From assembly GCA_015056315.1 (NCBI GenBank), contig SVGN01000001.1, positions 1 to 64,000 of the forward strand: 64,000 nt of DNA, in the 5' to 3' direction. The stretch comes from Clostridiales bacterium. Its GTDB lineage: Bacteria; Bacillota; Clostridia; Christensenellales; Aristaeellaceae. The stretch's first letter is position 1. Each line of letters starts with the position of its first letter. The notes beneath the pieces are model-generated. The model did no database searches. It was not told the origin of the DNA and saw nothing but the letters and a program-made list of their open reading frames with translations. Positions 1-64,000 of this stretch are shown here, one piece after another. A program made the position numbers and the translations under genes.

Positions 1-53
1 CTGATGATTCCCGCAAGTTGCTCTACCTTTGTGTACTTTCTTGCCATGCAAAT

Positions 54-98
54 GACCTCCTGTCGTAGGTTTATTCTACAACAGGAGGTCTCTTTTTT
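54..98 (+). terminator. Intrinsic terminator of a gene upstream of the window
   Basis: GACCTCCTGT ... ACAGGAGGTC stem followed by TCTTTTTT. Confidence 0.7.
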
Positions 99-205
99 CA
101 CTTGTCCGTTGCTTGGGATACTGTCCAGTCTGCTTCGGCAGGCGGTCTTTTCTCATGCCCGGGAAACGGGCGTTCATGCGGGAGTCGAAGATCGTGGGCT
201 GTGCG

Positions 206-679
206 TTACACCGTCAGGTCGGCGTAAGCAAAGGGTACCAACTGCATCAGCGCATCCGGTGCAAGCTCCACCTGTACGCCGATCTTGCCGCCGCTGAACA
301 GGATGGTGTCAAACAGCTGGGCGGTCTCGTCCACATAGGTGGGGAACAGCTTCTTCATGCCGATGGGGGAGCAGCCGCCGTGCACATAGCCGGTAAGGGG
401 CAGCAGATCCTTGCTTTTGAGCATGGCGATGCTCTTTTCCTTTACTGCTGCGGCGGCTTTTTTCAGCGAAAGCTCCTCTGCCACCGGGATCATGAACACA
501 TAGTGCTTGCCGCTGGCACCGGTGGTCACCAACGTTTTGAATACCTGATCCGGATCCTGCTTCAGCTGCTGCGCTACCTCAACGCCGCTGAGGGCACCGT
601 CCGGCGCATCATAAAAGTAAAACTGACAGGGAAGATGCGCCCCCTCCAGGAGGCGCATCACATTGGTCTTCTGTTCCAT
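206..679 (-). CDS. ybaK: YbaK/EbsC-family aminoacyl-tRNA deacylase (Cys-tRNA(Pro) deacylase-like)
   Basis: 157 aa; typical YbaK pattern (VFKTLVT, VPVAEELSLKKAA, GYVHGGCSPIGMKK, ILFSGGKIGVQVELAP). Confidence 0.85.
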   Translation of the reverse strand: MEQKTNVMRLLEGAHLPCQFYFYDAPDGALSGVEVAQQLKQDPDQVFKTLVTTGASGKHYVFMIPVAEELSLKKAAAAVKEKSIAMLKSKDLLPLTGYVHGGCSPIGMKKLFPTYVDETAQLFDTILFSGGKIGVQVELAPDALMQLVPFAYADLTV

Positions 680-705
680 AAGGTTTCCTTCCTTTGGCGG
701 ACTCG

Positions 706-2394
706 TTACTGCCCAAGGGAGTCGGGCGGCAGCGTCTGGGTGGGAGCGCCGCAGCGCAGGCAGGGGGTCTTGTCCTGGTGGCTGCCCAGCTCCGAATAGG
801 GGAAGCTGCCTCCCAGCGGCAGGTATTCGTCATACACGCTGGGGCAGTACTGATCCAGGTGGTACATGCTGCCGCCATTGGGGTTGTAGTACAGCAGCTG
901 AGAGGCGGGCGGTGCAGGCGTTACGGTCTGCCGGGGCGCAATGGTCCAGTTTTCGGCGGTGGTGTTCTGGGAATCGTTTACGGTGTTGGTCTCTTCTTTG
1001 ATGGTCACCTGGTCGTTGGTGGCCAGGGAGTTGGGGTCGACATACCATTCGCCGCCCTCTTTGACCATCAGCACCATAAAGCGGTACAGGGTGGGGTCCT
1101 TGCCGTTGTTCTTGTCGATGTTGGCGGTCATGGTAACGGTGCGGCTGCTGTCGTTATCGGAGCCGGAGATCTCTTCGATGTTGTAGCTCAGCGGCGTGCG
1201 GTTGCCCAGCAGCACGAACAGGCGGTTGGAGGGGTTATCCTGTGCGCTGGCCCAGCTGGGCTGCACAAGACGTACCAGATCCTCGATGCGGGCACCGGAC
1301 CAGTTGACCATAAAGGCCTCCAGACGTGTCTCGGCCTCGGAGACCGGCGGGATCGAGGGCGTGGGTTCGGGGGTGGGGGTAAAGGTGGGCTGGGCTACAG
1401 CAGGATCTCCGGCTGCGGCGGGCATGCCGTTTTGCATGGTCTGCTGCTGTTGCTGCTGCACGTTGCCGGGGTTGTTCTGCACGTTCTGCGGGTCTGCGGT
1501 GGAGCCGCGGAACAGCATCACCACGACGATGATGCCCGCCAGCGCATAGGCCAGCGTTGCGGCAATGCGTGCATTGGAGGAAAACATGCCCCGGTGCCAA
1601 AGGATGCCGATGGCGACAGCACACATGCCCGCAAACAGATACCTGAGCAGGCTCGGGCAAGTGGGGATCAGCAGGCAGGGAACGAACAGCACCGGGATCA
1701 GCACAAACAGGAACAGCTTCAACAGCGTTTCTGTATCCACGGGCTGACCGGCTCCCTTGCCCTGCTTCACAGGCTGCTGCTGGGGCGTAAAGGCGGCATT
1801 GAAGCCGGGCTGCTGCATGGCAGGGGCTTCAAAGGGGTTCGCAAAGGCTGCGGGCTGTACGGTGGGGGCTGCGGGCCCGGCATTCTTGGTGCCCGCGCCC
1901 TGGTTCCCCAGCAGAGGTGCGGGGAATTGGGTATTCTGCGGCGGGGTGAAGCCCTGGGAATGGGAGGAGAAGGCACCGCCGGGGGCAGAGAGGTTCTGGT
2001 TGCCAAGGGGCGGCAGGTTCTGGCCGGAGGGCTGCCCAAAGGAAAGCGGGGCAGCGCTCTGTATGTTAAAGATGCCGGTCTGCTGCATAGCGGCAGGGGG
2101 CTGTTGGGGTGCAGGCGTAAAGTTGATGGAGCCGTTGGGGATGCCCGGCATGGGCATGGGTGCAGGCGTGGGGGAGGGGGCCGGGCCACCAAACAGCTCA
2201 TTTACCGGCGGCACAGGCGGTGCCCCCAGCGGCAGGTTCTGGGCAGAAGTGTTCTGCACCGGCTCCTTGGCAGGCTCACCGGCAGAAGTAAAATCGGGTT
2301 TTTCCAGAAGCGGCTGAAAAGGTTTCTTAAAAATGCTGCGCTTCTGCATCGAAAAAGTTGGATTGGTAGAATATCTCGAGCGGTTGCCGTTCAT
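706..2394 (-). CDS. Membrane protein with long Pro/Gln/Ala-rich N-terminus, several TM segments and C-terminal Cys-containing motif
   Basis: 562 aa ORF; hydrophobic stretches in the middle (LFLFVLIPVLFVPCLLI, TLAYALAGIIVVVMLF); C-terminal YHLDQYCPSV...PCLRCGAP. Confidence 0.7.
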   Translation of the reverse strand: MNGNRSRYSTNPTFSMQKRSIFKKPFQPLLEKPDFTSAGEPAKEPVQNTSAQNLPLGAPPVPPVNELFGGPAPSPTPAPMPMPGIPNGSINFTPAPQQPPAAMQQTGIFNIQSAAPLSFGQPSGQNLPPLGNQNLSAPGGAFSSHSQGFTPPQNTQFPAPLLGNQGAGTKNAGPAAPTVQPAAFANPFEAPAMQQPGFNAAFTPQQQPVKQGKGAGQPVDTETLLKLFLFVLIPVLFVPCLLIPTCPSLLRYLFAGMCAVAIGILWHRGMFSSNARIAATLAYALAGIIVVVMLFRGSTADPQNVQNNPGNVQQQQQQTMQNGMPAAAGDPAVAQPTFTPTPEPTPSIPPVSEAETRLEAFMVNWSGARIEDLVRLVQPSWASAQDNPSNRLFVLLGNRTPLSYNIEEISGSDNDSSRTVTMTANIDKNNGKDPTLYRFMVLMVKEGGEWYVDPNSLATNDQVTIKEETNTVNDSQNTTAENWTIAPRQTVTPAPPASQLLYYNPNGGSMYHLDQYCPSVYDEYLPLGGSFPYSELGSHQDKTPCLRCGAPTQTLPPDSLGQ

Positions 2395-2584
2395 ATTGCA
2401 TCTCCTTGTGCGTAAGCGGTTCGAGCATTACACTTGGGTAAATTTCATCACATTCCCTATTATAGCACATATTGCGCATTTGTAAACTATAGAAACCACG
2501 TTTTGCAAAGGTTTTTCTGTAAAAACGATCCAAAAAGAAACAGAAATGTAACAAAATTAGGAATGGTTTTCCTTGGCGAATCGG

Positions 2585-2613
2585 TTGCTAAACGGGGCGC
2601 AATCATGTATAAT
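2585..2613 (+). promoter_or_regulatory. Sigma-A type promoter for the Asp23 gene
   Basis: TTGCTA-N17-TATAAT, about 75 bp before the ATG. Confidence 0.65.
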
Positions 2614-2688
2614 TACCATGACCTGTCTATGTGCATGTCGCAGACAGGCATTGTGGGCGGCATTCCGCCGGCAAGGAGGCAGACAATT

Positions 2689-3039
2689 ATGGAATGCAAG
2701 ATCAAGAATGATATAGGAACCATCTATATCACCGAGGACGTTATGCTCAAAGTGGCCGGTTATGCGGCTTTGGAGTGCTACGGCATCGTGGCTATGTCTT
2801 CCAAGCGCGCCAAGGACGGCCTTGTGCAGTGGCTCGGGCGGGAGAACCTGTCCAAGGGCATCCAGATCAGAATGGTAGACGATATGCTGGATGTTGACCT
2901 GTTCATCATCGTAGAATACGGCATTTCTATTGCGGAAGTTTGCAAGACCATCGTAGACACGGTGCGTTACAAGCTGGAAAGCATGACCGGCGTAAAGGTG
3001 CGCCGCGTCAATATCTCAGTAGAGGGCGTCCGCGTCTAA
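2689..3039 (+). CDS. Asp23/Gls24 family envelope stress response protein
   Basis: ITEDVMLKVAGYAALECYGIVAMSS and VQWLGREN...VDLFIIVEYG pattern; followed by a DAK2-domain gene as in many Firmicutes. Confidence 0.85.
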   Translation: MECKIKNDIGTIYITEDVMLKVAGYAALECYGIVAMSSKRAKDGLVQWLGRENLSKGIQIRMVDDMLDVDLFIIVEYGISIAEVCKTIVDTVRYKLESMTGVKVRRVNISVEGVRV

Positions 3040-3066
3040 AATACGAACGTATCGGGAGGAAGAACC

Positions 3067-4719
3067 GTGATTCAGACCAAAACGATCGATGGTGTGCTGC
3101 TGCGCGATATGGTACTTGCCGGTGCAGCACTGCTGGAAAAGAACCGTGAAGCGGTTGATGCTTTGAACGTTTTCCCCGTGCCGGACGGCGATACGGGTAC
3201 CAATATGAGCCTTACCATGTCTTCTGCCACCAAAGAGGTGAGCCAGAAGGAATACCTGAACGCCGGTGAGGCTGCTGCTGCCGTGGCCAAGGGTGCGCTG
3301 AAGGGCGCCCGCGGCAACAGCGGTGTTATCACCTCTCAGCTTTTCCGCGGCTTCAGCAAGGCTCTGGCCGATGTGGACCGCATCACCCCTGTGCAGTTTG
3401 CTGCTGCCCTCAAGAAGGGTGCCGAAACTGCCTATAAGGCTGTTATGAAGCCCAAGGAGGGCACCATCCTCACCGTGGCCCGTGTTATCGCCGAGGAGGC
3501 TGTAAAGCAGGCTGAGCGCGCTCCCGAGGATTACGATGCCCTGTTCCGCAACATTCTCTCCACTGGCGATACCATCCTCAAGAAGACCCAGCAGATGCTG
3601 CCCGCCCTCACTCAGGCCGGTGTTGTGGACGCTGGCGGCCGCGGCCTGCTGCTCATCTACATGGGCTATGCCGCCTGCCTGCGCGGCGAGGAGATCCCCA
3701 CCGAAAAGATGGATTTCTCTGCCGATGGCGAAGCCAACTTCGAGGATGACCACGATGCAATGGGCGAGATCAAGTACGCCTACTGCACCGAGTTCTGCAT
3801 CCAGAACCTGTACCCCGACAGCCTGGAGGAGGATATCGACTCCTTCCGCCGTCGTCTCAACCGCATCGGCGATTGTGTGCTGGTGGTGGGCGACCTGAGC
3901 TTCGTCAAGGTGCACGTTCACACCAACGAACCCGGTAAGGCACTGGAATACGGCCTCAGCCTGGGCGAACTGGTCAACCTGAAGATCGAGAACATGGTAC
4001 AGCAGCGCCGCGAAAAGCAGGAAGAGCAGAAGAAGCAGGAAGAAGAAAACACGCCCCTGAAGGATTACGGCATGGTGGCCGTTTCTCTGGGCGAGGGTTT
4101 CGGCCGCATCTTTACCGACCTGTCTGTGGATCATGTTGTGGAAGGCGGCCAGACCATGAACCCCAGCATCGAAGACCTGGCCGATGCCGTTAACAAGGCC
4201 CACGCCAAGACCGTCTTCGTGCTGCCCAACAACGGCAACGTCATCCTGGCTGCCCAGCAGGCTGCTCAGCTCTGCGAGGATAAGCAGGTCATCGTCATCC
4301 CCACCAAGAACGTGGCCATGGGCATCGCCGCAGCCATCGCCTTCCAGCCCGACAGCACTCCCGAAGAGAACGCTGCCCATATGGAGGAGGCTGCCCAGCG
4401 CGTGCGCACCGGTACCGTCACCTATGCTGTGCGCGATACCGAATACGAGGATCTACACATCACCGAGGGCGATATCATCGGTCTCTACAATGGCAAGATC
4501 TGCACCGTCGGCAGCAGTGTTCACGAGGTCACCCGCGAGCTGATGAAGGATATCATCACCGAGGATGATGAGCTGATCACCGTCTACTACGGCAAGGATG
4601 TAGCCGAAGAGGATGCCCAGACCCTGACCGACGAACTGGCTGAGCTCTACGACGATTGCGATGTAGAGATGCAGATGGGCGGCCAGCCGCTGTACTACTA
4701 TCTCATCTCCGTGGAGTAA
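3067..4719 (+). CDS. fakA: DAK2 domain protein, fatty acid kinase catalytic subunit FakA-like (YloV)
   Basis: N-term NVFPVPDGDTGTNMSLTM, ARGNSGVITSQLFRGF (DAK2/DhaL signature); ~550 aa; between Asp23 and recG. Confidence 0.85.
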   Translation: MIQTKTIDGVLLRDMVLAGAALLEKNREAVDALNVFPVPDGDTGTNMSLTMSSATKEVSQKEYLNAGEAAAAVAKGALKGARGNSGVITSQLFRGFSKALADVDRITPVQFAAALKKGAETAYKAVMKPKEGTILTVARVIAEEAVKQAERAPEDYDALFRNILSTGDTILKKTQQMLPALTQAGVVDAGGRGLLLIYMGYAACLRGEEIPTEKMDFSADGEANFEDDHDAMGEIKYAYCTEFCIQNLYPDSLEEDIDSFRRRLNRIGDCVLVVGDLSFVKVHVHTNEPGKALEYGLSLGELVNLKIENMVQQRREKQEEQKKQEEENTPLKDYGMVAVSLGEGFGRIFTDLSVDHVVEGGQTMNPSIEDLADAVNKAHAKTVFVLPNNGNVILAAQQAAQLCEDKQVIVIPTKNVAMGIAAAIAFQPDSTPEENAAHMEEAAQRVRTGTVTYAVRDTEYEDLHITEGDIIGLYNGKICTVGSSVHEVTRELMKDIITEDDELITVYYGKDVAEEDAQTLTDELAELYDDCDVEMQMGGQPLYYYLISVE

Positions 4720-4721
4720 GC

Positions 4722-6743
4722 ATGGAACTTGCCAGTCTTCACGGTATAGGAAAAAACCGACTACAAGCCTTACACGCAGCGGGGATCGACTCGTTGCGTG
4801 ATCTTTTATATGCGGTACCCACCAAATACAGGGATACCACCGCCCAGAGCCTCATTGCCGATGCTGCCGAGGGCGAGCGCTATACCTTCCTGCTGGTCCG
4901 GGAGGGCGAGGCCAAGCTGGCCCGCTTTGGTCAGCGCAGCCGGGTGACCTGTACCTTTACCGATGAAAGTGGCCGCATAACGGCTTGCTGGTTCAACCAG
5001 CCATGGATGCGGGAGAACCTGAACAAGCTCCAGCGCATCCGGCTCAACGGGGCGGTTACGGTACACAGCGGCAAGAAGCAGCTGGTCAACCCCACGGTGG
5101 AAAAGGAGCTGGGCATCCGCCCGGTGTACCGCCCCATCGAGGGCCTGCCCCACAAGACTCACGAGGATATCGTCTCCCAGGCGCTTGCCTATGTGGAGCA
5201 GCTCTGCCCCGAGACCCTGCCTCCGGGAGTGATGGAGCGTCATGAACTCTGCTCCGGTGCAGAAGCCCTCCGGCTGTTGCACAAGCCCACCTCCATGGCA
5301 GATGTGGAGCGGGGCCAGCGTCGCTTTGCCTTTGAGCAGATGCTCCTCTACCAGGCAGCGGTGCTGGGTGTGAAGGATATGCGCCGTCATGGCTACGCCT
5401 TTCCTCTACAGGATGGCGACACCGCCCTGTTCTGGCAGAAGATGCCCTTTACGCCCACCGGTGCCCAGCGGCGTACCCTTCGGGAGATCGCCCAGGATCT
5501 GGCAAGCCCCGTAGCCATGGTGCGCATGGTGCAGGGCGATGTGGGCTGCGGCAAAACGGCAGTAGCGCTGGGAGCCATGTACCTGTGCGCCAAAGCGGGC
5601 TACCAATCCGCATTGATGGCTCCCACAGAGATCCTTGCCCGCCAGCACTACGAAAGCCTGAAGGGCTTTTGCGAGCAGAACGGCATCGGCTGCGGTCTGC
5701 TGCTGGGCGGTATGCCTGCCCGCCAGCGCCGCGAAGCGCTTTCTGCCATAGCCGATGGCAGCTGGCAGATCGTGATCGGCACCCATGCGCTGATCGGCGA
5801 AACGGTCACCTTTGCCCGTCTGGGGCTCTGCATCACCGATGAGCAGCACCGCTTCGGCGTCGCCCAGCGCACCGCTCTCCTGAATAAGGGCGTGCAAGGA
5901 GAGGGAAGCCGTGCCCCGCATCTGCTGGTCATGTCGGCTACGCCCATCCCGCGTACCCTTGCGCTCATTATGTTCGGCGATCTGGATATCAGCATCATCG
6001 ATGAGCTGCCCCCCGGGCGCAAGCCTGTTACCACCCGCATCGTGGCCGAAGACAAGCGGCAGGGCATGTACGGCTTTCTGCGCAGCGAGCTGGATGCGGG
6101 GCGGCAGGCGTATATCGTCTGTCCGCTGGTCTCCGAAAGCGAGGCCGCCGATAAGCTGAAGGCCGCCAAGCCCTATGCGGAGTCCCTGCAGGGCGGCGAA
6201 CTGAAGAACTACCGGGTGGGGCTCACCTACGGTGCGCAGCCTGCCGCCGAAAAGCAGGAGACCCTCCGGGCCTTTGCCGCCGGGGAGCTCCATGCGCTGG
6301 TGGCCACCACCGTGATCGAGGTGGGCGTAAACGTGCCCAATGCCTCGCTGATGATCATTGAGGATGCAGACCGCTATGGCCTTGCACAGCTCCACCAGCT
6401 GCGTGGACGCGTGGGCAGGGGAGAGCAGCAGAGCTGGTGCTTCCTGATGGCAAAGCCCAACGAGCGGCTCAGGGCGCTTTCTCGCAGCAACGATGGCTTC
6501 GAGATCGCCCGTACCGACCTGGAGCTGCGCGGCCCCGGCGAGCTGCTGGGCACCCGTCAGCACGGCGAGGCTCTGCTGCCCGGCGGTACGGTAGCCTTCG
6601 GCTCCATGCAGCTGCTCTACGAAGCGGCGGAATGCGCCCGTGAACTGGAAAGCAGCCCGGAGCTTGCCGATGAATGGCTCAGGGTGAGCCAAAGCGCCCG
6701 CAGCCTGATGGGTACGCTGGAAAAGCATATCTCCATCAGCTGA
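4722..6743 (+). CDS. recG: ATP-dependent DNA helicase RecG
   Basis: QGDVGCGKT Walker A, DEQHRFG box, MSATPIPRTL, QLRGRVGRG; N-terminal HhH-like and OB regions. Confidence 0.95.
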   Translation: MELASLHGIGKNRLQALHAAGIDSLRDLLYAVPTKYRDTTAQSLIADAAEGERYTFLLVREGEAKLARFGQRSRVTCTFTDESGRITACWFNQPWMRENLNKLQRIRLNGAVTVHSGKKQLVNPTVEKELGIRPVYRPIEGLPHKTHEDIVSQALAYVEQLCPETLPPGVMERHELCSGAEALRLLHKPTSMADVERGQRRFAFEQMLLYQAAVLGVKDMRRHGYAFPLQDGDTALFWQKMPFTPTGAQRRTLREIAQDLASPVAMVRMVQGDVGCGKTAVALGAMYLCAKAGYQSALMAPTEILARQHYESLKGFCEQNGIGCGLLLGGMPARQRREALSAIADGSWQIVIGTHALIGETVTFARLGLCITDEQHRFGVAQRTALLNKGVQGEGSRAPHLLVMSATPIPRTLALIMFGDLDISIIDELPPGRKPVTTRIVAEDKRQGMYGFLRSELDAGRQAYIVCPLVSESEAADKLKAAKPYAESLQGGELKNYRVGLTYGAQPAAEKQETLRAFAAGELHALVATTVIEVGVNVPNASLMIIEDADRYGLAQLHQLRGRVGRGEQQSWCFLMAKPNERLRALSRSNDGFEIARTDLELRGPGELLGTRQHGEALLPGGTVAFGSMQLLYEAAECARELESSPELADEWLRVSQSARSLMGTLEKHISIS

Positions 6744-6775
6744 GGCAGCTATTCTTCCTATGGGGGAAAAGAACC

Positions 6776-7291
6776 ATGAACATTGTTCTCTACCAGCCGG
6801 AGATCCCGCAGAACACGGGCAACATCGCCCGCACCTGCGCCGCCACCGGCAGTATGCTGCACCTGATCAAGCCGCTGGGCTTTTCGCTGGAGGATAAGTA
6901 CCTGAAGCGGGCCGGGCTGGATTACTGGCGTATGATGCAATATCGGGTCTACGACGATTTTCAGCAGCTTTTGGATGCATACCCCAATGCCCGTATGCAT
7001 TTTCTTTCCACCAAAGCGCCCCGCAGCTATACCGAAGCCACCTACCACCCGGACGATTTTCTGGTCTTCGGCTGCGAGACCCGGGGTTTGCCCGAAAGCC
7101 TGCTGGAGAAGGTCTATGACCGCTGTGTGCGCATTCCCATGGTGCCGGATGCCCGCAGCCTCAATTTGAGCAATTCTGTGGCTATCGTGCTCTACGAAGC
7201 CTTGAAAAACAACGGCTTCCCCGGTATGCAGCAGGCAGGCGGCCTCACCGGCAGGCAGGATGAAGCTGCCCCGTGGATGGATTATGTCTGA
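6776..7291 (+). CDS. trmL: tRNA (cytidine(34)-2'-O)-methyltransferase TrmL (SpoU family)
   Basis: MNIVLYQPEIPQNTGNIARTCAATG ... FGCETRGLP ... IPM...RSLNLSNSVAIVLYEAL. Confidence 0.93.
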   Translation: MNIVLYQPEIPQNTGNIARTCAATGSMLHLIKPLGFSLEDKYLKRAGLDYWRMMQYRVYDDFQQLLDAYPNARMHFLSTKAPRSYTEATYHPDDFLVFGCETRGLPESLLEKVYDRCVRIPMVPDARSLNLSNSVAIVLYEALKNNGFPGMQQAGGLTGRQDEAAPWMDYV

Positions 7292-7331
7292 TCATCCGTT
7301 TCATTAGCAGAAGATAAAGGAGGGGAATGCC

Positions 7332-7694
7332 ATGGCAGCAAGAAGACGCTCCAAACGCTACGAAGAGGAAGAGCTTCAGCTGGAGGAAGTGCTGGAGCCC
7401 TATCAGTATGCACAGGAGGAGTACTACGACGAGCCCGCATACGACCAGCAGGGCGAACCCCTGTACCAAACCGTGGATTACCAGCCCTACCCCGAACCCG
7501 GCTATGCCGATTACCAGACCGAGGCCGAGGGCGGCAACCGCCTTGGCGTGGCAGTGCATGTTTTTGATGTGATCTCCTCGCTGGTAGGCGTTTTTGTGAT
7601 CCTGATCCTCATCGCCATGCTGCTCACGCTGGTGGATTGGCTCCGTACCGATCTGCTGCACTCCTTTGTGCTGCTGCAAAGCGGCATCAGCTGA
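7332..7694 (+). CDS. Small single-TM protein with acidic Tyr-rich N-terminal domain
   Basis: 120 aa; basic MAARRRSKR start, E/Y-rich segment, one hydrophobic helix; RBS aggagg upstream. Confidence 0.6.
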   Translation: MAARRRSKRYEEEELQLEEVLEPYQYAQEEYYDEPAYDQQGEPLYQTVDYQPYPEPGYADYQTEAEGGNRLGVAVHVFDVISSLVGVFVILILIAMLLTLVDWLRTDLLHSFVLLQSGIS

Positions 7695-7739
7695 GGGGGC
7701 AGCACACATACTATCTTCATCCCGACGCAATGGAGGAGG

Positions 7740-8345
7740 ATGAGCATGGATCCGCTGCTTACATACCGTAAGGAGTGCGCTGCCTTTTTTGATGCCCTCG
7801 CCACCGATGGCAAAGCGCCGCTGGTCTTTGGCGAGGGCCCGCACCCGCACCCTGTGCTGATGCTGATCGGCGAAGCCCCCGGCGAACAGGAGACCCTGCA
7901 GCAAAGACCCTTTGTGGGCAAGGCGGGCAAGAACCTGTCCGCTTTTCTGGAGACCATCGGGCTGGAGCGGAATGCGCTGTATGTGAGCAATGTGGTCAAG
8001 GTGCGCCCCACAAAGGTGAGCGCTGCGGGCAGGCTGGTCAACCGACCGCCCAGCCGGGAGGAAAAGGAGCTCTTCACCCCCTGGCTCATGCGGGAAATCG
8101 CCATCGTGCGTCCGGATGCGCTGGTCACCCTGGGCAATGTGGCGCTGCAGGCCTTCGTAAAGGATACGGTGGGCCAGCTGCACGGCAGGTGGACGCGGGC
8201 AGTGGTGGCTCCGCCAAGCGGCGAGGCGTTCACGCTGCCGCTGTTTCCCTTGTATCACCCGGCTTCTGTGATTTATAACCGCTCCCTTTCGCAGGTCTAT
8301 CAGCAGGATCTGGAAGCCCTCCGGGATTCGCTCACTGCTCGCTGA
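7740..8345 (+). CDS. Uracil-DNA glycosylase family protein (type 4/5-like)
   Basis: LIGEAPGEQE...PFVGKAGKNL, YVSNVVKVRP, and PLYHPAS motifs. Confidence 0.85.
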   Translation: MSMDPLLTYRKECAAFFDALATDGKAPLVFGEGPHPHPVLMLIGEAPGEQETLQQRPFVGKAGKNLSAFLETIGLERNALYVSNVVKVRPTKVSAAGRLVNRPPSREEKELFTPWLMREIAIVRPDALVTLGNVALQAFVKDTVGQLHGRWTRAVVAPPSGEAFTLPLFPLYHPASVIYNRSLSQVYQQDLEALRDSLTAR

Positions 8346-8467
8346 AGCATCCAAAATGACATTTGGGCGGAAACGGTGTATCCTTAGACCCACTTCTGCT
8401 GACAAACCTTCTTCCCTGTGCTACGATAGCATCGACAAATGAGCCGCAAGGCTGGGAGGTTGCTATT

Positions 8468-8968
8468 ATGGAATCTGTAGCCGTCAATTTACCCATTATC
8501 CTTTTGTTCCTGTTCGGCATGGGTCTGCTGATCGTGGAGGCCTTTATGCCGGGCTTCGGTCTGCCGGGCATCACCGGCAGCATTCTGGAGATCGCAGCCA
8601 TCGTGCTCACCTACATCCATCACGGCGGCTATGCTGCACTGGGTGTTACGGTGTGCATCCTCGCCATAATGGGCCTGGTGGTCTCGCTTGTATTGCGCTC
8701 GGCAAGCAAGGGCAAGCTTTCCAAATCGCCGATGATCCATAACGAGAGCGAGGATGCAAGCGCCCTCGACAATTCCGAAGATCTGAAGGTGTTCATTGGC
8801 AAGCAGGGCATCACCACCACGGTGCTGCGCCCCACCGGCATGGCCGAGATCGAAGGCATGCGCCTGAACGTTGAAGCCGAAGGCGAGTTCATCCCCAAGG
8901 ATACCCCCGTACAGGTACACCGCGTGGATGGCCGCAACCTGATCGTGAAAACGCTGCGCGGTGAGTAA
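8468..8968 (+). CDS. NfeD-like protein
   Basis: N-terminal TM helices ([18 protein letters not shown]), C-terminal OB-like region ([20 protein letters not shown]); directly upstream of floA. Confidence 0.85.
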
Positions 8969-9006
8969 ACACTGCGTTGTTGATATTCGAAAGGAGTCTG
9001 AATTAT

Positions 9007-9999
9007 ATGGATACTGTTCTTTGGATCCCGGTCATCCTGGTGGTGGCGCTGATCGCCATTCTCATTTTCCTCCGCTTCGTGCCCCTGGGCCTGTGGATCA
9101 CCTCCCTGGCTGCCGGCGTGCATGTAAGCATCGCTTCTCTGGTGGGTATGCGCCTGCGCCGCATCCAGCCCAAGCGCCTGGTGGAGCCCCTCATCAAGGC
9201 TCGCAAGGCCGGTCTGAATGTGAACCTGTCCCAGCTGGAGACCCACTACCTGGCCGGTGGTAATGTAGACCGCGTCATCAACGCCCTCATCGCCGCCCAG
9301 CGTTCCTCCATCGAACTGCCCTTCGAAAAGGCCTGCGCTATCGACCTGGCCGGCCGCGATGTGCTGCAGGCCGTACAGATGAGCGTTACCCCCAAGGTCA
9401 TCGAGACCCCCGTTGTTGCCGCTATCGCCAAGGACGGCATCGAGCTGCGTGCCAAGGCCCGCGTTACCGTGCGCACCAACATCGAACGCCTGGTCGGCGG
9501 TGCCGGTGAAGAGACCATCATCGCCCGTGTTGGCGAAGGTATCGTTACCACCGTCGGCTCCAGCGACACTCACAAGGCTGTTCTGGAAAACCCCGACTCC
9601 ATCAGCCGCACCGTGCTCAGCAAGGGCCTGGATGCCGGTACCGCTTATGAGATCCTCTCTATCGATATCGCCGATGTGGACGTTGGCCGCAACGTCGGCG
9701 CTCAGCTGATGATGGACCAGGCCGAGGCCGATCGCCGCATCGCTCAGGCCCGTGCCGAAGAGCGCCGCGCCATGGCTGTTGCCCACGAGCAGGAAATGAA
9801 GGCCTCCGTTCAGGAGATGCGCGCCCGCGTTGTGGAAGCCGAAGCCGAAGTGCCCAAGGCCATGGCTGCTGCCCTGCGTGAAGGCAAGCTGGGCGTGATG
9901 GATTACTACCAGATGAAGAACGTGGAAGCCGATACCACCATGCGCGAAGGCATCGCCAAGGCTGCCGCCCCCGCTTCTGCTCCCGTTGAGAAGAAGTAA
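9007..9999 (+). CDS. floA: Flotillin-like protein FloA
   Basis: Full-length FloA pattern ([71 protein letters not shown]). Confidence 0.93.
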
Positions 10000-10029
10000 T
10001 GCGTCAAAGCAAGCACAGGAGGTGAGCAG

Positions 10030-10578
10030 ATGGAAGGTATTGTCGTTCTGATCATTATGGCGATCGTATCCAATCTGTTTTCCAAGAACAAGAAAAAGTC
10101 CGGTGCTGCTCCCAAAACCGCGAAAAAGGCTCCGGTCTCCGAGGCCTTTGGCAAGCTGGAAAAGTGGCTGGATGAGCAGTTGGATGAGCCCGACAAGGCT
10201 CCCGCTGCCGCCCAGCCCACTGTGAGGGCTGTAGACCGCAAGGCTGAGCTGAAGGCCAAATACGGCGATAAGCTCAAGCATGGCGAGGGTATGTCGGGAG
10301 GGTCCTTCGAGGGCATCTCCCGACCCCTGGCTCCCAGTGCCGAGCTGACTGCGGGCCGTGCGGACGGCAGCATCAACTTCCATTCCGACGAAGGCATGGA
10401 TGTTTGCGACCCTACGCTGCTGCATGGCGAAAGCGGTTTGGAAATGCCTGAGACCAATGTGTTCCCGGCTCATGCGGAGGAAGAACCCTTCCTTACCGCG
10501 GGAGATCTGGTGCGCGGCTTTGTGGTAAGCGAGATCCTCGCCCGCCCCTCTGCCGGACGAATGACAAGAATGAGGTAA
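10030..10578 (+). CDS. Hypothetical membrane-anchored protein between floA and a LytTR regulator
   Basis: 182 aa, N-terminal hydrophobic helix then Lys-rich region; RBS aggaggtgagcag; 3 nt before next gene. Confidence 0.65.
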   Translation: MEGIVVLIIMAIVSNLFSKNKKKSGAAPKTAKKAPVSEAFGKLEKWLDEQLDEPDKAPAAAQPTVRAVDRKAELKAKYGDKLKHGEGMSGGSFEGISRPLAPSAELTAGRADGSINFHSDEGMDVCDPTLLHGESGLEMPETNVFPAHAEEEPFLTAGDLVRGFVVSEILARPSAGRMTRMR

Positions 10579-10581
10579 GCT

Positions 10582-11337
10582 ATGACTGATCTGAAGGTTT
10601 TGATCGCAGACGATGACGAAGGGATGCGGCTGGTGATCCGCAAGCTGGTGGGCAAGGTGGAGGGCTTTACCCTCTGTGCCGAAGCCTGCAACGGCCAGGA
10701 GGCGGTGGAGCTGGCAGAGCGCATCAAGCCCGATCTGGTATTTCTGGATGTGGAAATGCCCGTGATGAACGGCATCGATTGTGCCCGCAGCATTCTGGAT
10801 ATGGATCCTTCCACGGTCATCATCTTTGCAACGGCGCATGATGCCTACATGGGCGATGCCTTTGAGGTGTATGCCTTCGATTATCTGGTCAAACCCTTCA
10901 AGGTGGAGCGTGTGCTGCAGACGCTGGAGCGCGCCAAGACCCGGCTGCTGCGCCGTCATGGTGTGGTGGAGGAGAGCGATACCGCCGTTAAGCAGGTAAG
11001 AGCCGCCGAGGGCCGCATGATGCTGCACCACCGCAACGGCGTCAGCTTTATCGACCTGAAGGATATCCTTCTGGTGCAGCGCGAGGACCGTTCCACGGTG
11101 CTCTATACCACCGGCGACGAACGGTACGTGACCGGCGACAGCCTCTCCGAAATGGAAGAGCGGCTGCCCAAAGAGAGCTTCTTCCGCTGCCACAAGAGCT
11201 ACATCATCAACCTCAACCACATCAAGGATATCACCCCCTACGGGCGCTGGACCTATGTGGTGCGGCTGATGGGCACCAAGCATGATGCCCTCATTACCCA
11301 CGATAAGTACGATGAGCTGGAGCAGATGTTCCGCTGA
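10582..11337 (+). CDS. LytTR-family response regulator (REC + LytTR DNA-binding domain)
   Basis: LKVLIADDDEGMR, DLVFLDVEMPVMNG, YLVKPF; C-term FFRCHKSYIINLNHIKDI. Confidence 0.92.
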   Translation: MTDLKVLIADDDEGMRLVIRKLVGKVEGFTLCAEACNGQEAVELAERIKPDLVFLDVEMPVMNGIDCARSILDMDPSTVIIFATAHDAYMGDAFEVYAFDYLVKPFKVERVLQTLERAKTRLLRRHGVVEESDTAVKQVRAAEGRMMLHHRNGVSFIDLKDILLVQREDRSTVLYTTGDERYVTGDSLSEMEERLPKESFFRCHKSYIINLNHIKDITPYGRWTYVVRLMGTKHDALITHDKYDELEQMFR

Positions 11338-11376
11338 TACGGTCAGCCGGGAAACCTGCCGGTCGTATGGATACGC

Positions 11377-11422
11377 AAAGCCCCCTCCGGGCTGCCGAAA
11401 GGCGTGCCGGAGGGGGCTTTTG
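11377..11422. terminator. Bidirectional terminator between convergent genes
   Basis: AAAGCCCCCTCCGG ... CCGGAGGGGGCTTTT. Confidence 0.8.
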
Positions 11423-11434
11423 CTGTGGCAGCGG

Positions 11435-11956
11435 TCACAGCCGGATGTGGAACAGCTGATCGGTGGTGCCGTAGATGGTTTGGTACTCACCCAGCTTGAT
11501 AAAGCCGTATTTCTCGTACAGGCCCTTTTCGCCGCTCATGATATATACCGTCTGGTATCCAAGCGATGCAGCATAGCGCAGCGCCGCTTCGATCAGCTGC
11601 CCGGAGAGGCGCTGGCCCCGGCAGCGTTCGTCCACGAAAACGAAGCCGATGAAGGGGGAAAAGCCCATCTCCGGAGGCAGCTCATCGTGGGCGGTAAGAG
11701 TGCAGAAGCCCGCAGTCCCTTTTTCGTCTGCTGCAACGAATACCCGCTCCCAGCCAAGAAAATCGTTGAGTGCCATCTTATGGGCAAGGGCGGCTCCGGC
11801 CCGCCAGGAGCAATGCGCCGCGTAGGCGGCGGTCTCATCCCAAAGCGGGTCTCCCTGTTGTATGGTTTTGATCTCCAAGAGTGTCTTCCTCCCGCATAGG
11901 TGATTTTGCGGTACAAGCATAGCATACCGACGTGGTAAACACAAGAAATACGGCAT
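11435..11956 (-). CDS. GNAT family N-acetyltransferase
   Basis: GFVFVDERCRGQRLSGQLIEAALRYAASLGYQTVYIMSGEKGLYEKYGF; true start may be internal (LLEIKTIQQGD). Confidence 0.8.
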   Translation of the reverse strand: MPYFLCLPRRYAMLVPQNHLCGRKTLLEIKTIQQGDPLWDETAAYAAHCSWRAGAALAHKMALNDFLGWERVFVAADEKGTAGFCTLTAHDELPPEMGFSPFIGFVFVDERCRGQRLSGQLIEAALRYAASLGYQTVYIMSGEKGLYEKYGFIKLGEYQTIYGTTDQLFHIRL

Positions 11957-11994
11957 ACTTGCCCTTTCGGTGCTTGTTTTCCTCTCCTCGTTGG

Positions 11995-12023
11995 TTGCGT
12001 AAACGCCGAAAATGCGTTATACT
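11995..12023 (+). promoter_or_regulatory. Sigma-A type promoter for the darA-holB-yaaT operon
   Basis: TTGCGT-N17-TATACT. Confidence 0.6.
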
Positions 12024-12064
12024 GTACAAGGAACCCCATTGCTATTCAAGGGAGGAACCCGAGA

Positions 12065-12394
12065 ATGAAACTGATTATCGCTATCGTTCAGGATGAGGAC
12101 TCCAATCGCCTTGTTAACCAGTTGATGACCGAGGGCCTCGGCGTTACCAAGCTGGCCACTACCGGCGGCTTCCTGCGTGCGGGCAACACCACCCTGCTCA
12201 TCGGTGTGGATGAGGATCGCTTCCAGCAGGCAATGGATATCATCGAGCAGGTGTGCAAGAGCCGCAAGCAGATCGCTCCCGCACCCACCTCCATGGTCGG
12301 AATGCCCAGTGCCTATACTCCCTATCCCATCGAAGTGGTCGTCGGCGGCGCTACGGTATTCGTACTGACGGTCGACCAGTTCATCAAGCTGTAA
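12065..12394 (+). CDS. darA: Cyclic-di-AMP receptor DarA/PstA (YaaQ family)
   Basis: MKLIIAIVQDEDSNRLVNQLMTEGLGVTKLATTGGFLRAGNTTLLIGV; upstream of holB and yaaT as in Bacilli. Confidence 0.92.
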   Translation: MKLIIAIVQDEDSNRLVNQLMTEGLGVTKLATTGGFLRAGNTTLLIGVDEDRFQQAMDIIEQVCKSRKQIAPAPTSMVGMPSAYTPYPIEVVVGGATVFVLTVDQFIKL

Positions 12395-12413
12395 GCTTCA
12401 GAAAGGGAACATT

Positions 12414-13433
12414 TTGGAGAAGCAGACAAACAGCACGGCTCTGCCCGCAATGATGGCCTACGACCAGATCAATGCCGGGCTGCGGATCGTGCTGGAACAG
12501 TTCCGCCGTGGCGGAGCGAATCATGCGTATTTGCTCACGGGCGCGATGGGGCTTGGCAAGCGTACGTTTGCCAAGGTGCTTGCATGCGCCCTGTTTTGCA
12601 TGTCCGAAGATAAGCCCTGCGGCGTGTGCGATGCCTGCCGGAGGGTAATGAGCGGCAACGAGCCGGATGTACTGGAGGTCTACCCGGAGGCGGGCAAGCA
12701 GATCCCTGTGGATACCGTCCGTGAGGTGATCCGCACCGTGTCCCAGCATGCGTTCGGCACGGGGTACCGTGTGGTGCTCATCGAGCCGGTGGAGAAGATG
12801 AATGCCGCCGGTCAGAATGCGCTGCTCAAATCGCTGGAGGAGCCCTTGGCCAATGTGGTCTTTCTGCTGATGACCCACGAGCTGAGCGCCACGCTGGGCA
12901 CCATCGCCTCCCGCTGTGTACGCGTGAAAATGACGCCTTGGCCGGATCCTTTGCTGAAAACCGCACTGGCGGCAGAGGGTTACCCTGAGGAAAGCATCCG
13001 CCGGGTGCTGCCCCTCAGCGGCGGCAATATCGGCACGGCGCTCTCCCTGCTCAGCGAAGAGGGTGGAGACGCAGATGTACAGGCCTTTGTGGAGGCTGCG
13101 CTCTCGCTTACGAACGATGCGGCTGCGGTAGCGGTCAGCACCCGCCTGAAGGATGCCCGCGATAAAGCCGACAGGCTGCTCAATGCATTGGAGAGGGCCA
13201 TTCATCAAACACTGCTGGTAAAGACCGGCATGCTGGATGCAGCCAGCCTTCAGACATTGCCCGCAGCCTGGCAGGAGAATAGTAAAAAAGCAACCGTTAA
13301 CTCGCTGAATGCCATGCTGGAGGCCATTTTTCGTGCCCGCCGTATGCGGCTTGGGCAGGTGAACTGGCAATCCACCGTGGATCAGTTAATGATAAAACTA
13401 TTGGAGGAACAGACTATATGGCAGCAGTCGTAG
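12414..13433 (+). CDS. holB: DNA polymerase III subunit delta' (TTG start)
   Basis: HAYLLTGAMGLGKRTFAKVLACALFC, CGVCDACRRV, NAAGQNALLKSLEEP. Confidence 0.88.
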   Translation: MEKQTNSTALPAMMAYDQINAGLRIVLEQFRRGGANHAYLLTGAMGLGKRTFAKVLACALFCMSEDKPCGVCDACRRVMSGNEPDVLEVYPEAGKQIPVDTVREVIRTVSQHAFGTGYRVVLIEPVEKMNAAGQNALLKSLEEPLANVVFLLMTHELSATLGTIASRCVRVKMTPWPDPLLKTALAAEGYPEESIRRVLPLSGGNIGTALSLLSEEGGDADVQAFVEAALSLTNDAAAVAVSTRLKDARDKADRLLNALERAIHQTLLVKTGMLDAASLQTLPAAWQENSKKATVNSLNAMLEAIFRARRMRLGQVNWQSTVDQLMIKLLEEQTIWQQS

Positions 13434-14434
13434 GCGTTCGTTTCAAAAACGCCGGCAAGCTCTATTATTTTGACCCCGGTACCCTTTGGCCCATGGCCGG
13501 GGATTTTGTCATCGTGGAGACCGCCCGAGGTCTGGAATACGGGCAGGTGATCACCGGTGTGCGCGAGGTGGATGACGAGCTGATCGCTTCTCCCCTCAAG
13601 CCCGTGGTGCGCCTTGGCAACGATGAGGATGCCCGCCACGCAGAAGAAAACGAAAAGTTCGAGAAGGAGGCCTATCAGGTCTGCCAGAACAAGATCGAGG
13701 AGCATCAGCTGGAAATGAAGCTGGTGGGCGTGGAGCAGACCTTTGATAACACCAAGATCCTGTTCTACTTTACTGCCAACGGTCGTGTGGATTTCCGCGC
13801 TCTGGTCAAGGATCTGGCCTCCGTTTTCCGCACCCGCATCGAGCTGCGCCAGATCGGTGTACGCGATGAAGCCAAGATGCTGGGCGGTCTGGGCCCCTGC
13901 GGCCGTCCGCTGTGCTGCGGCACCTTCCTGGGCGACTTCCAGCCCGTCAGCATCAAGATGGCCAAGGAGCAGAACCTGTCTTTGAACCCCACCAAGATCT
14001 CCGGCGTGTGCGGCCGCCTGATGTGCTGCCTCAAGTATGAGCAGGACCACTACGAGGCCACCCGCAAGCGCATGCCCAAGATCGGCAAGGAGGTAGAGAC
14101 CCCCGAGGGCTATGGTTCCGTGGTGGATCTGAACATCCTTCGTGAGACCGTTACTGTTCGCATCTTCAAGGGCGATTCCTCCGAACTGAAGACCTTCCCT
14201 GTGGATGAGCTCAAGTGGAACCGCCCCGCTCCCCAGCCCGAGAAGGAGCCCAGCGGCGAAGGCAAGCCTGCCCGCCGCCGTGCCAACCGGGCCATGATCT
14301 CCAGCGGCGCAGAGGAAGCCGCTCCCGCCATGCCGGAGCCCTCTGCCGAAGAGGTGGAGGAGGCCATGGAGCCCGTCCGGCAGGATAACGACTGGCGGCG
14401 CGCCGTGGAGGAAGCGCTGAACAAGCTTTCATAA
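13418..14434 (+). CDS. yaaT: PSP1 domain protein, YaaT-like
   Basis: VVGVRFKNAGKLYYFDPG, LGPCGRPLCCGTFLGDFQPVSIKMAKEQNLSLNPTKISGVCGRLMCCLKYE. Confidence 0.93.
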   Translation: MAAVVGVRFKNAGKLYYFDPGTLWPMAGDFVIVETARGLEYGQVITGVREVDDELIASPLKPVVRLGNDEDARHAEENEKFEKEAYQVCQNKIEEHQLEMKLVGVEQTFDNTKILFYFTANGRVDFRALVKDLASVFRTRIELRQIGVRDEAKMLGGLGPCGRPLCCGTFLGDFQPVSIKMAKEQNLSLNPTKISGVCGRLMCCLKYEQDHYEATRKRMPKIGKEVETPEGYGSVVDLNILRETVTVRIFKGDSSELKTFPVDELKWNRPAPQPEKEPSGEGKPARRRANRAMISSGAEEAAPAMPEPSAEEVEEAMEPVRQDNDWRRAVEEALNKLS

Positions 14435-14491
14435 CCAACAGGCTTTATGCAGCCGGGCAGCGTGCCCGGCTGCATTGCCATAGCCCGGCAC

Positions 14492-14520
14492 TTGCGCCCG
14501 CCTGCCGCTTGTGCTACAAT
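14492..14520 (+). promoter_or_regulatory. Sigma-A type promoter for purC
   Basis: TTGCGC-N17-TACAAT. Confidence 0.55.
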
Positions 14521-14562
14521 GAGTCGAATCTTGATACATATTAACGCATGTGGGGGATACAC

Positions 14563-15291
14563 ATGGAAGACATTACCAAACTGATCGCCCAGGGCAAGGG
14601 CAAACGGCTGTATGCTACCGAAAACCCTAAGGAGGCCGTCGTCTACTACCGGGATGAGACCTTCGCATACCACGGCCTCAAGCGGGGCCGCATCATCGGC
14701 AAGGGCGAGATCAATAACCTGATCTGCGAGTATATGTTCACCCTGCTCACCGAGAAGGGCGTACCCAACCACTTTATCCGCCGGATCGATAACCGCTGCT
14801 CCTTGGTCAAACGGGTGGAGATCATTCCGGTAACGGTCAAGGTGCGCAACATCGTGGCAGGCAGCCTTGCCAAGCGGATCGGCCAGCCGGACGGCACCCG
14901 CCTGCGCAATACCGTTATCGAATACAACCTGAAGGATTCCGAGCAGGACGATCCTCTCGTCAACCTGACCCACATCACCGCGCTTGGTCTGGCCACGCCG
15001 GAGGAGATCCAGCGCATGGAAGAAATGAGCCTGATGGTCAACCAGATCGTGGGCGAATGCATGCGGGATATCAACATCGAGCTGATCGACTTCAAGCTGG
15101 AGTTTGGCCGCTTCGAGGGCCAGGTGCTCCTGGCGGACGAGGTATCGCCCGATACCTGCCGCTTCTGGGATGCCAAGACCCACGAGCCGCTGGATATCGA
15201 TCGCTTCCGCCGCGATCTGGGCGATGTGGAGGAGGCCTATCAGGAGATCCTGCACCGGCTTACCGGCAATGTGTTGAAGACCAACGACTAA
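14563..15291 (+). CDS. purC: Phosphoribosylaminoimidazole-succinocarboxamide synthase (SAICAR synthetase)
   Basis: GKGKRLYATENP, NHFIRRIDNR, VRNIVAGSLAKRIG, LADEVSPDTCRFWD. Confidence 0.95.
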   Translation: MEDITKLIAQGKGKRLYATENPKEAVVYYRDETFAYHGLKRGRIIGKGEINNLICEYMFTLLTEKGVPNHFIRRIDNRCSLVKRVEIIPVTVKVRNIVAGSLAKRIGQPDGTRLRNTVIEYNLKDSEQDDPLVNLTHITALGLATPEEIQRMEEMSLMVNQIVGECMRDINIELIDFKLEFGRFEGQVLLADEVSPDTCRFWDAKTHEPLDIDRFRRDLGDVEEAYQEILHRLTGNVLKTND

Positions 15292-15312
15292 CAAAGGTTT
15301 GGAGGCCTGCGT

Positions 15313-16338
15313 ATGTTCAGCGGAAAGACCCTTATGATCACCGGCGGCACCGGCTCCTTTGGCGAGGCTGTGCTGCGCCGTTTTCTGGATACGGATATCA
15401 AGGAGATCCGCATCTTCAGCCGCGACGAAAAAAAGCAGGATGATATGCGCCACCGCTACCGCAACGATAAGATCAAGTACTTTATCGGCGATGTGCGGGA
15501 TATCGGCAGCGTGCGCAATGCCATGTACGGCGTGGATTACCTCTTCCATGCCGCTGCCCTCAAGCAGGTGCCCTCCTGCGAGTTTTTCCCCATTGAGGCG
15601 GTAAAGACCAACATCCTGGGTACCGATAATGTGCTCACCGCCTGCATCGAAGCAGGGGTGCGCAAGGTCATCTGCCTCTCCACCGATAAGGCTGCTTACC
15701 CCATCAATGCCATGGGTGCCTCCAAGGCCATGATGGAGAAGGTGTTCGTGGCCAAGTCCCGTACCGTATCTGCCGATAAGACCCTCATCTGCGGCACCCG
15801 CTACGGCAACGTGATGTGCTCCCGCGGCTCCGTCATCCCGCTGTTCATCGATCAGATCAAGGCGGGCAAGCCCCTTACCGTTACTGACCCGGAGATGACC
15901 CGCTTCATCATGAGCCTGGAGGAGGCTGTGGAGCTGGTGCTCTTTGCCTTCCAGCATGCCCATACCGGCGATATCCTGGTCAAGAAGGCTCCCGCCTGCA
16001 CCATCGGCGTGCTGGCGCAAGCCGTAAAGGAGCTGTTCCGCTCCGATGCGCCTGTGCAGATCATCGGCATCCGCCACGGCGAAAAGATGTACGAGACCCT
16101 GCTCACCAACGAGGAATGTATGAGCGCTGTGGATATGGGCGATTTCTTCCGTGTGCCCGCCGATACCCGCGATCTCAACTACGATAAGTACGTCGTCAAG
16201 GGCGATACGGAACGCAATCTACTTACCGAGTTCAACTCATCCAACACCCGTCTCATGACCGTGGAGGAGGTAAAGGAGACGCTGCTCGGTCTGGAATATG
16301 TTCAGGAGGAACTGAAGAAGTGGGAGCAGAAAAACTGA
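15313..16338 (+). CDS. NDP-sugar 4,6-dehydratase / polysaccharide biosynthesis protein (CapD/CapE/FlaA1 type)
   Basis: GKTLMITGGTGSFGEAVLRRFL Rossmann, FHAAALKQVPSCEFFPIEAVKTNI, GTRYGNVMCSRGSVIPLF. Confidence 0.88.
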   Translation: MFSGKTLMITGGTGSFGEAVLRRFLDTDIKEIRIFSRDEKKQDDMRHRYRNDKIKYFIGDVRDIGSVRNAMYGVDYLFHAAALKQVPSCEFFPIEAVKTNILGTDNVLTACIEAGVRKVICLSTDKAAYPINAMGASKAMMEKVFVAKSRTVSADKTLICGTRYGNVMCSRGSVIPLFIDQIKAGKPLTVTDPEMTRFIMSLEEAVELVLFAFQHAHTGDILVKKAPACTIGVLAQAVKELFRSDAPVQIIGIRHGEKMYETLLTNEECMSAVDMGDFFRVPADTRDLNYDKYVVKGDTERNLLTEFNSSNTRLMTVEEVKETLLGLEYVQEELKKWEQKN

Positions 16339-17117
16339 TGCTTCTTACGGGGGAGACCGCGCTTTCGGGTGCGGTTCCTCTTTTTGATGGTTTGGAGGAT
16401 ACCCTCATCCAAACGGCTCTGGAGGGGGAAATGGGCAGCGTTTGGCGCTGTGCAGGCGATGGGCAGCCGGTGGCCGCCTTCTGCATGACCGGCGATTTCG
16501 TCTTTCCCGCAGGCGATGCAGAGGCCCCCGAAGCGCTTCTGCTGCTGGAAGGCCTCCGGGAGCAGTTGGATGGGCGGTTTGCCATCCTTACCCCGCCCAA
16601 TGAGCTGTGGAGCAGCCGGATCCGCCAGGTGTTCGGAGACCGGGCCAAGGCGGGGGAACGGTATGCCATCCATCGGCAAAAGGCATTCGATACGGAGAAG
16701 CTGACCGGCTTCGTAAGCCGTCTGCCGAAGGGTGTTACCCTTGAGCCCATCGCCGGACGGGTGTACGACCTGGTGATGGCGGAATGGTGGAGCCGGGATT
16801 TCTGCTCCTCCTTTCTTGGCAAAGAGGATTTCGCCCGCCGCGGTCTGGGCGTGGCGGCGTTGTACAACGGCGAATTGATCGGCGGCGCATCCTCCTACAT
16901 CTGCTTCCGCGGTGGCATAGAGCTGGAGGTGGATACCCGGGAGGATTGGCGGCGCAAAGGCATCGCCACCGCCTGCTGCGCAAGGCTGATCCTTACCTGC
17001 ATGGAAAAAGACCTTATCCCCGGCTGGGATGCCGCCAACCGGGAGTCGGTGGCGCTGGCGGAGAAGCTGGGCTACCGGGAGCGGGGCGCATACCCGGTCT
17101 GGTTTGTGAATGAATAA
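16338..17117 (+). CDS. GNAT family N-acetyltransferase
   Basis: C-terminal ELEVDTREDWRRKGIATACCARLILTCMEKDLIPGWDAANRESVALAEKLGYRERG. Confidence 0.8.
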   Translation: MLLTGETALSGAVPLFDGLEDTLIQTALEGEMGSVWRCAGDGQPVAAFCMTGDFVFPAGDAEAPEALLLLEGLREQLDGRFAILTPPNELWSSRIRQVFGDRAKAGERYAIHRQKAFDTEKLTGFVSRLPKGVTLEPIAGRVYDLVMAEWWSRDFCSSFLGKEDFARRGLGVAALYNGELIGGASSYICFRGGIELEVDTREDWRRKGIATACCARLILTCMEKDLIPGWDAANRESVALAEKLGYRERGAYPVWFVNE

Positions 17118-17301
17118 CGAAAAACAGAAGAAACATACCCTTTGCGCACCTCATAGCGGGGTGCGCAAAAAAATTGTCAAATTGTTCACACTTCGGCAGG
17201 AAAACAGGAAGGATATGTGGAATAGTTGGAATGGGGTTCAAATTGGTCTTTGTGCAAACAAAGAACCATGATTACCATATACCGATGGAAGGAGAAGGGA
17301 A

Positions 17302-18774
17302 ATGCAGAACTCTCAAAACCTTCAGAAGGCGCTGGAGCTCCGTCAGCAGATCATTGACGGCAACGAAAAGCGCCTCAAGGAACAGCGCGATGCCGGTAAG
17401 CTGACCGCCCGGGAACGCATTGCCAAGATGGCTGACGAAGGCAGCTTCGTGGAACTGTTCGCTCTGGTCAGCAAGGAGGATGAAGGCGCCGGTGTGGTTA
17501 CCGGCTACGCCACCATCGACCAGCGGCCCGTGTACATCTTTGCGCAGGACTTCACCGTTCACGGCGGTGCCATGGGCACCCTGCAGGCGCAGAAGATCGT
17601 CAAGCTGCTGGATATGGCCATGAAGACCGGCGCTCCCGTGCTGGCCATGATGGACAGCGCCGGTGTACGCATCGATGAAGGCGCTGCTGCCATGAGCGCT
17701 TACTCCGAGATCTACAACAAGATGGCCCGCCTCAGCGGCGTGTGCCCCATGGTGGCCCTGGTGCTGGGCCCCTGCATCGGCGGCGCTGCCCTCATCAGCC
17801 AGATGGCTGATGTTACCATCATGGCCGAAAAGGTCGGCCAGCTGATGGTGTTCGGCCCCCAGGTAATGGCGGCTATGAACGGCCTGCAGGTAAATGCCGA
17901 GGAAGTCGGCGGTGCCAAGCTGGCCGCTTCCATGGGCGCTTGCGCTCTGGTGGCTGCCGATGAGGAAGAGGCTCTGCTGAAAGCCCGTCAGGTGCTGGAT
18001 CTGCTGCCCGCCTCCAACCTGGAAGACAGCGACATCGTAGATACCGACGATATGAGCCGTCTCCTTCCCGAGATCGATGCCAACGATACCGATGCGCTCT
18101 TCACCGCCCTGTTCGACGGCGGCAACAAGCTGGAGCTGTACGCCGAGTACGAGCCCTCCGTGCGCGTTGCCCTGGGCCGTATGGGTGGCCGCACCGTTGG
18201 TGTGGTGGCTGCCTGCGGCAAGCTGAAGGCCGGTGCCCTCACCAAGGCTGCCCGCTTTGTGCGCTTCATGGATTGCTTCGGCATTCCCGTTGTCAGCCTG
18301 CTCAACACCAGCGGTGTTGAGGTAGAGAGCATCAAGCAGCAGGGCTGGCTGTTCAAGGCTCAGGCTCAGCTGCTCTACGCCTACGCCGAAGCCACCACCG
18401 CCAAGGTGACCGTGGTCACCGGCGATGCCATCGGTCAGGCTTATGTTGCCATGGGCGGCAAGGCCAATGCCGATGTTACCTACGCATGGCCCGGCGCTGT
18501 GATCTCTGCTCTTACCCCCGAGGCCGCCGTTGCCGTTCTCTACCGCAACGAAGTAAAGGCCGATACCGAGCTGACCGTTGAGGCTGCCCGCAGCAAGTAC
18601 GCTGCCCAGTATATCGACGATGTTGCCGGTGCTCTCTGCGCCGCCAAGGCCGGTATGGTAGACGATGTGATCCAGCCCGCCAACACCCGCGCCATGATCA
18701 TTTCCGCGCTGGAGATGCTGGCTTCCAAGCGTGATTCCAACCCGCCCAAGAAGCACGGCAATCTGCCGATGTAA
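17302..18774 (+). CDS. Acyl-CoA carboxyltransferase subunit (12S / methylmalonyl-CoA decarboxylase alpha type)
   Basis: RERIAKMADEGSFVE, DFTVHGGAMG, MDSAGVRIDEGA, GDAIGQAYVAMGGK, C-term KHGNLPM; followed by pump subunits. Confidence 0.88.
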   Translation: MQNSQNLQKALELRQQIIDGNEKRLKEQRDAGKLTARERIAKMADEGSFVELFALVSKEDEGAGVVTGYATIDQRPVYIFAQDFTVHGGAMGTLQAQKIVKLLDMAMKTGAPVLAMMDSAGVRIDEGAAAMSAYSEIYNKMARLSGVCPMVALVLGPCIGGAALISQMADVTIMAEKVGQLMVFGPQVMAAMNGLQVNAEEVGGAKLAASMGACALVAADEEEALLKARQVLDLLPASNLEDSDIVDTDDMSRLLPEIDANDTDALFTALFDGGNKLELYAEYEPSVRVALGRMGGRTVGVVAACGKLKAGALTKAARFVRFMDCFGIPVVSLLNTSGVEVESIKQQGWLFKAQAQLLYAYAEATTAKVTVVTGDAIGQAYVAMGGKANADVTYAWPGAVISALTPEAAVAVLYRNEVKADTELTVEAARSKYAAQYIDDVAGALCAAKAGMVDDVIQPANTRAMIISALEMLASKRDSNPPKKHGNLPM

Positions 18775-18795
18775 TACCGAAAGGAAGGTACATCG

Positions 18796-19182
18796 ATGGA
18801 AAACATTATCTTTGGTCTGGGCGTAGCGGCATTGGGCTTGATCACCGTTTTCGTCGGTTTGATCATTCTGATCCTGTTCCTGAAGCTGCTGGGCGCTGTT
18901 TCCAGCACCGGCAGCAAGGCTAAGAAGAAGGCGCCTGCCAAGGCAGCCCCTGCCAAGACCGCCGCCACCGATGAGGTGCCCGGCGAGGTACTGGCCGCCA
19001 TCACCGCTGCCCTTGCGATGAACAACGAAGCTGCTTCCGCCGAAGTGGTGGCTGCCATCAGTGCGGCGATCACCATGGTGATGGGCGGCGAGAAGTTCGT
19101 CGTACGCCACGTAAAGCGCATCCATAATGCTCCCGCCTGGAACCGCGCGGGGCGCGAAGAACAGGTTTACAGCCGTTTCTAA
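18796..19182 (+). CDS. OadG-family (gamma) subunit of Na+-pumping decarboxylase
   Basis: Single N-terminal TM, Ala/Lys-rich linker, IHNAPAWNRAGREEQVYSRF tail; between carboxyltransferase and BCCP. Confidence 0.85.
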   Translation: MENIIFGLGVAALGLITVFVGLIILILFLKLLGAVSSTGSKAKKKAPAKAAPAKTAATDEVPGEVLAAITAALAMNNEAASAEVVAAISAAITMVMGGEKFVVRHVKRIHNAPAWNRAGREEQVYSRF

Positions 19183-19232
19183 GGCATTCCCCAATAGACT
19201 AATCAATACAGATCATCAAGGAGGATCCTATC

Positions 19233-19649
19233 ATGCGTCAGTTCAATGTTACCGTTAATGGTGTTGTTTACTCTGTGGCCGTTGAAGAGGTGAACGGTGC
19301 TGTTGCTCCCGTTGCCGTGGCTCCCGTTGCCGCTCCCGTAGCCCCCGTTGCTGCTCCTGTTGCCGCTCCCGTGGCTGCCCCCGCTGCTGCTCCCGCTCCC
19401 GCCGCTGCTCCTGCTGCTGCCGCTCCCGTTGCCGGTGGCGAAAAGGTTACCGCTCCCATGCCCGGCACCGTGCTGGATGTGAAGGTGGCCGAGGGCGCTG
19501 CCGTTAAGAAGGGCGATATCGTTGTGATCCTCGAGGCCATGAAGATGGAGAACGAGATCCTCGCTCCCTGCGATGGCACCGTGAAGCAGATCGTTGCCGG
19601 CAAGGGCGCTTCCGTCAACAGCGGCGATGCTCTGATCGTTATCGGCTAA
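19233..19649 (+). CDS. Biotin carboxyl carrier protein
   Basis: Ala/Pro/Val linker then biotinyl domain with EAMKMEN. Confidence 0.95.
19302..19440 (+). repeat. Ala-Pro-Val low-complexity linker repeat in the BCCP gene
   Basis: Encodes [45 protein letters not shown]; recurring GCTCCCGTTGCC units. Confidence 0.9.
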
Positions 19650-19694
19650 TCTCAGCCGCATTTCCAACATCCAAAGAAAGCGAGCTGAAAAAAT

Positions 19695-20891
19695 ATGGAG
19701 TTCAACATTGGCGAAAGCTTGCTGAAGCTTTGCACAGACTCCGGCATTTACGGCCTGCTGCAGGATCCCAAATCGCTCATTATGATCGGCATCGCCTGCC
19801 TGCTGCTCTACCTTGCCATCGTCAAGAAGTTCGAGCCGCTGCTGCTGATGCCCATCGCCTTTGGTATGCTGCTGACCAACCTGCCCTTTGCCGGAATGTA
19901 CCACGAAGAGATCTTCGCCGGCGGTCACGTCCATTGGGATCTGATGGGCGGCGCTGATCCTGCCATTACGCCCGGTCTGCTGGATTTCCTCTACCTGGGC
20001 GTTAAGCTGGGCATCTACCCCTGCCTCATCTTCCTTGGCGTTGGCGCTATGACCGACTTCGGTCCCCTGATCGCCAACCCCAAGAGCATGCTGATGGGTG
20101 CTGCTGCTCAGCTGGGCATCTTCATTGTGTTCATTATTTGCAATGCACTTCCTTACTTCAATGCTCAGGAAGCTGCCTCTATCGGCATCATCGGCGGCGC
20201 AGACGGCCCCACCGCCATCTACCTGACCGGTAAGCTGGCCCCCCATCTGCTGGGCCCCATCGCTGTGGCTGCCTACAGCTACATGGCGCTGGTTCCCGTC
20301 ATTCAGCCCCCCATTATGCGTCTGCTCACCACCAAGAAGGAGCGGGAGATCGTGATGGAGCAGCTGCGCCCGGTGACCAAGAAGGAGAAGATCATCTTCC
20401 CCATTGCGGTCACCATCATCGTCAGCCTGCTGCTGCCCTCTGCCGCTCCTCTGGTGGGCTGCCTGATGCTGGGCAACCTGTTCAAGGAGTCCGGTGTGGC
20501 AGACCGTCTGTGCAAGACCGTCCAGAACGAGCTGATGAACATCGTTACCATTTTCCTCGGCACCACTGTAGGCGCTACCGCTACCGCCAGCACTTTCCTG
20601 TCTTGGCAGACCATCATTATCATCATTGTAGGTGTGGCAGCCTTCGCCTGCGGCACTGCCGGCGGTGTGATCGTTGCCAAGATCATGAACAAGGTGACCG
20701 GCGGCAAGATCAACCCCCTGATCGGTTCTGCCGGTGTATCTGCCGTTCCCATGGCTGCCCGCGTCAGCCAGGTAGAGGGCCAGAAGGCCAACCCCAAGAA
20801 CTTCCTGCTCATGCATGCCATGGGCCCCAATGTTGCCGGCGTTATCGGTTCTGCGCTTGCAGCCGGTATGCTGCTGAGCATGTTCGGCTAA
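19695..20891 (+). CDS. Sodium ion-translocating decarboxylase beta subunit
   Basis: Polytopic; [80 protein letters not shown]. Confidence 0.95.
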
Positions 20892-20913
20892 TCCTGTTAA
20901 TGAGGTGAAAACA

Positions 20914-22314
20914 ATGCCCAAGGTAGGAATTACTGATACCATCCTGCGCGACGGTCACCAGAGTCAGGCCGCAACGCGCATGAAGTTTTCCCAGATGGAG
21001 CCCATGCTGGAGAAGCTGGACAAAGTGGGCTACTACTCTCTGGAATGCTGGGGCGGTGCTACCTTCGACAGCTGCCTGCGCTTCCTGAACGAAGATCCCT
21101 GGGAGCGTCTGCGCAAGCTGCGCAAGGCCATGCCCAACACCAAGCTGCAGATGCTGCTGCGCGGCCAGAACCTGCTGGGCTACAAGCACTACTCCGACGA
21201 TGTTGTTGAGTTCTTCGTAAAGAAGGCCGTGGAGAACGGTATCGACATCATCCGCTGCTTCGACGCCCTCAACGACCTGCGCAACATGCAGACTGCCGTT
21301 ACCGCTACCAAGAAGTATGGCGGCAAGGCTGAGGTAGCCATGAGCTATACCATCAGTGATGTGCACACCGAAGATTACTTCGTCAAGCTGGCTGCCGACA
21401 TCGAAAAGATGGGCGCCGACCTGATCTGCATCAAGGATATGGCTAACCTCCTGCTGCCCTACAGCGCCTACAGCCTCATCAAGCGGCTGAAGAAGGAGAC
21501 CAGCCTGCCCATCGTGCTGCACACCCACGATACCACCGGTACCGGTGCCATGACCCTGCTCAAGGCCATCGAAGCCGGCGCAGATGTTGTGGATACCTGT
21601 ATCTCCGCTCTGGGTAACGGTACCTCTCAGCCCACCACCGAGTCCATCGTTGCCACCCTGCAGGGTACCGAATACGACACCGGCCTGGATCTGGTGGCCC
21701 TCACCGAGATCGCTGCTCACTTCCGCAAGGTCGCCGAGGAGCTGACTCAGGATGGCTGGCGCGATCCCGCCCGTGTGCTGGCTACCGATGCCAACACCCT
21801 TATCTATCAGGTTCCCGGCGGTATGCTGTCCAACCTGATCGGCCAGCTGAAGCAGGCCAACGCTATGGATAAGTACTACGATGTGCTGGCCGAGGTGCCG
21901 CGCGTGCGTAAGGACTTCGGTCTGCCGCCGCTGGTCACGCCCACCAGCCAGATCGTGGGTACCCAGGCTGTTATGAACATCCTGGGCGGCGAGCGCTACA
22001 AGATGGTCACCAAGGAGTCCAAGGGCCTGCTGCGCGGCGAGTACGGCAAGCTGCCCGCCGAAGTGGATCCCGAGGTGCGCAAAAAGTGCATCGGCGATGA
22101 CAAGGTCATCACCCATCGCCCCGCAGACGATATCCCCCCGGAACTGGAAAAGTACCGCGAGGAGATCCGCGATTATTACATGCAGGAAGAGGACGTGCTC
22201 AGCTACGCCATGTTCCCGCAGGTTGCCCCCAAGTTCTTCCAGTATCGTCAGGCTGCTCAGCTGAAGGTGGATTCCACCATGCTGAACATGGAGCAGCAGA
22301 CCATGCCCGTGTAA
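20914..22314 (+). CDS. Oxaloacetate decarboxylase alpha / transcarboxylase 5S / pyruvate carboxylase subunit B type carboxyltransferase
   Basis: ITDTILRDGHQSQAATRM, CWGGATFDSCLRFLNEDPWERLR, IRCFDALNDLRN, LHTHDTTGTG; no fused biotinyl domain. Confidence 0.92.
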   Translation: MPKVGITDTILRDGHQSQAATRMKFSQMEPMLEKLDKVGYYSLECWGGATFDSCLRFLNEDPWERLRKLRKAMPNTKLQMLLRGQNLLGYKHYSDDVVEFFVKKAVENGIDIIRCFDALNDLRNMQTAVTATKKYGGKAEVAMSYTISDVHTEDYFVKLAADIEKMGADLICIKDMANLLLPYSAYSLIKRLKKETSLPIVLHTHDTTGTGAMTLLKAIEAGADVVDTCISALGNGTSQPTTESIVATLQGTEYDTGLDLVALTEIAAHFRKVAEELTQDGWRDPARVLATDANTLIYQVPGGMLSNLIGQLKQANAMDKYYDVLAEVPRVRKDFGLPPLVTPTSQIVGTQAVMNILGGERYKMVTKESKGLLRGEYGKLPAEVDPEVRKKCIGDDKVITHRPADDIPPELEKYREEIRDYYMQEEDVLSYAMFPQVAPKFFQYRQAAQLKVDSTMLNMEQQTMPV

Positions 22315-22330
22315 GAGCTGCGGCATAACG

Positions 22331-22363
22331 AACCGCCCACCGGCCAAGCCGGTGGGCGGTTTT
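22331..22363. terminator. Bidirectional terminator between convergent operons
   Basis: AACCGCCCACCGG CCAAG CCGGTGGGCGGTTTT. Confidence 0.85.
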
Positions 22364-22396
22364 GTGCTGCACGGAAGGTCTACTGCGCGCAAGGTA

Positions 22397-23824
22397 TTAC
22401 TTTGCACTGTCGGCAATGTAGTGCTCCACTGCCTCGCTGCTGCTGGCGAAGCCTGCCTCCTTGCCGTACTTTTCTACCAGGCCTACATCCTTTTCGCCGT
22501 GGGTCAGGCAGCCTGCGCCGCTGATGCAGCCGCCGGTGCAGGCCATGCCCTCAATAAAATTCTCCTTGAGCACGTTCTTGTTCTTTTTGAGAAGTGCGAT
22601 GCGGCAGGCCTCAATGCCGTCGCAGACGACCGGGTTCAGAATAAAATCCTTCTCGCCGCGATCCTCCAGTGCGTGAGCCACAGCCTGGGCAAGACCGCCG
22701 CTGCGGGCAAAGATGCGCCCATAGAAGCTGGCATCATCCAGCGGCTCCTCCGGCAGGCTGCTCAGTACGATGCCCCGGCTATCCAGCCAGGCCTGCAGCT
22801 CTTCGAAGGTGAGCACGCAATCCACATAGGGCTTTACCTCGGGCTTTTGGGCTTCCTGCTTCTTGGCGGTGCAGGGCCCGATGAAGATCACCTTGGCATC
22901 CGGCTCCCGTTGCTTGATGGCTTTGGCAAGCGCAGCCATGGGAGAGGGGTTGTGGCTGATGTGCTCCGTCAGCTGGGGAAAGCTCTTTTCGATGTAGTTG
23001 ACGAAGGCAGGGCAGCAGGAGGAGGTCAGGAAGCCTTTCTCCACCAGCTCCTCCGCTTCGGAGCAGGCCACCATATCGGCACCCAGCGCCGCCTCGATCA
23101 CCTTGGTAAAGCCCATCCGCTTCAGAGCGGTCACCACCTGGCCCAGCTTGGCGTGGGTAAACTGGGCAGAGATGGCGGGGGCCACCACCGCATAGATATT
23201 GCTGATGCGGTTGCGCAAAAGCCGGATGGCATCCAGCAGGTAGCTCTTATCCTGAATAGCGCCGAAGGGGCAGTGGTACATGCAGGCACCGCACTGGATG
23301 CACTTGCTGTCGTCGATGGCAGCCACATGGTTTTCACCTTGAGTGATCGCCTTTACCTTGCAGGCGCGCTCGCAGGGACGGGCATGGTTCTGAATGGCAC
23401 TGTAGGGGCATACAGTGGCACACTTGCCGCAGTTGGCGCATTTGTCCGGGTCGATATGGGCACGATGCCGCTCGTCGAAGGTGATGGCATTGGTCTTGCA
23501 CACGGTGGAGCAGCGGTGGGCAAGGCAGCCGCGGCAATCCGGCCCTACGGTGTAGCCGCTGATGGGGCACTCGTCGCAGGCGATGCCGATCACCTCTACC
23601 ACGTTGGGGTTGGCTTTGTCGCCGCCCATGGCGATCTTTACACGCTCGGCGACGATGGCCCGTTCCTTGTAAATGCAGCAGCGCAGCTCGCTGCGGGGGC
23701 CGGGGGAGATGATCTTGGGAATATCCAGATAACAATCCTGCAGATTGTCCGCATAGGCATGGGATGCTACTTCCTTGAGCACCTTGTACTTGAGCTTCTG
23801 CACAAAGGTATCGAAGATCTGCAT
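22397..23824 (-). CDS. [FeFe]-hydrogenase-like iron-sulfur protein (group B type) with multiple 4Fe-4S motifs
   Basis: H-cluster-like motifs TSCCPAFVNYI, FIGPCTAKKQEA, EGMACTGGCISGAG; CxxCxxxCP 4Fe-4S repeats (CANCGKCATVCPY, CIQCGACMYHCPF); RBS aggagg before ATG. Confidence 0.88.
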   Translation of the reverse strand: MQIFDTFVQKLKYKVLKEVASHAYADNLQDCYLDIPKIISPGPRSELRCCIYKERAIVAERVKIAMGGDKANPNVVEVIGIACDECPISGYTVGPDCRGCLAHRCSTVCKTNAITFDERHRAHIDPDKCANCGKCATVCPYSAIQNHARPCERACKVKAITQGENHVAAIDDSKCIQCGACMYHCPFGAIQDKSYLLDAIRLLRNRISNIYAVVAPAISAQFTHAKLGQVVTALKRMGFTKVIEAALGADMVACSEAEELVEKGFLTSSCCPAFVNYIEKSFPQLTEHISHNPSPMAALAKAIKQREPDAKVIFIGPCTAKKQEAQKPEVKPYVDCVLTFEELQAWLDSRGIVLSSLPEEPLDDASFYGRIFARSGGLAQAVAHALEDRGEKDFILNPVVCDGIEACRIALLKKNKNVLKENFIEGMACTGGCISGAGCLTHGEKDVGLVEKYGKEAGFASSSEAVEHYIADSAK

Positions 23825-23975
23825 GGCGTTTCCTCCTGTATGGCTATGAAAGGCATATTGTGAAAAATCGGTCAATTTCAATACCGTTCCACGCATTTAT
23901 GTTATCGAAAACATTTGTATCTGTCTATGGATGAAGTAAACATTTACATGGAAAGAATCGTTATTTATATATAAT

Positions 23976-24026
23976 AAAAAGCCCTTTCGCTGTTCGGAAT
24001 GACTCGCAACAGCGAAAGGGCTTTCT
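23976..24026 (-). terminator. Terminator of the adhE-phosphotransferase operon
   Basis: AAAGCCCTTTCGCTGTT ... AACAGCGAAAGGGCTTTTTATTATA on minus strand. Confidence 0.85.
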
Positions 24027-24057
24027 TGCATGCAGACCCGGTTCGGAGCCGGTCGGC

Positions 24058-24807
24058 TTATTCGTAATCCACCACGTTGGTCCAGTGCAGCAGGAATTCC
24101 CGCTCCTCGGGCTTGCCCTTTACGCTCTGGCTGGCAGCCACGATGGGGATCCACTTCTGCACATACTGCTTGGCAGTATCGCTCTTTTGGCAGAACAGCT
24201 TCAGGTACTTTTCCGCACCGGTGATGTCGCCGCTGAGCCAGAACAGCAGGTAGGTGCGTGCTGCATCGGCAGAGGCGTTGCCCTGGGTGGCGTGGGCCCA
24301 GTCGATCAGGTAGGGGGTACCGTCCTCGCAGATGACCACGTTGCGGGGCTCGAAATCGCCGTGGCACAGCTTGTTGTGCTTGGGCATGCCCTCCAGGCGG
24401 GTGTGCAGCTCATAGCGGGTGGTGGCATCCAGCTCGCTGGCGCTGATTTTGCGGTTCATCTTGTCCTTCAGCTTACCCAGCATGGGGCAGGTATGCTTGT
24501 GCATATCCAGCTGCAGATCAACGAACAGCTCCATGTACTCGTCGTACTTGTCGGGATTTTCCTCCATCAGCTCGGCAAGGGTCTTGCCCCGGATGTAGTC
24601 GATCACGATCGCCCACTGCCCGTCCACCTTGGTCACCTCGTGCAGGCGGGGCACATTGAGACCGGTCTCCTCCACACGGGCCTGGTTGAGGGCCTCGTTG
24701 AGCACATCGGCCTTGCTGTAGTCGCTGTTGAACACCTTGATGGCCAGGTCGCCGTCCAGATAGACAGTCTTGTTGGGGCGAACTGCGATCACTTTGTCCA
24801 GCTTCAT
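24058..24807 (-). CDS. Aminoglycoside/choline-kinase-like (APH fold) phosphotransferase
   Basis: VIDYIRGKTLAELM, KLCHGDFEPRNVVICEDGTPYLIDWAHA (HGDxxxxN and D-W motif). Confidence 0.85.
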   Translation of the reverse strand: MKLDKVIAVRPNKTVYLDGDLAIKVFNSDYSKADVLNEALNQARVEETGLNVPRLHEVTKVDGQWAIVIDYIRGKTLAELMEENPDKYDEYMELFVDLQLDMHKHTCPMLGKLKDKMNRKISASELDATTRYELHTRLEGMPKHNKLCHGDFEPRNVVICEDGTPYLIDWAHATQGNASADAARTYLLFWLSGDITGAEKYLKLFCQKSDTAKQYVQKWIPIVAASQSVKGKPEEREFLLHWTNVVDYE

Positions 24808-24820
24808 GGGGGTCGCCTCC

Positions 24821-27424
24821 TTACTTGTTATCGCCGTAGTAGGCGTTCAGGTACATTTGCTTGATCTCCTTCATGAGGGGATAGCGGGGGTTGGCACCGG
24901 TGCACTGGTCGTCGAAGGCCTGCTCCACCATATCGTCCAGGCGGGCGAGGAAATCCTGCTCGTCGATGCCGTACTCGCGGATGGTGGCCTTGATGCCGAT
25001 CTTCGCCTTCAGCTCATCGATGGCGGCGGTCAGATTGGCCAGCTTCTCTTCGTCGTTTGCGCCGCCCAGACCCAGATAATCGGCCACCTGTGCATAGCGG
25101 GCCAGGGTGTGGGGGTGGTCATACTGAGGGAAGGTGCCCATCTTGGTGGGTACCTCGGCAGCGTTGAAGCGCAGCACCTCGTTGATCATCAGCGCATTGG
25201 CTACGCCGTGGGGCAGGTGATGGAAGGCGCCCAGCTTGTGGGCCATGGAGTGGCACACGCCCAGGAAGGCGTTGGCAAAGGCCATACCGGCCATGGTGGC
25301 AGCGTTGGCCATCTTCTCGCGGGCCAGGGCATCGTTGGGGCCGTTGTCGTAGGCGCGGGGCAGGTACTCGAAAATTATCTTCAGGCTCTGCAGGGCCAGG
25401 CCGTCGGTGTAGTCGGTGGCCATCATGCTGGCGATGGCTTCCAGTGCATGGGTAACGGCATCGATACCGGAGGCTGCGGTGAGACCCTTGGGGGCGTTCA
25501 TCATCAGATCCGCATCCACGATAGCCATATCGGGCAGCAGCTCGTAGTCGGCCAGGGGGTACTTGACGCCGGTCTGCTCGTCGGTGATCACGGCAAAGGG
25601 CGTTACCTCACTGCCGGTACCGGCGGTGGTGGGCACGGCGATAAAGTAAGCCTTTTCGCCCATCTTGGGGAAGGTGTAGATGCGCTTGCGGATGTCACAG
25701 AAGCGCATGGCCATATCCATAAAGTCCACTTCGGGATGCTCGTAGAGCACCCACATGATCTTGGCCGCATCCATGGGGCTGCCGCCGCCGATGGCCAGAA
25801 TGCAATCGGGCTGGAAGGCGTTGATCATCTTTACGCCTTCCCGGGCAGAGGCCAGAGTGGGGTCGGGCTCAACGTTGGAGAAGGTGGCATGCATGATGCC
25901 CATTTCATCCAGTACGTCGGTAACGGGCTTGGTGTAGCCGTTCTGGTAGAGGAAGTTGTCGGTTACGATGAACACCTTCTTCTTGTTCATCACGTCCTTC
26001 AGCTCCCTGAGCGCAACGGGCAGGCAGCCCTTCTTGATGTAAACCTTCTCAGGTGCACGGAACCACAGCATGTTCTCTCTCCTCTCCGCAACGGTCTTGA
26101 TGTTCAGCAGATGCTTCACGCCTACGTTCTCACTGACGGAGTTGCCGCCCCAGGAGCCGCAGCCCAGCGTGAGGGAGGGAGCCAGCTTGAAGTTGTACAG
26201 GTCGCCGATACCGCCCTGAGAGGAGGGGGTGTTCACCACGATGCGGCAGGTCTCCACCTTGTCGGCAAAGGCCAGCAGCTTATCGCGCTGGGTGTTGGGG
26301 TTCAGGTAGATGCTGGCGGTGTGGCCGTGGCCGCCGTCCTCGATGAGCCGTTCGGCCTTGGCAACGGCATCGTCGAAATCGACAGCCTTGTACATGGCCA
26401 GCACGGGAGAGAGCTTCTCGTGAGCGAATTCCTCGCTGATATCCACGCTCTCCACCTCGCCGATGAGCACCTTGGTGCTTTCCGGCACGGTTACGCCGGC
26501 CAGCGCAGCGATCTTGGCAGCGGGCTGACCCACGATACGGGCATTGAGTGCGCCGTTGATGATGATGGTCTTGCGCACCTTGTTCAGCTCTTCGCCCTCG
26601 AGGAAATAGCAGCCGCGGCGGGCAAACTCGGCACGTACGGCATCGTAGATGCTCTCGGGCACGATCACGCTCTGCTCGGAGGCGCAGATCATGCCGTTAT
26701 CGAAGGTCTTGGAATGGATGATGGAGTTGACCGCCAGCAGGATATCGGCGCTTTCGTCGATGATGGCGGGCACGTTACCGGCACCAACGCCAAGAGCGGG
26801 CTTACCGCTGGAGTAAGCAGCGGTCACCATGCCGGGGCCGCCGGTAGCCAGAGTGCAATCGCACTCCTTCATGACCATGTTGGTCATATCCAGGCTGGGC
26901 ACATCGATCCAGCTGATGATGCCTTCGGGAGCGCCTGCGGCCACAGCGGCTTCCAGCACGATGCGGGCAGCCTCCACGGTGCTCTTCTTGGCACGGGGGT
27001 GGGGAGAAATAATGATGCCGTTGCGGGTCTTGAGGCAGGCAAGGCACTTGAAAATGGCGGTGGAGGTGGGGTTGGTGGTGGGGATGACCGCAGCGATCAC
27101 GCCGATGGGCTCCGCAAAGCGGGTAATACCGGCGGTCTTGTCTTCTTCGATGATACCACAGGTCTTGGTATCGCGGTAGGCGTTATAGATATATTCGGAG
27201 GCAAAGTGGTTCTTGATCACCTTATCCTCCACAACGCCCATGCCGGTCTCTTCCACGGCCATCTTGGCCAGGGGAAGACGCATCTTGTTGGCGGCCATGG
27301 CGGCGGCAAAAAAGATCTTGTCTACCTGCTCCTGGGTATAGGTGGAGAATTCCTTCTGGGCCTTTCGCACGGCGACGATCTCGGCCGCCAGGCGTTCTAC
27401 GCTGTCTACGGGGGTTCTGTTCAT
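24821..27424 (-). CDS. adhE: Bifunctional acetaldehyde-CoA/alcohol dehydrogenase
   Basis: 867 aa; aldehyde dehydrogenase half plus Fe-ADH half (AIGGGSPMDAAKIMW, PTTAGTGSEVTPFAV, GVCHSMAHKLGAFHHLPHG). Confidence 0.97.
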   Translation of the reverse strand: MNRTPVDSVERLAAEIVAVRKAQKEFSTYTQEQVDKIFFAAAMAANKMRLPLAKMAVEETGMGVVEDKVIKNHFASEYIYNAYRDTKTCGIIEEDKTAGITRFAEPIGVIAAVIPTTNPTSTAIFKCLACLKTRNGIIISPHPRAKKSTVEAARIVLEAAVAAGAPEGIISWIDVPSLDMTNMVMKECDCTLATGGPGMVTAAYSSGKPALGVGAGNVPAIIDESADILLAVNSIIHSKTFDNGMICASEQSVIVPESIYDAVRAEFARRGCYFLEGEELNKVRKTIIINGALNARIVGQPAAKIAALAGVTVPESTKVLIGEVESVDISEEFAHEKLSPVLAMYKAVDFDDAVAKAERLIEDGGHGHTASIYLNPNTQRDKLLAFADKVETCRIVVNTPSSQGGIGDLYNFKLAPSLTLGCGSWGGNSVSENVGVKHLLNIKTVAERRENMLWFRAPEKVYIKKGCLPVALRELKDVMNKKKVFIVTDNFLYQNGYTKPVTDVLDEMGIMHATFSNVEPDPTLASAREGVKMINAFQPDCILAIGGGSPMDAAKIMWVLYEHPEVDFMDMAMRFCDIRKRIYTFPKMGEKAYFIAVPTTAGTGSEVTPFAVITDEQTGVKYPLADYELLPDMAIVDADLMMNAPKGLTAASGIDAVTHALEAIASMMATDYTDGLALQSLKIIFEYLPRAYDNGPNDALAREKMANAATMAGMAFANAFLGVCHSMAHKLGAFHHLPHGVANALMINEVLRFNAAEVPTKMGTFPQYDHPHTLARYAQVADYLGLGGANDEEKLANLTAAIDELKAKIGIKATIREYGIDEQDFLARLDDMVEQAFDDQCTGANPRYPLMKEIKQMYLNAYYGDNK

Positions 27425-27449
27425 GGTGATACCCTCCCTGAATCTTTGT

Positions 27450-27467
27450 TCGTTAAAACCTTAACAT
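27450..27467. promoter_or_regulatory. Putative Rex operator upstream of adhE
   Basis: TCGTTAAAACCTTAACAT versus Rex consensus TTGTTAA-N4-TTAACAA; perfect GTTAA-N4-TTAAC core, ~26 bp before the adhE ATG. Confidence 0.6.
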
Positions 27468-27500
27468 TGTGGGGAGGGTTTGTAAATGCCGGGTTTTTGA

Positions 27501-27530
27501 TACGCTCATATCATGTAAGATATGAGCGTA
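27501..27530. promoter_or_regulatory. Perfect 12-bp inverted repeat between LysR gene and adhE
   Basis: TACGCTCATATC-ATGTAA-GATATGAGCGTA. Confidence 0.75.
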
Positions 27531-27556
27531 AACATTTACATAACAGATGGAATGGG

Positions 27557-28462
27557 TCAACCTTCGAGTGTGGAGCGTACCTTCTCCAGCTCATCCAAAA
27601 ACAGCTCGCTGATGGGGGAAAGCCCGTGGGATTTGCGGTAGATGAGCACATCCTTCTGCAGCTGGCTGTTGTCTGCGCCGGGCACTTGAGCAAGGCCGTA
27701 GCGCCGGAGCATATCGGCAGGCATGGGTGCCTCCCACATATAGGCTCTGGGCAGGGTGGAAAGCAGCTCCAGCGCACTGGCCCGGTCGTAGATATGGATG
27801 CGGTTGGGCTCGTCGTGTACCAGCTTTCGCCGGGGCAGGGAAGGCACATAGGTATCGCCCTGCAGGATCTTCATCCACCCGTGGATGTCTTCCTCCCTGA
27901 GCAAGGGCAGCCGGGCTTCCGGCAGATCCGCCCGGATGGTGAGCAGGTAGCGGAAGCTCCATACCTCCCGATGGGCCAGACCTTTTTCCTGAAAGGTATC
28001 CAGAAAATGCCCTTCATAGTCTGCCTGATAGCGCACCATGCCCAGCTCGTAACCATCCTCCGTAACGTTGCGGATGGCGCGTAGGGCGTTGGTCTCCTTG
28101 TAATCCAGCACGGTCTGGTGGCTCACCTGCTGGGCAAAGGCCTGGAATGCTTTGGCAATATAAGCCGACCGGGGCGCAGAGAGCCGGAAGGTCTTCTCGC
28201 TTTGCTTGCGCACCGCATACCGCTCCGCCATTTCATCAAAGCGCTTGAGGATGCTTACGGCATAGTGCAGAAATTCCTCGCCCTTGGCGGTGGGTACGAT
28301 GCCCCTGGGCGTGCGGTTGAAGATGGGGAAGCCCAGCGCATCCTCCAGCTCCCTGAGGGCACGGCTCAGGTTGGGCTGGCTCATATGCAGGTTTTCGGCG
28401 GCTTCGGTGATGGAACGGGCTTTTTCTACCTCTACTGCATAGCGCAGCTGTTGAATGTTCAT
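27557..28462 (-). CDS. LysR family transcriptional regulator
   Basis: N-terminal HTH MNIQQLRYAVEVEKARSITEAAENLHMSQPNLSRALRELEDALGFPIFNRTPRG. Confidence 0.93.
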   Translation of the reverse strand: MNIQQLRYAVEVEKARSITEAAENLHMSQPNLSRALRELEDALGFPIFNRTPRGIVPTAKGEEFLHYAVSILKRFDEMAERYAVRKQSEKTFRLSAPRSAYIAKAFQAFAQQVSHQTVLDYKETNALRAIRNVTEDGYELGMVRYQADYEGHFLDTFQEKGLAHREVWSFRYLLTIRADLPEARLPLLREEDIHGWMKILQGDTYVPSLPRRKLVHDEPNRIHIYDRASALELLSTLPRAYMWEAPMPADMLRRYGLAQVPGADNSQLQKDVLIYRKSHGLSPISELFLDELEKVRSTLEG

Positions 28463-28471
28463 GGCTTCTCC

Positions 28472-30199
28472 TTATCGCTTCATCAGTTCGGCGTTCAGGG
28501 CGGTCAGCTTGTCGGCAGGCAGCTTGAGCACGGCCCGGTCGTAGGTGAAGAGACCGTTCAGCTCGTCCTCCACATCGCTCACCTGGGTGTAGACGGTGGC
28601 GGCCAGCCCCTTTTCTGCTGCGGGCAGGATCTGCTCCCGGTACAGCTTTTCGTAGGCGGCCCACAGCTCGTTTTCATCCTTCAGCTTTTTGTAGCCGAAG
28701 TCGATCTCATTAAAGCAGTGCCCGTCCACCCGCAGGTTGTAGCCGCCGAACTCGCTGAGCACAACGGCACGGCCCCGCTTATCCGGCTTGAAGCGATAGG
28801 GGCGGAAGTAAACATGCAGGCTTTGCAGCTGCCCGATGCCCTGGTCGTGCCAGCCGCTGGCGTGGTCGATGGGGCGGGTGGGGTCCAGCTCCGAGATCAG
28901 CTCGCAGGCGTTGGCGGCATCAAACTGACCCCAGCCCTCGTTAAAGGGCACCCACATGGCAATGGAGGGTACGTTGCGCAGCTGCAGGATCATCTCCTCC
29001 AGCTCCTCGTAGTAGGCATCCCGCTGCACCTCGTCCTCCCGGGCAAACCAGCGGTAGTGCTTATCCTTCAAATGGATGCCGGTGACCAGCGGCGCAGAGA
29101 TGATGGGGAATTTGTATTCGCTGCCGCCGCTGGGCATATCCTGCCACACCAGCATGCCCAGCCGGTCGCAGTGGTAATACCAGCGCATGGGCTCCACCTT
29201 GATGTGCTTGCGCAGCATGTTGAAGCCCAGCGCCTTCATCTGCTGGATGTCGAAGATCAGTGCTTCATCGCTGGGGGCGGTGTAGAGGCCGTCCGGCCAG
29301 TAGCCCTGATCCAGCAGACCGTTGTGGAAATAGGGCTTACCGTTCAGCAGCAGCCGGGGGATGCCCTTCTCATCCTTGCCAACGCCGAAGGAGCGCATGG
29401 CAAAATAGCTCTCCACCCTGTCCTCGCCAAGGGTAACGGAGAAGCTCTCCAGATGGGGCGTTTCCGGCGACCAGAAGGGCACATCCCGGATGGGCAGCAG
29501 CGTGGGCCGGTTAACGGGTACCGTATGGGTCTCGCCCCGGATCACCACGCTTGCGGCAGCGGTGGAGAAAGCATCGGTCTCAATGGTCAGCTCCAGCTCC
29601 CGGGTATCGATGTGGGGGAGCATTTGCAGGCTGTGGATATACTGCCCGGGCACGGCCTCCAGCCACACGGTCTGCCAGATGCCGCTCTGGGGCGTGTACC
29701 AGATGCCGCCCCGCTTGGTCTTCTGCTTGCCACGGCTGCGGGAACCTGCATCGGTCTCGTCCTTTACCTTTACGGTAAGCTGGTTGGCCCCTTCGCAAAG
29801 CCCGTCGGTCAGGTCGATGGTAAAGGCGTTGTAGCCGCCCACATGGCAGCCCATTTCGATATCGTTGAGGTATATGGTGGCTTCCTGATCCACCGCGCCG
29901 AAGTGCAGCAGCAGCCGTCCGCCGTGGGGTATAAAGCCCTCCGGCAGCGTGAGGCTGCGGTGGTACCAGAGGGTCTCATGCTTTTGCAGGGTACGCTCAA
30001 CGCCGCTGAGCGCGCTCTCCGGCGAGAAGGGCACCAGAATGGGGCCATCCCAAACGGTGGGCATGGCTTCGTCTGTGGTGATGGCATGATCCCAGTAGCC
30101 ATTCAGGTTCAGGTAGCTGTCCCGCTTCAGCTGGGGGCGGGGGTATTCGGGCAGCACCTGTGCGGGATCCAGCTTCTCGCCCCATACGGTCTTCAGCAT
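28472..30199 (-). CDS. Glycoside hydrolase family 2 (beta-glucuronidase/galactosidase-like)
   Basis: N-terminal sugar-binding region (YPRPQLKRDSYLNLNGYWDHA), HIKVEPMRWYYHCDRLGMLVWQDMPSGG, PFNEGWGQFD, SEFGGYNLRV. Confidence 0.88.
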   Translation of the reverse strand: MLKTVWGEKLDPAQVLPEYPRPQLKRDSYLNLNGYWDHAITTDEAMPTVWDGPILVPFSPESALSGVERTLQKHETLWYHRSLTLPEGFIPHGGRLLLHFGAVDQEATIYLNDIEMGCHVGGYNAFTIDLTDGLCEGANQLTVKVKDETDAGSRSRGKQKTKRGGIWYTPQSGIWQTVWLEAVPGQYIHSLQMLPHIDTRELELTIETDAFSTAAASVVIRGETHTVPVNRPTLLPIRDVPFWSPETPHLESFSVTLGEDRVESYFAMRSFGVGKDEKGIPRLLLNGKPYFHNGLLDQGYWPDGLYTAPSDEALIFDIQQMKALGFNMLRKHIKVEPMRWYYHCDRLGMLVWQDMPSGGSEYKFPIISAPLVTGIHLKDKHYRWFAREDEVQRDAYYEELEEMILQLRNVPSIAMWVPFNEGWGQFDAANACELISELDPTRPIDHASGWHDQGIGQLQSLHVYFRPYRFKPDKRGRAVVLSEFGGYNLRVDGHCFNEIDFGYKKLKDENELWAAYEKLYREQILPAAEKGLAATVYTQVSDVEDELNGLFTYDRAVLKLPADKLTALNAELMKR

Positions 30200-31503
30200 G
30201 CGCTCTCCTCCTTGGTCTCGGCGGTCTTTTTCTCACAGCGGGCAAGGCCCCACAAGGGGATCGCCGTCAGCAGCAGCACGGCGGCTGCGGCAAGGAAAAT
30301 GCCCGGGGTAGGCACGGTCTTGGTCTGGCCCAGATCCACATAGGTGGCAGCGTTGCCCTTGATCACCCATGCGCCGATAGCCGGGCCGATCAACATGGGC
30401 AGCATGACGGAAAACACCATACGCACGCCCTGGAAGTGGCCCGCCTTGTCGGCGGGGGTCAGGTCGCGGATCTGCGCCATCAGCGCGGAGGTGAGGAGCA
30501 TGTAGCCGCTCATCATTACCATGCCGGCAAGGATCACCGGCAGCATCTGCCGGGTAAAGAACATGGCCACCAGACCCGCCAGCATGATCAACGCGGCAGG
30601 CAGGGCAAAGCGCAGCTTGCCCACCCGGTCGATGAAACGCCCGCCGATCACACTGACCAGCGAGGCCACGATCAGCACCACACCCAGCACGATGGCGTAG
30701 GCATCCAGCTTCAGGTAGTGCTGCATGTAGATGATCAGGTAGGGGAAGAACACCTGCACCGCTACCGAGAACACGCACATGGCGGCAAGGGACAGGTACA
30801 GTCCCTTGTGTTCCCTGACCACCGAAGGCCGGAAGCCGTACACCAGCTGGCTCAGGAAGGGCTTGCGCTCCGGCTGGATGGGTGCTTCCTCAAGCACAAA
30901 GAGGGCAATGATGCCGGTAGCGATCACGGAAATACCGAAGATAAAGAAGAACTCCCGCCACTGACCGGCCTGGGTCATACCGTCGAAAAGACCGAAGATG
31001 ATCAGCATGGAAAGCAGCGGCAAAATGCTCAGTACGCTTTCCACCTTGCCCCGCCGGTTGTTGGGGACCACGTCGGTCACATAAGCATTGAAGGCGGCAT
31101 CGTTGGCGGTGGAGCCGAAGAAGGTCATTACGCAATCCAGCCCGATCACCATCATGGCAGCAACGGCGATGGCGTTGGCGGAGGGGAACAGCACAGCGGC
31201 GTTCTCCACCGTTACCAGACCAAAGGCCATGGTGCTCAGGCCCCACAGCAGATAGCCGCCGCAGATAAAGGGCTTGCGCTTGCCCGTGCGGTCGCTGACA
31301 ACGCCCATCAACAGCGTGGTCAGGGTGGCCACTACGGCACTGGCAGCCACCATGGCGGCTACATATCCGGGGTCGCCGGAAATGGTATTGTAGAGAAAAA
31401 CGTTGAAATACATGTTTTCGATGGTCCATGCAAACTGCCCGGCAAGGCCCAGCAGCACAAGCACGCTCCAAAGGCGCGCACCGATCCCGGCTCTGGTCTT
31501 CAT
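30193..31503 (-). CDS. MFS transporter
   Basis: ~12 TM helices, MGVVSDRTGKRKPF motif; stop overlaps GH2 start. Confidence 0.88.
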   Translation of the reverse strand: MKTRAGIGARLWSVLVLLGLAGQFAWTIENMYFNVFLYNTISGDPGYVAAMVAASAVVATLTTLLMGVVSDRTGKRKPFICGGYLLWGLSTMAFGLVTVENAAVLFPSANAIAVAAMMVIGLDCVMTFFGSTANDAAFNAYVTDVVPNNRRGKVESVLSILPLLSMLIIFGLFDGMTQAGQWREFFFIFGISVIATGIIALFVLEEAPIQPERKPFLSQLVYGFRPSVVREHKGLYLSLAAMCVFSVAVQVFFPYLIIYMQHYLKLDAYAIVLGVVLIVASLVSVIGGRFIDRVGKLRFALPAALIMLAGLVAMFFTRQMLPVILAGMVMMSGYMLLTSALMAQIRDLTPADKAGHFQGVRMVFSVMLPMLIGPAIGAWVIKGNAATYVDLGQTKTVPTPGIFLAAAAVLLLTAIPLWGLARCEKKTAETKEESAC

Positions 31504-31599
31504 ATTGATATTGTTCTCCTTTCAGGGCACAGCCGCAGCCGTTGCCATGTGCTTCTATTATAGCAAAACAGAAAAGGCACGACAAGTGCAAATAAGCCG

Positions 31600-31628
31600 T
31601 TGACGAAAGGACTTCAAGGTTGTAAAAT
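31600..31628 (+). promoter_or_regulatory. Sigma-A type promoter for the HerA-like gene
   Basis: TTGACG-N17-TAAAAT. Confidence 0.6.
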
Positions 31629-31669
31629 ACCTATAGTCGTGTATATTGCTACCATGGGAGGTTAGATAC

Positions 31670-33595
31670 ATGTTCTACGACCAGAAAATATGGGTCGGCA
31701 CCGATACGGACGGCAATCCCGTCAATCTGCTGCCCCATATGGCCAATCGGCACGGTCTGATCGCAGGCGCTACCGGTACGGGTAAGACCGTCAGCCTGAA
31801 GGTGATCGCCGAGGGCTTCTCCGATATGGGTGTACCTGTATTCCTCAGCGATATCAAGGGCGATCTCAGCGGCATGGTAAAGACCGGTGTCTACAATGCC
31901 AATATCGAAAAGCGCATCGGTATGTGCCGCATGCCCGGCTTTACCCCCAAAAGCTACCCTGCCTGCTTCTGGGATGTGTACGGCGAGCAGGGCATCCCCG
32001 TCCGCACCACGGTGATGGAAATGGGCCCCATGCTGCTCAGCCGCATGCTCGGCCTTAACGAGACCCAGTCCGGCGTGCTGAACATCGTCTTCCGCGTTGC
32101 CAACGACGGCAAGTTGCCCAAGAAGGTGGATGCCTACGGCCAGATCATCGATGCTCCGCTGCTGCAGAACATCGCCGATCTGAAGCAGGCCATCGCCTAT
32201 GTAGGTGCCCACGCAGACGAATACACCGTTGAGTACGGCAACGTGAGCCGTGCCAGCATCGGTGCCATCCAGCGCGCTGTTGCCCTTCTGGAGGATCAGG
32301 GCGGCGACAAGTTCTTCGGCACTCCTGCCCTGAACATTGCCGACTGGATCAAGGTAGACGAAGAGGGCCGCGGCCTCATCAGCATCCTGGCCTGCGATAA
32401 GCTCTTCCTCAACCCGCTGATGTACTCCACCTTCCTTCTCTGGCTGCTGACCGAGCTGTACGAGCTGCTGCCCGAGCGCGGCGATTGCGATAAGCCGGTC
32501 ATGGTCTTCTTCTTTGACGAGGCGCACCTGCTCTTCAACGACTGCCCCAAGCAGCTGATGGATAAGATCGAGCAGGTGGTGCGCCTGATCCGCTCCAAGG
32601 GCGTGGGCGTATATTTTATCACCCAGAACCCCACCGACGTACCCATGTCGGTGCTGGGCCAGCTGGGCAACCGTGTGCAGCATGCACTGCGCGCGTTTAC
32701 GCCGTTGGATCAGAAGGCGGTCAAGGTTGCCGCGCAAACCTTCCGCACCAACCCCAAGTTTGATACCGAGGAGGCCATCACCCTGCTCAAGACGGGTGAG
32801 GCACTGATCTCCTTTCTGGATGAAAACGGTGCTCCCGGTATTGTTCAGCGTGCCACCGTACTGCCCCCGCAGAGCTACATGGGCGCCATTACGGTGGAGG
32901 AACGCAACGAAGTGATCAATCAATCAGAATTCAAAGGAGTGTATCAACCAATGACTGAGCAGAACAACATGGAACAGGTACCCGTCGCCGAGCAGCCCGT
33001 CTATCAGCAGCCCGTGATGCAGCCCCAGCAGGGCTTCATGGTGCTGGATCCCACCACCGGCCAGTATGTGCAGCAGCCCATGATGCAGCAGCCGATGATG
33101 CAGCAGCCCATGATGCAGCAGCCCATGATGCAGCAGCCTATGGCTCAGCAGCCCATGGGTTACCCCCAGGTGCCCACCCTGCAGGCTACCCCCGTGCAGC
33201 CCATGGCCTCCACCGCTACTGCCCAGCCCGCCGTGCAGACCATGCTGGTGATGGATCCCGTTACCGGCCAGTATGTGCAGCGCCAGATGCAGTTCAACCC
33301 CGCCACCGGCCAGTATGTGCCCGTGATGACCGAAGAAGAAAAGAAGGCCGCCGCTCTGGCTGCCAAGGAAGCTGAGAAGGCTGCCAAGGAAGCCGCCAAG
33401 GCCGAGAAGGAAGCCCTCGCCGAAGCCCGCCGCCAGCGTGCCGACGAGCTGCGCGAAGAGCGCGCCGAGCGTGCCCGTGTAAACGACAGCGTTCTGGGCC
33501 GCATCAAGAACACCGCCATCTCTTCCGCCACCCGCACCGCTACCACCAAGCTGGTCAACGGTCTCATCAACGGCATCTTCGGCAAGAAGAAGTAA
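31670..33595 (+). CDS. HerA-like (DUF853) ATPase with repeat-rich C-terminal tail
   Basis: GLIAGATGTGKTVSLKVIAEGFSDMGVPVFLSDIKGDLSGM; VMVFFFDEAHLLF; GVGVYFITQNPTDVP; tail with QQPMM repeats and DPxTGQYV repeats. Confidence 0.88.
   Translation: MFYDQKIWVGTDTDGNPVNLLPHMANRHGLIAGATGTGKTVSLKVIAEGFSDMGVPVFLSDIKGDLSGMVKTGVYNANIEKRIGMCRMPGFTPKSYPACFWDVYGEQGIPVRTTVMEMGPMLLSRMLGLNETQSGVLNIVFRVANDGKLPKKVDAYGQIIDAPLLQNIADLKQAIAYVGAHADEYTVEYGNVSRASIGAIQRAVALLEDQGGDKFFGTPALNIADWIKVDEEGRGLISILACDKLFLNPLMYSTFLLWLLTELYELLPERGDCDKPVMVFFFDEAHLLFNDCPKQLMDKIEQVVRLIRSKGVGVYFITQNPTDVPMSVLGQLGNRVQHALRAFTPLDQKAVKVAAQTFRTNPKFDTEEAITLLKTGEALISFLDENGAPGIVQRATVLPPQSYMGAITVEERNEVINQSEFKGVYQPMTEQNNMEQVPVAEQPVYQQPVMQPQQGFMVLDPTTGQYVQQPMMQQPMMQQPMMQQPMMQQPMAQQPMGYPQVPTLQATPVQPMASTATAQPAVQTMLVMDPVTGQYVQRQMQFNPATGQYVPVMTEEEKKAAALAAKEAEKAAKEAAKAEKEALAEARRQRADELREERAERARVNDSVLGRIKNTAISSATRTATTKLVNGLINGIFGKKK
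33071..33160 (+). repeat. 15-bp coding tandem repeat (CAGCAGCCCATGATG)n
   Basis: Six consecutive units encoding QQPMM with minor variation. Confidence 0.95.
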
Positions 33596-33602
33596 GCATA
33601 TG

Positions 33603-33637
33603 CCCCGCCTGTGCAAGCTGTACAGGCGGGGTTTTCT
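33603..33637 (+). terminator. Intrinsic terminator after HerA-like gene
   Basis: CCCCGCCTGT ... ACAGGCGGGGTTTT. Confidence 0.85.
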
Positions 33638-33700
33638 GAACGCTGCAAGGCAGAAGTGCACCGCAAATGCAAAATCCTTGTTCGTTGGCTGCCTATCCGC

Positions 33701-33729
33701 TTGCAAAGAAAACAGAATCGTGCTATGAT
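33701..33729 (+). promoter_or_regulatory. Sigma-A type promoter for ferredoxin
   Basis: TTGCAA-N17-TATGAT. Confidence 0.55.
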
Positions 33730-33782
33730 AACCATATACAGCGGCACTGTACGCTGATTATGCAAACAGGAGGAACAGTAAA

Positions 33783-33953
33783 ATGGCATATGTTATCAAT
33801 GACGAATGCATCAGCTGCGGCGCTTGCCAGGCTGAGTGCCCCGTGGACGCTATCGCCGAGGGCGACGGCAAGTTCGTGATCGACGCCGATAAGTGCATCG
33901 AGTGCGGCGCTTGCGCCGGCGCTTGCCCCGTGGGTGCCCCCGTTCAGGGCTAA
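33783..33953 (+). CDS. 2[4Fe-4S] ferredoxin (56 aa; absent from the ORF track because of length)
   Basis: MAYVINDECISCGACQAECPVDAIAEGDGKFVIDADKCIECGACAGACPVGAPVQG, two CxxCxxCxxxCP motifs; RBS aggagg. Confidence 0.95.
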   Translation: MAYVINDECISCGACQAECPVDAIAEGDGKFVIDADKCIECGACAGACPVGAPVQG

Positions 33954-33957
33954 TTCG

Positions 33958-34008
33958 GTAAAACCGAAACAGCGGCACGGCCTTTTGGTCGTGCTGCTTT
34001 GTTTTACC
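33958..34008 (+). terminator. Intrinsic terminator after ferredoxin
   Basis: GTAAAAC..AGCGGCACGGCC TTTT GGTCGTGCTGCT..GTTTTAC. Confidence 0.8.
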
Positions 34009-34061
34009 CTTTTTCGTATGCTTCCTTCTTTTATGGGCATGCGGTTTTCCGCTTCAAACGC

Positions 34062-34090
34062 TTGTGTTTGGGCGAGGATAATGTTATAAT
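34062..34090 (+). promoter_or_regulatory. Sigma-A type promoter for the yicC-remA-gmk-rpoZ-coaBC operon
   Basis: TTGTGT-N17-TATAAT. Confidence 0.55.
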
Positions 34091-34119
34091 TAAGTTTACA
34101 CCGAAAGGAGGGAAAGGCC

Positions 34120-34995
34120 ATGCAGAGCATGACCGGCTACGGACGCGGACGCGCCTGCCACGATGGGCGGGAGATGGTGGTGGAGCTGAAATCTGTTAAC
34201 CACCGCTATCTGGATCTGTCCTTCCGCCTTCCCAAAAATCTGGGCATGGTGGAGGATACGCTCCGCACCACCATTCAGAAGTCTCAGGTAAACCGTGGGC
34301 ATGTAGATATTTTTGTTACCTACCAGAACACCCGCGAGGATGCCCGCACCCTTGAGGTGGATGAACAGCTGCTGGGCAGCTTCCGCAATGCGGTGCGCAA
34401 TGCGGGCGAGCTGCTGGCAGACTATCGCAGCGCCACCGTCGGCGAGGTGCTCACCCTCAGCGGTGCGCTTACCGTTTCTCAGGCCGACGAAGATGCCGAG
34501 GCCCTCAAGAGCCTTGCGGCAGAGGCTATGGGCCAGGCGCTGGCCGCGCTGGTGGAGATGCGTACTCAGGAGGGCGATAACCTCCGCGCCGATCTGCGCA
34601 GCCACCTGTCTCAGGTAGCCGCCCTCCGGGAGAAGATCGCTCAGCGAGCGCCCAGCGTACCGCAGGAGTACCGCAGACGGCTGGAAGCCCGCCTCAGCGA
34701 GTGGCAGGTGGAGGGAGTAGACCCTCAGCGCATTGCTCAGGAGGTGGCCATCATGGCCGACCGCTGCGCCATCGATGAGGAACTGAGCCGCCTGGAGAGC
34801 CATATCGCCCAGTTCGAAAGCATCCTTGCCACGGAGCCTCAGCCCGGCAAAAAGCTGGATTTCCTCCTGCAGGAGATGAACCGCGAGGTAAACACCATCG
34901 GCTCCAAGGCCTCCGATGCAGAGATCGCCAAAGCGGTGGTGGATGCCAAATGCACGCTGGAAAAGCTGCGCGAGCAGGTGCAGAACGTGGCCTGA
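34120..34995 (+). CDS. yicC: YicC family endoribonuclease
   Basis: [52 protein letters not shown]. Confidence 0.93.
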
Positions 34996-35014
34996 TGGCA
35001 GGAGGCAATACCCC

Positions 35015-35287
35015 ATGATAAAACTCATCAACATCGGCTTTGGCAACATGATCGCCGCAGACCGGATCGTTGCCATCGTCAGCCCGGACAGCGCCCCTGT
35101 CAAGCGCCTTATTCAGGAAGGCCGGGAGCGCCACCGCATCATCGATGCCACCCAGGGCAGGCGCACCCGTGCGGTCATCCAGACCGACAGCGACCATATC
35201 GTTCTCTCTGCCATACAGCCCGAGACCATCGCAGGCCGTGTGGCAGGTAAGGATAACCTCACCAAAGACGACGAAAGAGAGGCGTAG
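35015..35287 (+). CDS. remA: RemA/DUF370 family regulator
   Basis: [55 protein letters not shown]. Confidence 0.93.
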
Positions 35288-35295
35288 GGCAACCT

Positions 35296-35907
35296 ATGAA
35301 GATCAACAGAAAAGGAATGCTGCTGATTGTATCCGGCCCTTCCGGTGTAGGTAAGGGAACGCTGGTGGAGATCCTTCGGAAGTACGACCCGAACTTCAAG
35401 CTTTCCTGCAGCGTTACCACCCGCGATCCCCGCCCCGGCGAGATCGACGGTGTACACTACCACTTCATTACCGATGCGGAGTACGACCGTATGCTGGCGG
35501 AGGATGCCTTCCTGGAGCATGCGGTAGTGCACGATAACCGGTACGGCACTCTCCGCAAGCCTGTGGAGGAGATGCTGGAGGAAGGCAAGAATGTTATTCT
35601 GGAGATCGACCCGCAGGGAGCCATCGCAGTGATGGAGAACCCAAATGTGGGCCCCTACGTAAGCGTGTTCATTCTGCCGCCCAGCTACGCGCTTCTGGAA
35701 AAGCGCCTCACGGCCCGCAAGACCGATCAGCCTGAGGTGATCCGCCGCAGAATGAAGAATGCCCGCATCGAGCTGGCTAAGCTGGACCGTTACCAGTATG
35801 CCATCGTCAACGACAAGATCGATGTAGCTTTCGATCAGCTGCTCAATATCATCAAAGCGGAAAAACAGCGCACCATCCGCTATATGCCCGAAATTCCCGA
35901 AGATTGA
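35296..35907 (+). CDS. gmk: Guanylate kinase
   Basis: GMLLIVSGPSGVGKGTLVEIL, SVTTRDPRPGEIDGVHYHF. Confidence 0.96.
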   Translation: MKINRKGMLLIVSGPSGVGKGTLVEILRKYDPNFKLSCSVTTRDPRPGEIDGVHYHFITDAEYDRMLAEDAFLEHAVVHDNRYGTLRKPVEEMLEEGKNVILEIDPQGAIAVMENPNVGPYVSVFILPPSYALLEKRLTARKTDQPEVIRRRMKNARIELAKLDRYQYAIVNDKIDVAFDQLLNIIKAEKQRTIRYMPEIPED

Positions 35908-35927
35908 TAAAACAGGAGGAAGCAAGT

Positions 35928-36143
35928 ATGTCTATCGTCGAGCCCAACATCGTTGAACTGTCCGAGAAGGTCGATTGCCGTTACACCCTGGTGGTGGAAG
36001 CCAGCAAGCGCGCCCGCCAGCTGGTGGATGAGAAGGAGCCCCTCATCGATGCCAAGGATATGAAGCCCCTGAAGATCGCCGTTGAGGAGATCAACCGCGG
36101 CCTGCTCACCTATGAGCGCGATGCCGATGTAGTGGAGGACTGA
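35928..36143 (+). CDS. rpoZ: DNA-directed RNA polymerase omega subunit
   Basis: CRYTLVVEASKRARQLVD ... KPLKIAVEEINRG; between gmk and coaBC. Confidence 0.9.
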   Translation: MSIVEPNIVELSEKVDCRYTLVVEASKRARQLVDEKEPLIDAKDMKPLKIAVEEINRGLLTYERDADVVED

Positions 36144-36144
36144 T

Positions 36145-37353
36145 ATGCTCACAGGCAAGCATGTGGTGCTGGGGGTGACCGGCGGCATTGCGGCCTATAA
36201 GGCCTGCGAGGTGGTATCCCGCCTGCGCAAGCTCCATGCCGGTGTGGATGTGATCATGACCGAGAACGCCACCAAGCTGGTCGCGCCCCTCACCTTCGAA
36301 ACGCTCAGCAACCGCCCTGTGGCTGTGGATACCTTCAGCCGCATCGAAAGCTGGGATGTAAAGCATATCTCGCTGGCGCAGAAGGCCGATGTTTTTGTGG
36401 TGGCACCCGCTACCGCCAATCTGATGGCAAAGCTGGCCCACGGCATTGCCGATGATATGCTCTCCACCACGCTGCTGGCCACCAAAGCGCCCATCCTGCT
36501 CGCCCCTGCCATGAACACCGGCATGTGGACAGCACCGGCCACGCAGGCGAACCTTGAGACCCTGCTCAGCCGGGGCGTGCATACCGTGGGCCCTGCCAGC
36601 GGCATGCTGGCCTGCGGCGATAACGGTGCAGGCCGTATGAGCGAGCCGGAAGAGATCGTGGAGGCCATCGTAAAGCTGCTCACCGCCAAGCAGGATCTGG
36701 CAGGCAAAAAGGTGCTGGTCACCGCAGGCCCCACGGTGGAGCGCATCGATCCGGTGCGTTACCTGACCAACGATTCCTCCGGCAAGATGGGCTATGCCAT
36801 CGCTCAGGCGGCGCTGGATCGGGGCGCAGAGGTGACCATCGTCTCCGGCCCGGTGCATATCGCCGCTCCCGTAGGGGCGAAGGTGCTGCCGGTGCAGTCC
36901 ACCATGGATCTGTACCACACCATGCTGGAGAACGCTCCCTTGCAGGATGTCGTCATCCAGGCCGCTGCTCCCGCCGATTACCGGGTGGAGAACCCGGCAG
37001 ATCAGAAGATCAAGAAGCAGGATGGCGAATCGCTGGTGCTCACCCTGGTGGAAAACCCGGATGTAGCCAAGGCGGTGGGGCAGCAGAAGCGTCCCGGTCA
37101 GGTGCTGGTAGGCTTTGCCGCCGAGACCCAGCAGGTGACCGAGAACGCCAAAAAGAAGCTGGCCAAAAAGAATCTGGATATGATCGTCGCCAACGATGTT
37201 ACCGCCGAGGGCGCGGGCTTCGGTGTGGATACCAACATCGTTACCCTGATCACCCACGATGAGCTGAAGCCCCTGCCCAAGATGACCAAGCGCCAGGTAG
37301 GTGACCGCATTCTGGATGAAGCGCTCCGCTTGCTTCAGCAAAAAGCCGAATAA
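36145..37353 (+). CDS. coaBC: Bifunctional phosphopantothenoylcysteine decarboxylase/phosphopantothenate-cysteine ligase
   Basis: GVTGGIAAYKACEVVSRLRK, APAMNTGMW, VTAGPTVERIDPVRYLTNDSSGKMGYAIA. Confidence 0.96.
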   Translation: MLTGKHVVLGVTGGIAAYKACEVVSRLRKLHAGVDVIMTENATKLVAPLTFETLSNRPVAVDTFSRIESWDVKHISLAQKADVFVVAPATANLMAKLAHGIADDMLSTTLLATKAPILLAPAMNTGMWTAPATQANLETLLSRGVHTVGPASGMLACGDNGAGRMSEPEEIVEAIVKLLTAKQDLAGKKVLVTAGPTVERIDPVRYLTNDSSGKMGYAIAQAALDRGAEVTIVSGPVHIAAPVGAKVLPVQSTMDLYHTMLENAPLQDVVIQAAAPADYRVENPADQKIKKQDGESLVLTLVENPDVAKAVGQQKRPGQVLVGFAAETQQVTENAKKKLAKKNLDMIVANDVTAEGAGFGVDTNIVTLITHDELKPLPKMTKRQVGDRILDEALRLLQQKAE

Positions 37354-37356
37354 CCA

Positions 37357-37393
37357 AAAGCTGCCCGGAAAGCTATGCCCGGGCAGCTTTTTT
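37357..37393 (+). terminator. Intrinsic terminator after coaBC
   Basis: AAAAGCTGCCCGG ... CCGGGCAGCTTTTTT. Confidence 0.88.
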
Positions 37394-37436
37394 GATGCCC
37401 ATATGCAGCTTTGTGCCAAAACTTTAGGAAACACTA

Positions 37437-37496
37437 TTGACAATTATATCGTTTGACGATATAATCAAATCACGATATATCGGATAGCGATATATC
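37437..37496 (+). promoter_or_regulatory. Consensus promoter with two tandem palindromic operators (PadR operon)
   Basis: TTGACA-N17-TATAAT; TATATCG-TTTGA-CGATATA (37445-37463) and GATATATCG-GATAG-CGATATATC (37474-37496). Confidence 0.8.
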
Positions 37497-37519
37497 GACA
37501 AACAATACAGAGGTGCGAT

Positions 37520-37840
37520 ATGAACGAAACATTGGCATTGACCGAATCCACCTACTACATTCTGTTGTCGCTGTACACACCGCAGCATGGCTACGGCATT
37601 ATGCAAAAGGCGGAGCAGATGTCCGGGGGCCGTGTCCGGCTGGCGGCAGGTACCCTGTACGGCGCACTGAATGCCTTGTGCGATAAGGGGTGGATCATCC
37701 AGCTGCCGGTAGAGAGCGGCAGCCGCAAGAAAGAATACAAGCTGACAGAAAAAGGGCTGCAGGTGCTGCAAAACGAACTGGAACGGCTCAGGCAGCTGGT
37801 GGCCAACGGAGACAGTGTACTCAATAAGGAGGAAGCATAA
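37520..37840 (+). CDS. PadR family transcriptional regulator
   Basis: YILLSLYTPQHGYGIMQKAEQMSGGRVRLAAGTLYGALNALCDKGWI. Confidence 0.93.
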   Translation: MNETLALTESTYYILLSLYTPQHGYGIMQKAEQMSGGRVRLAAGTLYGALNALCDKGWIIQLPVESGSRKKEYKLTEKGLQVLQNELERLRQLVANGDSVLNKEEA

Positions 37841-38349
37841 TGCGTAAGTCGATGACAAAGTGGTTCTGGGCTTGGGATTTCGATAAGGAAGAGGAATGGC
37901 TGGAGGAGATGGCGCGCAACGGCTGGGCGCTGGACGGTGTTAGCTTTTGCAGATATCATTTCATCAAGACCGAGCCCGGTGAGTATACTGTGCGCCTGCA
38001 ATATCTGCCCATGGGCGAAGAAACCGGCGACTATGCCTCCCTTATGGAGGAAAGCGGAGCCGAGCGGGTCGGGCGCATGGTACAGTGGGTCTATTACCGC
38101 AGCAAGACTGCCAACGGCCCCTTCGAGCTGTTCTCCGATCTGGATTCCCGTATTAATCACCTGAACAAGATCGCTTCGCTGATGTTGATCATGGCGATCC
38201 TTAATCTGGTGATCGGGCTGATCAACTCCCGTTCTCCGGTCTGCTTGGGCTGGATCAATCTGGTGGTCGTGTCTTTGCTCACCTATGGTATGGGCCGCAT
38301 CCACGGCAAGAAGGAAGCGCTGGAGAAAGAACGGCGGATCCGGGAATAA
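37840..38349 (+). CDS. DUF2812-like membrane protein
   Basis: FWAWDFDKEEEWLEEMARNGWALDGVSFCRYHF...EPGEYTVRLQY; two TM helices; translationally coupled to padR. Confidence 0.8.
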   Translation: MRKSMTKWFWAWDFDKEEEWLEEMARNGWALDGVSFCRYHFIKTEPGEYTVRLQYLPMGEETGDYASLMEESGAERVGRMVQWVYYRSKTANGPFELFSDLDSRINHLNKIASLMLIMAILNLVIGLINSRSPVCLGWINLVVVSLLTYGMGRIHGKKEALEKERRIRE

Positions 38350-38369
38350 CGTTTGTATGGGGGCTTGCC

Positions 38370-38750
38370 ATGCGTAAACTGAAACCCGCAGCGGTCGGCA
38401 TCCATCTGGTAACCATGCTCGGCTGCTTTGCACTGTTTATTCTGCGAGGGGTGCATATCTTTGATGCGGATGTTGTGATCGTAAACCGCGAGGTCACTTC
38501 TCATATCAGCAATTTCGCATTGAGTTATGTTCTGTGCGCCCTTATTGGTCTGCTGCTGCTGTCGGCGGGAAAGCGGCTCCGGTCTGCGCTGCTGTTTTGC
38601 CTCGCGGTGCTGGCAGCCAATCTGGTGTATGAAGCTTTTCTGCCCGTTGCCAACACAAGAGATATGGTCGATGCGCTCTACGGCATTGCCGGATCGCTTG
38701 CAGGCGGGGCGTACCTGTGCTGGCTGAACGCTTTTGGGTTCGCACAATGA
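38370..38750 (+). CDS. Small membrane protein in the padR-DUF2812 operon
   Basis: 126 aa, ~4 TM helices, close spacing to upstream gene. Confidence 0.65.
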   Translation: MRKLKPAAVGIHLVTMLGCFALFILRGVHIFDADVVIVNREVTSHISNFALSYVLCALIGLLLLSAGKRLRSALLFCLAVLAANLVYEAFLPVANTRDMVDALYGIAGSLAGGAYLCWLNAFGFAQ

Positions 38751-38826
38751 TCTTATGGAAAAACAGCCCGTCTGTATGGAAGGGATCTGCCAAGGGTAAA
38801 TGTATCTCTAACTGAACAGCTACACA

Positions 38827-38870
38827 AAAAGCACGGATCTCCTGCGTTTCAACAGGGAGCCGTGCTTTTG
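38827..38870. terminator. Bidirectional terminator
   Basis: AAAAGCACGG ... CCGTGCTTTT. Confidence 0.8.
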
Positions 38871-38904
38871 ATTCTTTGATGGGTTCGGTAAATGCTATGC
38901 AATT

Positions 38905-39072
38905 TCAGGTGGGCAATGCGTAGATCTGAAGCGGATCATAAGCGTTCGGGTCTGTCAGCGCTTTATCGGCAAGATTGATGAAGCACAGGCGCAGCAAAGA
39001 GCTTTGGTACTGATCGACCAGACCGATCAATCGCTCATCATGGTTTCTGTCCGGGCCCTTGATAGGTTCCAT
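38905..39072 (-). pseudogene. Truncated ECF sigma factor (N-terminal ~30 aa only; 55-aa ORF)
   Basis: MEPIKGPDRNHDERLIGLVDQYQSSLLRLCFINLADKALTDPNAYDPLQIYALPT aligns at its N-terminus with MDVVKDPDNDRDQVLVQMVNQYQGLLLRMCYIYLRD of the intact paralog; identical GTGTAAGGAGGTGAGCAGCAGATG start context to the sigma gene at 43726. Confidence 0.75.
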
Positions 39073-39137
39073 CTGCTGCTCACCTCCTTACACTAATACT
39101 GACGATGCTCAATAGTCGATTTTCGGAATTTAAGAAA

Positions 39138-39161
39138 ATTTTATCAGATATTTGGTGATAT
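39138..39161 (-). promoter_or_regulatory. Shared upstream motif, copy 1
   Basis: ATTTTATC-N11-GATAT. Confidence 0.5.
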
Positions 39162-39164
39162 GAA

Positions 39165-39194
39165 AAGAGCGCCTGCCCCGAAAGGCAAGCGCTC
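39165..39194 (-). terminator. Conserved hairpin terminator of sigma/membrane-protein locus 1
   Basis: minus strand GAGCGCTTGCC-TTTCGG-GGCAGGCGCTCTTTT. Confidence 0.85.
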
Positions 39195-39296
39195 GCTGTA
39201 TTACCATTTGGTCGAACTGCTTCCTACCCTGCAAAACTTTTCGCATCGTATGCTAACTCATGCCCACCCGGTGTGGGTGGGCATCGAAAGCTATCA

Positions 39297-41012
39297 TCAG
39301 CCATTCCCGGTATTGGCGGGCTGCACCTCTACCTCAGTGAGTACCATCAAGCCATTGGGGTCATCGAAAGCCACGCGGAAGCCATTGCTCATAAGCTCAG
39401 GGTCGCTGGTAATGTACAGCAGCCATGCAATACGCACACCCTCTGTTTCCTCATAGCGGCAGCAGATCGCGCCAACTTGATAATCCCCCAGCTGCTCCAA
39501 AGCTTCCTTACCGTGCTTTTCTTCAATAGCCCGCAGCGCCATCTCAACCGCCTCTTCACGGGTCATTTCATCGCCCTCAGGAACGTGGTGATGACCGCCT
39601 AATGCATTCTTCTGTGCTTCCAGAGGCCAGAAAAACCAGGTGTCGGCATACTGCTGTGTGTGGGCGTCATAAGCATCTGCCTGACGCTCCTTTTCGGCGA
39701 TTTTCGCAGCCTCCTCTGCTGTGGGCGTGATGGCTACTTTGGGATTTGCATCCAGCACGGTAAAGGGAACATACATCATCATGGATTCGGAATTTCCGTA
39801 GTCATACTGTCGCATTTCAAGGACCACGCCTGTCATGCAGTCCAGCTCTACACACCAGATGGCATCGTAGGTAGCACTCGCTTCGTTGCCGGGGAAATGG
39901 ATTCTCAATGTTACCTTGTAGATTGCGCGACCATTGGAAGTACAACAGATAACCTGCGACCTTGTTTGGCCCTCCAGAGAAACAGCCTCCTGCGCGATTC
40001 CAAGTGCCTTCAAAGCCGGGATGCTGCCCTCCGGCGGCATGCGGTAGCCTGCCTCGGCGTAGCGTTTCTCCCAGACCTCCACGGGTTCAAGCTCCGCAAT
40101 CAGCTCGCCGAACTCCGCCCACGCTTCGACTGTCCAGCTGGCTGGATCGCCGTATTTCATATCCATCATTTCCTCAGCATGAGAGTAGGAGCGGGCTTTG
40201 GCGTCTTCCTTCAGAAACCACGCCATTTCACTTTCCAGCAGAGTTCCCTGCTGGTCGAAGGATACCCAGTATTCCGTTTCACCGGAAGCTGGATTGACAT
40301 ACTCAAACTTCCACATGGCATTGTGATGTCCCTCATAATCGTTCCACGGTGCGTAGAACCACTCCCACAACTTCCATTGCTCGTTGCTCTCCACGGGAAG
40401 CGTAACACCGTATTCATCATAGAGGAGCTGTGCTGCGTGCGTTTTTGCTTCCGGGATGGTCATGTCACCTTCGCCGGGAATGGCGTAGTTGTTCCGCTCC
40501 TTGAAGCCAATCTGAAGCATCATTTCATCAAACCAATGCTTCTGCTCAATCGTCCATGCATAATGCAATCCGCCGAAAGCCTCGCGGCAGATGGCCATGA
40601 TGACCTCTTCCTCCCAATAGCCCTGGCCATTGCGGAGTGCAGCCATGATACGGCCATCCTCCTCCAGTGTGATTCCATTCTCGTTCAACGTCTGAATCAG
40701 CTGCACCAATTCCTCATGAGTAAAGGATTCCTGAACATAGCCTGCGCTGTCATTCTGCTGCGCCATTGGTACAGCTTCCTGCTCAACGAAATCCATTCCT
40801 GTCAGCAGTGCAACAGCCAGCGCAGTCAGCGACATCAACATGAATACCAGCAACAAGACAAATCCAACGGATAATTTGTTCTTCACAATTACTCTGCCTC
40901 CTGATTTTGAGGCATGCAGCACGCGCTGAACCATGTATGGGTCGGGTGAATATGCGGGACTATGTGTGTCTATGGCATAGCGAACCTGCTCCCTCAGCTT
41001 CTTTTCATCCAT
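39297..41012 (-). CDS. Single-TM putative anti-sigma / sensor protein with PepSY-like extracytoplasmic region
   Basis: 8-nt overlap with sigma gene; N-terminal cytoplasmic module DPYMVQRVLHASKSG, one TM, large extracytoplasmic part with repeated Y-x-V-x-x-D..TG-V-L patterns. Confidence 0.7.
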   Translation of the reverse strand: MDEKKLREQVRYAIDTHSPAYSPDPYMVQRVLHASKSGGRVIVKNKLSVGFVLLLVFMLMSLTALAVALLTGMDFVEQEAVPMAQQNDSAGYVQESFTHEELVQLIQTLNENGITLEEDGRIMAALRNGQGYWEEEVIMAICREAFGGLHYAWTIEQKHWFDEMMLQIGFKERNNYAIPGEGDMTIPEAKTHAAQLLYDEYGVTLPVESNEQWKLWEWFYAPWNDYEGHHNAMWKFEYVNPASGETEYWVSFDQQGTLLESEMAWFLKEDAKARSYSHAEEMMDMKYGDPASWTVEAWAEFGELIAELEPVEVWEKRYAEAGYRMPPEGSIPALKALGIAQEAVSLEGQTRSQVICCTSNGRAIYKVTLRIHFPGNEASATYDAIWCVELDCMTGVVLEMRQYDYGNSESMMMYVPFTVLDANPKVAITPTAEEAAKIAEKERQADAYDAHTQQYADTWFFWPLEAQKNALGGHHHVPEGDEMTREEAVEMALRAIEEKHGKEALEQLGDYQVGAICCRYEETEGVRIAWLLYITSDPELMSNGFRVAFDDPNGLMVLTEVEVQPANTGNG

Positions 41013-41526
41013 GCAGATACCCCCTTCCCAGAATGGTTTCCAGCCTGGCACATGCCTGCTTGATTCTCTTTGATACGACGGAAGCGGACACGCCCAGCGC
41101 GTCGCTGATCTCTCGCATCGACATGTCATGATAAAAGTACAGAAGCACAGCTTCTTTCAGCTTGACCGGCAGCTGCATGATGGCGCTGGCAAGGTCGAGG
41201 GAGTTATAGCCGTTGTACTCCTGTGATGGCTCCGGAAGCAGGTCAAGAGACACCCTACGATCCACAAAGCGCATCCAGCGGGAGCGCCCCATGTCGCGGC
41301 ACACATTGACTGCTATCCTCATCAGCCACGTCTTTTCGCTGCAATCTCCACGGAAGGTATGTAAAGCTCTGTATGCCTTCAGGAATGTTTCCTGGACAGC
41401 ATCCTCAGCTAAATCCCTGTCGCGAAGGTACATGTAGCATGTACGAAACAGCAAAACTTCATAGGTTTCTACCATGTGCGTTAATATCGCTTCGTGGTCA
41501 TTGCCCGGATCCTTGACAATTTCCAT
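41005..41526 (-). CDS. ECF-type RNA polymerase sigma factor
   Basis: YLRDRDLAEDAVQETFLKAYRALHTFRGDCSEKTWLMRIAVNVCRDM; sigma4 HTH LPVKLKEAVLLYFYHDMSMREISDALGVSASVVSKRIKQA. Confidence 0.93.
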   Translation of the reverse strand: MEIVKDPGNDHEAILTHMVETYEVLLFRTCYMYLRDRDLAEDAVQETFLKAYRALHTFRGDCSEKTWLMRIAVNVCRDMGRSRWMRFVDRRVSLDLLPEPSQEYNGYNSLDLASAIMQLPVKLKEAVLLYFYHDMSMREISDALGVSASVVSKRIKQACARLETILGRGYLHG

Positions 41527-41602
41527 TTGCTGTTTCCCTCCTTTCACTTATATAGACGAAGCATTTCAGATTTTGTAAGCACCTTTTCAGAAATCCATGT
41601 GG

Positions 41603-41626
41603 ATTTTATCAGAAATATGGAGATAT
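41603..41626 (-). promoter_or_regulatory. Shared upstream motif, copy 2
   Basis: ATTTTATC-N11-GATAT. Confidence 0.5.
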
Positions 41627-41631
41627 AAAAA

Positions 41632-41659
41632 GAGCGCCTGCCCCGAAGGGCAAGCGCAG
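41632..41659 (-). terminator. Conserved hairpin terminator of sigma/membrane-protein locus 2
   Basis: minus strand GCGCTTGCCC-TTCG-GGGCAGGCGCTCTTTTTATA. Confidence 0.85.
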
Positions 41660-41687
41660 AAAGGGTTTTGGGGATACTTACATGTGT

Positions 41688-41921
41688 TTATCCGTTGCCA
41701 TTTACTGCTGGGTCAGGTTCACTCAGTACTTCGCCAGTCTCAGCATTGACAATCACGGAGTAGATGGGTTCAATCTGCCCGTTTTCCAGTCGAGCAAAGA
41801 ACACGGTGTACCGCCCATCGAAGGAAAGGTATCGACAGTACTTCGGCACTTCATTACTGTTTGGGGCGAATGACGAACTGAACAGACCTTCCTCCTCCAT
41901 TTGTGTACAGATCCATGTCAT
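41688..41921 (-). CDS. 77-aa PepSY-like C-terminal fragment overlapping the end of the preceding anti-sigma-like gene in another frame
   Basis: RYLSFDGRYTVFFARLENGQIEPIYSVIVNAETGEVLSEPDPAVNGNG; ends like paralog (…ANTGNG); lies before the operon terminator. Confidence 0.5.
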   Translation of the reverse strand: MTWICTQMEEEGLFSSSFAPNSNEVPKYCRYLSFDGRYTVFFARLENGQIEPIYSVIVNAETGEVLSEPDPAVNGNG

Positions 41922-42867
41922 TCATTCCTTCTGTATATTCTACAACTCTATAGGTCAAGATACAGGTGATTCCTTCTTTATCGATACGATCCCGTGCAGC
42001 TTGGGCCATAGCAATTCTCTGCTCATAATACTCTTTCATATCAGGAGTTTCTTCGGCACGTTTTTGCATTTCCTGATCGTATTCATCTCTGAGCCAGCTT
42101 AGATCGAATTTGCCAACAAAGTAAACATCACCGGCAGCAGTTCTGAACATATCCATACTGCTTTCCATGGGGAATACATCTACAGCGTTTTCGATTTCGG
42201 TAGAATAGATGATGTTTGTTCCTGTATAATCCAGCATAAGTAGATTTTTACTGCTGTCATCCATCATAGCGGATACCGGACCATAGCCGGGGATATGTCC
42301 ATACCCTCCAGAGCCATCCAGCCCAATATCCGTCCGCCAAAGCCAGTGCACTGCCCGGTCTTCGCTGTCGTCGGTAACTGTAACAGAACCTCCTTCGCCG
42401 ATATAGCTTCCATCAGTATCCAATGCTCGCATACTGTGAAGCTCATCCTGATCGGGCTTCTTCGGCGTGGCTTTGAAAGAAATGGTCATGATATCAGCTT
42501 CCGGTGCCCACGAAACATCCTGAATGATGATTTGAACCTGATCGTCTTCACACTGCGTCTGCGTGGGGTTTTCCACCATGTTTGCCATGACGGCTTCATA
42601 TAATTCAGGTTTATCGTTCTTTTCAAAAATGTTTCGATTGTTCCACCACCAATCCTGATTGTAGATAATGCCTGCCCCAATCGCAGTAGTCGCGAGGCAG
42701 AGTAAAACGATTACAAGAATCATGGATGTCGATATTTTCTTTACCACTGGTTCTTCTCCTTTCGCATTGGCAAGAACCCGCTGCGCCATCCAGGGATCGT
42801 CCTGAATGCCAGACAGGGAGTTATCGATTACACGCTGAACAATCTGCTTAGCCTTGAGGTCTTCCAT
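41854..42867 (-). CDS. Single-TM putative anti-sigma / sensor protein
   Basis: 20-nt overlap with upstream sigma gene; N-term LSGIQDDPWMAQRVLANAKGEE, TM STSMILVIVLLCLATTAIGAGI. Confidence 0.7.
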   Translation of the reverse strand: MEDLKAKQIVQRVIDNSLSGIQDDPWMAQRVLANAKGEEPVVKKISTSMILVIVLLCLATTAIGAGIIYNQDWWWNNRNIFEKNDKPELYEAVMANMVENPTQTQCEDDQVQIIIQDVSWAPEADIMTISFKATPKKPDQDELHSMRALDTDGSYIGEGGSVTVTDDSEDRAVHWLWRTDIGLDGSGGYGHIPGYGPVSAMMDDSSKNLLMLDYTGTNIIYSTEIENAVDVFPMESSMDMFRTAAGDVYFVGKFDLSWLRDEYDQEMQKRAEETPDMKEYYEQRIAMAQAARDRIDKEGITCILTYRVVEYTEGMNDMDLYTNGGGRSVQFVIRPKQ

Positions 42868-43381
42868 AACCTAACCTCCTCTCCAGCACGTCATAGAGCT
42901 TTTCTCTGGCGCGCTTCAGTCGGGTCGATACAGTAGAATGAGTGATGCCCAGCGCATGGGCGATCTCATTCACATTCATGTTTTGCCAGTAATACAGCAT
43001 GACGACCTCTTTGAGCTTGGGCGGAAGTTTCATAACATCGCACATTACATCAAGATCATCTTCGTCATCCGGCAGTTGAATGGCTTGCGGTAAGTCTTCC
43101 GGCGTAATACGCCTGTCATGGTGACGGAACCAGGCGGAACGCTGCATGTCCCGGCAAGTGTTCATAGCGATCTGGATCAACCAGGTCTTCTCGCTGCATT
43201 CCCCACGGAAAGAATCCAGCGACTTGTATGCTTTGAGGAAAGTATCCTGTGTGGCATCTTTCGCCTGTTCCATATCCCGTAGGTAAATGTAACACATGCG
43301 GAGCAGCAATCCCTGATATTGGTTCACCATCTGAACCAGCACCTGGTCACGGTCGTTGTCCGGATCCTTGACAACGTCCAT
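42848..43381 (-). CDS. ECF-type RNA polymerase sigma factor
   Basis: YLRDMEQAKDATQDTFLKAYKSLDSFRGECSEKTWLIQIAMNTCRDMQRS; sigma4 LPPKLKEVVMLYYWQNMNVNEIAHALGITHSTVSTRLKRAREKL. Confidence 0.94.
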   Translation of the reverse strand: MDVVKDPDNDRDQVLVQMVNQYQGLLLRMCYIYLRDMEQAKDATQDTFLKAYKSLDSFRGECSEKTWLIQIAMNTCRDMQRSAWFRHHDRRITPEDLPQAIQLPDDEDDLDVMCDVMKLPPKLKEVVMLYYWQNMNVNEIAHALGITHSTVSTRLKRAREKLYDVLERRLGYGRPQG

Positions 43382-43459
43382 TCGTTGCTCACCTCCTTCG
43401 ATTATGTAGACGAGGCAGAAATGCCATTATGTCGATCATTCAGAAAATCTTTCTAAAGA

Positions 43460-43483
43460 ATTTTATCTCTTTTGGGGCGATAC
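43460..43483 (-). promoter_or_regulatory. Shared upstream motif, copy 3
   Basis: ATTTTATC-N11-GATAC. Confidence 0.45.
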
Positions 43484-43725
43484 GTCACGCATGAAAGTCG
43501 ATCAGTGCCTTCATATGGGTTTTGAATGGGGCAAGTGGTTCGGAAGCTCGTTGCGGATCGTCATAACCGCTGCCATTCACCCCAAACCAGCCGCACTCAT
43601 GATATGATCGGGAGGCAAAAACCTTCCTTTATATCATATTTGGTTACGATGTTTTTTCTTTTGACCAAAACGGATATTATCTGCCTGCTGCGGAGTCTAA
43701 GAAAGTGTAAGGAGGTGAGCAGCAG

Positions 43726-44241
43726 ATGTTGGAAGTTGTCAAGGTTCCGGGCAACGACCAGGACCGGTTTTTTGTTGGATTGGTAAACGAACACCAGGGA
43801 ATGCTGCTGCGCATGTGCTACGTTTATCTCCGCGACCGGGAGCTGGCCAAGGATGCGGTACAGGAGACCTTCCTGAAGGCGTACCGCAGCCTGGGCGCCT
43901 TCCGGGGCGAAAGCAACGCAAAAACATGGCTGATCAGGATCGCCATCAACACATGCAAGAGCATGCAGCGCTCCGCATGGCTGCGGCATCACGACCGGCG
44001 CATCACGCCGGAGGATATCCCGCAGACCACCGTGATGCCCCTGGCAGAAGACGTGGATGTGATGTGCCACATCATGCAGCTGCCGCCAAAGCTGAAAGAG
44101 GTCATCATGCTGTACTACTGGCAGAACATGAATGTAAGCGAGATCGCGCAGGCGCTTGGCATTGCGCAATCGACCGTATCAAGAAGATTGCAGCACGCAC
44201 GGGAGAAACTCCATAACGTGCTGGACGGGAGGTATGAATAA
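43726..44241 (+). CDS. ECF-type RNA polymerase sigma factor
   Basis: YLRDRELAKDAVQETFLKAYRSLGAFRGESNAKTWLIRIAINTCKSMQRS; sigma4 LPPKLKEVIMLYYWQNMNVSEIAQALGIAQSTVSRRLQHAREKL. Confidence 0.94.
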   Translation: MLEVVKVPGNDQDRFFVGLVNEHQGMLLRMCYVYLRDRELAKDAVQETFLKAYRSLGAFRGESNAKTWLIRIAINTCKSMQRSAWLRHHDRRITPEDIPQTTVMPLAEDVDVMCHIMQLPPKLKEVIMLYYWQNMNVSEIAQALGIAQSTVSRRLQHAREKLHNVLDGRYE

Positions 44242-45524
44242 TGAAAGACCGCAAGGATCGTCAGATCATCCGGCGCGCATTCGAGACCTGCCTTTCCGGC
44301 CTGGGGGAAGACCCCTGTCTGGCCCGGCGCGTGCTGAACATCGCACATGGAAAGGAAGAAAAGAATATGAAGAAAAATAGGCCCGGAAGACACTCCCCCG
44401 GATTCATAGCCGCTGTGCTGGTTTTGGCGCTTGTCTTTGCCACCACGGCCCTTGCCCTTACCCGCCCCGCCGTACTGCGCTGGCTGACCGGCGATGCGCC
44501 TGTAAGCCCGCAGCTGGAGGCCACGGCCCAGAAGATCATTGGCGAAAGCACAGCCGACGGTATTACCGTCCGGATGACCGGCATGGTATTTGATGGCAAG
44601 AAGCTGGCCTTTACCTATGAGCTGGAAAACCAACAGCCGGAACTGCCCGTGCTGGTCGCCGCTGACCCCACGCTGAGCATTGATGGCAAAGAGGTACAAA
44701 TGCTGTACTGTACGGCAGACCCCTACACGCCCCAAATGGTTCCCAGCCCGCATCTGGATGTGCTGCCTGTTAAGCGGAACCCTGTTATGGGCGGCTGCGA
44801 GGCCTACGTAAGCGATGGCGCAGACGGTATGGCGGCTTGCGAAATGACCTTTGTGGTGTACAAGCCCGAAAACCGGTTCGCTGTAGTGCTTCAGCCCGAC
44901 AGTATGCAGGCAAACGCGGCTACCTTTACCGGCGATGCCCGTGCAGAGGCTGAGGATAGCCTGAATACCCTTAAAAGCTTCCGGAATGCTGTCTTTGCCA
45001 CCGAGGCCGACCTTGCCGACGAACAGTGGCTTGCAGACCGCTATACCGTGATCGATGGCTCCGGTATGCTGTATGAGCTGCCCGAAAACAGCCACCTGAT
45101 CGAAGCTTCCCGGATCAAGGTGAGCTTCTCGTTCGATGCTTCCGCTGCATTTGCCTGCGAGATCGCCCATACCGACGATGTTGCCCTGGCAGATGCTACG
45201 CTGCATGTGGAGCAGCTCCGCCTTTCTTCTCTGGAAACGCACCTGGATCTGTGGCTCATCCCGCAGGAGAACAGCAAAAAGGCCGCTCTTGCCATTGCTG
45301 ATCGGTATGGTGCATATACCCTGAACGATGAGCAGGGCAATGCGGTGCAGTACAGCGAGATGGATCAAATGGCGGAGGTTAGGCCCTATGTAACACAGAT
45401 CGATGGTCGGTGGGTATGCCGGTACCTTTCTCAAATGCCCGGTCTGCTCCGGTTCCCCGAGAGCGTTTCGTTCAACGCAGGCGGTGCAGAGCTGATCCGT
45501 TTTGATCTGGCGATCGATGAATGA
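44241..45524 (+). CDS. Single-TM putative anti-sigma / sensor protein
   Basis: Start overlaps sigma stop (TAATG); N-term LSGLGEDPCLARRVLNIAHGKEE, TM GFIAAVLVLALVFATTALAL, large extracytoplasmic region. Confidence 0.7.
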   Translation: MKDRKDRQIIRRAFETCLSGLGEDPCLARRVLNIAHGKEEKNMKKNRPGRHSPGFIAAVLVLALVFATTALALTRPAVLRWLTGDAPVSPQLEATAQKIIGESTADGITVRMTGMVFDGKKLAFTYELENQQPELPVLVAADPTLSIDGKEVQMLYCTADPYTPQMVPSPHLDVLPVKRNPVMGGCEAYVSDGADGMAACEMTFVVYKPENRFAVVLQPDSMQANAATFTGDARAEAEDSLNTLKSFRNAVFATEADLADEQWLADRYTVIDGSGMLYELPENSHLIEASRIKVSFSFDASAAFACEIAHTDDVALADATLHVEQLRLSSLETHLDLWLIPQENSKKAALAIADRYGAYTLNDEQGNAVQYSEMDQMAEVRPYVTQIDGRWVCRYLSQMPGLLRFPESVSFNAGGAELIRFDLAIDE

Positions 45525-45530
45525 CTCTTT

Positions 45531-45568
45531 TGAGCGCTTGCCCCCGAAAGGCAGGCGCTCTTCTCTCT
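45531..45568 (+). terminator. Conserved hairpin terminator of sigma/membrane-protein locus 3
   Basis: GAGCGCTTGCC-CCCGAAA-GGCAGGCGCTCTTCTCTCTTT. Confidence 0.82.
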
Positions 45569-45707
45569 TTGCCCGCACCTCGAAGAGCACAGGCTCTGAA
45601 ATGTGGCCACAAAAGCAGGGGATCCCTGTGTCGCAGCTTTTTCCATCCAGCAAACCCCATACATGGAACAGCCAAAAAAGACACAACATACCTCCAGCAA
45701 CCCGAGA

Positions 45708-47429
45708 ATGGAGGTACAGGTGTTGGTCAGCATGATCCTGTTCGGTATTCAGCTTCTGGTAACCATTGTTGTGGGTGTCTATTTCTACACCCAGCTGCGC
45801 ACCCAGCGCAAGGCACAGCCCGCCCACCGCAGAGAGAGCGGCAGGGAGTACGATAAGCTGCAAAAGCTGCGGGCGCTCCGGCTCAGCGAACCGCTGGCAG
45901 AGAAGGTACGCCCTGCCAAATTCAGCGATATCGTGGGTCAGGAGGATGGTATCAAATCTCTCAAGGCGATCCTGTGCGGCAAGAACCCGCAGCATGTGAT
46001 CATCTACGGCCCTCCCGGCATCGGCAAGACCTGCGCCGCCCGGTTGGTGCTGGAGGCAGCCAAGAAAAGCCCCGGCACGCCGTTTCTCAGCGATGCGCCC
46101 TTTATTGAAATGGATGCCACCTGCGTGCGCTTTGACGAACGCGCCATTGCAGATCCGCTCATCGGCAGCGTGCACGACCCCATCTATCAGGGCGCAGGGC
46201 CGCTGGGCGTGCAGGGCGTGCCCCAGCCCAAGCCCGGTGCGGTGACCAAAGCCCACGGCGGTGTGCTGTTCCTGGATGAGATCGGCGAGCTGCACCCGGT
46301 ACAGATGAATAAGCTGCTCAAAGTACTGGAGGATCGCAAGGTGATGCTGGAATCTGCCTACTACAGCGCAGATGACCACAACGTGCCCCGTTACATCCAC
46401 GATATCTTCAAGAACGGCCTGCCTGCCGATTTTCGTCTGGTGGGGGCTACCACCCGCAGCCCCAGCGAGATCTCGCCCGCCCTCCGCTCCCGTTGTATGG
46501 AGATCTACTTCCGTGCCCTGGAGCCGGAGGAGGTGGCGGATATCGCATATCATTCCGCAGAGCGCGCGGGCTACACCATGACCCGTGAGGATGCGGCACT
46601 GGTGGGGCGCTTTGCCTCCTGCGGGCGGGATGCGGTCAACATCGTGCAGATGTGCGCCGGCCTTGCCCAATTGGAGGAACGCAGGGAGATCCTGACCAAA
46701 GATGTGGAGTGGGTGGTCTACTCCGGCCACTATGCCGCCCGACCCGAGCAGCGGGCGAATACCACCGACCGGGTGGGCGTGGTGCATGGGCTGGCCATCA
46801 TCGGCAGCCATCAGGGCGCTACCATGGAGATCGAGGCCGTGGCACAGAAGGGCTGCGGCAGGCTGCACATCACCGGTATCGTGGAGGAAGAGGAACTTGG
46901 CAGCGACAGCCGCCGCATCCGCCGTAAATCCACCGCCAAAAGCTCCCTTGAGAATGTAATGACCCTGCTTTCCAGCATGGGTTACCCCACGGAGGAATAC
47001 GACCTGCACATCAATTTTCCCGGCGGTACTCCGGTGGACGGCCCCTCTGCCGGTGTGGCCATGGCGGTGGTTGCGGCCAGCGCCCTCACAGGCCGCCCGG
47101 TGGACGGGCATGTAGCGGTCACCGGTGAGGTATCGGTGCTGGGGGCGGTCAAGCCGGTGGGCGGCGTGCCCGGCAAGGTGGAGGCTGCCGAGCGGGCCGG
47201 GCTGACCACCGTGCTCATCCCTGCGGATAACCGGCTGGAACGCTTTGAACATACCACCATCGAGGTCAGACCCATCCATACCCTCCGGGAGGCGCTGGAA
47301 AGGATGCTCCTGCCCGCTCAGGCGCTGGAGGAGCCGAAGAAACAGGCGCTGCCGGAGGTGAACCGCCAAGTGGCGGCCCCTGTGCCCGTGCTCATTGCCG
47401 GGGAGCAGCTGGCCTCCGGCAAGGGCTGA
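45708..47429 (+). CDS. lonB: Membrane-anchored ATP-dependent protease LonB
   Basis: N-term TM (VSMILFGIQLLVTIVVGVYFY), YGPPGIGKT, FLDEIGELHPVQMNKLLKVLEDRKV, catalytic DGPSAGVAMA and PVGGVPGKVEAA; start uncertain (45603/45663/45708). Confidence 0.93.
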   Translation: MEVQVLVSMILFGIQLLVTIVVGVYFYTQLRTQRKAQPAHRRESGREYDKLQKLRALRLSEPLAEKVRPAKFSDIVGQEDGIKSLKAILCGKNPQHVIIYGPPGIGKTCAARLVLEAAKKSPGTPFLSDAPFIEMDATCVRFDERAIADPLIGSVHDPIYQGAGPLGVQGVPQPKPGAVTKAHGGVLFLDEIGELHPVQMNKLLKVLEDRKVMLESAYYSADDHNVPRYIHDIFKNGLPADFRLVGATTRSPSEISPALRSRCMEIYFRALEPEEVADIAYHSAERAGYTMTREDAALVGRFASCGRDAVNIVQMCAGLAQLEERREILTKDVEWVVYSGHYAARPEQRANTTDRVGVVHGLAIIGSHQGATMEIEAVAQKGCGRLHITGIVEEEELGSDSRRIRRKSTAKSSLENVMTLLSSMGYPTEEYDLHINFPGGTPVDGPSAGVAMAVVAASALTGRPVDGHVAVTGEVSVLGAVKPVGGVPGKVEAAERAGLTTVLIPADNRLERFEHTTIEVRPIHTLREALERMLLPAQALEEPKKQALPEVNRQVAAPVPVLIAGEQLASGKG

Positions 47430-47462
47430 ACCAGCCATTTGTGACCAATCTGCCCTGTGTGC

Positions 47463-47491
47463 TTGCATTTGTACCCTGAACCCGATATAAT
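47463..47491 (+). promoter_or_regulatory. Sigma-A type promoter for lonA-engB
   Basis: TTGCAT-N17-TATAAT. Confidence 0.75.
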
Positions 47492-47554
47492 CATGGGTGG
47501 CTTTTTTGCCGCTTATGATCGTAAGCCTGCCAACGCAGGCATTTGGAGGTACCT

Positions 47555-49909
47555 ATGCAGGAAAAAACTCGCAGAGCCGCGCGTACCACGCTGCCGGTGC
47601 TGCCGCTGAGAGGGATCATGGTGTTCCCTCATATGGTCATGCATTTTGATGTGGGCCGCCCCAAGAGCGTGGCAGCTCTGGAAAAAGCAATGATGGAGGA
47701 TCAGCGCATCTTCCTCGTTACCCAGAAGGATGCGGAGGTGGAGGATCCTGTCCGCACCGATCTGTACACCGTTGGCACGGTGGCCCGTGTAAAGCAGGTG
47801 CTCAACCTGCCCGGCGACAGCATCCGAGTGCTGGTGGAGGGCCTGCACCGCGCCGTGCTGGTGCATGTGCTGGAGACCGAGCCCTTCATGATGGGCGATG
47901 TGCGCAGCGTGCCCCGTGCCCAGTGCGATGCGCTGGAGCTGGAGGCGCTGGTGCGCACCACTCACCAGTATTTTGAGGAGCTGGCAAGAGTCTCCAAGCG
48001 TGTATCCCAGGAGACCCTTCATTCTGTGCTTTCCGTGACCGACCCGGAGCAGCTGGCGGATATCATTGCCGCCAATGTGCTCACCGATCTGGCCGACCGC
48101 CAGTCCATTCTGGAGACCCTGAAGGTATCCGACCGGCTGGAGGCGGTGTGCCGCATCCTGCTTCGGGAGACCGAGCTCTCCGATGTGGAGAAGCAGGTGC
48201 AGAGCCGCATCAAGACCCAGATTGAGCAGAACCACAAGGATTACTATCTGCGGGAGCAGATCAAGGCCATCCAGACCGAGCTGGGCGATAAGGATGCCAC
48301 CGAGGTGGAGGAGCTTCGGGAGCGCCTGAGCAAAACGCCCCTGAACGATGAGGCCCGCCAGAAGGCCGAAAAGGAGATCGACCGCCTTTCCCAGATGCCT
48401 CCGGGCGTGCCGGAGATCAATGTGAGCCGCACCTACATCGAGTGGATCCTGGATCTGCCCTGGGGCAAGACAACCCAGGATCAGCTGGACCTGAAGCGTG
48501 CCCGCAAGGTGCTGGATCAGGAGCACTACGGCATGGAGCAGGTAAAGGAGCGCATCATCGAGTATCTGGCCGTTCTGCGCATGAAGCAGGATATGAAGGG
48601 CCCCATCCTGTGCTTTGCAGGCCCTCCCGGCGTGGGCAAGACATCCATCGTGCGCTCCATCGCCAAGGCTGTGGGCCGCGAATTCGTGCAGATGTCGCTC
48701 GGCGGCGTTCGGGATGAAGCGGAGATCCGCGGTCACCGCCGCACTTATGTGGCGGCCATCCCCGGCCGCATCATTGCCGGTCTCAAGCAGGCGGGCACCA
48801 TGAACCCGGTCTTCCTGTTCGACGAGATCGACAAGCTCACCCAGGGCGCTCAGGGCGACCCTGCCGCTGCCATGCTGGAGGTACTTGATGGCGAACAGAA
48901 CTTTGCCTTCCGGGATCACTATATGGAGCTGCCCTTCGACCTGAGCCGGGTCATGTTCATCACCACCGCCAACAATATCGAGACCATCCCCCCGGCCCTT
49001 CGCGACCGTCTGGAGATCATCGAGGTATCCAGCTATACAGAAGAAGAAAAGCTCCGCATCGCCAAGAAGCACCTGCTGCCCAAGCAGATCACCGCACACG
49101 GCATGAAGGGCGGCAGCGTGCGCATGACGGAGAAGCTCATCAGCACCGTGATCGAGGATTATACCCGCGAGGCAGGCGTGCGCCAGCTGGAGCGCGTACT
49201 GGCCAAGGTGGTGCGCAAGGCCGCCGTGGAGATGCTGGATAAGGACACTCATCAGGTGACCGTTGGTCTGGAAAAGCTGCGCGCCTATCTGGGCGCTGCC
49301 CGTTACACCCGCGAGGGGCTGGAAAGCGTCGACCGGGTGGGCGTGGTCAACGGTCTGGCCTATACCTCTGTAGGCGGCGAGCTGCTGCCTGTGGAATGCA
49401 CCATGATGGAGGGTACCGGCGTTCTGCAGCTCACCGGCAGCCTGGGCGATGTGATGCAGGAAAGCGCCAAGGCCGCCCTCAGCTGGGTGCGTGCCCATGC
49501 TTCGGCCTGGGGCGTACAGGCGGAGTTCTTCCGCAAGCATGATATCCATATCCATGTGCCGGAGGGCGCTGTGCCCAAGGACGGCCCCAGCGCAGGTGTT
49601 ACCCTGACCACCGCACTGGTCAGCGCGCTTTTGGAGATCCCGGTAAAGCAGAATGTGGCCATGACCGGCGAGGTAACGCTCCGCGGCCGGGTACTGCCCA
49701 TCGGCGGCCTGAAGGAAAAGCTGATGGCTGCTTACCGGGCCGGGATCCACACCGTGCTGATCCCCCGTGAGAACATGAAGGATCTGGAGGATGTGGCTCA
49801 GGTGGTGCTGGATAAACTGACCATCAAGCCCATGGACGATGTGGCGCAGGTGCTCTCGCTTGCGCTGGCAAAAGCACTGCCTGTGGCGGAGGTGCCCAAT
49901 GGAGATTAA
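47555..49909 (+). CDS. lonA: ATP-dependent protease LonA
   Basis: LPVLPLRGIMVFPHMVMHFDVGR, CFAGPPGVGKTSIVRSIAKAVGREFVQMSLGGVRDEAEIRGHRRTYVAAIPGRII, KDGPSAGVTLTTAL. Confidence 0.97.
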   Translation: MQEKTRRAARTTLPVLPLRGIMVFPHMVMHFDVGRPKSVAALEKAMMEDQRIFLVTQKDAEVEDPVRTDLYTVGTVARVKQVLNLPGDSIRVLVEGLHRAVLVHVLETEPFMMGDVRSVPRAQCDALELEALVRTTHQYFEELARVSKRVSQETLHSVLSVTDPEQLADIIAANVLTDLADRQSILETLKVSDRLEAVCRILLRETELSDVEKQVQSRIKTQIEQNHKDYYLREQIKAIQTELGDKDATEVEELRERLSKTPLNDEARQKAEKEIDRLSQMPPGVPEINVSRTYIEWILDLPWGKTTQDQLDLKRARKVLDQEHYGMEQVKERIIEYLAVLRMKQDMKGPILCFAGPPGVGKTSIVRSIAKAVGREFVQMSLGGVRDEAEIRGHRRTYVAAIPGRIIAGLKQAGTMNPVFLFDEIDKLTQGAQGDPAAAMLEVLDGEQNFAFRDHYMELPFDLSRVMFITTANNIETIPPALRDRLEIIEVSSYTEEEKLRIAKKHLLPKQITAHGMKGGSVRMTEKLISTVIEDYTREAGVRQLERVLAKVVRKAAVEMLDKDTHQVTVGLEKLRAYLGAARYTREGLESVDRVGVVNGLAYTSVGGELLPVECTMMEGTGVLQLTGSLGDVMQESAKAALSWVRAHASAWGVQAEFFRKHDIHIHVPEGAVPKDGPSAGVTLTTALVSALLEIPVKQNVAMTGEVTLRGRVLPIGGLKEKLMAAYRAGIHTVLIPRENMKDLEDVAQVVLDKLTIKPMDDVAQVLSLALAKALPVAEVPNGD

Positions 49910-50531
49910 GCAGGCTTCCTTTGTGACCAGTATGGCGCGCTACAACGAGCAGCCGCCCATCCGGCTGCCCCAGCTGGCAGTGGTGGGCAAGAGCAATGTG
50001 GGCAAAAGCTCGCTCATCAATTCGCTTTGTAACCGGCGCAAGCTGTGCAAGACCAGCGCCACCCCCGGCAAGACCCGGCTGATCAACGTGTTTCTCATCA
50101 ATGAAGAGTTCCACCTGATCGACCTGCCCGGCTACGGCTTTGCCAAGGTGGATAAAAGCGAGAAGCAGCGCTGGGGCGATATGATGGATACCTACTTCCA
50201 GCAGAGCACCCAGCTGATGCATGTGCTGCATCTGGTGGATATCCGCCATGAGCCCACCCAGGACGATATCGCCATGAACAAGTATTTCCGCCAGATGGAT
50301 ATCCCCTTTACGGTGGTAGCCACCAAAGCGGATAAGATCAGCCGTGCGGCACGGATGAAGCACATCGCGCCCATCTGCCGTGCGCTGCTGGTGCAGCCCT
50401 GGGAGATCATTCCCTATTCCAGCGAGGACGGCTTTGGCCGCGATAAGCTGCTGGATGTGATCGAGGGCGTGCTCTACGGCGAAGAAGAGCCTGCCGAGAG
50501 CGAGGAAACCGCTGCGCCGGAGCTTCGGTAA
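49899..50531 (+). CDS. engB: Ribosome biogenesis GTP-binding protein EngB/YsxC
   Basis: VVGKSNVGKSSLINSLCNRRKLCKTSATPGKTRLINVFLIN, DLPGYGFAKV, VATKADK; overlaps lonA stop. Confidence 0.95.
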   Translation: MEIKQASFVTSMARYNEQPPIRLPQLAVVGKSNVGKSSLINSLCNRRKLCKTSATPGKTRLINVFLINEEFHLIDLPGYGFAKVDKSEKQRWGDMMDTYFQQSTQLMHVLHLVDIRHEPTQDDIAMNKYFRQMDIPFTVVATKADKISRAARMKHIAPICRALLVQPWEIIPYSSEDGFGRDKLLDVIEGVLYGEEEPAESEETAAPELR

Positions 50532-50600
50532 GGAACCTTCCGCGAGCAGCAGCATAGCATGCAGTATCCTCCCCATGGAGTAATGGAAAGGAGAGAAAGC

Positions 50601-50894
50601 ATGCAGCAGCGTTATCTGTATATGAGGCCTGCGCTTCAGCCCGGCGAGGCGGTATTGCTGCCTGCCCTGTCCGGCAGATACTGGACGGAGCCCTTGGTGG
50701 CAGAGCCTGCCCAGCCTGCGGCAAACGGCAGCTTTATTCCCGTCACCGGCGATTGGAACGGGCAGACCACCGCCCTCAGCACGCAGGTGCGCTCCACCGG
50801 CAGCATGGCCGGGCGGGGCGTGCTCCGGGCCGCGGGCGTAAGCATGAGCCCCTACCGCAGCCCTGCGCCCAGAAGGCGTTTTGGCAACAGATGA
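50601..50894 (+). CDS. Hypothetical protein (~97 aa)
   Basis: RBS aaggagag before ATG; ends immediately before a terminator. Confidence 0.5.
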   Translation: MQQRYLYMRPALQPGEAVLLPALSGRYWTEPLVAEPAQPAANGSFIPVTGDWNGQTTALSTQVRSTGSMAGRGVLRAAGVSMSPYRSPAPRRRFGNR

Positions 50895-50900
50895 AAATGA

Positions 50901-50940
50901 AGTGCCTGCCGCAGAACGTATTCTGCGGCAGGCATTTTGT
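50901..50940. terminator. Bidirectional terminator
   Basis: TGCCTGCCGCAGAA-CGTA-TTCTGCGGCAGGCATTTTGTT. Confidence 0.87.
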
Positions 50941-50962
50941 TATTGTATACGGCAGCCGGTGC

Positions 50963-51733
50963 TTACCGAACAAAGATCTGGGTCACATATACATAGCCCC
51001 GGGCATCTGTTACCACACCGATGCCCACCTTCGTCCAGCTTGCGGAAAGGATGTTGCGGCGGTGGCCTTGGCTGCTCATGAATGCTGCCTGGGATTTTTC
51101 TACCGTGGCATGGTGAGCGATGTTCTCCCCGGCAGCGCTGAAGCGGTAGCCGAAGGTCTTCAGCATCTGTGAAACGCTGCCGTAGGTGGGGGAGGTGTGG
51201 GCGAAGTAGTTGTTGTTTTTCATATCCATGCTTTTGGCACGGGCTATGCTGCACAGTACCGGGTCCAGCGTGAGGGGCGCAGCCCCGTTGGCTGCCCTGT
51301 CGCGGTTGAGCAAAAGAAATGCATTTTCCTCTTGCATGCCTACATAACCCGTAGTATAATCATCGTCTGTAGAGGGGGCAGGCGTTGCCACAACAGGCTT
51401 TCGGGTCGCTTCCGGCTTGGGAACAGCCGTGGGAGAGGGCTTGGGAGTCCGGGTGGGAGCAGCCGTTGGCTGCGGCGCTGCCGTTCTCTCCGGCGTGCAG
51501 ACAGGCGAGCGGGTCGCTGTCGGGGCAGGCGTTGCAGGCAGGCACCAATCCGGTGCGGCTGTATGCACAGGCGTCTGCTGTGGCAGACTCGGGCCGTCGG
51601 CAGGCGCTGCGGTGGGCACCTGTGTAAGTACAGGGCGTACATCCAGCGTGGGCGCAGGTTCTGCCAGTGCGTGGCTGCCGGTGCCCAATGCGATCGCCAG
51701 AAGCAGGGTAAGCGTCTTCTGTTTCTTTTCCAT
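50963..51733 (-). CDS. Secreted CAP (SCP/PR-1/YkwD) domain protein with Pro/Thr-rich linker
   Basis: Signal peptide-like N-term; EENAFLLLNRDRAANGAAPLTLDPVLCSIARAKSMDMKNNNYFAHTSPTYGS ... GENIAHHATVEKSQAAFMSSQGHRRNILSASWTKVGIGV. Confidence 0.9.
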   Translation of the reverse strand: MEKKQKTLTLLLAIALGTGSHALAEPAPTLDVRPVLTQVPTAAPADGPSLPQQTPVHTAAPDWCLPATPAPTATRSPVCTPERTAAPQPTAAPTRTPKPSPTAVPKPEATRKPVVATPAPSTDDDYTTGYVGMQEENAFLLLNRDRAANGAAPLTLDPVLCSIARAKSMDMKNNNYFAHTSPTYGSVSQMLKTFGYRFSAAGENIAHHATVEKSQAAFMSSQGHRRNILSASWTKVGIGVVTDARGYVYVTQIFVR

Positions 51734-51888
51734 GGTAACCTCCGTATGTTTCAGAATTGCGCTTTCGCAATAAAATCGTAATATATCCGTAACAAATATT
51801 CAACGATTTTACCATACGACTGCCAAGGAAATGCATGCCGCATCTACCAACGGGCATTCGGCCCGTGATCTTAGAGGAGGAACGGTCA

Positions 51889-52287
51889 ATGAATCTGGTG
51901 AAATGTCCCAGGTGCGATCTGAACTACATCCGGGAGAACGAGAAGCTGTGCAAGGTCTGCCAGCGCGAAATGAAGGGCGAACAGGCTTCCGAAGAAATGG
52001 AACTCTGCTCCGTCTGTAACGCTGCTCCCGCCCTGCCCGGCCACGACGTGTGCCTGGGGTGCCTGAAGGAAATGAACACCGGCAACAGCACCAGCGATCA
52101 GGATGATACCAACGTGGGCGACAGCGCATTGCCCGAGCTCAGCTCCGTCAGCACGATGGATGAGATCATTCCCCAGATCCACGAGGATATCCCCGAAGGT
52201 GAGTTTGGCGATATTCAGAACGAACTCTCCCTGGAGGATGTTATCGAAGAAGAGAACCAGGACGAGGAAGAAGACGAGGATATGTGA
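51889..52287 (+). CDS. Zinc-ribbon protein with acidic C-terminal tail
   Basis: CPRCDLNYIRENEKLCKVCQREM, CSVCNAAPALPGHDVCLGC; RBS aggaggaa. Confidence 0.75.
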   Translation: MNLVKCPRCDLNYIRENEKLCKVCQREMKGEQASEEMELCSVCNAAPALPGHDVCLGCLKEMNTGNSTSDQDDTNVGDSALPELSSVSTMDEIIPQIHEDIPEGEFGDIQNELSLEDVIEEENQDEEEDEDM

Positions 52288-52321
52288 TCCGTCCTTACCA
52301 AGCAGCAGAAGTGAGGGAAGC

Positions 52322-53041
52322 ATGGCTGTATTTGCAATCGGTGATCTGCACCTGCCCGGCAACAGCGAAAAGCCCATGGATGTGTTCGGCAGCCATTGGG
52401 AGAACCATTTCGAGACCATCTCGCAGCATTGGCAGCAGATGATCGGCCCGGAGGATGTGGTACTCATTCCCGGCGATATCAGCTGGGCGATGCAGCTTAC
52501 CCAGATCGGAGACGATCTGCGCGCCATCGAAGCGCTGCCCGGGCAGAAAATCTTTCTGCGGGGCAACCACGACTATTGGTGGAGCGCCATCGGTAAGGTG
52601 CGTGCACTGCTGGGGCCCGGCAGCTATGCCCTGCAGAACGATGCCGTCAAGCTTGGCGATGAGGTGTTCTGCGGCACCCGCGGCTGGATGTTCCCCACCC
52701 CTGTGCAGCCTCTTGGCGAACAGGATGAAAAGGTCTTCCTTCGCGAATGTCTGCGCCTTCGCATGTCGCTGGATCAGGCAATGAAGCTCTCCGGCGGCAG
52801 CCCCGTAACGGTGATGATGCATTTTCCGCCCCTGTTTCAGGATGGCGCCTCCACCGCCTTTACCGATATCCTGGATGAATACCCGGTAAAGCATGTGGTG
52901 TACGGCCACCTCCACGGCCATGGTATCAAGGTGGCCTATGTGGGGGAGCGCAAGGGCGCACAGTATCACCTGGTATCCTGCGATGCATTGGGCTTCTGCC
53001 CTGCCTGCATCATCGGGTCCGAAGAAGAAACTACAATTTAA
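52322..53041 (+). CDS. Metallophosphoesterase (calcineurin-like)
   Basis: MAVFAIGDLHL, LIPGDISW, LRGNHDYWW, VYGHLHGHG. Confidence 0.92.
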   Translation: MAVFAIGDLHLPGNSEKPMDVFGSHWENHFETISQHWQQMIGPEDVVLIPGDISWAMQLTQIGDDLRAIEALPGQKIFLRGNHDYWWSAIGKVRALLGPGSYALQNDAVKLGDEVFCGTRGWMFPTPVQPLGEQDEKVFLRECLRLRMSLDQAMKLSGGSPVTVMMHFPPLFQDGASTAFTDILDEYPVKHVVYGHLHGHGIKVAYVGERKGAQYHLVSCDALGFCPACIIGSEEETTI

Positions 53042-53047
53042 TTACAA

Positions 53048-53071
53048 AAATATTACAAAATCGTAATATTT
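53048..53071. other. AT-rich perfect inverted repeat
   Basis: AAATATTAC-AAAATC-GTAATATTT. Confidence 0.7.
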
Positions 53072-53073
53072 AG

Positions 53074-53182
53074 AACAAGAACGCACGTTCGGAACTGTTC
53101 CGGAAAGCCTTGCCAGGCAAAAACTCCGGAAAACGGCTCAAAACCAAAGCCAAACAGTTCGGGAACGGGCGTTCTTGTTTTT
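53074..53182 (+). other. ~106-bp imperfect inverted-repeat element with internal branches and trailing T-run (large terminator, leader RNA or MITE-like element)
   Basis: AACAAGAACGCACGTTCGGAACTGTT (53074-53099) pairs with AACAGTTCGGGAACGGGCGTTCTTGTT (53153-53179); internal CCGGA/TCCGG, TTGC/GCAA and GGCT/AGCC stems; followed by TTTTTG. Confidence 0.7.
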
Positions 53183-53280
53183 GTGTTCGAAAATGTGGTC
53201 TCTGGGTGCCTGAAATGCTTGTTTTACAAGGTTTTGCGTTTGCAATCCCCCCGTTCTTTATGGTATAAAAGTGCCATAAA

Positions 53281-53332
53281 GGGGAGCGAAAGACCACTTT
53301 TGGGAGCAAAAGTGCAACTTTGTGGGGGAGGT
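53281..53332 (+). promoter_or_regulatory. Probable MraZ-binding repeats in the dcw promoter
   Basis: GGGGAGC / TGGGAGC / TGGGGGAG at ~20-bp steps and the palindrome CACTTTTG-GGAG-CAAAAGTG just before mraZ. Confidence 0.55.
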
Positions 53333-53339
53333 GACCGGT

Positions 53340-53870
53340 GTGGACGAGAATCGTCAGAACGCTTCGGCAGAAGCCGAAAGCAAGGAAACACCGCGCGCCT
53401 TTACCTTTTTCGGGTGCTATGAGCACTCGCTGGATGGCAAGGGTCGCCTCATCATTCCCACAGCGTACCGCAAGCCGCTGGGCGAGACCTTCACCATCAG
53501 CATCACCCCCGAAGGCGACGGCATCGCTCTCTACCCCGAACCCATCTTCGACGAGATGCTGGCCGACCTGTACCAGCTCAACCGCCTCAACGATTCCGTG
53601 CGCCGCTACCTTGCCTACCTTGGCAAGATGAGCTACCGGGGCGTGGAGGCAGATGTGCAGGGCCGCATCCTCATCCCTGCCAAGCTGCGCCAGCGCATCC
53701 TGGGCGATGCCAAGGAGCTGGAGATCAGCGGCGGCATGGATCACGTACGCATCTACGATGCCAATAAGGGTATCGAAGAGGACGACTTCTTCGATCTGCA
53801 CCGCAGCGAGATCCTCGCTGAGGTGAGCGAACTGAAAGCAGGGCTCATGGCCCGGAAAGGAGACAGCTGA
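53340..53870 (+). CDS. mraZ: Transcriptional regulator MraZ (GTG start likely)
   Basis: FFGCYEHSLDGKGRLIIPTAYRKPLGE ... YLGKMSYRGVEADVQGRILIPAKLRQ; first gene of dcw cluster. Confidence 0.92.
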   Translation: MDENRQNASAEAESKETPRAFTFFGCYEHSLDGKGRLIIPTAYRKPLGETFTISITPEGDGIALYPEPIFDEMLADLYQLNRLNDSVRRYLAYLGKMSYRGVEADVQGRILIPAKLRQRILGDAKELEISGGMDHVRIYDANKGIEEDDFFDLHRSEILAEVSELKAGLMARKGDS

Positions 53871-54502
53871 TGGCCAGTAATTATCAACACCTCTATGGCC
53901 GCCCCGACCGCAGCAATGCCGAGTGTGTGGTGCCCAACCCCAACCGCTCCGTACGCATCGCCAAGGATGTATACCTGCCGGATAATGTATGGCACACCCA
54001 TACCGACCGTGCCGTGCCTCAGGCGCAGCGGGAGAATACCCGCCCCTATGCGCAGGCTGCCTCCATCGGGCTGCGCCAGAGCATGCGCAACGAGGCCAAG
54101 GCCAAGGGCGTGCGCGGCAGCCGGCTGGATCTTTCCAAGGCGCTGCTTATCGCAATGGCGCTGTTCGTGGTGCTGGGCATGTTCACGCTGGTCAACCGCT
54201 CCGCTCTGCTGGATGCCAACGACCGCCTCATGATCGCCAGGCGCGGTCTCGAGCAGCTTGCCACCGAGAACAGCGATCTTCTCAAGGCCATCGAGCAGGC
54301 CAAGGAGGAGACCGATATCGGCTACCGGGCTGCCAACGAGCTGGGCATGATCCGCGCCAGCGATGCCCAGACCATCGCATTGGTGGCCGTGGATGCTTAC
54401 CCCGAACAGCCTGCCCAGACCGGCTACACCGCTCAGGTGGTCGTGCAGGGCTGGGGCGAGATGCAGCCCGAGACCTTGCTGCTCAGCGCCAACGCGGAGT
54501 AA
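53870..54502 (+). CDS. FtsL/DivIC-like cell division protein with long cytoplasmic N-terminus
   Basis: Position mraZ-X-spoVD; single TM (LLIAMALFVVLGMFTLV) followed by coiled-coil and YRAANELGMIRASDAQTIAL. Confidence 0.7.
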   Translation: MASNYQHLYGRPDRSNAECVVPNPNRSVRIAKDVYLPDNVWHTHTDRAVPQAQRENTRPYAQAASIGLRQSMRNEAKAKGVRGSRLDLSKALLIAMALFVVLGMFTLVNRSALLDANDRLMIARRGLEQLATENSDLLKAIEQAKEETDIGYRAANELGMIRASDAQTIALVAVDAYPEQPAQTGYTAQVVVQGWGEMQPETLLLSANAE

Positions 54503-54595
54503 AGCAGGTCGATTGCCCGCTGCTTTGGTCGAAGCGGGTATAACTCCGGAATGTTTCGCATACATCCCATTATCAAACATAATGGGGGAAGGTGT

Positions 54596-56719
54596 ATGCA
54601 GACAGAATTACATGTGCGCAAACGGATGCTGGGGCTGCTGCTCCTTTTTGTGCTTCTGTTTTTTCTCTTGTTTCTGCGCATTGTATTCTTGACAACGGTA
54701 CAGTCTGCCGCGCTCACGCAGCGCGGCATTCGTCAATGGACGCGGGAGGGCACGGTATACGCCCGCCGGGGCAGCATCCTCGATACGGGCGGCCATACGC
54801 TGGTCATGAGCGCCACGGCGTATATCGTCAGCGCAGACCCCCGAAAGATCGGCGATGCAGAAGCCTTTGCCGGGCTGGTCGCACCGATCCTGTCCATCAG
54901 TGAAGACAGCATCCTCAGCAAGATCGGCGACCGTACCAAAGCCTCCGTTACGCTGAAACGTCAGGTCTCCACCGAAACGGCGGATCGGCTGCGCAAGCTG
55001 CAGCTGGATAGCGACCCGGACACCGCAGCTCTGGCGGAGGCCATCCTTTTTGATGAGGATGTGCGCCGTGTCTATCTCCACGGTGCGTTTCTGGTGCAGA
55101 CCCTCGGGCTGACCAACGTGGATAATGTAGGCCAATCCGGGCTTGAGCAGCAGTACGATGAGCTGCTCAGGGGCACGCCGGGGCGTATCCTGCGCACAGT
55201 GGATGGGCATAACAACACCATCTACGACAGCGGCAATCTCTACATCGAGCCTCAGGACGGCAACGACCTGAAGCTGACCATCGATGAGACGATCCAGGAG
55301 ATCTGCGAGAAGGCCATGCGGGAGTGCTACCAGGTAAACAAGGCTCAGGCCGTGCATGTGATCGCGATGGACCCCTATACGGGAGCGATCCTTGCCATGT
55401 GCTCCAAGCCGGATTACGACCCCAACGACCCGCCCCGCAACGAAAGCGATGCCCTGCAGAACCTGATGCGCATCCGCTTGATCTCCGATGCCTACGAGCC
55501 AGGCTCCACCTTCAAGATCCTGACGGCAGCCGCCGCACTCGATAGCGGACTCACCACCCCGGAGGAGGGCTTCTACTGCTCCGGCAGGATCCATGTGGAT
55601 GGTGATACCATCCGCTGCTGGGGCAACCCCCACGAGGCAGAGACCATGGCACAGGCGCTGCAGAACAGCTGCAACCCGGTGTTTGTAGAACTTGCCCTGC
55701 GCATGGGTGCAGAAAACTTCTACTCCTACCTGAAAGCCTTTGGCCTTGGCACCAAAACCAATGTTGACTTACAGGGGGAGGGGAGTGGTATACTAATACC
55801 GTTGAGAGCCGTCAAAAATGTTGATCTGGCCCGCATCGGTTTTGGGCAGAGCATTGCGGTAACGCCGCTGCAGCTGCTCACGGCGGCCTGCTCGGTCATC
55901 AATGGCGGGCGGCTCATGCAGCCCTATCTGCTCAAGGAGGTCATCGCCCCCAATGGGCAGGTGCTGCAGCGTACCCAGCCCAAGGTGGTCTCCCGCCCCA
56001 TCTCCGAGGAGACCTCCCTGCTCATGCGCTCGCTGCTGGAGCAGGTGGTCAGCATCGGCGGAGCGAAAAATGCCGCTATCGAGGGCTGCCGCATCGGCGG
56101 CAAGACCGGTACGGCGCAGGTCTACAAGGAGGGGCGCATCGTTAAGGATGTGCACATCGGCTCCTTTCTGGGCTTTGCACCGGCCAACGACCCCAAGATC
56201 GCCCTGCTGGTGATCGTGGATGAGGCCGATACCCCCATCGACTACGGCGGCACCACCGCTGCGCCCTTCGCTCGACAGATCCTTGCGGATGTGTTACCGT
56301 ATCTTGGCAGCCCGGCCTACAGCGAGGCCGAGCCTGTCACCGTGCCGGATGTGACCGGCCAGCAGCTCTGGCAGGCAAGGAGCAAGATGGAGGCACTGGG
56401 CTTTACCGTGCTCACCGATGGCGGCAGCGGCAGCGATCCTGTCTGCGACCAGATGCCCGGCCCGGGCATCACCCTTCAAAAGGGCGGGCAGGTCATGCTC
56501 TACACAGGGCAAAGCGAAGCCCTGGAAGCACAGACCCTGGTCTGCGTGCCGGATGTGACCGGCCTTTCCATCGCCGAAGCCGCCTCCCTGCTGCGCCAGC
56601 GGGGCCTGGAAATGACCATGGATGGCAGCGGCTTTGCCAGAGAACAATCCCCATTACCGGGAGAATTCGCAGCCCCCGGCTCTACCATACACGTCACCTT
56701 TGTTTTTCCAAATCCATAG
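54596..56719 (+). CDS. PASTA-domain penicillin-binding transpeptidase (SpoVD/PBP2B-like)
   Basis: YEPGSTFKI (SxxK), QNSCNPVFVE (SxN), GGKTGTAQV (KTG), two C-terminal PASTA domains. Confidence 0.93.
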   Translation: MQTELHVRKRMLGLLLLFVLLFFLLFLRIVFLTTVQSAALTQRGIRQWTREGTVYARRGSILDTGGHTLVMSATAYIVSADPRKIGDAEAFAGLVAPILSISEDSILSKIGDRTKASVTLKRQVSTETADRLRKLQLDSDPDTAALAEAILFDEDVRRVYLHGAFLVQTLGLTNVDNVGQSGLEQQYDELLRGTPGRILRTVDGHNNTIYDSGNLYIEPQDGNDLKLTIDETIQEICEKAMRECYQVNKAQAVHVIAMDPYTGAILAMCSKPDYDPNDPPRNESDALQNLMRIRLISDAYEPGSTFKILTAAAALDSGLTTPEEGFYCSGRIHVDGDTIRCWGNPHEAETMAQALQNSCNPVFVELALRMGAENFYSYLKAFGLGTKTNVDLQGEGSGILIPLRAVKNVDLARIGFGQSIAVTPLQLLTAACSVINGGRLMQPYLLKEVIAPNGQVLQRTQPKVVSRPISEETSLLMRSLLEQVVSIGGAKNAAIEGCRIGGKTGTAQVYKEGRIVKDVHIGSFLGFAPANDPKIALLVIVDEADTPIDYGGTTAAPFARQILADVLPYLGSPAYSEAEPVTVPDVTGQQLWQARSKMEALGFTVLTDGGSGSDPVCDQMPGPGITLQKGGQVMLYTGQSEALEAQTLVCVPDVTGLSIAEAASLLRQRGLEMTMDGSGFAREQSPLPGEFAAPGSTIHVTFVFPNP

Positions 56720-56735
56720 GGATGGAGGAATACCA

Positions 56736-58193
56736 ATGCTGTTAAGAGAACTGTTCGAGGATATGCCCGGCATTCTGGAAACCACCGGAGATATGGCTAC
56801 CGACATCGGTCAGCTGATCACCGACAGCCGCGAGAAGGCAGAAGCCGGTCTGTTTTTCTGCATTCCCGGCGCGCGCGTGGATGCGCATAACGTAGCCCCC
56901 CAGGCAGTGGAGAACGGCTGCGTTGCCCTGGTGGTGGAGCGCCTGTTGGATCTGCCTGTGCCTCAGGTACGGGTGGGGAGCGTGCGTTCTGCCATGGCCT
57001 ACATGGCTGCCGCATTCTTCGGTCACCCCTCCCGCAGCCTGCGCATGATCGGCGTTTGCGGCACCAAGGGCAAGACCACCACCAGCTTCCTGCTCAAAAG
57101 CATCATGGAGGCCGCGGGCTATAAGACCGGCCTCATCGGCACCACCGGCAACATGATCGGCGAGAAGCGCATCAAGAGCAACCTGACCACCCCCGACCCT
57201 GTAGACCTGCACCGTTGCCTGCGCCAGATGGCAGACGAGGGCGTGGAGGTGGTGGTGATGGAGGTAAGCGCCCATGCCGTGGATATGCACCGCCTGGACA
57301 GCATCATCTACGAGGCCGCCTGCTACACCAACCTTTCGCAGGATCATCTGGATTACTTTGGTACCATGGAGAACTACTTCGAGACCAAGAAGCGCTTCTT
57401 CATGGAGGATGCAGTGCTCAACGCCGCCATCAATGTGGATGACGAGACCGGCGGCGACATCATCAAGGATATCCGCATCCCCTTCCTTACTTTCGGCATC
57501 AGCGCCGATGCGGATGTGTTCGCCCGGGATATCGAGATCTCCGAGGATGGCGTATCCTTCTCCATCAAGCTCAACAATGTGGAGGAGATGCCCGTCAACA
57601 TGCGCCTCACCGGTATGTTCAACGTGTACAACGCGCTGGCTGCCGCCTCTCTGGCCATGATCATGGGCGTAAAGAGCAGCGATATCGTCGCCGGTCTGGA
57701 AAGCGTGAAGAACGTGCCCGGCCGCGTGGAGATGCTGGATACCAAGACCCCCTACAAGGTGATCCTGGATTACTCCCACTCGCCGGATGCGCTGGAGAAC
57801 ATCCTCTCCACCGTTCGCACCTTTACCCGTAACCGTCTCATCGTGCTCTTTGGCTGCGGCGGCGACCGGGATCAGGGCAAGCGCCCCATCATGGGCGAGA
57901 TCGCAGGCCGTCTGGCGGATTATTCCATCCTTACCAGCGATAACCCCCGCACCGAAGACCCCATTGCCATTCTGGAAGCCATCGAGGTAGGCGCCAAAGC
58001 GGTGGGCGGCAGCTATACGGTCATCGAGAACCGTCGCGAGGCCATCCGTTACGCCCTTCAGATGGGCCGGGACGGCGATGTGATCATCCTTGCCGGTAAA
58101 GGCCACGAGACCTATCAGGATATCATGGGCGTTAAGAAGCCCTTCGACGAAAAAGTCGTCGTCAACGAGCTGCTTGCCGAGATGCAGGCATGA
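56736..58193 (+). CDS. murE: UDP-N-acetylmuramoyl-L-alanyl-D-glutamate--2,6-diaminopimelate ligase
   Basis: GVCGTKGKTTTSFLLKSI, TTPDPVDLHRCL, DYSHSPDALENIL, LTSDNPRTEDP (DNPR motif). Confidence 0.95.
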   Translation: MLLRELFEDMPGILETTGDMATDIGQLITDSREKAEAGLFFCIPGARVDAHNVAPQAVENGCVALVVERLLDLPVPQVRVGSVRSAMAYMAAAFFGHPSRSLRMIGVCGTKGKTTTSFLLKSIMEAAGYKTGLIGTTGNMIGEKRIKSNLTTPDPVDLHRCLRQMADEGVEVVVMEVSAHAVDMHRLDSIIYEAACYTNLSQDHLDYFGTMENYFETKKRFFMEDAVLNAAINVDDETGGDIIKDIRIPFLTFGISADADVFARDIEISEDGVSFSIKLNNVEEMPVNMRLTGMFNVYNALAAASLAMIMGVKSSDIVAGLESVKNVPGRVEMLDTKTPYKVILDYSHSPDALENILSTVRTFTRNRLIVLFGCGGDRDQGKRPIMGEIAGRLADYSILTSDNPRTEDPIAILEAIEVGAKAVGGSYTVIENRREAIRYALQMGRDGDVIILAGKGHETYQDIMGVKKPFDEKVVVNELLAEMQA

Positions 58194-58213
58194 ACACGAA
58201 GGAGTGAACCAAA

Positions 58214-59242
58214 ATGCATAGGTTGATCCTTGCACTGATCCTTTCGCTGGTCGCTATGCTGCTGATCGGCCCCCGGGTACTGCCCGTTCTGCGCCGTATG
58301 AAGTTCGGCCAGACCATCTACGAGCTGGGCCCCAAGAGCCACCAGACCAAGCAGGGCACTCCCACCATGGGCGGCCTGATGTTTGCCGCCGTCAGCTGCG
58401 TCGCAGCGCTCCTGCTGGCGCTGCTGGGCGGTACGCTGGGCAACGGCTGGAAGGATTTTACCCTTGCCCTGATCTTTGTTTCTCTTGCCAGCATGCTCAT
58501 CGGCTTTGTGGATGACTACATCAAGGTGGTCAAGAAGCGCAACCTGGGCCTGATCTGGTGGCAGAAGATCATCGGTCAGGTGGCTGTGGCCGTGGCTTTT
58601 TCCACCTACTGCTACCTGAACCCCTATGTGGGCAGCAAGGTGCTGGTGCCCTTCTTCAACGTGGAGTGGGATCTGGGCTGGGCCTACATCCCCCTCATGA
58701 GCTGTGTGATGATCTTCATGATCAACTCCGCCAACCTGCAGGATGGTCTGGATGGCCTGCTCAGCAGTGTATCCGTTATCGGCAGCGCTGCCTGGGGCAT
58801 CATTGCGCTGGTCATCGCCATCGTGATGGGTAGCTCCGGCAACCGGGCAGCCATCGATAACTACGGCAACCTGGCCATCTTTGCCATGGCCCTCGCCGGT
58901 GCCCTGATGGGCTTCCTTCGCTTCAATCACTACCCCGCAGCCGTCTTTATGGGCGATACGGGCAGTATGTTCATCGGCGGCGCAATGGTAGGTATGTCCA
59001 TGCTGCTGAAGATGCCGCTGTTCATGGCGCTGATCTGCTTTACCATGATCGCCTCCTCCCTCAGCGTTATCATCCAGCGCATCTACTTCAAGGTGACCCA
59101 CGGCAAGCGTATCTTCAAGATGAGCCCCATCCACCACCACTTTGAGCTCAGCGGCATGACCGAGACCCAGATCGTGGCCATGTATGCCATTGTGGAGGGC
59201 CTGCTCTGTCTGGTGGCGCTGCTGTCCATCATCCGTATCTGA
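58214..59242 (+). CDS. mraY: Phospho-N-acetylmuramoyl-pentapeptide-transferase
   Basis: KQGTPTMGGLMF, GFVDDYIKV, NLQDGLDGL, FMGDTGSMFIGG, PIHHHFEL. Confidence 0.96.
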   Translation: MHRLILALILSLVAMLLIGPRVLPVLRRMKFGQTIYELGPKSHQTKQGTPTMGGLMFAAVSCVAALLLALLGGTLGNGWKDFTLALIFVSLASMLIGFVDDYIKVVKKRNLGLIWWQKIIGQVAVAVAFSTYCYLNPYVGSKVLVPFFNVEWDLGWAYIPLMSCVMIFMINSANLQDGLDGLLSSVSVIGSAAWGIIALVIAIVMGSSGNRAAIDNYGNLAIFAMALAGALMGFLRFNHYPAAVFMGDTGSMFIGGAMVGMSMLLKMPLFMALICFTMIASSLSVIIQRIYFKVTHGKRIFKMSPIHHHFELSGMTETQIVAMYAIVEGLLCLVALLSIIRI

Positions 59243-59281
59243 AAGTGGGGAGCCATACCATAATTATGGGGGTAAAGCGTT

Positions 59282-60643
59282 ATGAACGTGGAAAATAAGC
59301 GCGTTTTGGTGCTGGGAATGGCGAGAAGTGGTATTGCCGCCGCAGAGCTGCTGCTGCACCACGGCGCGATCCCGATCCTTGCAGACAGCAAGACCGAGGA
59401 AGCCCTCGGCGATTCGCTGAACAGCCTCAGGGGCACCGCATGCCAATTCCGGCTGGGCGAGGATCCCATCGCTCTGCTGGATGAAGCGGATATCCTGCTC
59501 ATCAGCCCCGGTGTGCCCATCGATGCCCCTGTGGTGCTGGCTGCCAAAGAAAAGGGTGTATCCGTCACCGGCGAGCTGGAAGCTGCCTACACCATGCTCA
59601 AGGGCGATGTGCTGGCCATCTCCGGTACCAACGGCAAAACCACCACCACCACCCTTGTGGGTAAGATCTTCGAAAACGCAGGCCGCATCACCCATGTGGC
59701 CGGCAATATCGGCTACCCCCTGTCTGCCGTGGCCAAGGTGAGCAAGAAAGAGGATGTGTCCGTGATCGAGGTCTCCAGCTTCCAGCTGGAGAGCATCAAG
59801 ACCTTCCGCCCCAGAGTGGCCGCGCTCCTCAACATCACCGAGGATCACCTGAACCGCCACGGCACCATGGCCCAGTACATTAAGCTGAAGCAGCGCCTGT
59901 TCGAGAATCAGAAGCCCACCGATGTGGCTGTGCTCAACATGGATGACCCGGTGCTGTTCAAGATGGCCTCCAAGCTGAAGGGCCGTGTGGCTTTCTTCAG
60001 CCGTACCCAAAAGGTGCCCGCAGGCGCTTATGTGGAGAACGGCAAGATCATCTGGCTGTGGGATGGGGTGGCAAAGCCCATCTGCGATGTGGAGCAGATC
60101 CTGATCCCCGGCCCCCACAACCTGGAGAATGCGCTGGCAGCCACCGCCATGGCCTGCGCCATGGGCGTGCCCGCGCCCATCATCCGCCATACGCTGGCTT
60201 CCTTTACCGGCGTCGAGCACCGCATCGAAAAGGTGCGCGTGTTCCGGAGCGTTACCTACATCAACGACAGCAAGGGCACCAATGTGGACAGCACCATCAA
60301 GGCCGTGCAGAGTATGCGGGTGCCAACGGTGCTCATCCTCGGCGGTTATGATAAGCATACCGATTTCATGCCCCTGTGCAAGGAGATCGTAGCCAGCGGC
60401 AAGATCTCCCGGATCATCACCATCGGGCAGACCGCCCAGCAGATCGAGACCCAGCTGAGCGAGGCAGGCTACACCGATGTAGAGCCTGCCCGGAGTTTGG
60501 AGGAAGCCGTCAACATGGCCCGCGACATGGCGCAGACCGGCGGCAATGTGCTGCTGTCTCCCGCTTGCGCCAGCTTTGATATGTTCAAAGATTTCGAACA
60601 GCGCGGCGAGATCTTCAAGCAGCTGGTAAACGCCCTGCAATAA
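59282..60643 (+). CDS. murD: UDP-N-acetylmuramoylalanine--D-glutamate ligase
   Basis: VLGMARSGIAAAELL, GTNGKTTTTTLVGKIF, NITEDHLNRHGTM, NDSKGTNVDSTIKA, LSPACASFDMFKDFEQRGE. Confidence 0.96.
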   Translation: MNVENKRVLVLGMARSGIAAAELLLHHGAIPILADSKTEEALGDSLNSLRGTACQFRLGEDPIALLDEADILLISPGVPIDAPVVLAAKEKGVSVTGELEAAYTMLKGDVLAISGTNGKTTTTTLVGKIFENAGRITHVAGNIGYPLSAVAKVSKKEDVSVIEVSSFQLESIKTFRPRVAALLNITEDHLNRHGTMAQYIKLKQRLFENQKPTDVAVLNMDDPVLFKMASKLKGRVAFFSRTQKVPAGAYVENGKIIWLWDGVAKPICDVEQILIPGPHNLENALAATAMACAMGVPAPIIRHTLASFTGVEHRIEKVRVFRSVTYINDSKGTNVDSTIKAVQSMRVPTVLILGGYDKHTDFMPLCKEIVASGKISRIITIGQTAQQIETQLSEAGYTDVEPARSLEEAVNMARDMAQTGGNVLLSPACASFDMFKDFEQRGEIFKQLVNALQ

Positions 60644-60725
60644 CGAAGACCCTTCCTGCGATTGGGAAGAGATGTGTACAAAAGCCGACATCTTGATTCT
60701 CATCGTAGGAAGGGGTTTTTGTTCT

Positions 60726-61862
60726 ATGCTCGCCCAACAGGAGACCATTGGCCGCCGTTACCTGAAAAAGCCCACGAAGCCTGTGGACGGTATGATGCTC
60801 ACGGTGCTGCTCCTGCTTTTGATGAGCGGTATCCTCATCCTGTTCAGCGCCACCTACTACCAGGCGCTGCACAAGGGTGATGCCCTGCTGGAGGTAAAAC
60901 GGCAGCTGATCGGCATCGGGCTGGGCACGGTACTGCTGCTGGTGACCAGCCGCATACCGTATACCTTCTGGCGTACCCCTACGGTGGTAGTGGCCGGGCT
61001 GGTGGGCAGCCTTGTGCTGCTGGTGCTGGTGATCATCCCCGGCATCGGCGTATATTTGAACGGCTCCCGGCGCTGGCTCAACATCGCAGGGCTCAGCTTT
61101 CAGCCCTCGGAACTGGCCAAGATCGCCTCGGTGCTCTATCTGGCCTCTACCCTCAGCTACCGGGGCAAACAGCTGGAACGGCTGTTTACCGGGGTGCTGC
61201 CGCTGCTGGTGGTGCCGGGCATCTTTTTTCTGCTCATCCTGGAGCAGCCCAATCTTTCCACCGCAGGCAGCATCATGATCGCCGCCATGCTGATGCTGCT
61301 CATCTCCGGGGTCAAGTGGCGGCATCTCTCCCTGCTGGGCATTTGCGGGCTCTGCGTGGGTGCTGTCTATGCATGGATCGAGCCCTACCGCCGGGAGCGG
61401 CTGCTGTCCTTCCGGGATCCCTTTGCCCAGATGAGCGATGAGGGCTATCAGCTGGCCCAATCGCTCATCGCCATCGGCTCCGGCGGTCTGTTTGGCAGAG
61501 GGCTGGGGCAGGGCAGGCAGAAGTTCTCCTACCTGCCATACCCGGAAAGCGACTTTATCTTTGCCATCGTGGGCGAAGACTTCGGGCTGCTGGGCTGCAC
61601 GGTGGTCATTCTGCTGTTTGTGGCCTTTGCCTTTGCAGGCATGCGCATCGCCGTCAACTGCCCGGATCGCTACGGCAGCCTGCTGGCAGCCGGACTCACC
61701 GCTATGATCACCCTGCAGGCAGCGCTGAACATTGCGGTGGTCATCGGGGCCATGCCCACCACCGGCCTGCCGCTGCCGTTTTTCAGCGCAGGCGGTACCT
61801 CCGTCAGCCTTTTGATGGCTTCGGTGGGCATCATACTCAACGTATCCCGTACCCATCGGTAA
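60726..61862 (+). CDS. ftsW: SEDS-family peptidoglycan glycosyltransferase FtsW/SpoVE
   Basis: ~10 TM; NGSRRWLNIAGLSFQPSELAKIASV, ESDFIFAIVGEDFGLLG, PLPFFSAGGTS. Confidence 0.93.
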   Translation: MLAQQETIGRRYLKKPTKPVDGMMLTVLLLLLMSGILILFSATYYQALHKGDALLEVKRQLIGIGLGTVLLLVTSRIPYTFWRTPTVVVAGLVGSLVLLVLVIIPGIGVYLNGSRRWLNIAGLSFQPSELAKIASVLYLASTLSYRGKQLERLFTGVLPLLVVPGIFFLLILEQPNLSTAGSIMIAAMLMLLISGVKWRHLSLLGICGLCVGAVYAWIEPYRRERLLSFRDPFAQMSDEGYQLAQSLIAIGSGGLFGRGLGQGRQKFSYLPYPESDFIFAIVGEDFGLLGCTVVILLFVAFAFAGMRIAVNCPDRYGSLLAAGLTAMITLQAALNIAVVIGAMPTTGLPLPFFSAGGTSVSLLMASVGIILNVSRTHR

Positions 61863-61935
61863 AAGCGCCCCTTCTTTCACACATTCCGGCAGCAGGCATA
61901 GGATGGTGCATGCAATGCTTACCGGAGGTGAAGGG

Positions 61936-63207
61936 ATGGACGTTTTGCGCATCCGTGGTGGCAGAAGGCTCACCGGAGAGTGGACGGTACATACCGCCAA
62001 GAATGCTGTGCTGCCCATTATGGCAGCAGCGGTGCTCACGGCGGAAAAGACTTTTCTGGAGGATTGCCCCTTCCTGAGCGATGTGGGCTATATGGCGGAT
62101 ATCCTCAGAACGCTGGGCTGCCGGGTGGCCCGCTCTGGCCGTACGCTGGAGATAGACCCTCAGGGCATGAGCGGCTACGAAATGCCGGATGGGCTGGCGA
62201 AAAAGATCCGTTCCTCCATCTTTCTGCTGGGGCCGATCCTGACCCGCTTCCATAAAGCGACGGTCACCTTTCCCGGCGGCTGCGAGATCGGCCTCAGGCC
62301 CATCGACCTGCACCTGAGCGGCCTGAGGCAGTTGGGGGTGGAGATCCGGGAGGAGGGCGGTGTCATCCACTGCGATGGCAGGCACATGTGCGCGGGCAGT
62401 GTGCATTTCGACTACCCCAGCGTAGGAGCCACCGAAAACGTGATGATGGCTGCCGTTCTTTTGAAGGGGCGCACCGTGCTGACCAATGTGGCCCGGGAGC
62501 CGGAGATCGTGGATCTGCAGCAGTTCCTTAACCGTATGGGCGCAAAGGTAAGGGGCGCAGGCTCCCACACCATCGTCGTGGAGGGGGTAAGCAAGCTGCA
62601 TGGAGTCTCCTACCGCCCTATGCCCGACCGGATCGTGGCGGGCACCATGCTGGCGGCAGCGGCCATTACCGGCGGTACTGTTCGGTTGGAACGGGTGCCG
62701 CTGGAGGATATGCATGCCGTATGCTCCAAGCTCCGGGAAATGGGCTGTGTGCTTACCCATCAGGGCGAGGGGGTCACCCTGCATGCGCCGGAGAAGCTGC
62801 GGGCCTTTGCCCAGCTGCAAACACAGCCCCATCCCGGCTTTCCCACCGATATGCAGGCGCAGCTGCTGGCGCTGGCCACACTGGCCTCCGGCACCTCCGT
62901 GCTGGTGGAGAATGTATTTGAGAACCGCTACGGGCATGCCGGAGACCTGAACCGCATGGGCGCGGATGTGCTCATCAACGGCCGCACGGCAGTGGTTCGG
63001 GGCGTAAAGGAGCTCTACGGCGCGCAGGTCACCGCCAGAGATCTGCGGGGCGGAGCAGCCCTTGCACTGGCTGCTCTCCGGGCCAACGGCGAAACGGTGA
63101 TCGAGCAGGCGCAGCTCATCGACCGTGGGTATGAAGATCTCGAAGGCGCACTGGCATCTCTGGGGGCAGAGATCCGGCGCGAGACCACCAATAGCGAGTA
63201 CACGTAA
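61936..63207 (+). CDS. murA: UDP-N-acetylglucosamine 1-carboxyvinyltransferase
   Basis: GGRRLTGEWTVHTAKNAVLPIMAAAVL, catalytic-Cys loop FPGGCEIGLRPIDLHLSGLRQLG. Confidence 0.93.
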   Translation: MDVLRIRGGRRLTGEWTVHTAKNAVLPIMAAAVLTAEKTFLEDCPFLSDVGYMADILRTLGCRVARSGRTLEIDPQGMSGYEMPDGLAKKIRSSIFLLGPILTRFHKATVTFPGGCEIGLRPIDLHLSGLRQLGVEIREEGGVIHCDGRHMCAGSVHFDYPSVGATENVMMAAVLLKGRTVLTNVAREPEIVDLQQFLNRMGAKVRGAGSHTIVVEGVSKLHGVSYRPMPDRIVAGTMLAAAAITGGTVRLERVPLEDMHAVCSKLREMGCVLTHQGEGVTLHAPEKLRAFAQLQTQPHPGFPTDMQAQLLALATLASGTSVLVENVFENRYGHAGDLNRMGADVLINGRTAVVRGVKELYGAQVTARDLRGGAALALAALRANGETVIEQAQLIDRGYEDLEGALASLGAEIRRETTNSEYT

Positions 63208-63226
63208 GAAAGGGAAGGGATGTACG

Positions 63227-64000
63227 ATGACAGACCGCCGCAAGGGCAGCAACCAGAACACCCGGGAGGAGTTTCAGGCTTACAATCAGTATGGCTACAG
63301 CTACTCCCATGATGAGCAGAACAGCGGTGCTGTACAAACACCCGCACCGGCAGAGGCTGCTAAAAAAGCCCGCAGCCGCCGCAGCGGCGGTGTATTCTTC
63401 CGTGTATTTGTCTTTCTCACCCTGCTCACGGTAGGGATCGTGGTGGTGCTCCAGACGGTCTTCCGTCTGGAGGCTGTCTGCGTGATCGGGCACGAGACCC
63501 GCACGGCACAGGAGATCATCAACCTGAGCGGGCTTTCTTACGGGCAGAATATCTTCAGCATCAGCACAGACGATGTACGGGCCAATCTGGAGAAGGATCA
63601 TACCATCATCCTCAAGGATATCCAGATCAAGCACCCCAACCTGGTCTATCTGCAGGTGGAGGAGCGCTACCCCGTGGCCCTGATGCAGTGGCTAGGCGTG
63701 CATTATGTGCTCGACAAGGATGGCCTTGTCATGGAAGAATCCACCGGCACGGAGCTGATCGGCACCATGCCGCTGGTAACGGGCTTTCGCGTATCCAATG
63801 CCCATAAGGGGCAGTTCCTTACCGTAAAGAGCCAGCTGCAGCTGGAGGCCTACAGCCGGCTGATCCAGGAATTGAATCTGCAGAACTACGCAAAGCAGGT
63901 TACGGAGATCCGTCTCAACAATCCGGACAACATCTATCTTGTTACCAGCGAGGGCATCAGTGTACGCGTAGGCAAGCCGGAGGATCTCAAGCGAAAGATC
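63227..64000 (+). CDS. DivIB/FtsQ-like cell division protein (truncated by the window end; not in the ORF track)
   Basis: MTDRRKGSNQNTREEFQAYNQYGYSYS..., single TM then POTRA-like FRLEAVCVIGHETRTAQEIINLSGLSYGQNIFSI; open to 64000. Confidence 0.85.
   Translation, partial: MTDRRKGSNQNTREEFQAYNQYGYSYSHDEQNSGAVQTPAPAEAAKKARSRRSGGVFFRVFVFLTLLTVGIVVVLQTVFRLEAVCVIGHETRTAQEIINLSGLSYGQNIFSISTDDVRANLEKDHTIILKDIQIKHPNLVYLQVEERYPVALMQWLGVHYVLDKDGLVMEESTGTELIGTMPLVTGFRVSNAHKGQFLTVKSQLQLEAYSRLIQELNLQNYAKQVTEIRLNNPDNIYLVTSEGISVRVGKPEDLKRKI

Follow-up and report, generated by a model that had tools for sequence, protein, structure and literature searches.

Recurrent exchange of unrelated sensor heads behind a short, putative anti-sigma module in ECF sigma factor cassettes of gut Clostridia

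Clostridium thermocellum and its relatives carry several paralogous, autoregulated SigI/RsgI pairs per genome (PMC6056542, PMC12203970), and ClpXP takes fragments of RsgI via XAA motifs (PMC12203970). Anti-sigma factors of the RsiV type (ECF30) have a short, non-zinc cytoplasmic N-terminus and a single transmembrane segment (TM), with a signal peptidase site just after the TM (PMC6066255). CnrY and NepR, which are class II domains, wrap around a closed sigma2-sigma4 (PMC4598750, PMC8103513). Class I domains (RseA, RsiW, ChrR) average about 101 aa and are built as a three-helix bundle plus helix 4; their dual contact with sigma2.1/2.2 and sigma4 was found by coevolution, in a survey that excluded domains under 50 aa (PMC7406223).

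The sigma/partner cassettes described here resemble SigI/RsgI in that both combine a cytoplasmic anti-sigma segment (putative in the present case), one TM and divergent extracellular sensors, one inhibitor piece serving many sensors (PMC6056542). They differ in using ECF sigma factors rather than SigI, and in the exchange of ectodomains (heads) at one point within near-identical sigma clades that is documented here. No Pfam match to the RsgI N-terminal domain was found in 39 modules or 50 partners, and the Pfam matches of the 50 partners included neither the periplasmic autocleavage domain with a carbohydrate-binding sensor that marks RsgI nor glycosidase sensors. The cassettes are RsgI-like in logic, and by these sequence tests they are not RsgI members. 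With RsiV/DUF4179 proteins they share a short non-zinc N-terminus, a single TM, an A-x-A type site at the TM exit and some weakly DUF4179-like heads (16 of 50 relatives at E <= 0.01, in the membrane-proximal part), but the N-terminal module showed little profile similarity (hhalign against the N-termini of DUF4179 proteins gave a probability of 3.8%, for a short segment and 7 references) and most heads are unrelated to DUF4179. The lysozyme-binding domain, a feature of RsiV, was not found in the cassette partners. Like the class II domains the module is very short, helical by prediction and free of zinc. The sigma factor is closed in a structural model, and the module, a candidate for class II, probably locks its sigma as class II domains do; no sequence similarity to them was found, and no exchange of sensor heads is described in PMC4598750 or PMC8103513. 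The two-site covariation with sigma2 and sigma4 recalls class I, from which the module is set apart by its length of about 48 aa and, in the model, its three short helices.

The cassette array of the window

The window, meaning the whole 64,000-nucleotide stretch that was analysed, contains three cassettes and the remains of a fourth, with the following features.

38779..39106, minus strand: remains of cassette D, the fourth, comprising a promoter, the N-terminus of a sigma and the tail of an ectodomain, and matching the intact cassette of genome G011
39297..41012, minus strand: partner A, 571 aa, with module, one TM and a large ectodomain; its 5' end overlaps the 3' end of sigma A
40860..41012, minus strand: cytoplasmic module of partner A (SPAYSPDPYMVQRVL...), module profile E 4.1e-15
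41005..41526, minus strand: sigma A, ECF sigma factor of 173 aa (Sigma70_r2 1.4e-16, r4_2 7.1e-12)
41554..41582, minus strand: putative promoter through which cassette A would regulate itself (GTGCTTAC-N16-CGTCT), the only match to this pattern in the genome
41688..41860, minus strand: orphan ectodomain tail (...AVNGNG stop), an open frame 3' of partner B
41854..42867, minus strand: partner B, 337 aa, with module, TM and ectodomain; 20-nt overlap with sigma B
42724..42867, minus strand: cytoplasmic module of partner B (LSGIQDDPWMAQRVL...), module profile E 2.5e-21
about 42772..42778, minus strand: recombination junction in partner B, within the QRVL codons; upstream sites as in G011 B, downstream as in L112
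42848..43381, minus strand: sigma B, ECF sigma factor of 177 aa (Sigma70_r2 5.8e-15, r4 1.8e-12)
43409..43435, minus strand: putative promoter through which cassette B would regulate itself (TCGACA-N17-CGTC); the pattern has two matches in the genome, this one included
43726..44241, plus strand: sigma C, ECF sigma factor of 171 aa (Sigma70_r2 2.4e-16, r4_2 1.3e-13)
44241..45524, plus strand: partner C, 427 aa, with module, TM and a DUF4179/DUF5643-like ectodomain; TAATG overlap with sigma C
44241..44402, plus strand: cytoplasmic module of partner C (LSGLGEDPCLARRVL...), module profile E 1.4e-18

The three sigma genes were found where a preliminary description of this DNA had placed them (with matches to Sigma70_r2 and r4 at E 1e-12 to 1e-16), and all three encode ECF sigma factors with sigma2 and sigma4 only, scoring above cut-off in Pfam and TIGR02937. 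The translational coupling of each to a single-TM partner, claimed there as well, was confirmed, since the start of each partner gene overlaps its sigma gene; the three peptides quoted are present, the first belonging to B, the second to C and the third to A. The array itself was recovered, but its left limit had to be moved further out, to about 38779, with the deleted fourth cassette.

Searches of Pfam and TIGR gave no confident family for partner A, B or C. The ectodomain of partner A had a marginal Pfam match to PepSY (E 0.05, below cut-off), partner C matched DUF4179 (E 0.0011; 19.8 bits against a cut-off of 30.1) and DUF5643 (E 0.041), both below cut-off, and partner B had no Pfam family above chance; neither A nor B matched DUF4179 in Pfam. 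PDB sequence searches with the three partners as queries returned nothing useful, and an AlphaFold2 model of ectodomain B from four sequences (pLDDT 57, pTM 0.58) gave meaningless Foldseek matches. The ectodomains had been called unrelated-looking, and A, B and C are indeed mutually unrelated, but each of them has relatives attached to other sigma factors elsewhere.

The two halves of relic D, which includes a sigma fragment at 38959-39072, are 81% and 91% identical to the two ends of a cassette that is still intact in G011, a sister genome. They are joined at a repeated AAAGC(A/G)CTG (a repeat of about 9 bp), so that the fourth cassette was lost by internal deletion. The orphan tail at 41688-41860 lies directly after the stop of partner B and has the AVNGNG ending that is common to several other heads; it weakly matches the C-terminus of another head (E 0.002) and PepSY (E 0.042, below cut-off), and we read it as the remainder of a lost ectodomain. 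A 25-nt perfect inverted match links 43704-43728, where sigma C has its leader and ribosome site, to the corresponding stretch of relic D at 39070-39094, hinting at an exchange between them. Cassettes D and A are each preceded by a copy of a 55-nt direct repeat (91%; 39138-39192 and 41603-41657) with a terminator-like hairpin, and similar sequences also stand before cassettes in loci L040, L059, L074 and L102. The GC content is 0.50 over 40001-44000 and about 0.59 around it. Two Lon-type protease genes (45603-47429 and 47543-49909) adjoin the array, and related cassettes in G011 have other neighbours.

The cytoplasmic module and its sigma factor

Cassettes were collected from loci of the genus, from genomes of GTDB species (79 loci, almost all of uncultured Clostridia and many from ruminant guts) and from the GTDB family, giving 126 and later 198 unique coupled cassettes from this one family, mostly of ruminant-gut Clostridia and nearly all from metagenome-assembled genomes. 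Translational coupling of sigma and partner was seen in nearly all cassettes collected. The module comprises about 48 residues, the median length ahead of the TM in 126 cassettes being 48, and has the consensus A-I-D-x-x-L-S-G-L-x-x-D-P-x-L-A-Q-R-V-L-x-x-A-K-G-E-x-x-x-K-K-K-x-S. A profile of module plus TM was dropped in favour of a module-only profile (47 positions, 39 rows, including the three window modules), because the former gave many TM-only false matches outside the family. With a threshold of E <= 1e-4, the module-only profile found matches in 45 of the 100 family genomes and in 0 of a sample of 299 genomes from elsewhere in the phylum. Used genome-wide, it bore out beyond chance the common N-terminal module that had been proposed (E 2.5e-21, 1.4e-18 and 4.1e-15 for three copies that are among its 39 rows).

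The HxxxCxxC motif of zinc anti-sigma domains (ZAS/zf-HC2), said in the preliminary description to be missing, was found neither in the three window modules nor in any of 126 related ones; the sole PF13490 match of the genome lies elsewhere, on contig C48. Comparison with known anti-sigma families had been named beforehand as a check. A Pfam and NCBIfam scan of 39 modules gave isolated, chance-level matches and no consistent family, a PDB sequence search with the module gave no match, and hhalign yielded the low DUF4179 probability given above. The module, which has no model in Pfam or NCBIfam, appears to be a new, short family of anti-sigma domains.

Duplication of the cassette, likewise proposed, was supported; the same architecture stands beside other sigma paralogues in the genome and was seen in 198 cassettes overall. 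Among the further close sigma paralogues with this partner type in the genome is a tandem pair on contig C73 (L024, G000:C73:20000-32000), with identical sigma proteins and diverged ectodomains, which is likely a recent duplication. Two other partners of this genome have heads that were judged by eye to be unusual, one with propeller-like repeats (L022, 4242-6461) and one with a solute-binding-like part (L023, 5834-7927).

Covariation was scored over 198 pairs (effective 159) as APC-corrected mutual information, in the numbering of L136. Couplings between sigma and module reached z 7.0 against a shuffled maximum of 3.64, and eleven exceeded z 4, compared with none between sigma and 40 TM/ectodomain-proximal residues. 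They fall into two groups, one joining sigma E23/K24 (region 2.1) to module positions 24, 25, 28 and 29 in the motif helix, and the other joining sigma 104-112, at the start of region 4.1, to module positions 17-18 at the end of helix 1. When relatedness was controlled for by 86 disjoint contrasts between nearest neighbours, the sigma2.1 block held (p 0.007) and the sigma4.1 block was weak (p 0.07), the blocks having been chosen on the same data. Contact of the module with sigma2 and sigma4, another check named beforehand, is thus favoured by covariation.

In L136 the start of the partner lies in frame, 6 nt beyond the TGA of sigma, so that this natural pair can be read as one chain (table 4). 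Small balanced alignments replaced large ones that mixed sigma-only and module-only sequences and misaligned. The AlphaFold2 prediction of the single chain had a pLDDT of 84.2 and a pTM of 0.77, with three short module helices at 174-188, 190-194 and 199-206. Its best PDB matches in Foldseek include SigW/RsiW, RpoE/NepR and CnrH/CnrY (target TM-score 0.71-0.73, 2.9 to 5.0 A), against about 0.3-0.5, mostly at about 25 A, for RNA polymerase-bound sigma factors. The model sigma superposes at 2.9 A on CnrH of the CnrY complex; a compact prediction is also possible for an ECF sigma on its own. This resemblance to anti-sigma-locked, closed ECF sigma factors is support for, and not proof of, module contact. 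The earlier reading of a compact, non-zinc anti-sigma module is supported by the covariation and the model together, and the short partner segment very probably holds its sigma silent.

Exchange of sensor heads

When all pairs of the 126 cassettes were compared, identity between sigma factors correlated with identity between modules (Mantel r 0.59, reached by 0 of 200 permutations), and the correlation of sigma identity with ectodomain similarity was 0.03 (reached by 50 of 200). On the sigma tree, ectodomain type changes 42 times (109 cassettes, 15 types), which lies between the minimum of 14 and the shuffled mean of 70.6, so that heads are partly inherited and often replaced. Half of the 30 sigma clades of at least 75% identity (15, among 194 cassettes) contain two or more unrelated ectodomains; L059, L074 and L108, for instance, have sigma factors 95-98% identical and near-identical modules, and carry three different heads. 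Across 23 swap pairs, identity stays mostly at 0.7-1.0 through DPxLxQRVL and then drops from the next residue.

Within the window the break can be placed in partner B, whose DNA is G011 B-like up to about 42778 and L112-like from about 42772, which pins the junction to about 6 nt. The L112-like similarity is 84.7% over 955 bp and ends at the stop codon. The sigma of L112 is only 45% identical to sigma B, yet its head reaches 0.86 of the self score, and the G011 orthologue has a sigma 92% identical to sigma B but a C-type head. The same junction is found in an independent assembly, L067 (96% over 1661 bp), and the G011 arrangement of a B module with a C-type head recurs in L068, where the sigma is 78% identical. 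The swapped orthologue of window A is L056, with a sigma of 86% identity and another head.

By these comparisons unrelated sensor halves have repeatedly replaced one another at a single fixed position, and the coupling of one module to different ectodomains is a recurrent exchange of heads that goes beyond a one-time duplication. This recurrence at a single point is the new element; nothing on point was found in the literature on exchange of anti-sigma sensor domains, a weak absence as the search covered open-access papers only. A silent store of heads was sought with head A only, giving one distant relative just upstream of a sigma gene on contig C58.

A proposed transmembrane switch and its alternatives

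An A-x-A stands at the outer TM end in 181 of 198 cassettes, with 101 expected from composition by shuffling and 24 in the next window of residues. Considering the RsiV cleavage site after the TM and the XAA motifs of RsgI fragments, a common cleavage port for all heads is plausible by analogy, with A-x-A as its site. Upstream of 66 of 113 sigma genes CGTCTA was found (2.6 expected). The -35 varies by sigma group, being GTGCTTAC in A and TCGACA in B; the cassette B promoter is conserved in L030, L067 and L068, and promoter C is without the CGTC core. Genome searches for targets of the A and B promoters gave only these promoters themselves plus one doubtful site, so that no regulon could be named. 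As each -35 with CGTC occurs in this genome essentially only at its own cassette, the pattern suggests that the cassettes are insulated, autoregulated circuits.

We propose, with a probability of roughly 82% for the full explanation, that a new, compact, class-II-like anti-sigma domain is combined with exchangeable sensor heads, so that each cassette, with its translationally coupled sigma and partner, would form a transmembrane switch. The first 32-48 or so residues of the partner would be a compact helical anti-sigma domain, and covariation and structure prediction point to binding in which the end of helix 1 lies against sigma4.1 and the DPxLxQRVL helix against sigma2.1. This packing would keep sigma closed and off RNA polymerase. 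By analogy with RsiV, a signal at the ectodomain may expose the A-x-A at the outer TM end, and proteolysis may then free the sigma, which, to judge from the promoter motif, would drive expression of the cassette that encodes it, from a CGTCTA promoter bearing a -35 particular to that sigma. The family would grow by cassette duplication. New inputs would arrive by recombination, which, as the comparisons show, swaps TM and ectodomain just after the conserved motif, and the motif DNA may serve as the homology arm. Since the exchange falls just after this motif, sigma and inhibitor would stay matched while the sensor changes.

The partners might instead be ordinary ECF30-type (RsiV/DUF4179) anti-sigma factors, the module being the short N-terminus typical of them and their heads having diverged past recognition without any exchange. 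In RsiV-type proteins, too, the N-terminus is short and free of zinc and a signal peptidase site follows the TM (PMC6066255), DUF4179 N-termini show a loosely similar P-x-x-L pattern, and 16 of 50 partners have the weak membrane-proximal DUF4179 match. We nevertheless consider this unlikely, as hhalign gave the module 3.8% probability against DUF4179 N-termini (a short segment, 7 references), searching the own genome for DUF4179 gave no match at E 1e-8, and divergence cannot produce a head that is near-identical across sigma factors of 45% identity and unrelated at 92%. A very improbable alternative is that the module is a membrane-insertion or stability segment of partners that are not anti-sigma factors, the correlation with sigma reflecting co-inherited adjacent DNA. 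Adjacent DNA is co-inherited, so that the tree correlation alone is no proof of contact; yet the TM, only about 50 codons away, shows no coupling with sigma above z 4, the breaks are concentrated after the motif, and nearly all cassettes are translationally coupled.

Least probable of all, in our estimate, are head swaps that arose as chimeric assemblies of repetitive paralogues in metagenomes. Nearly all of the data are metagenome-assembled and the module DNA is common to paralogues, but the recurrence of the window B junction in L067, that of the G011 arrangement in L068, and swaps in many independent clades all argue against such artefacts. Going beyond the switch with exchangeable heads, the DNA coding for DPxLxQRVL could be a maintained recombination port for active, possibly programmed plugging of heads, similar to shufflons or receptor-diversifying systems but acting on transcription factors, which we regard as quite unlikely.

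The switch with exchangeable heads touches the open question of how signalling pathways gain inputs without losing specificity. Near-identical sigma factors and inhibitors joined to unrelated sensors at one cut point amount to a natural swap experiment carried out many times over. If binding is confirmed, the cassettes would supply naturally occurring sigma/anti-sigma pairs whose point of fusion is defined, a short family of anti-sigma domains missing from Pfam and NCBIfam, and a testable set of sensors from uncultured rumen bacteria.
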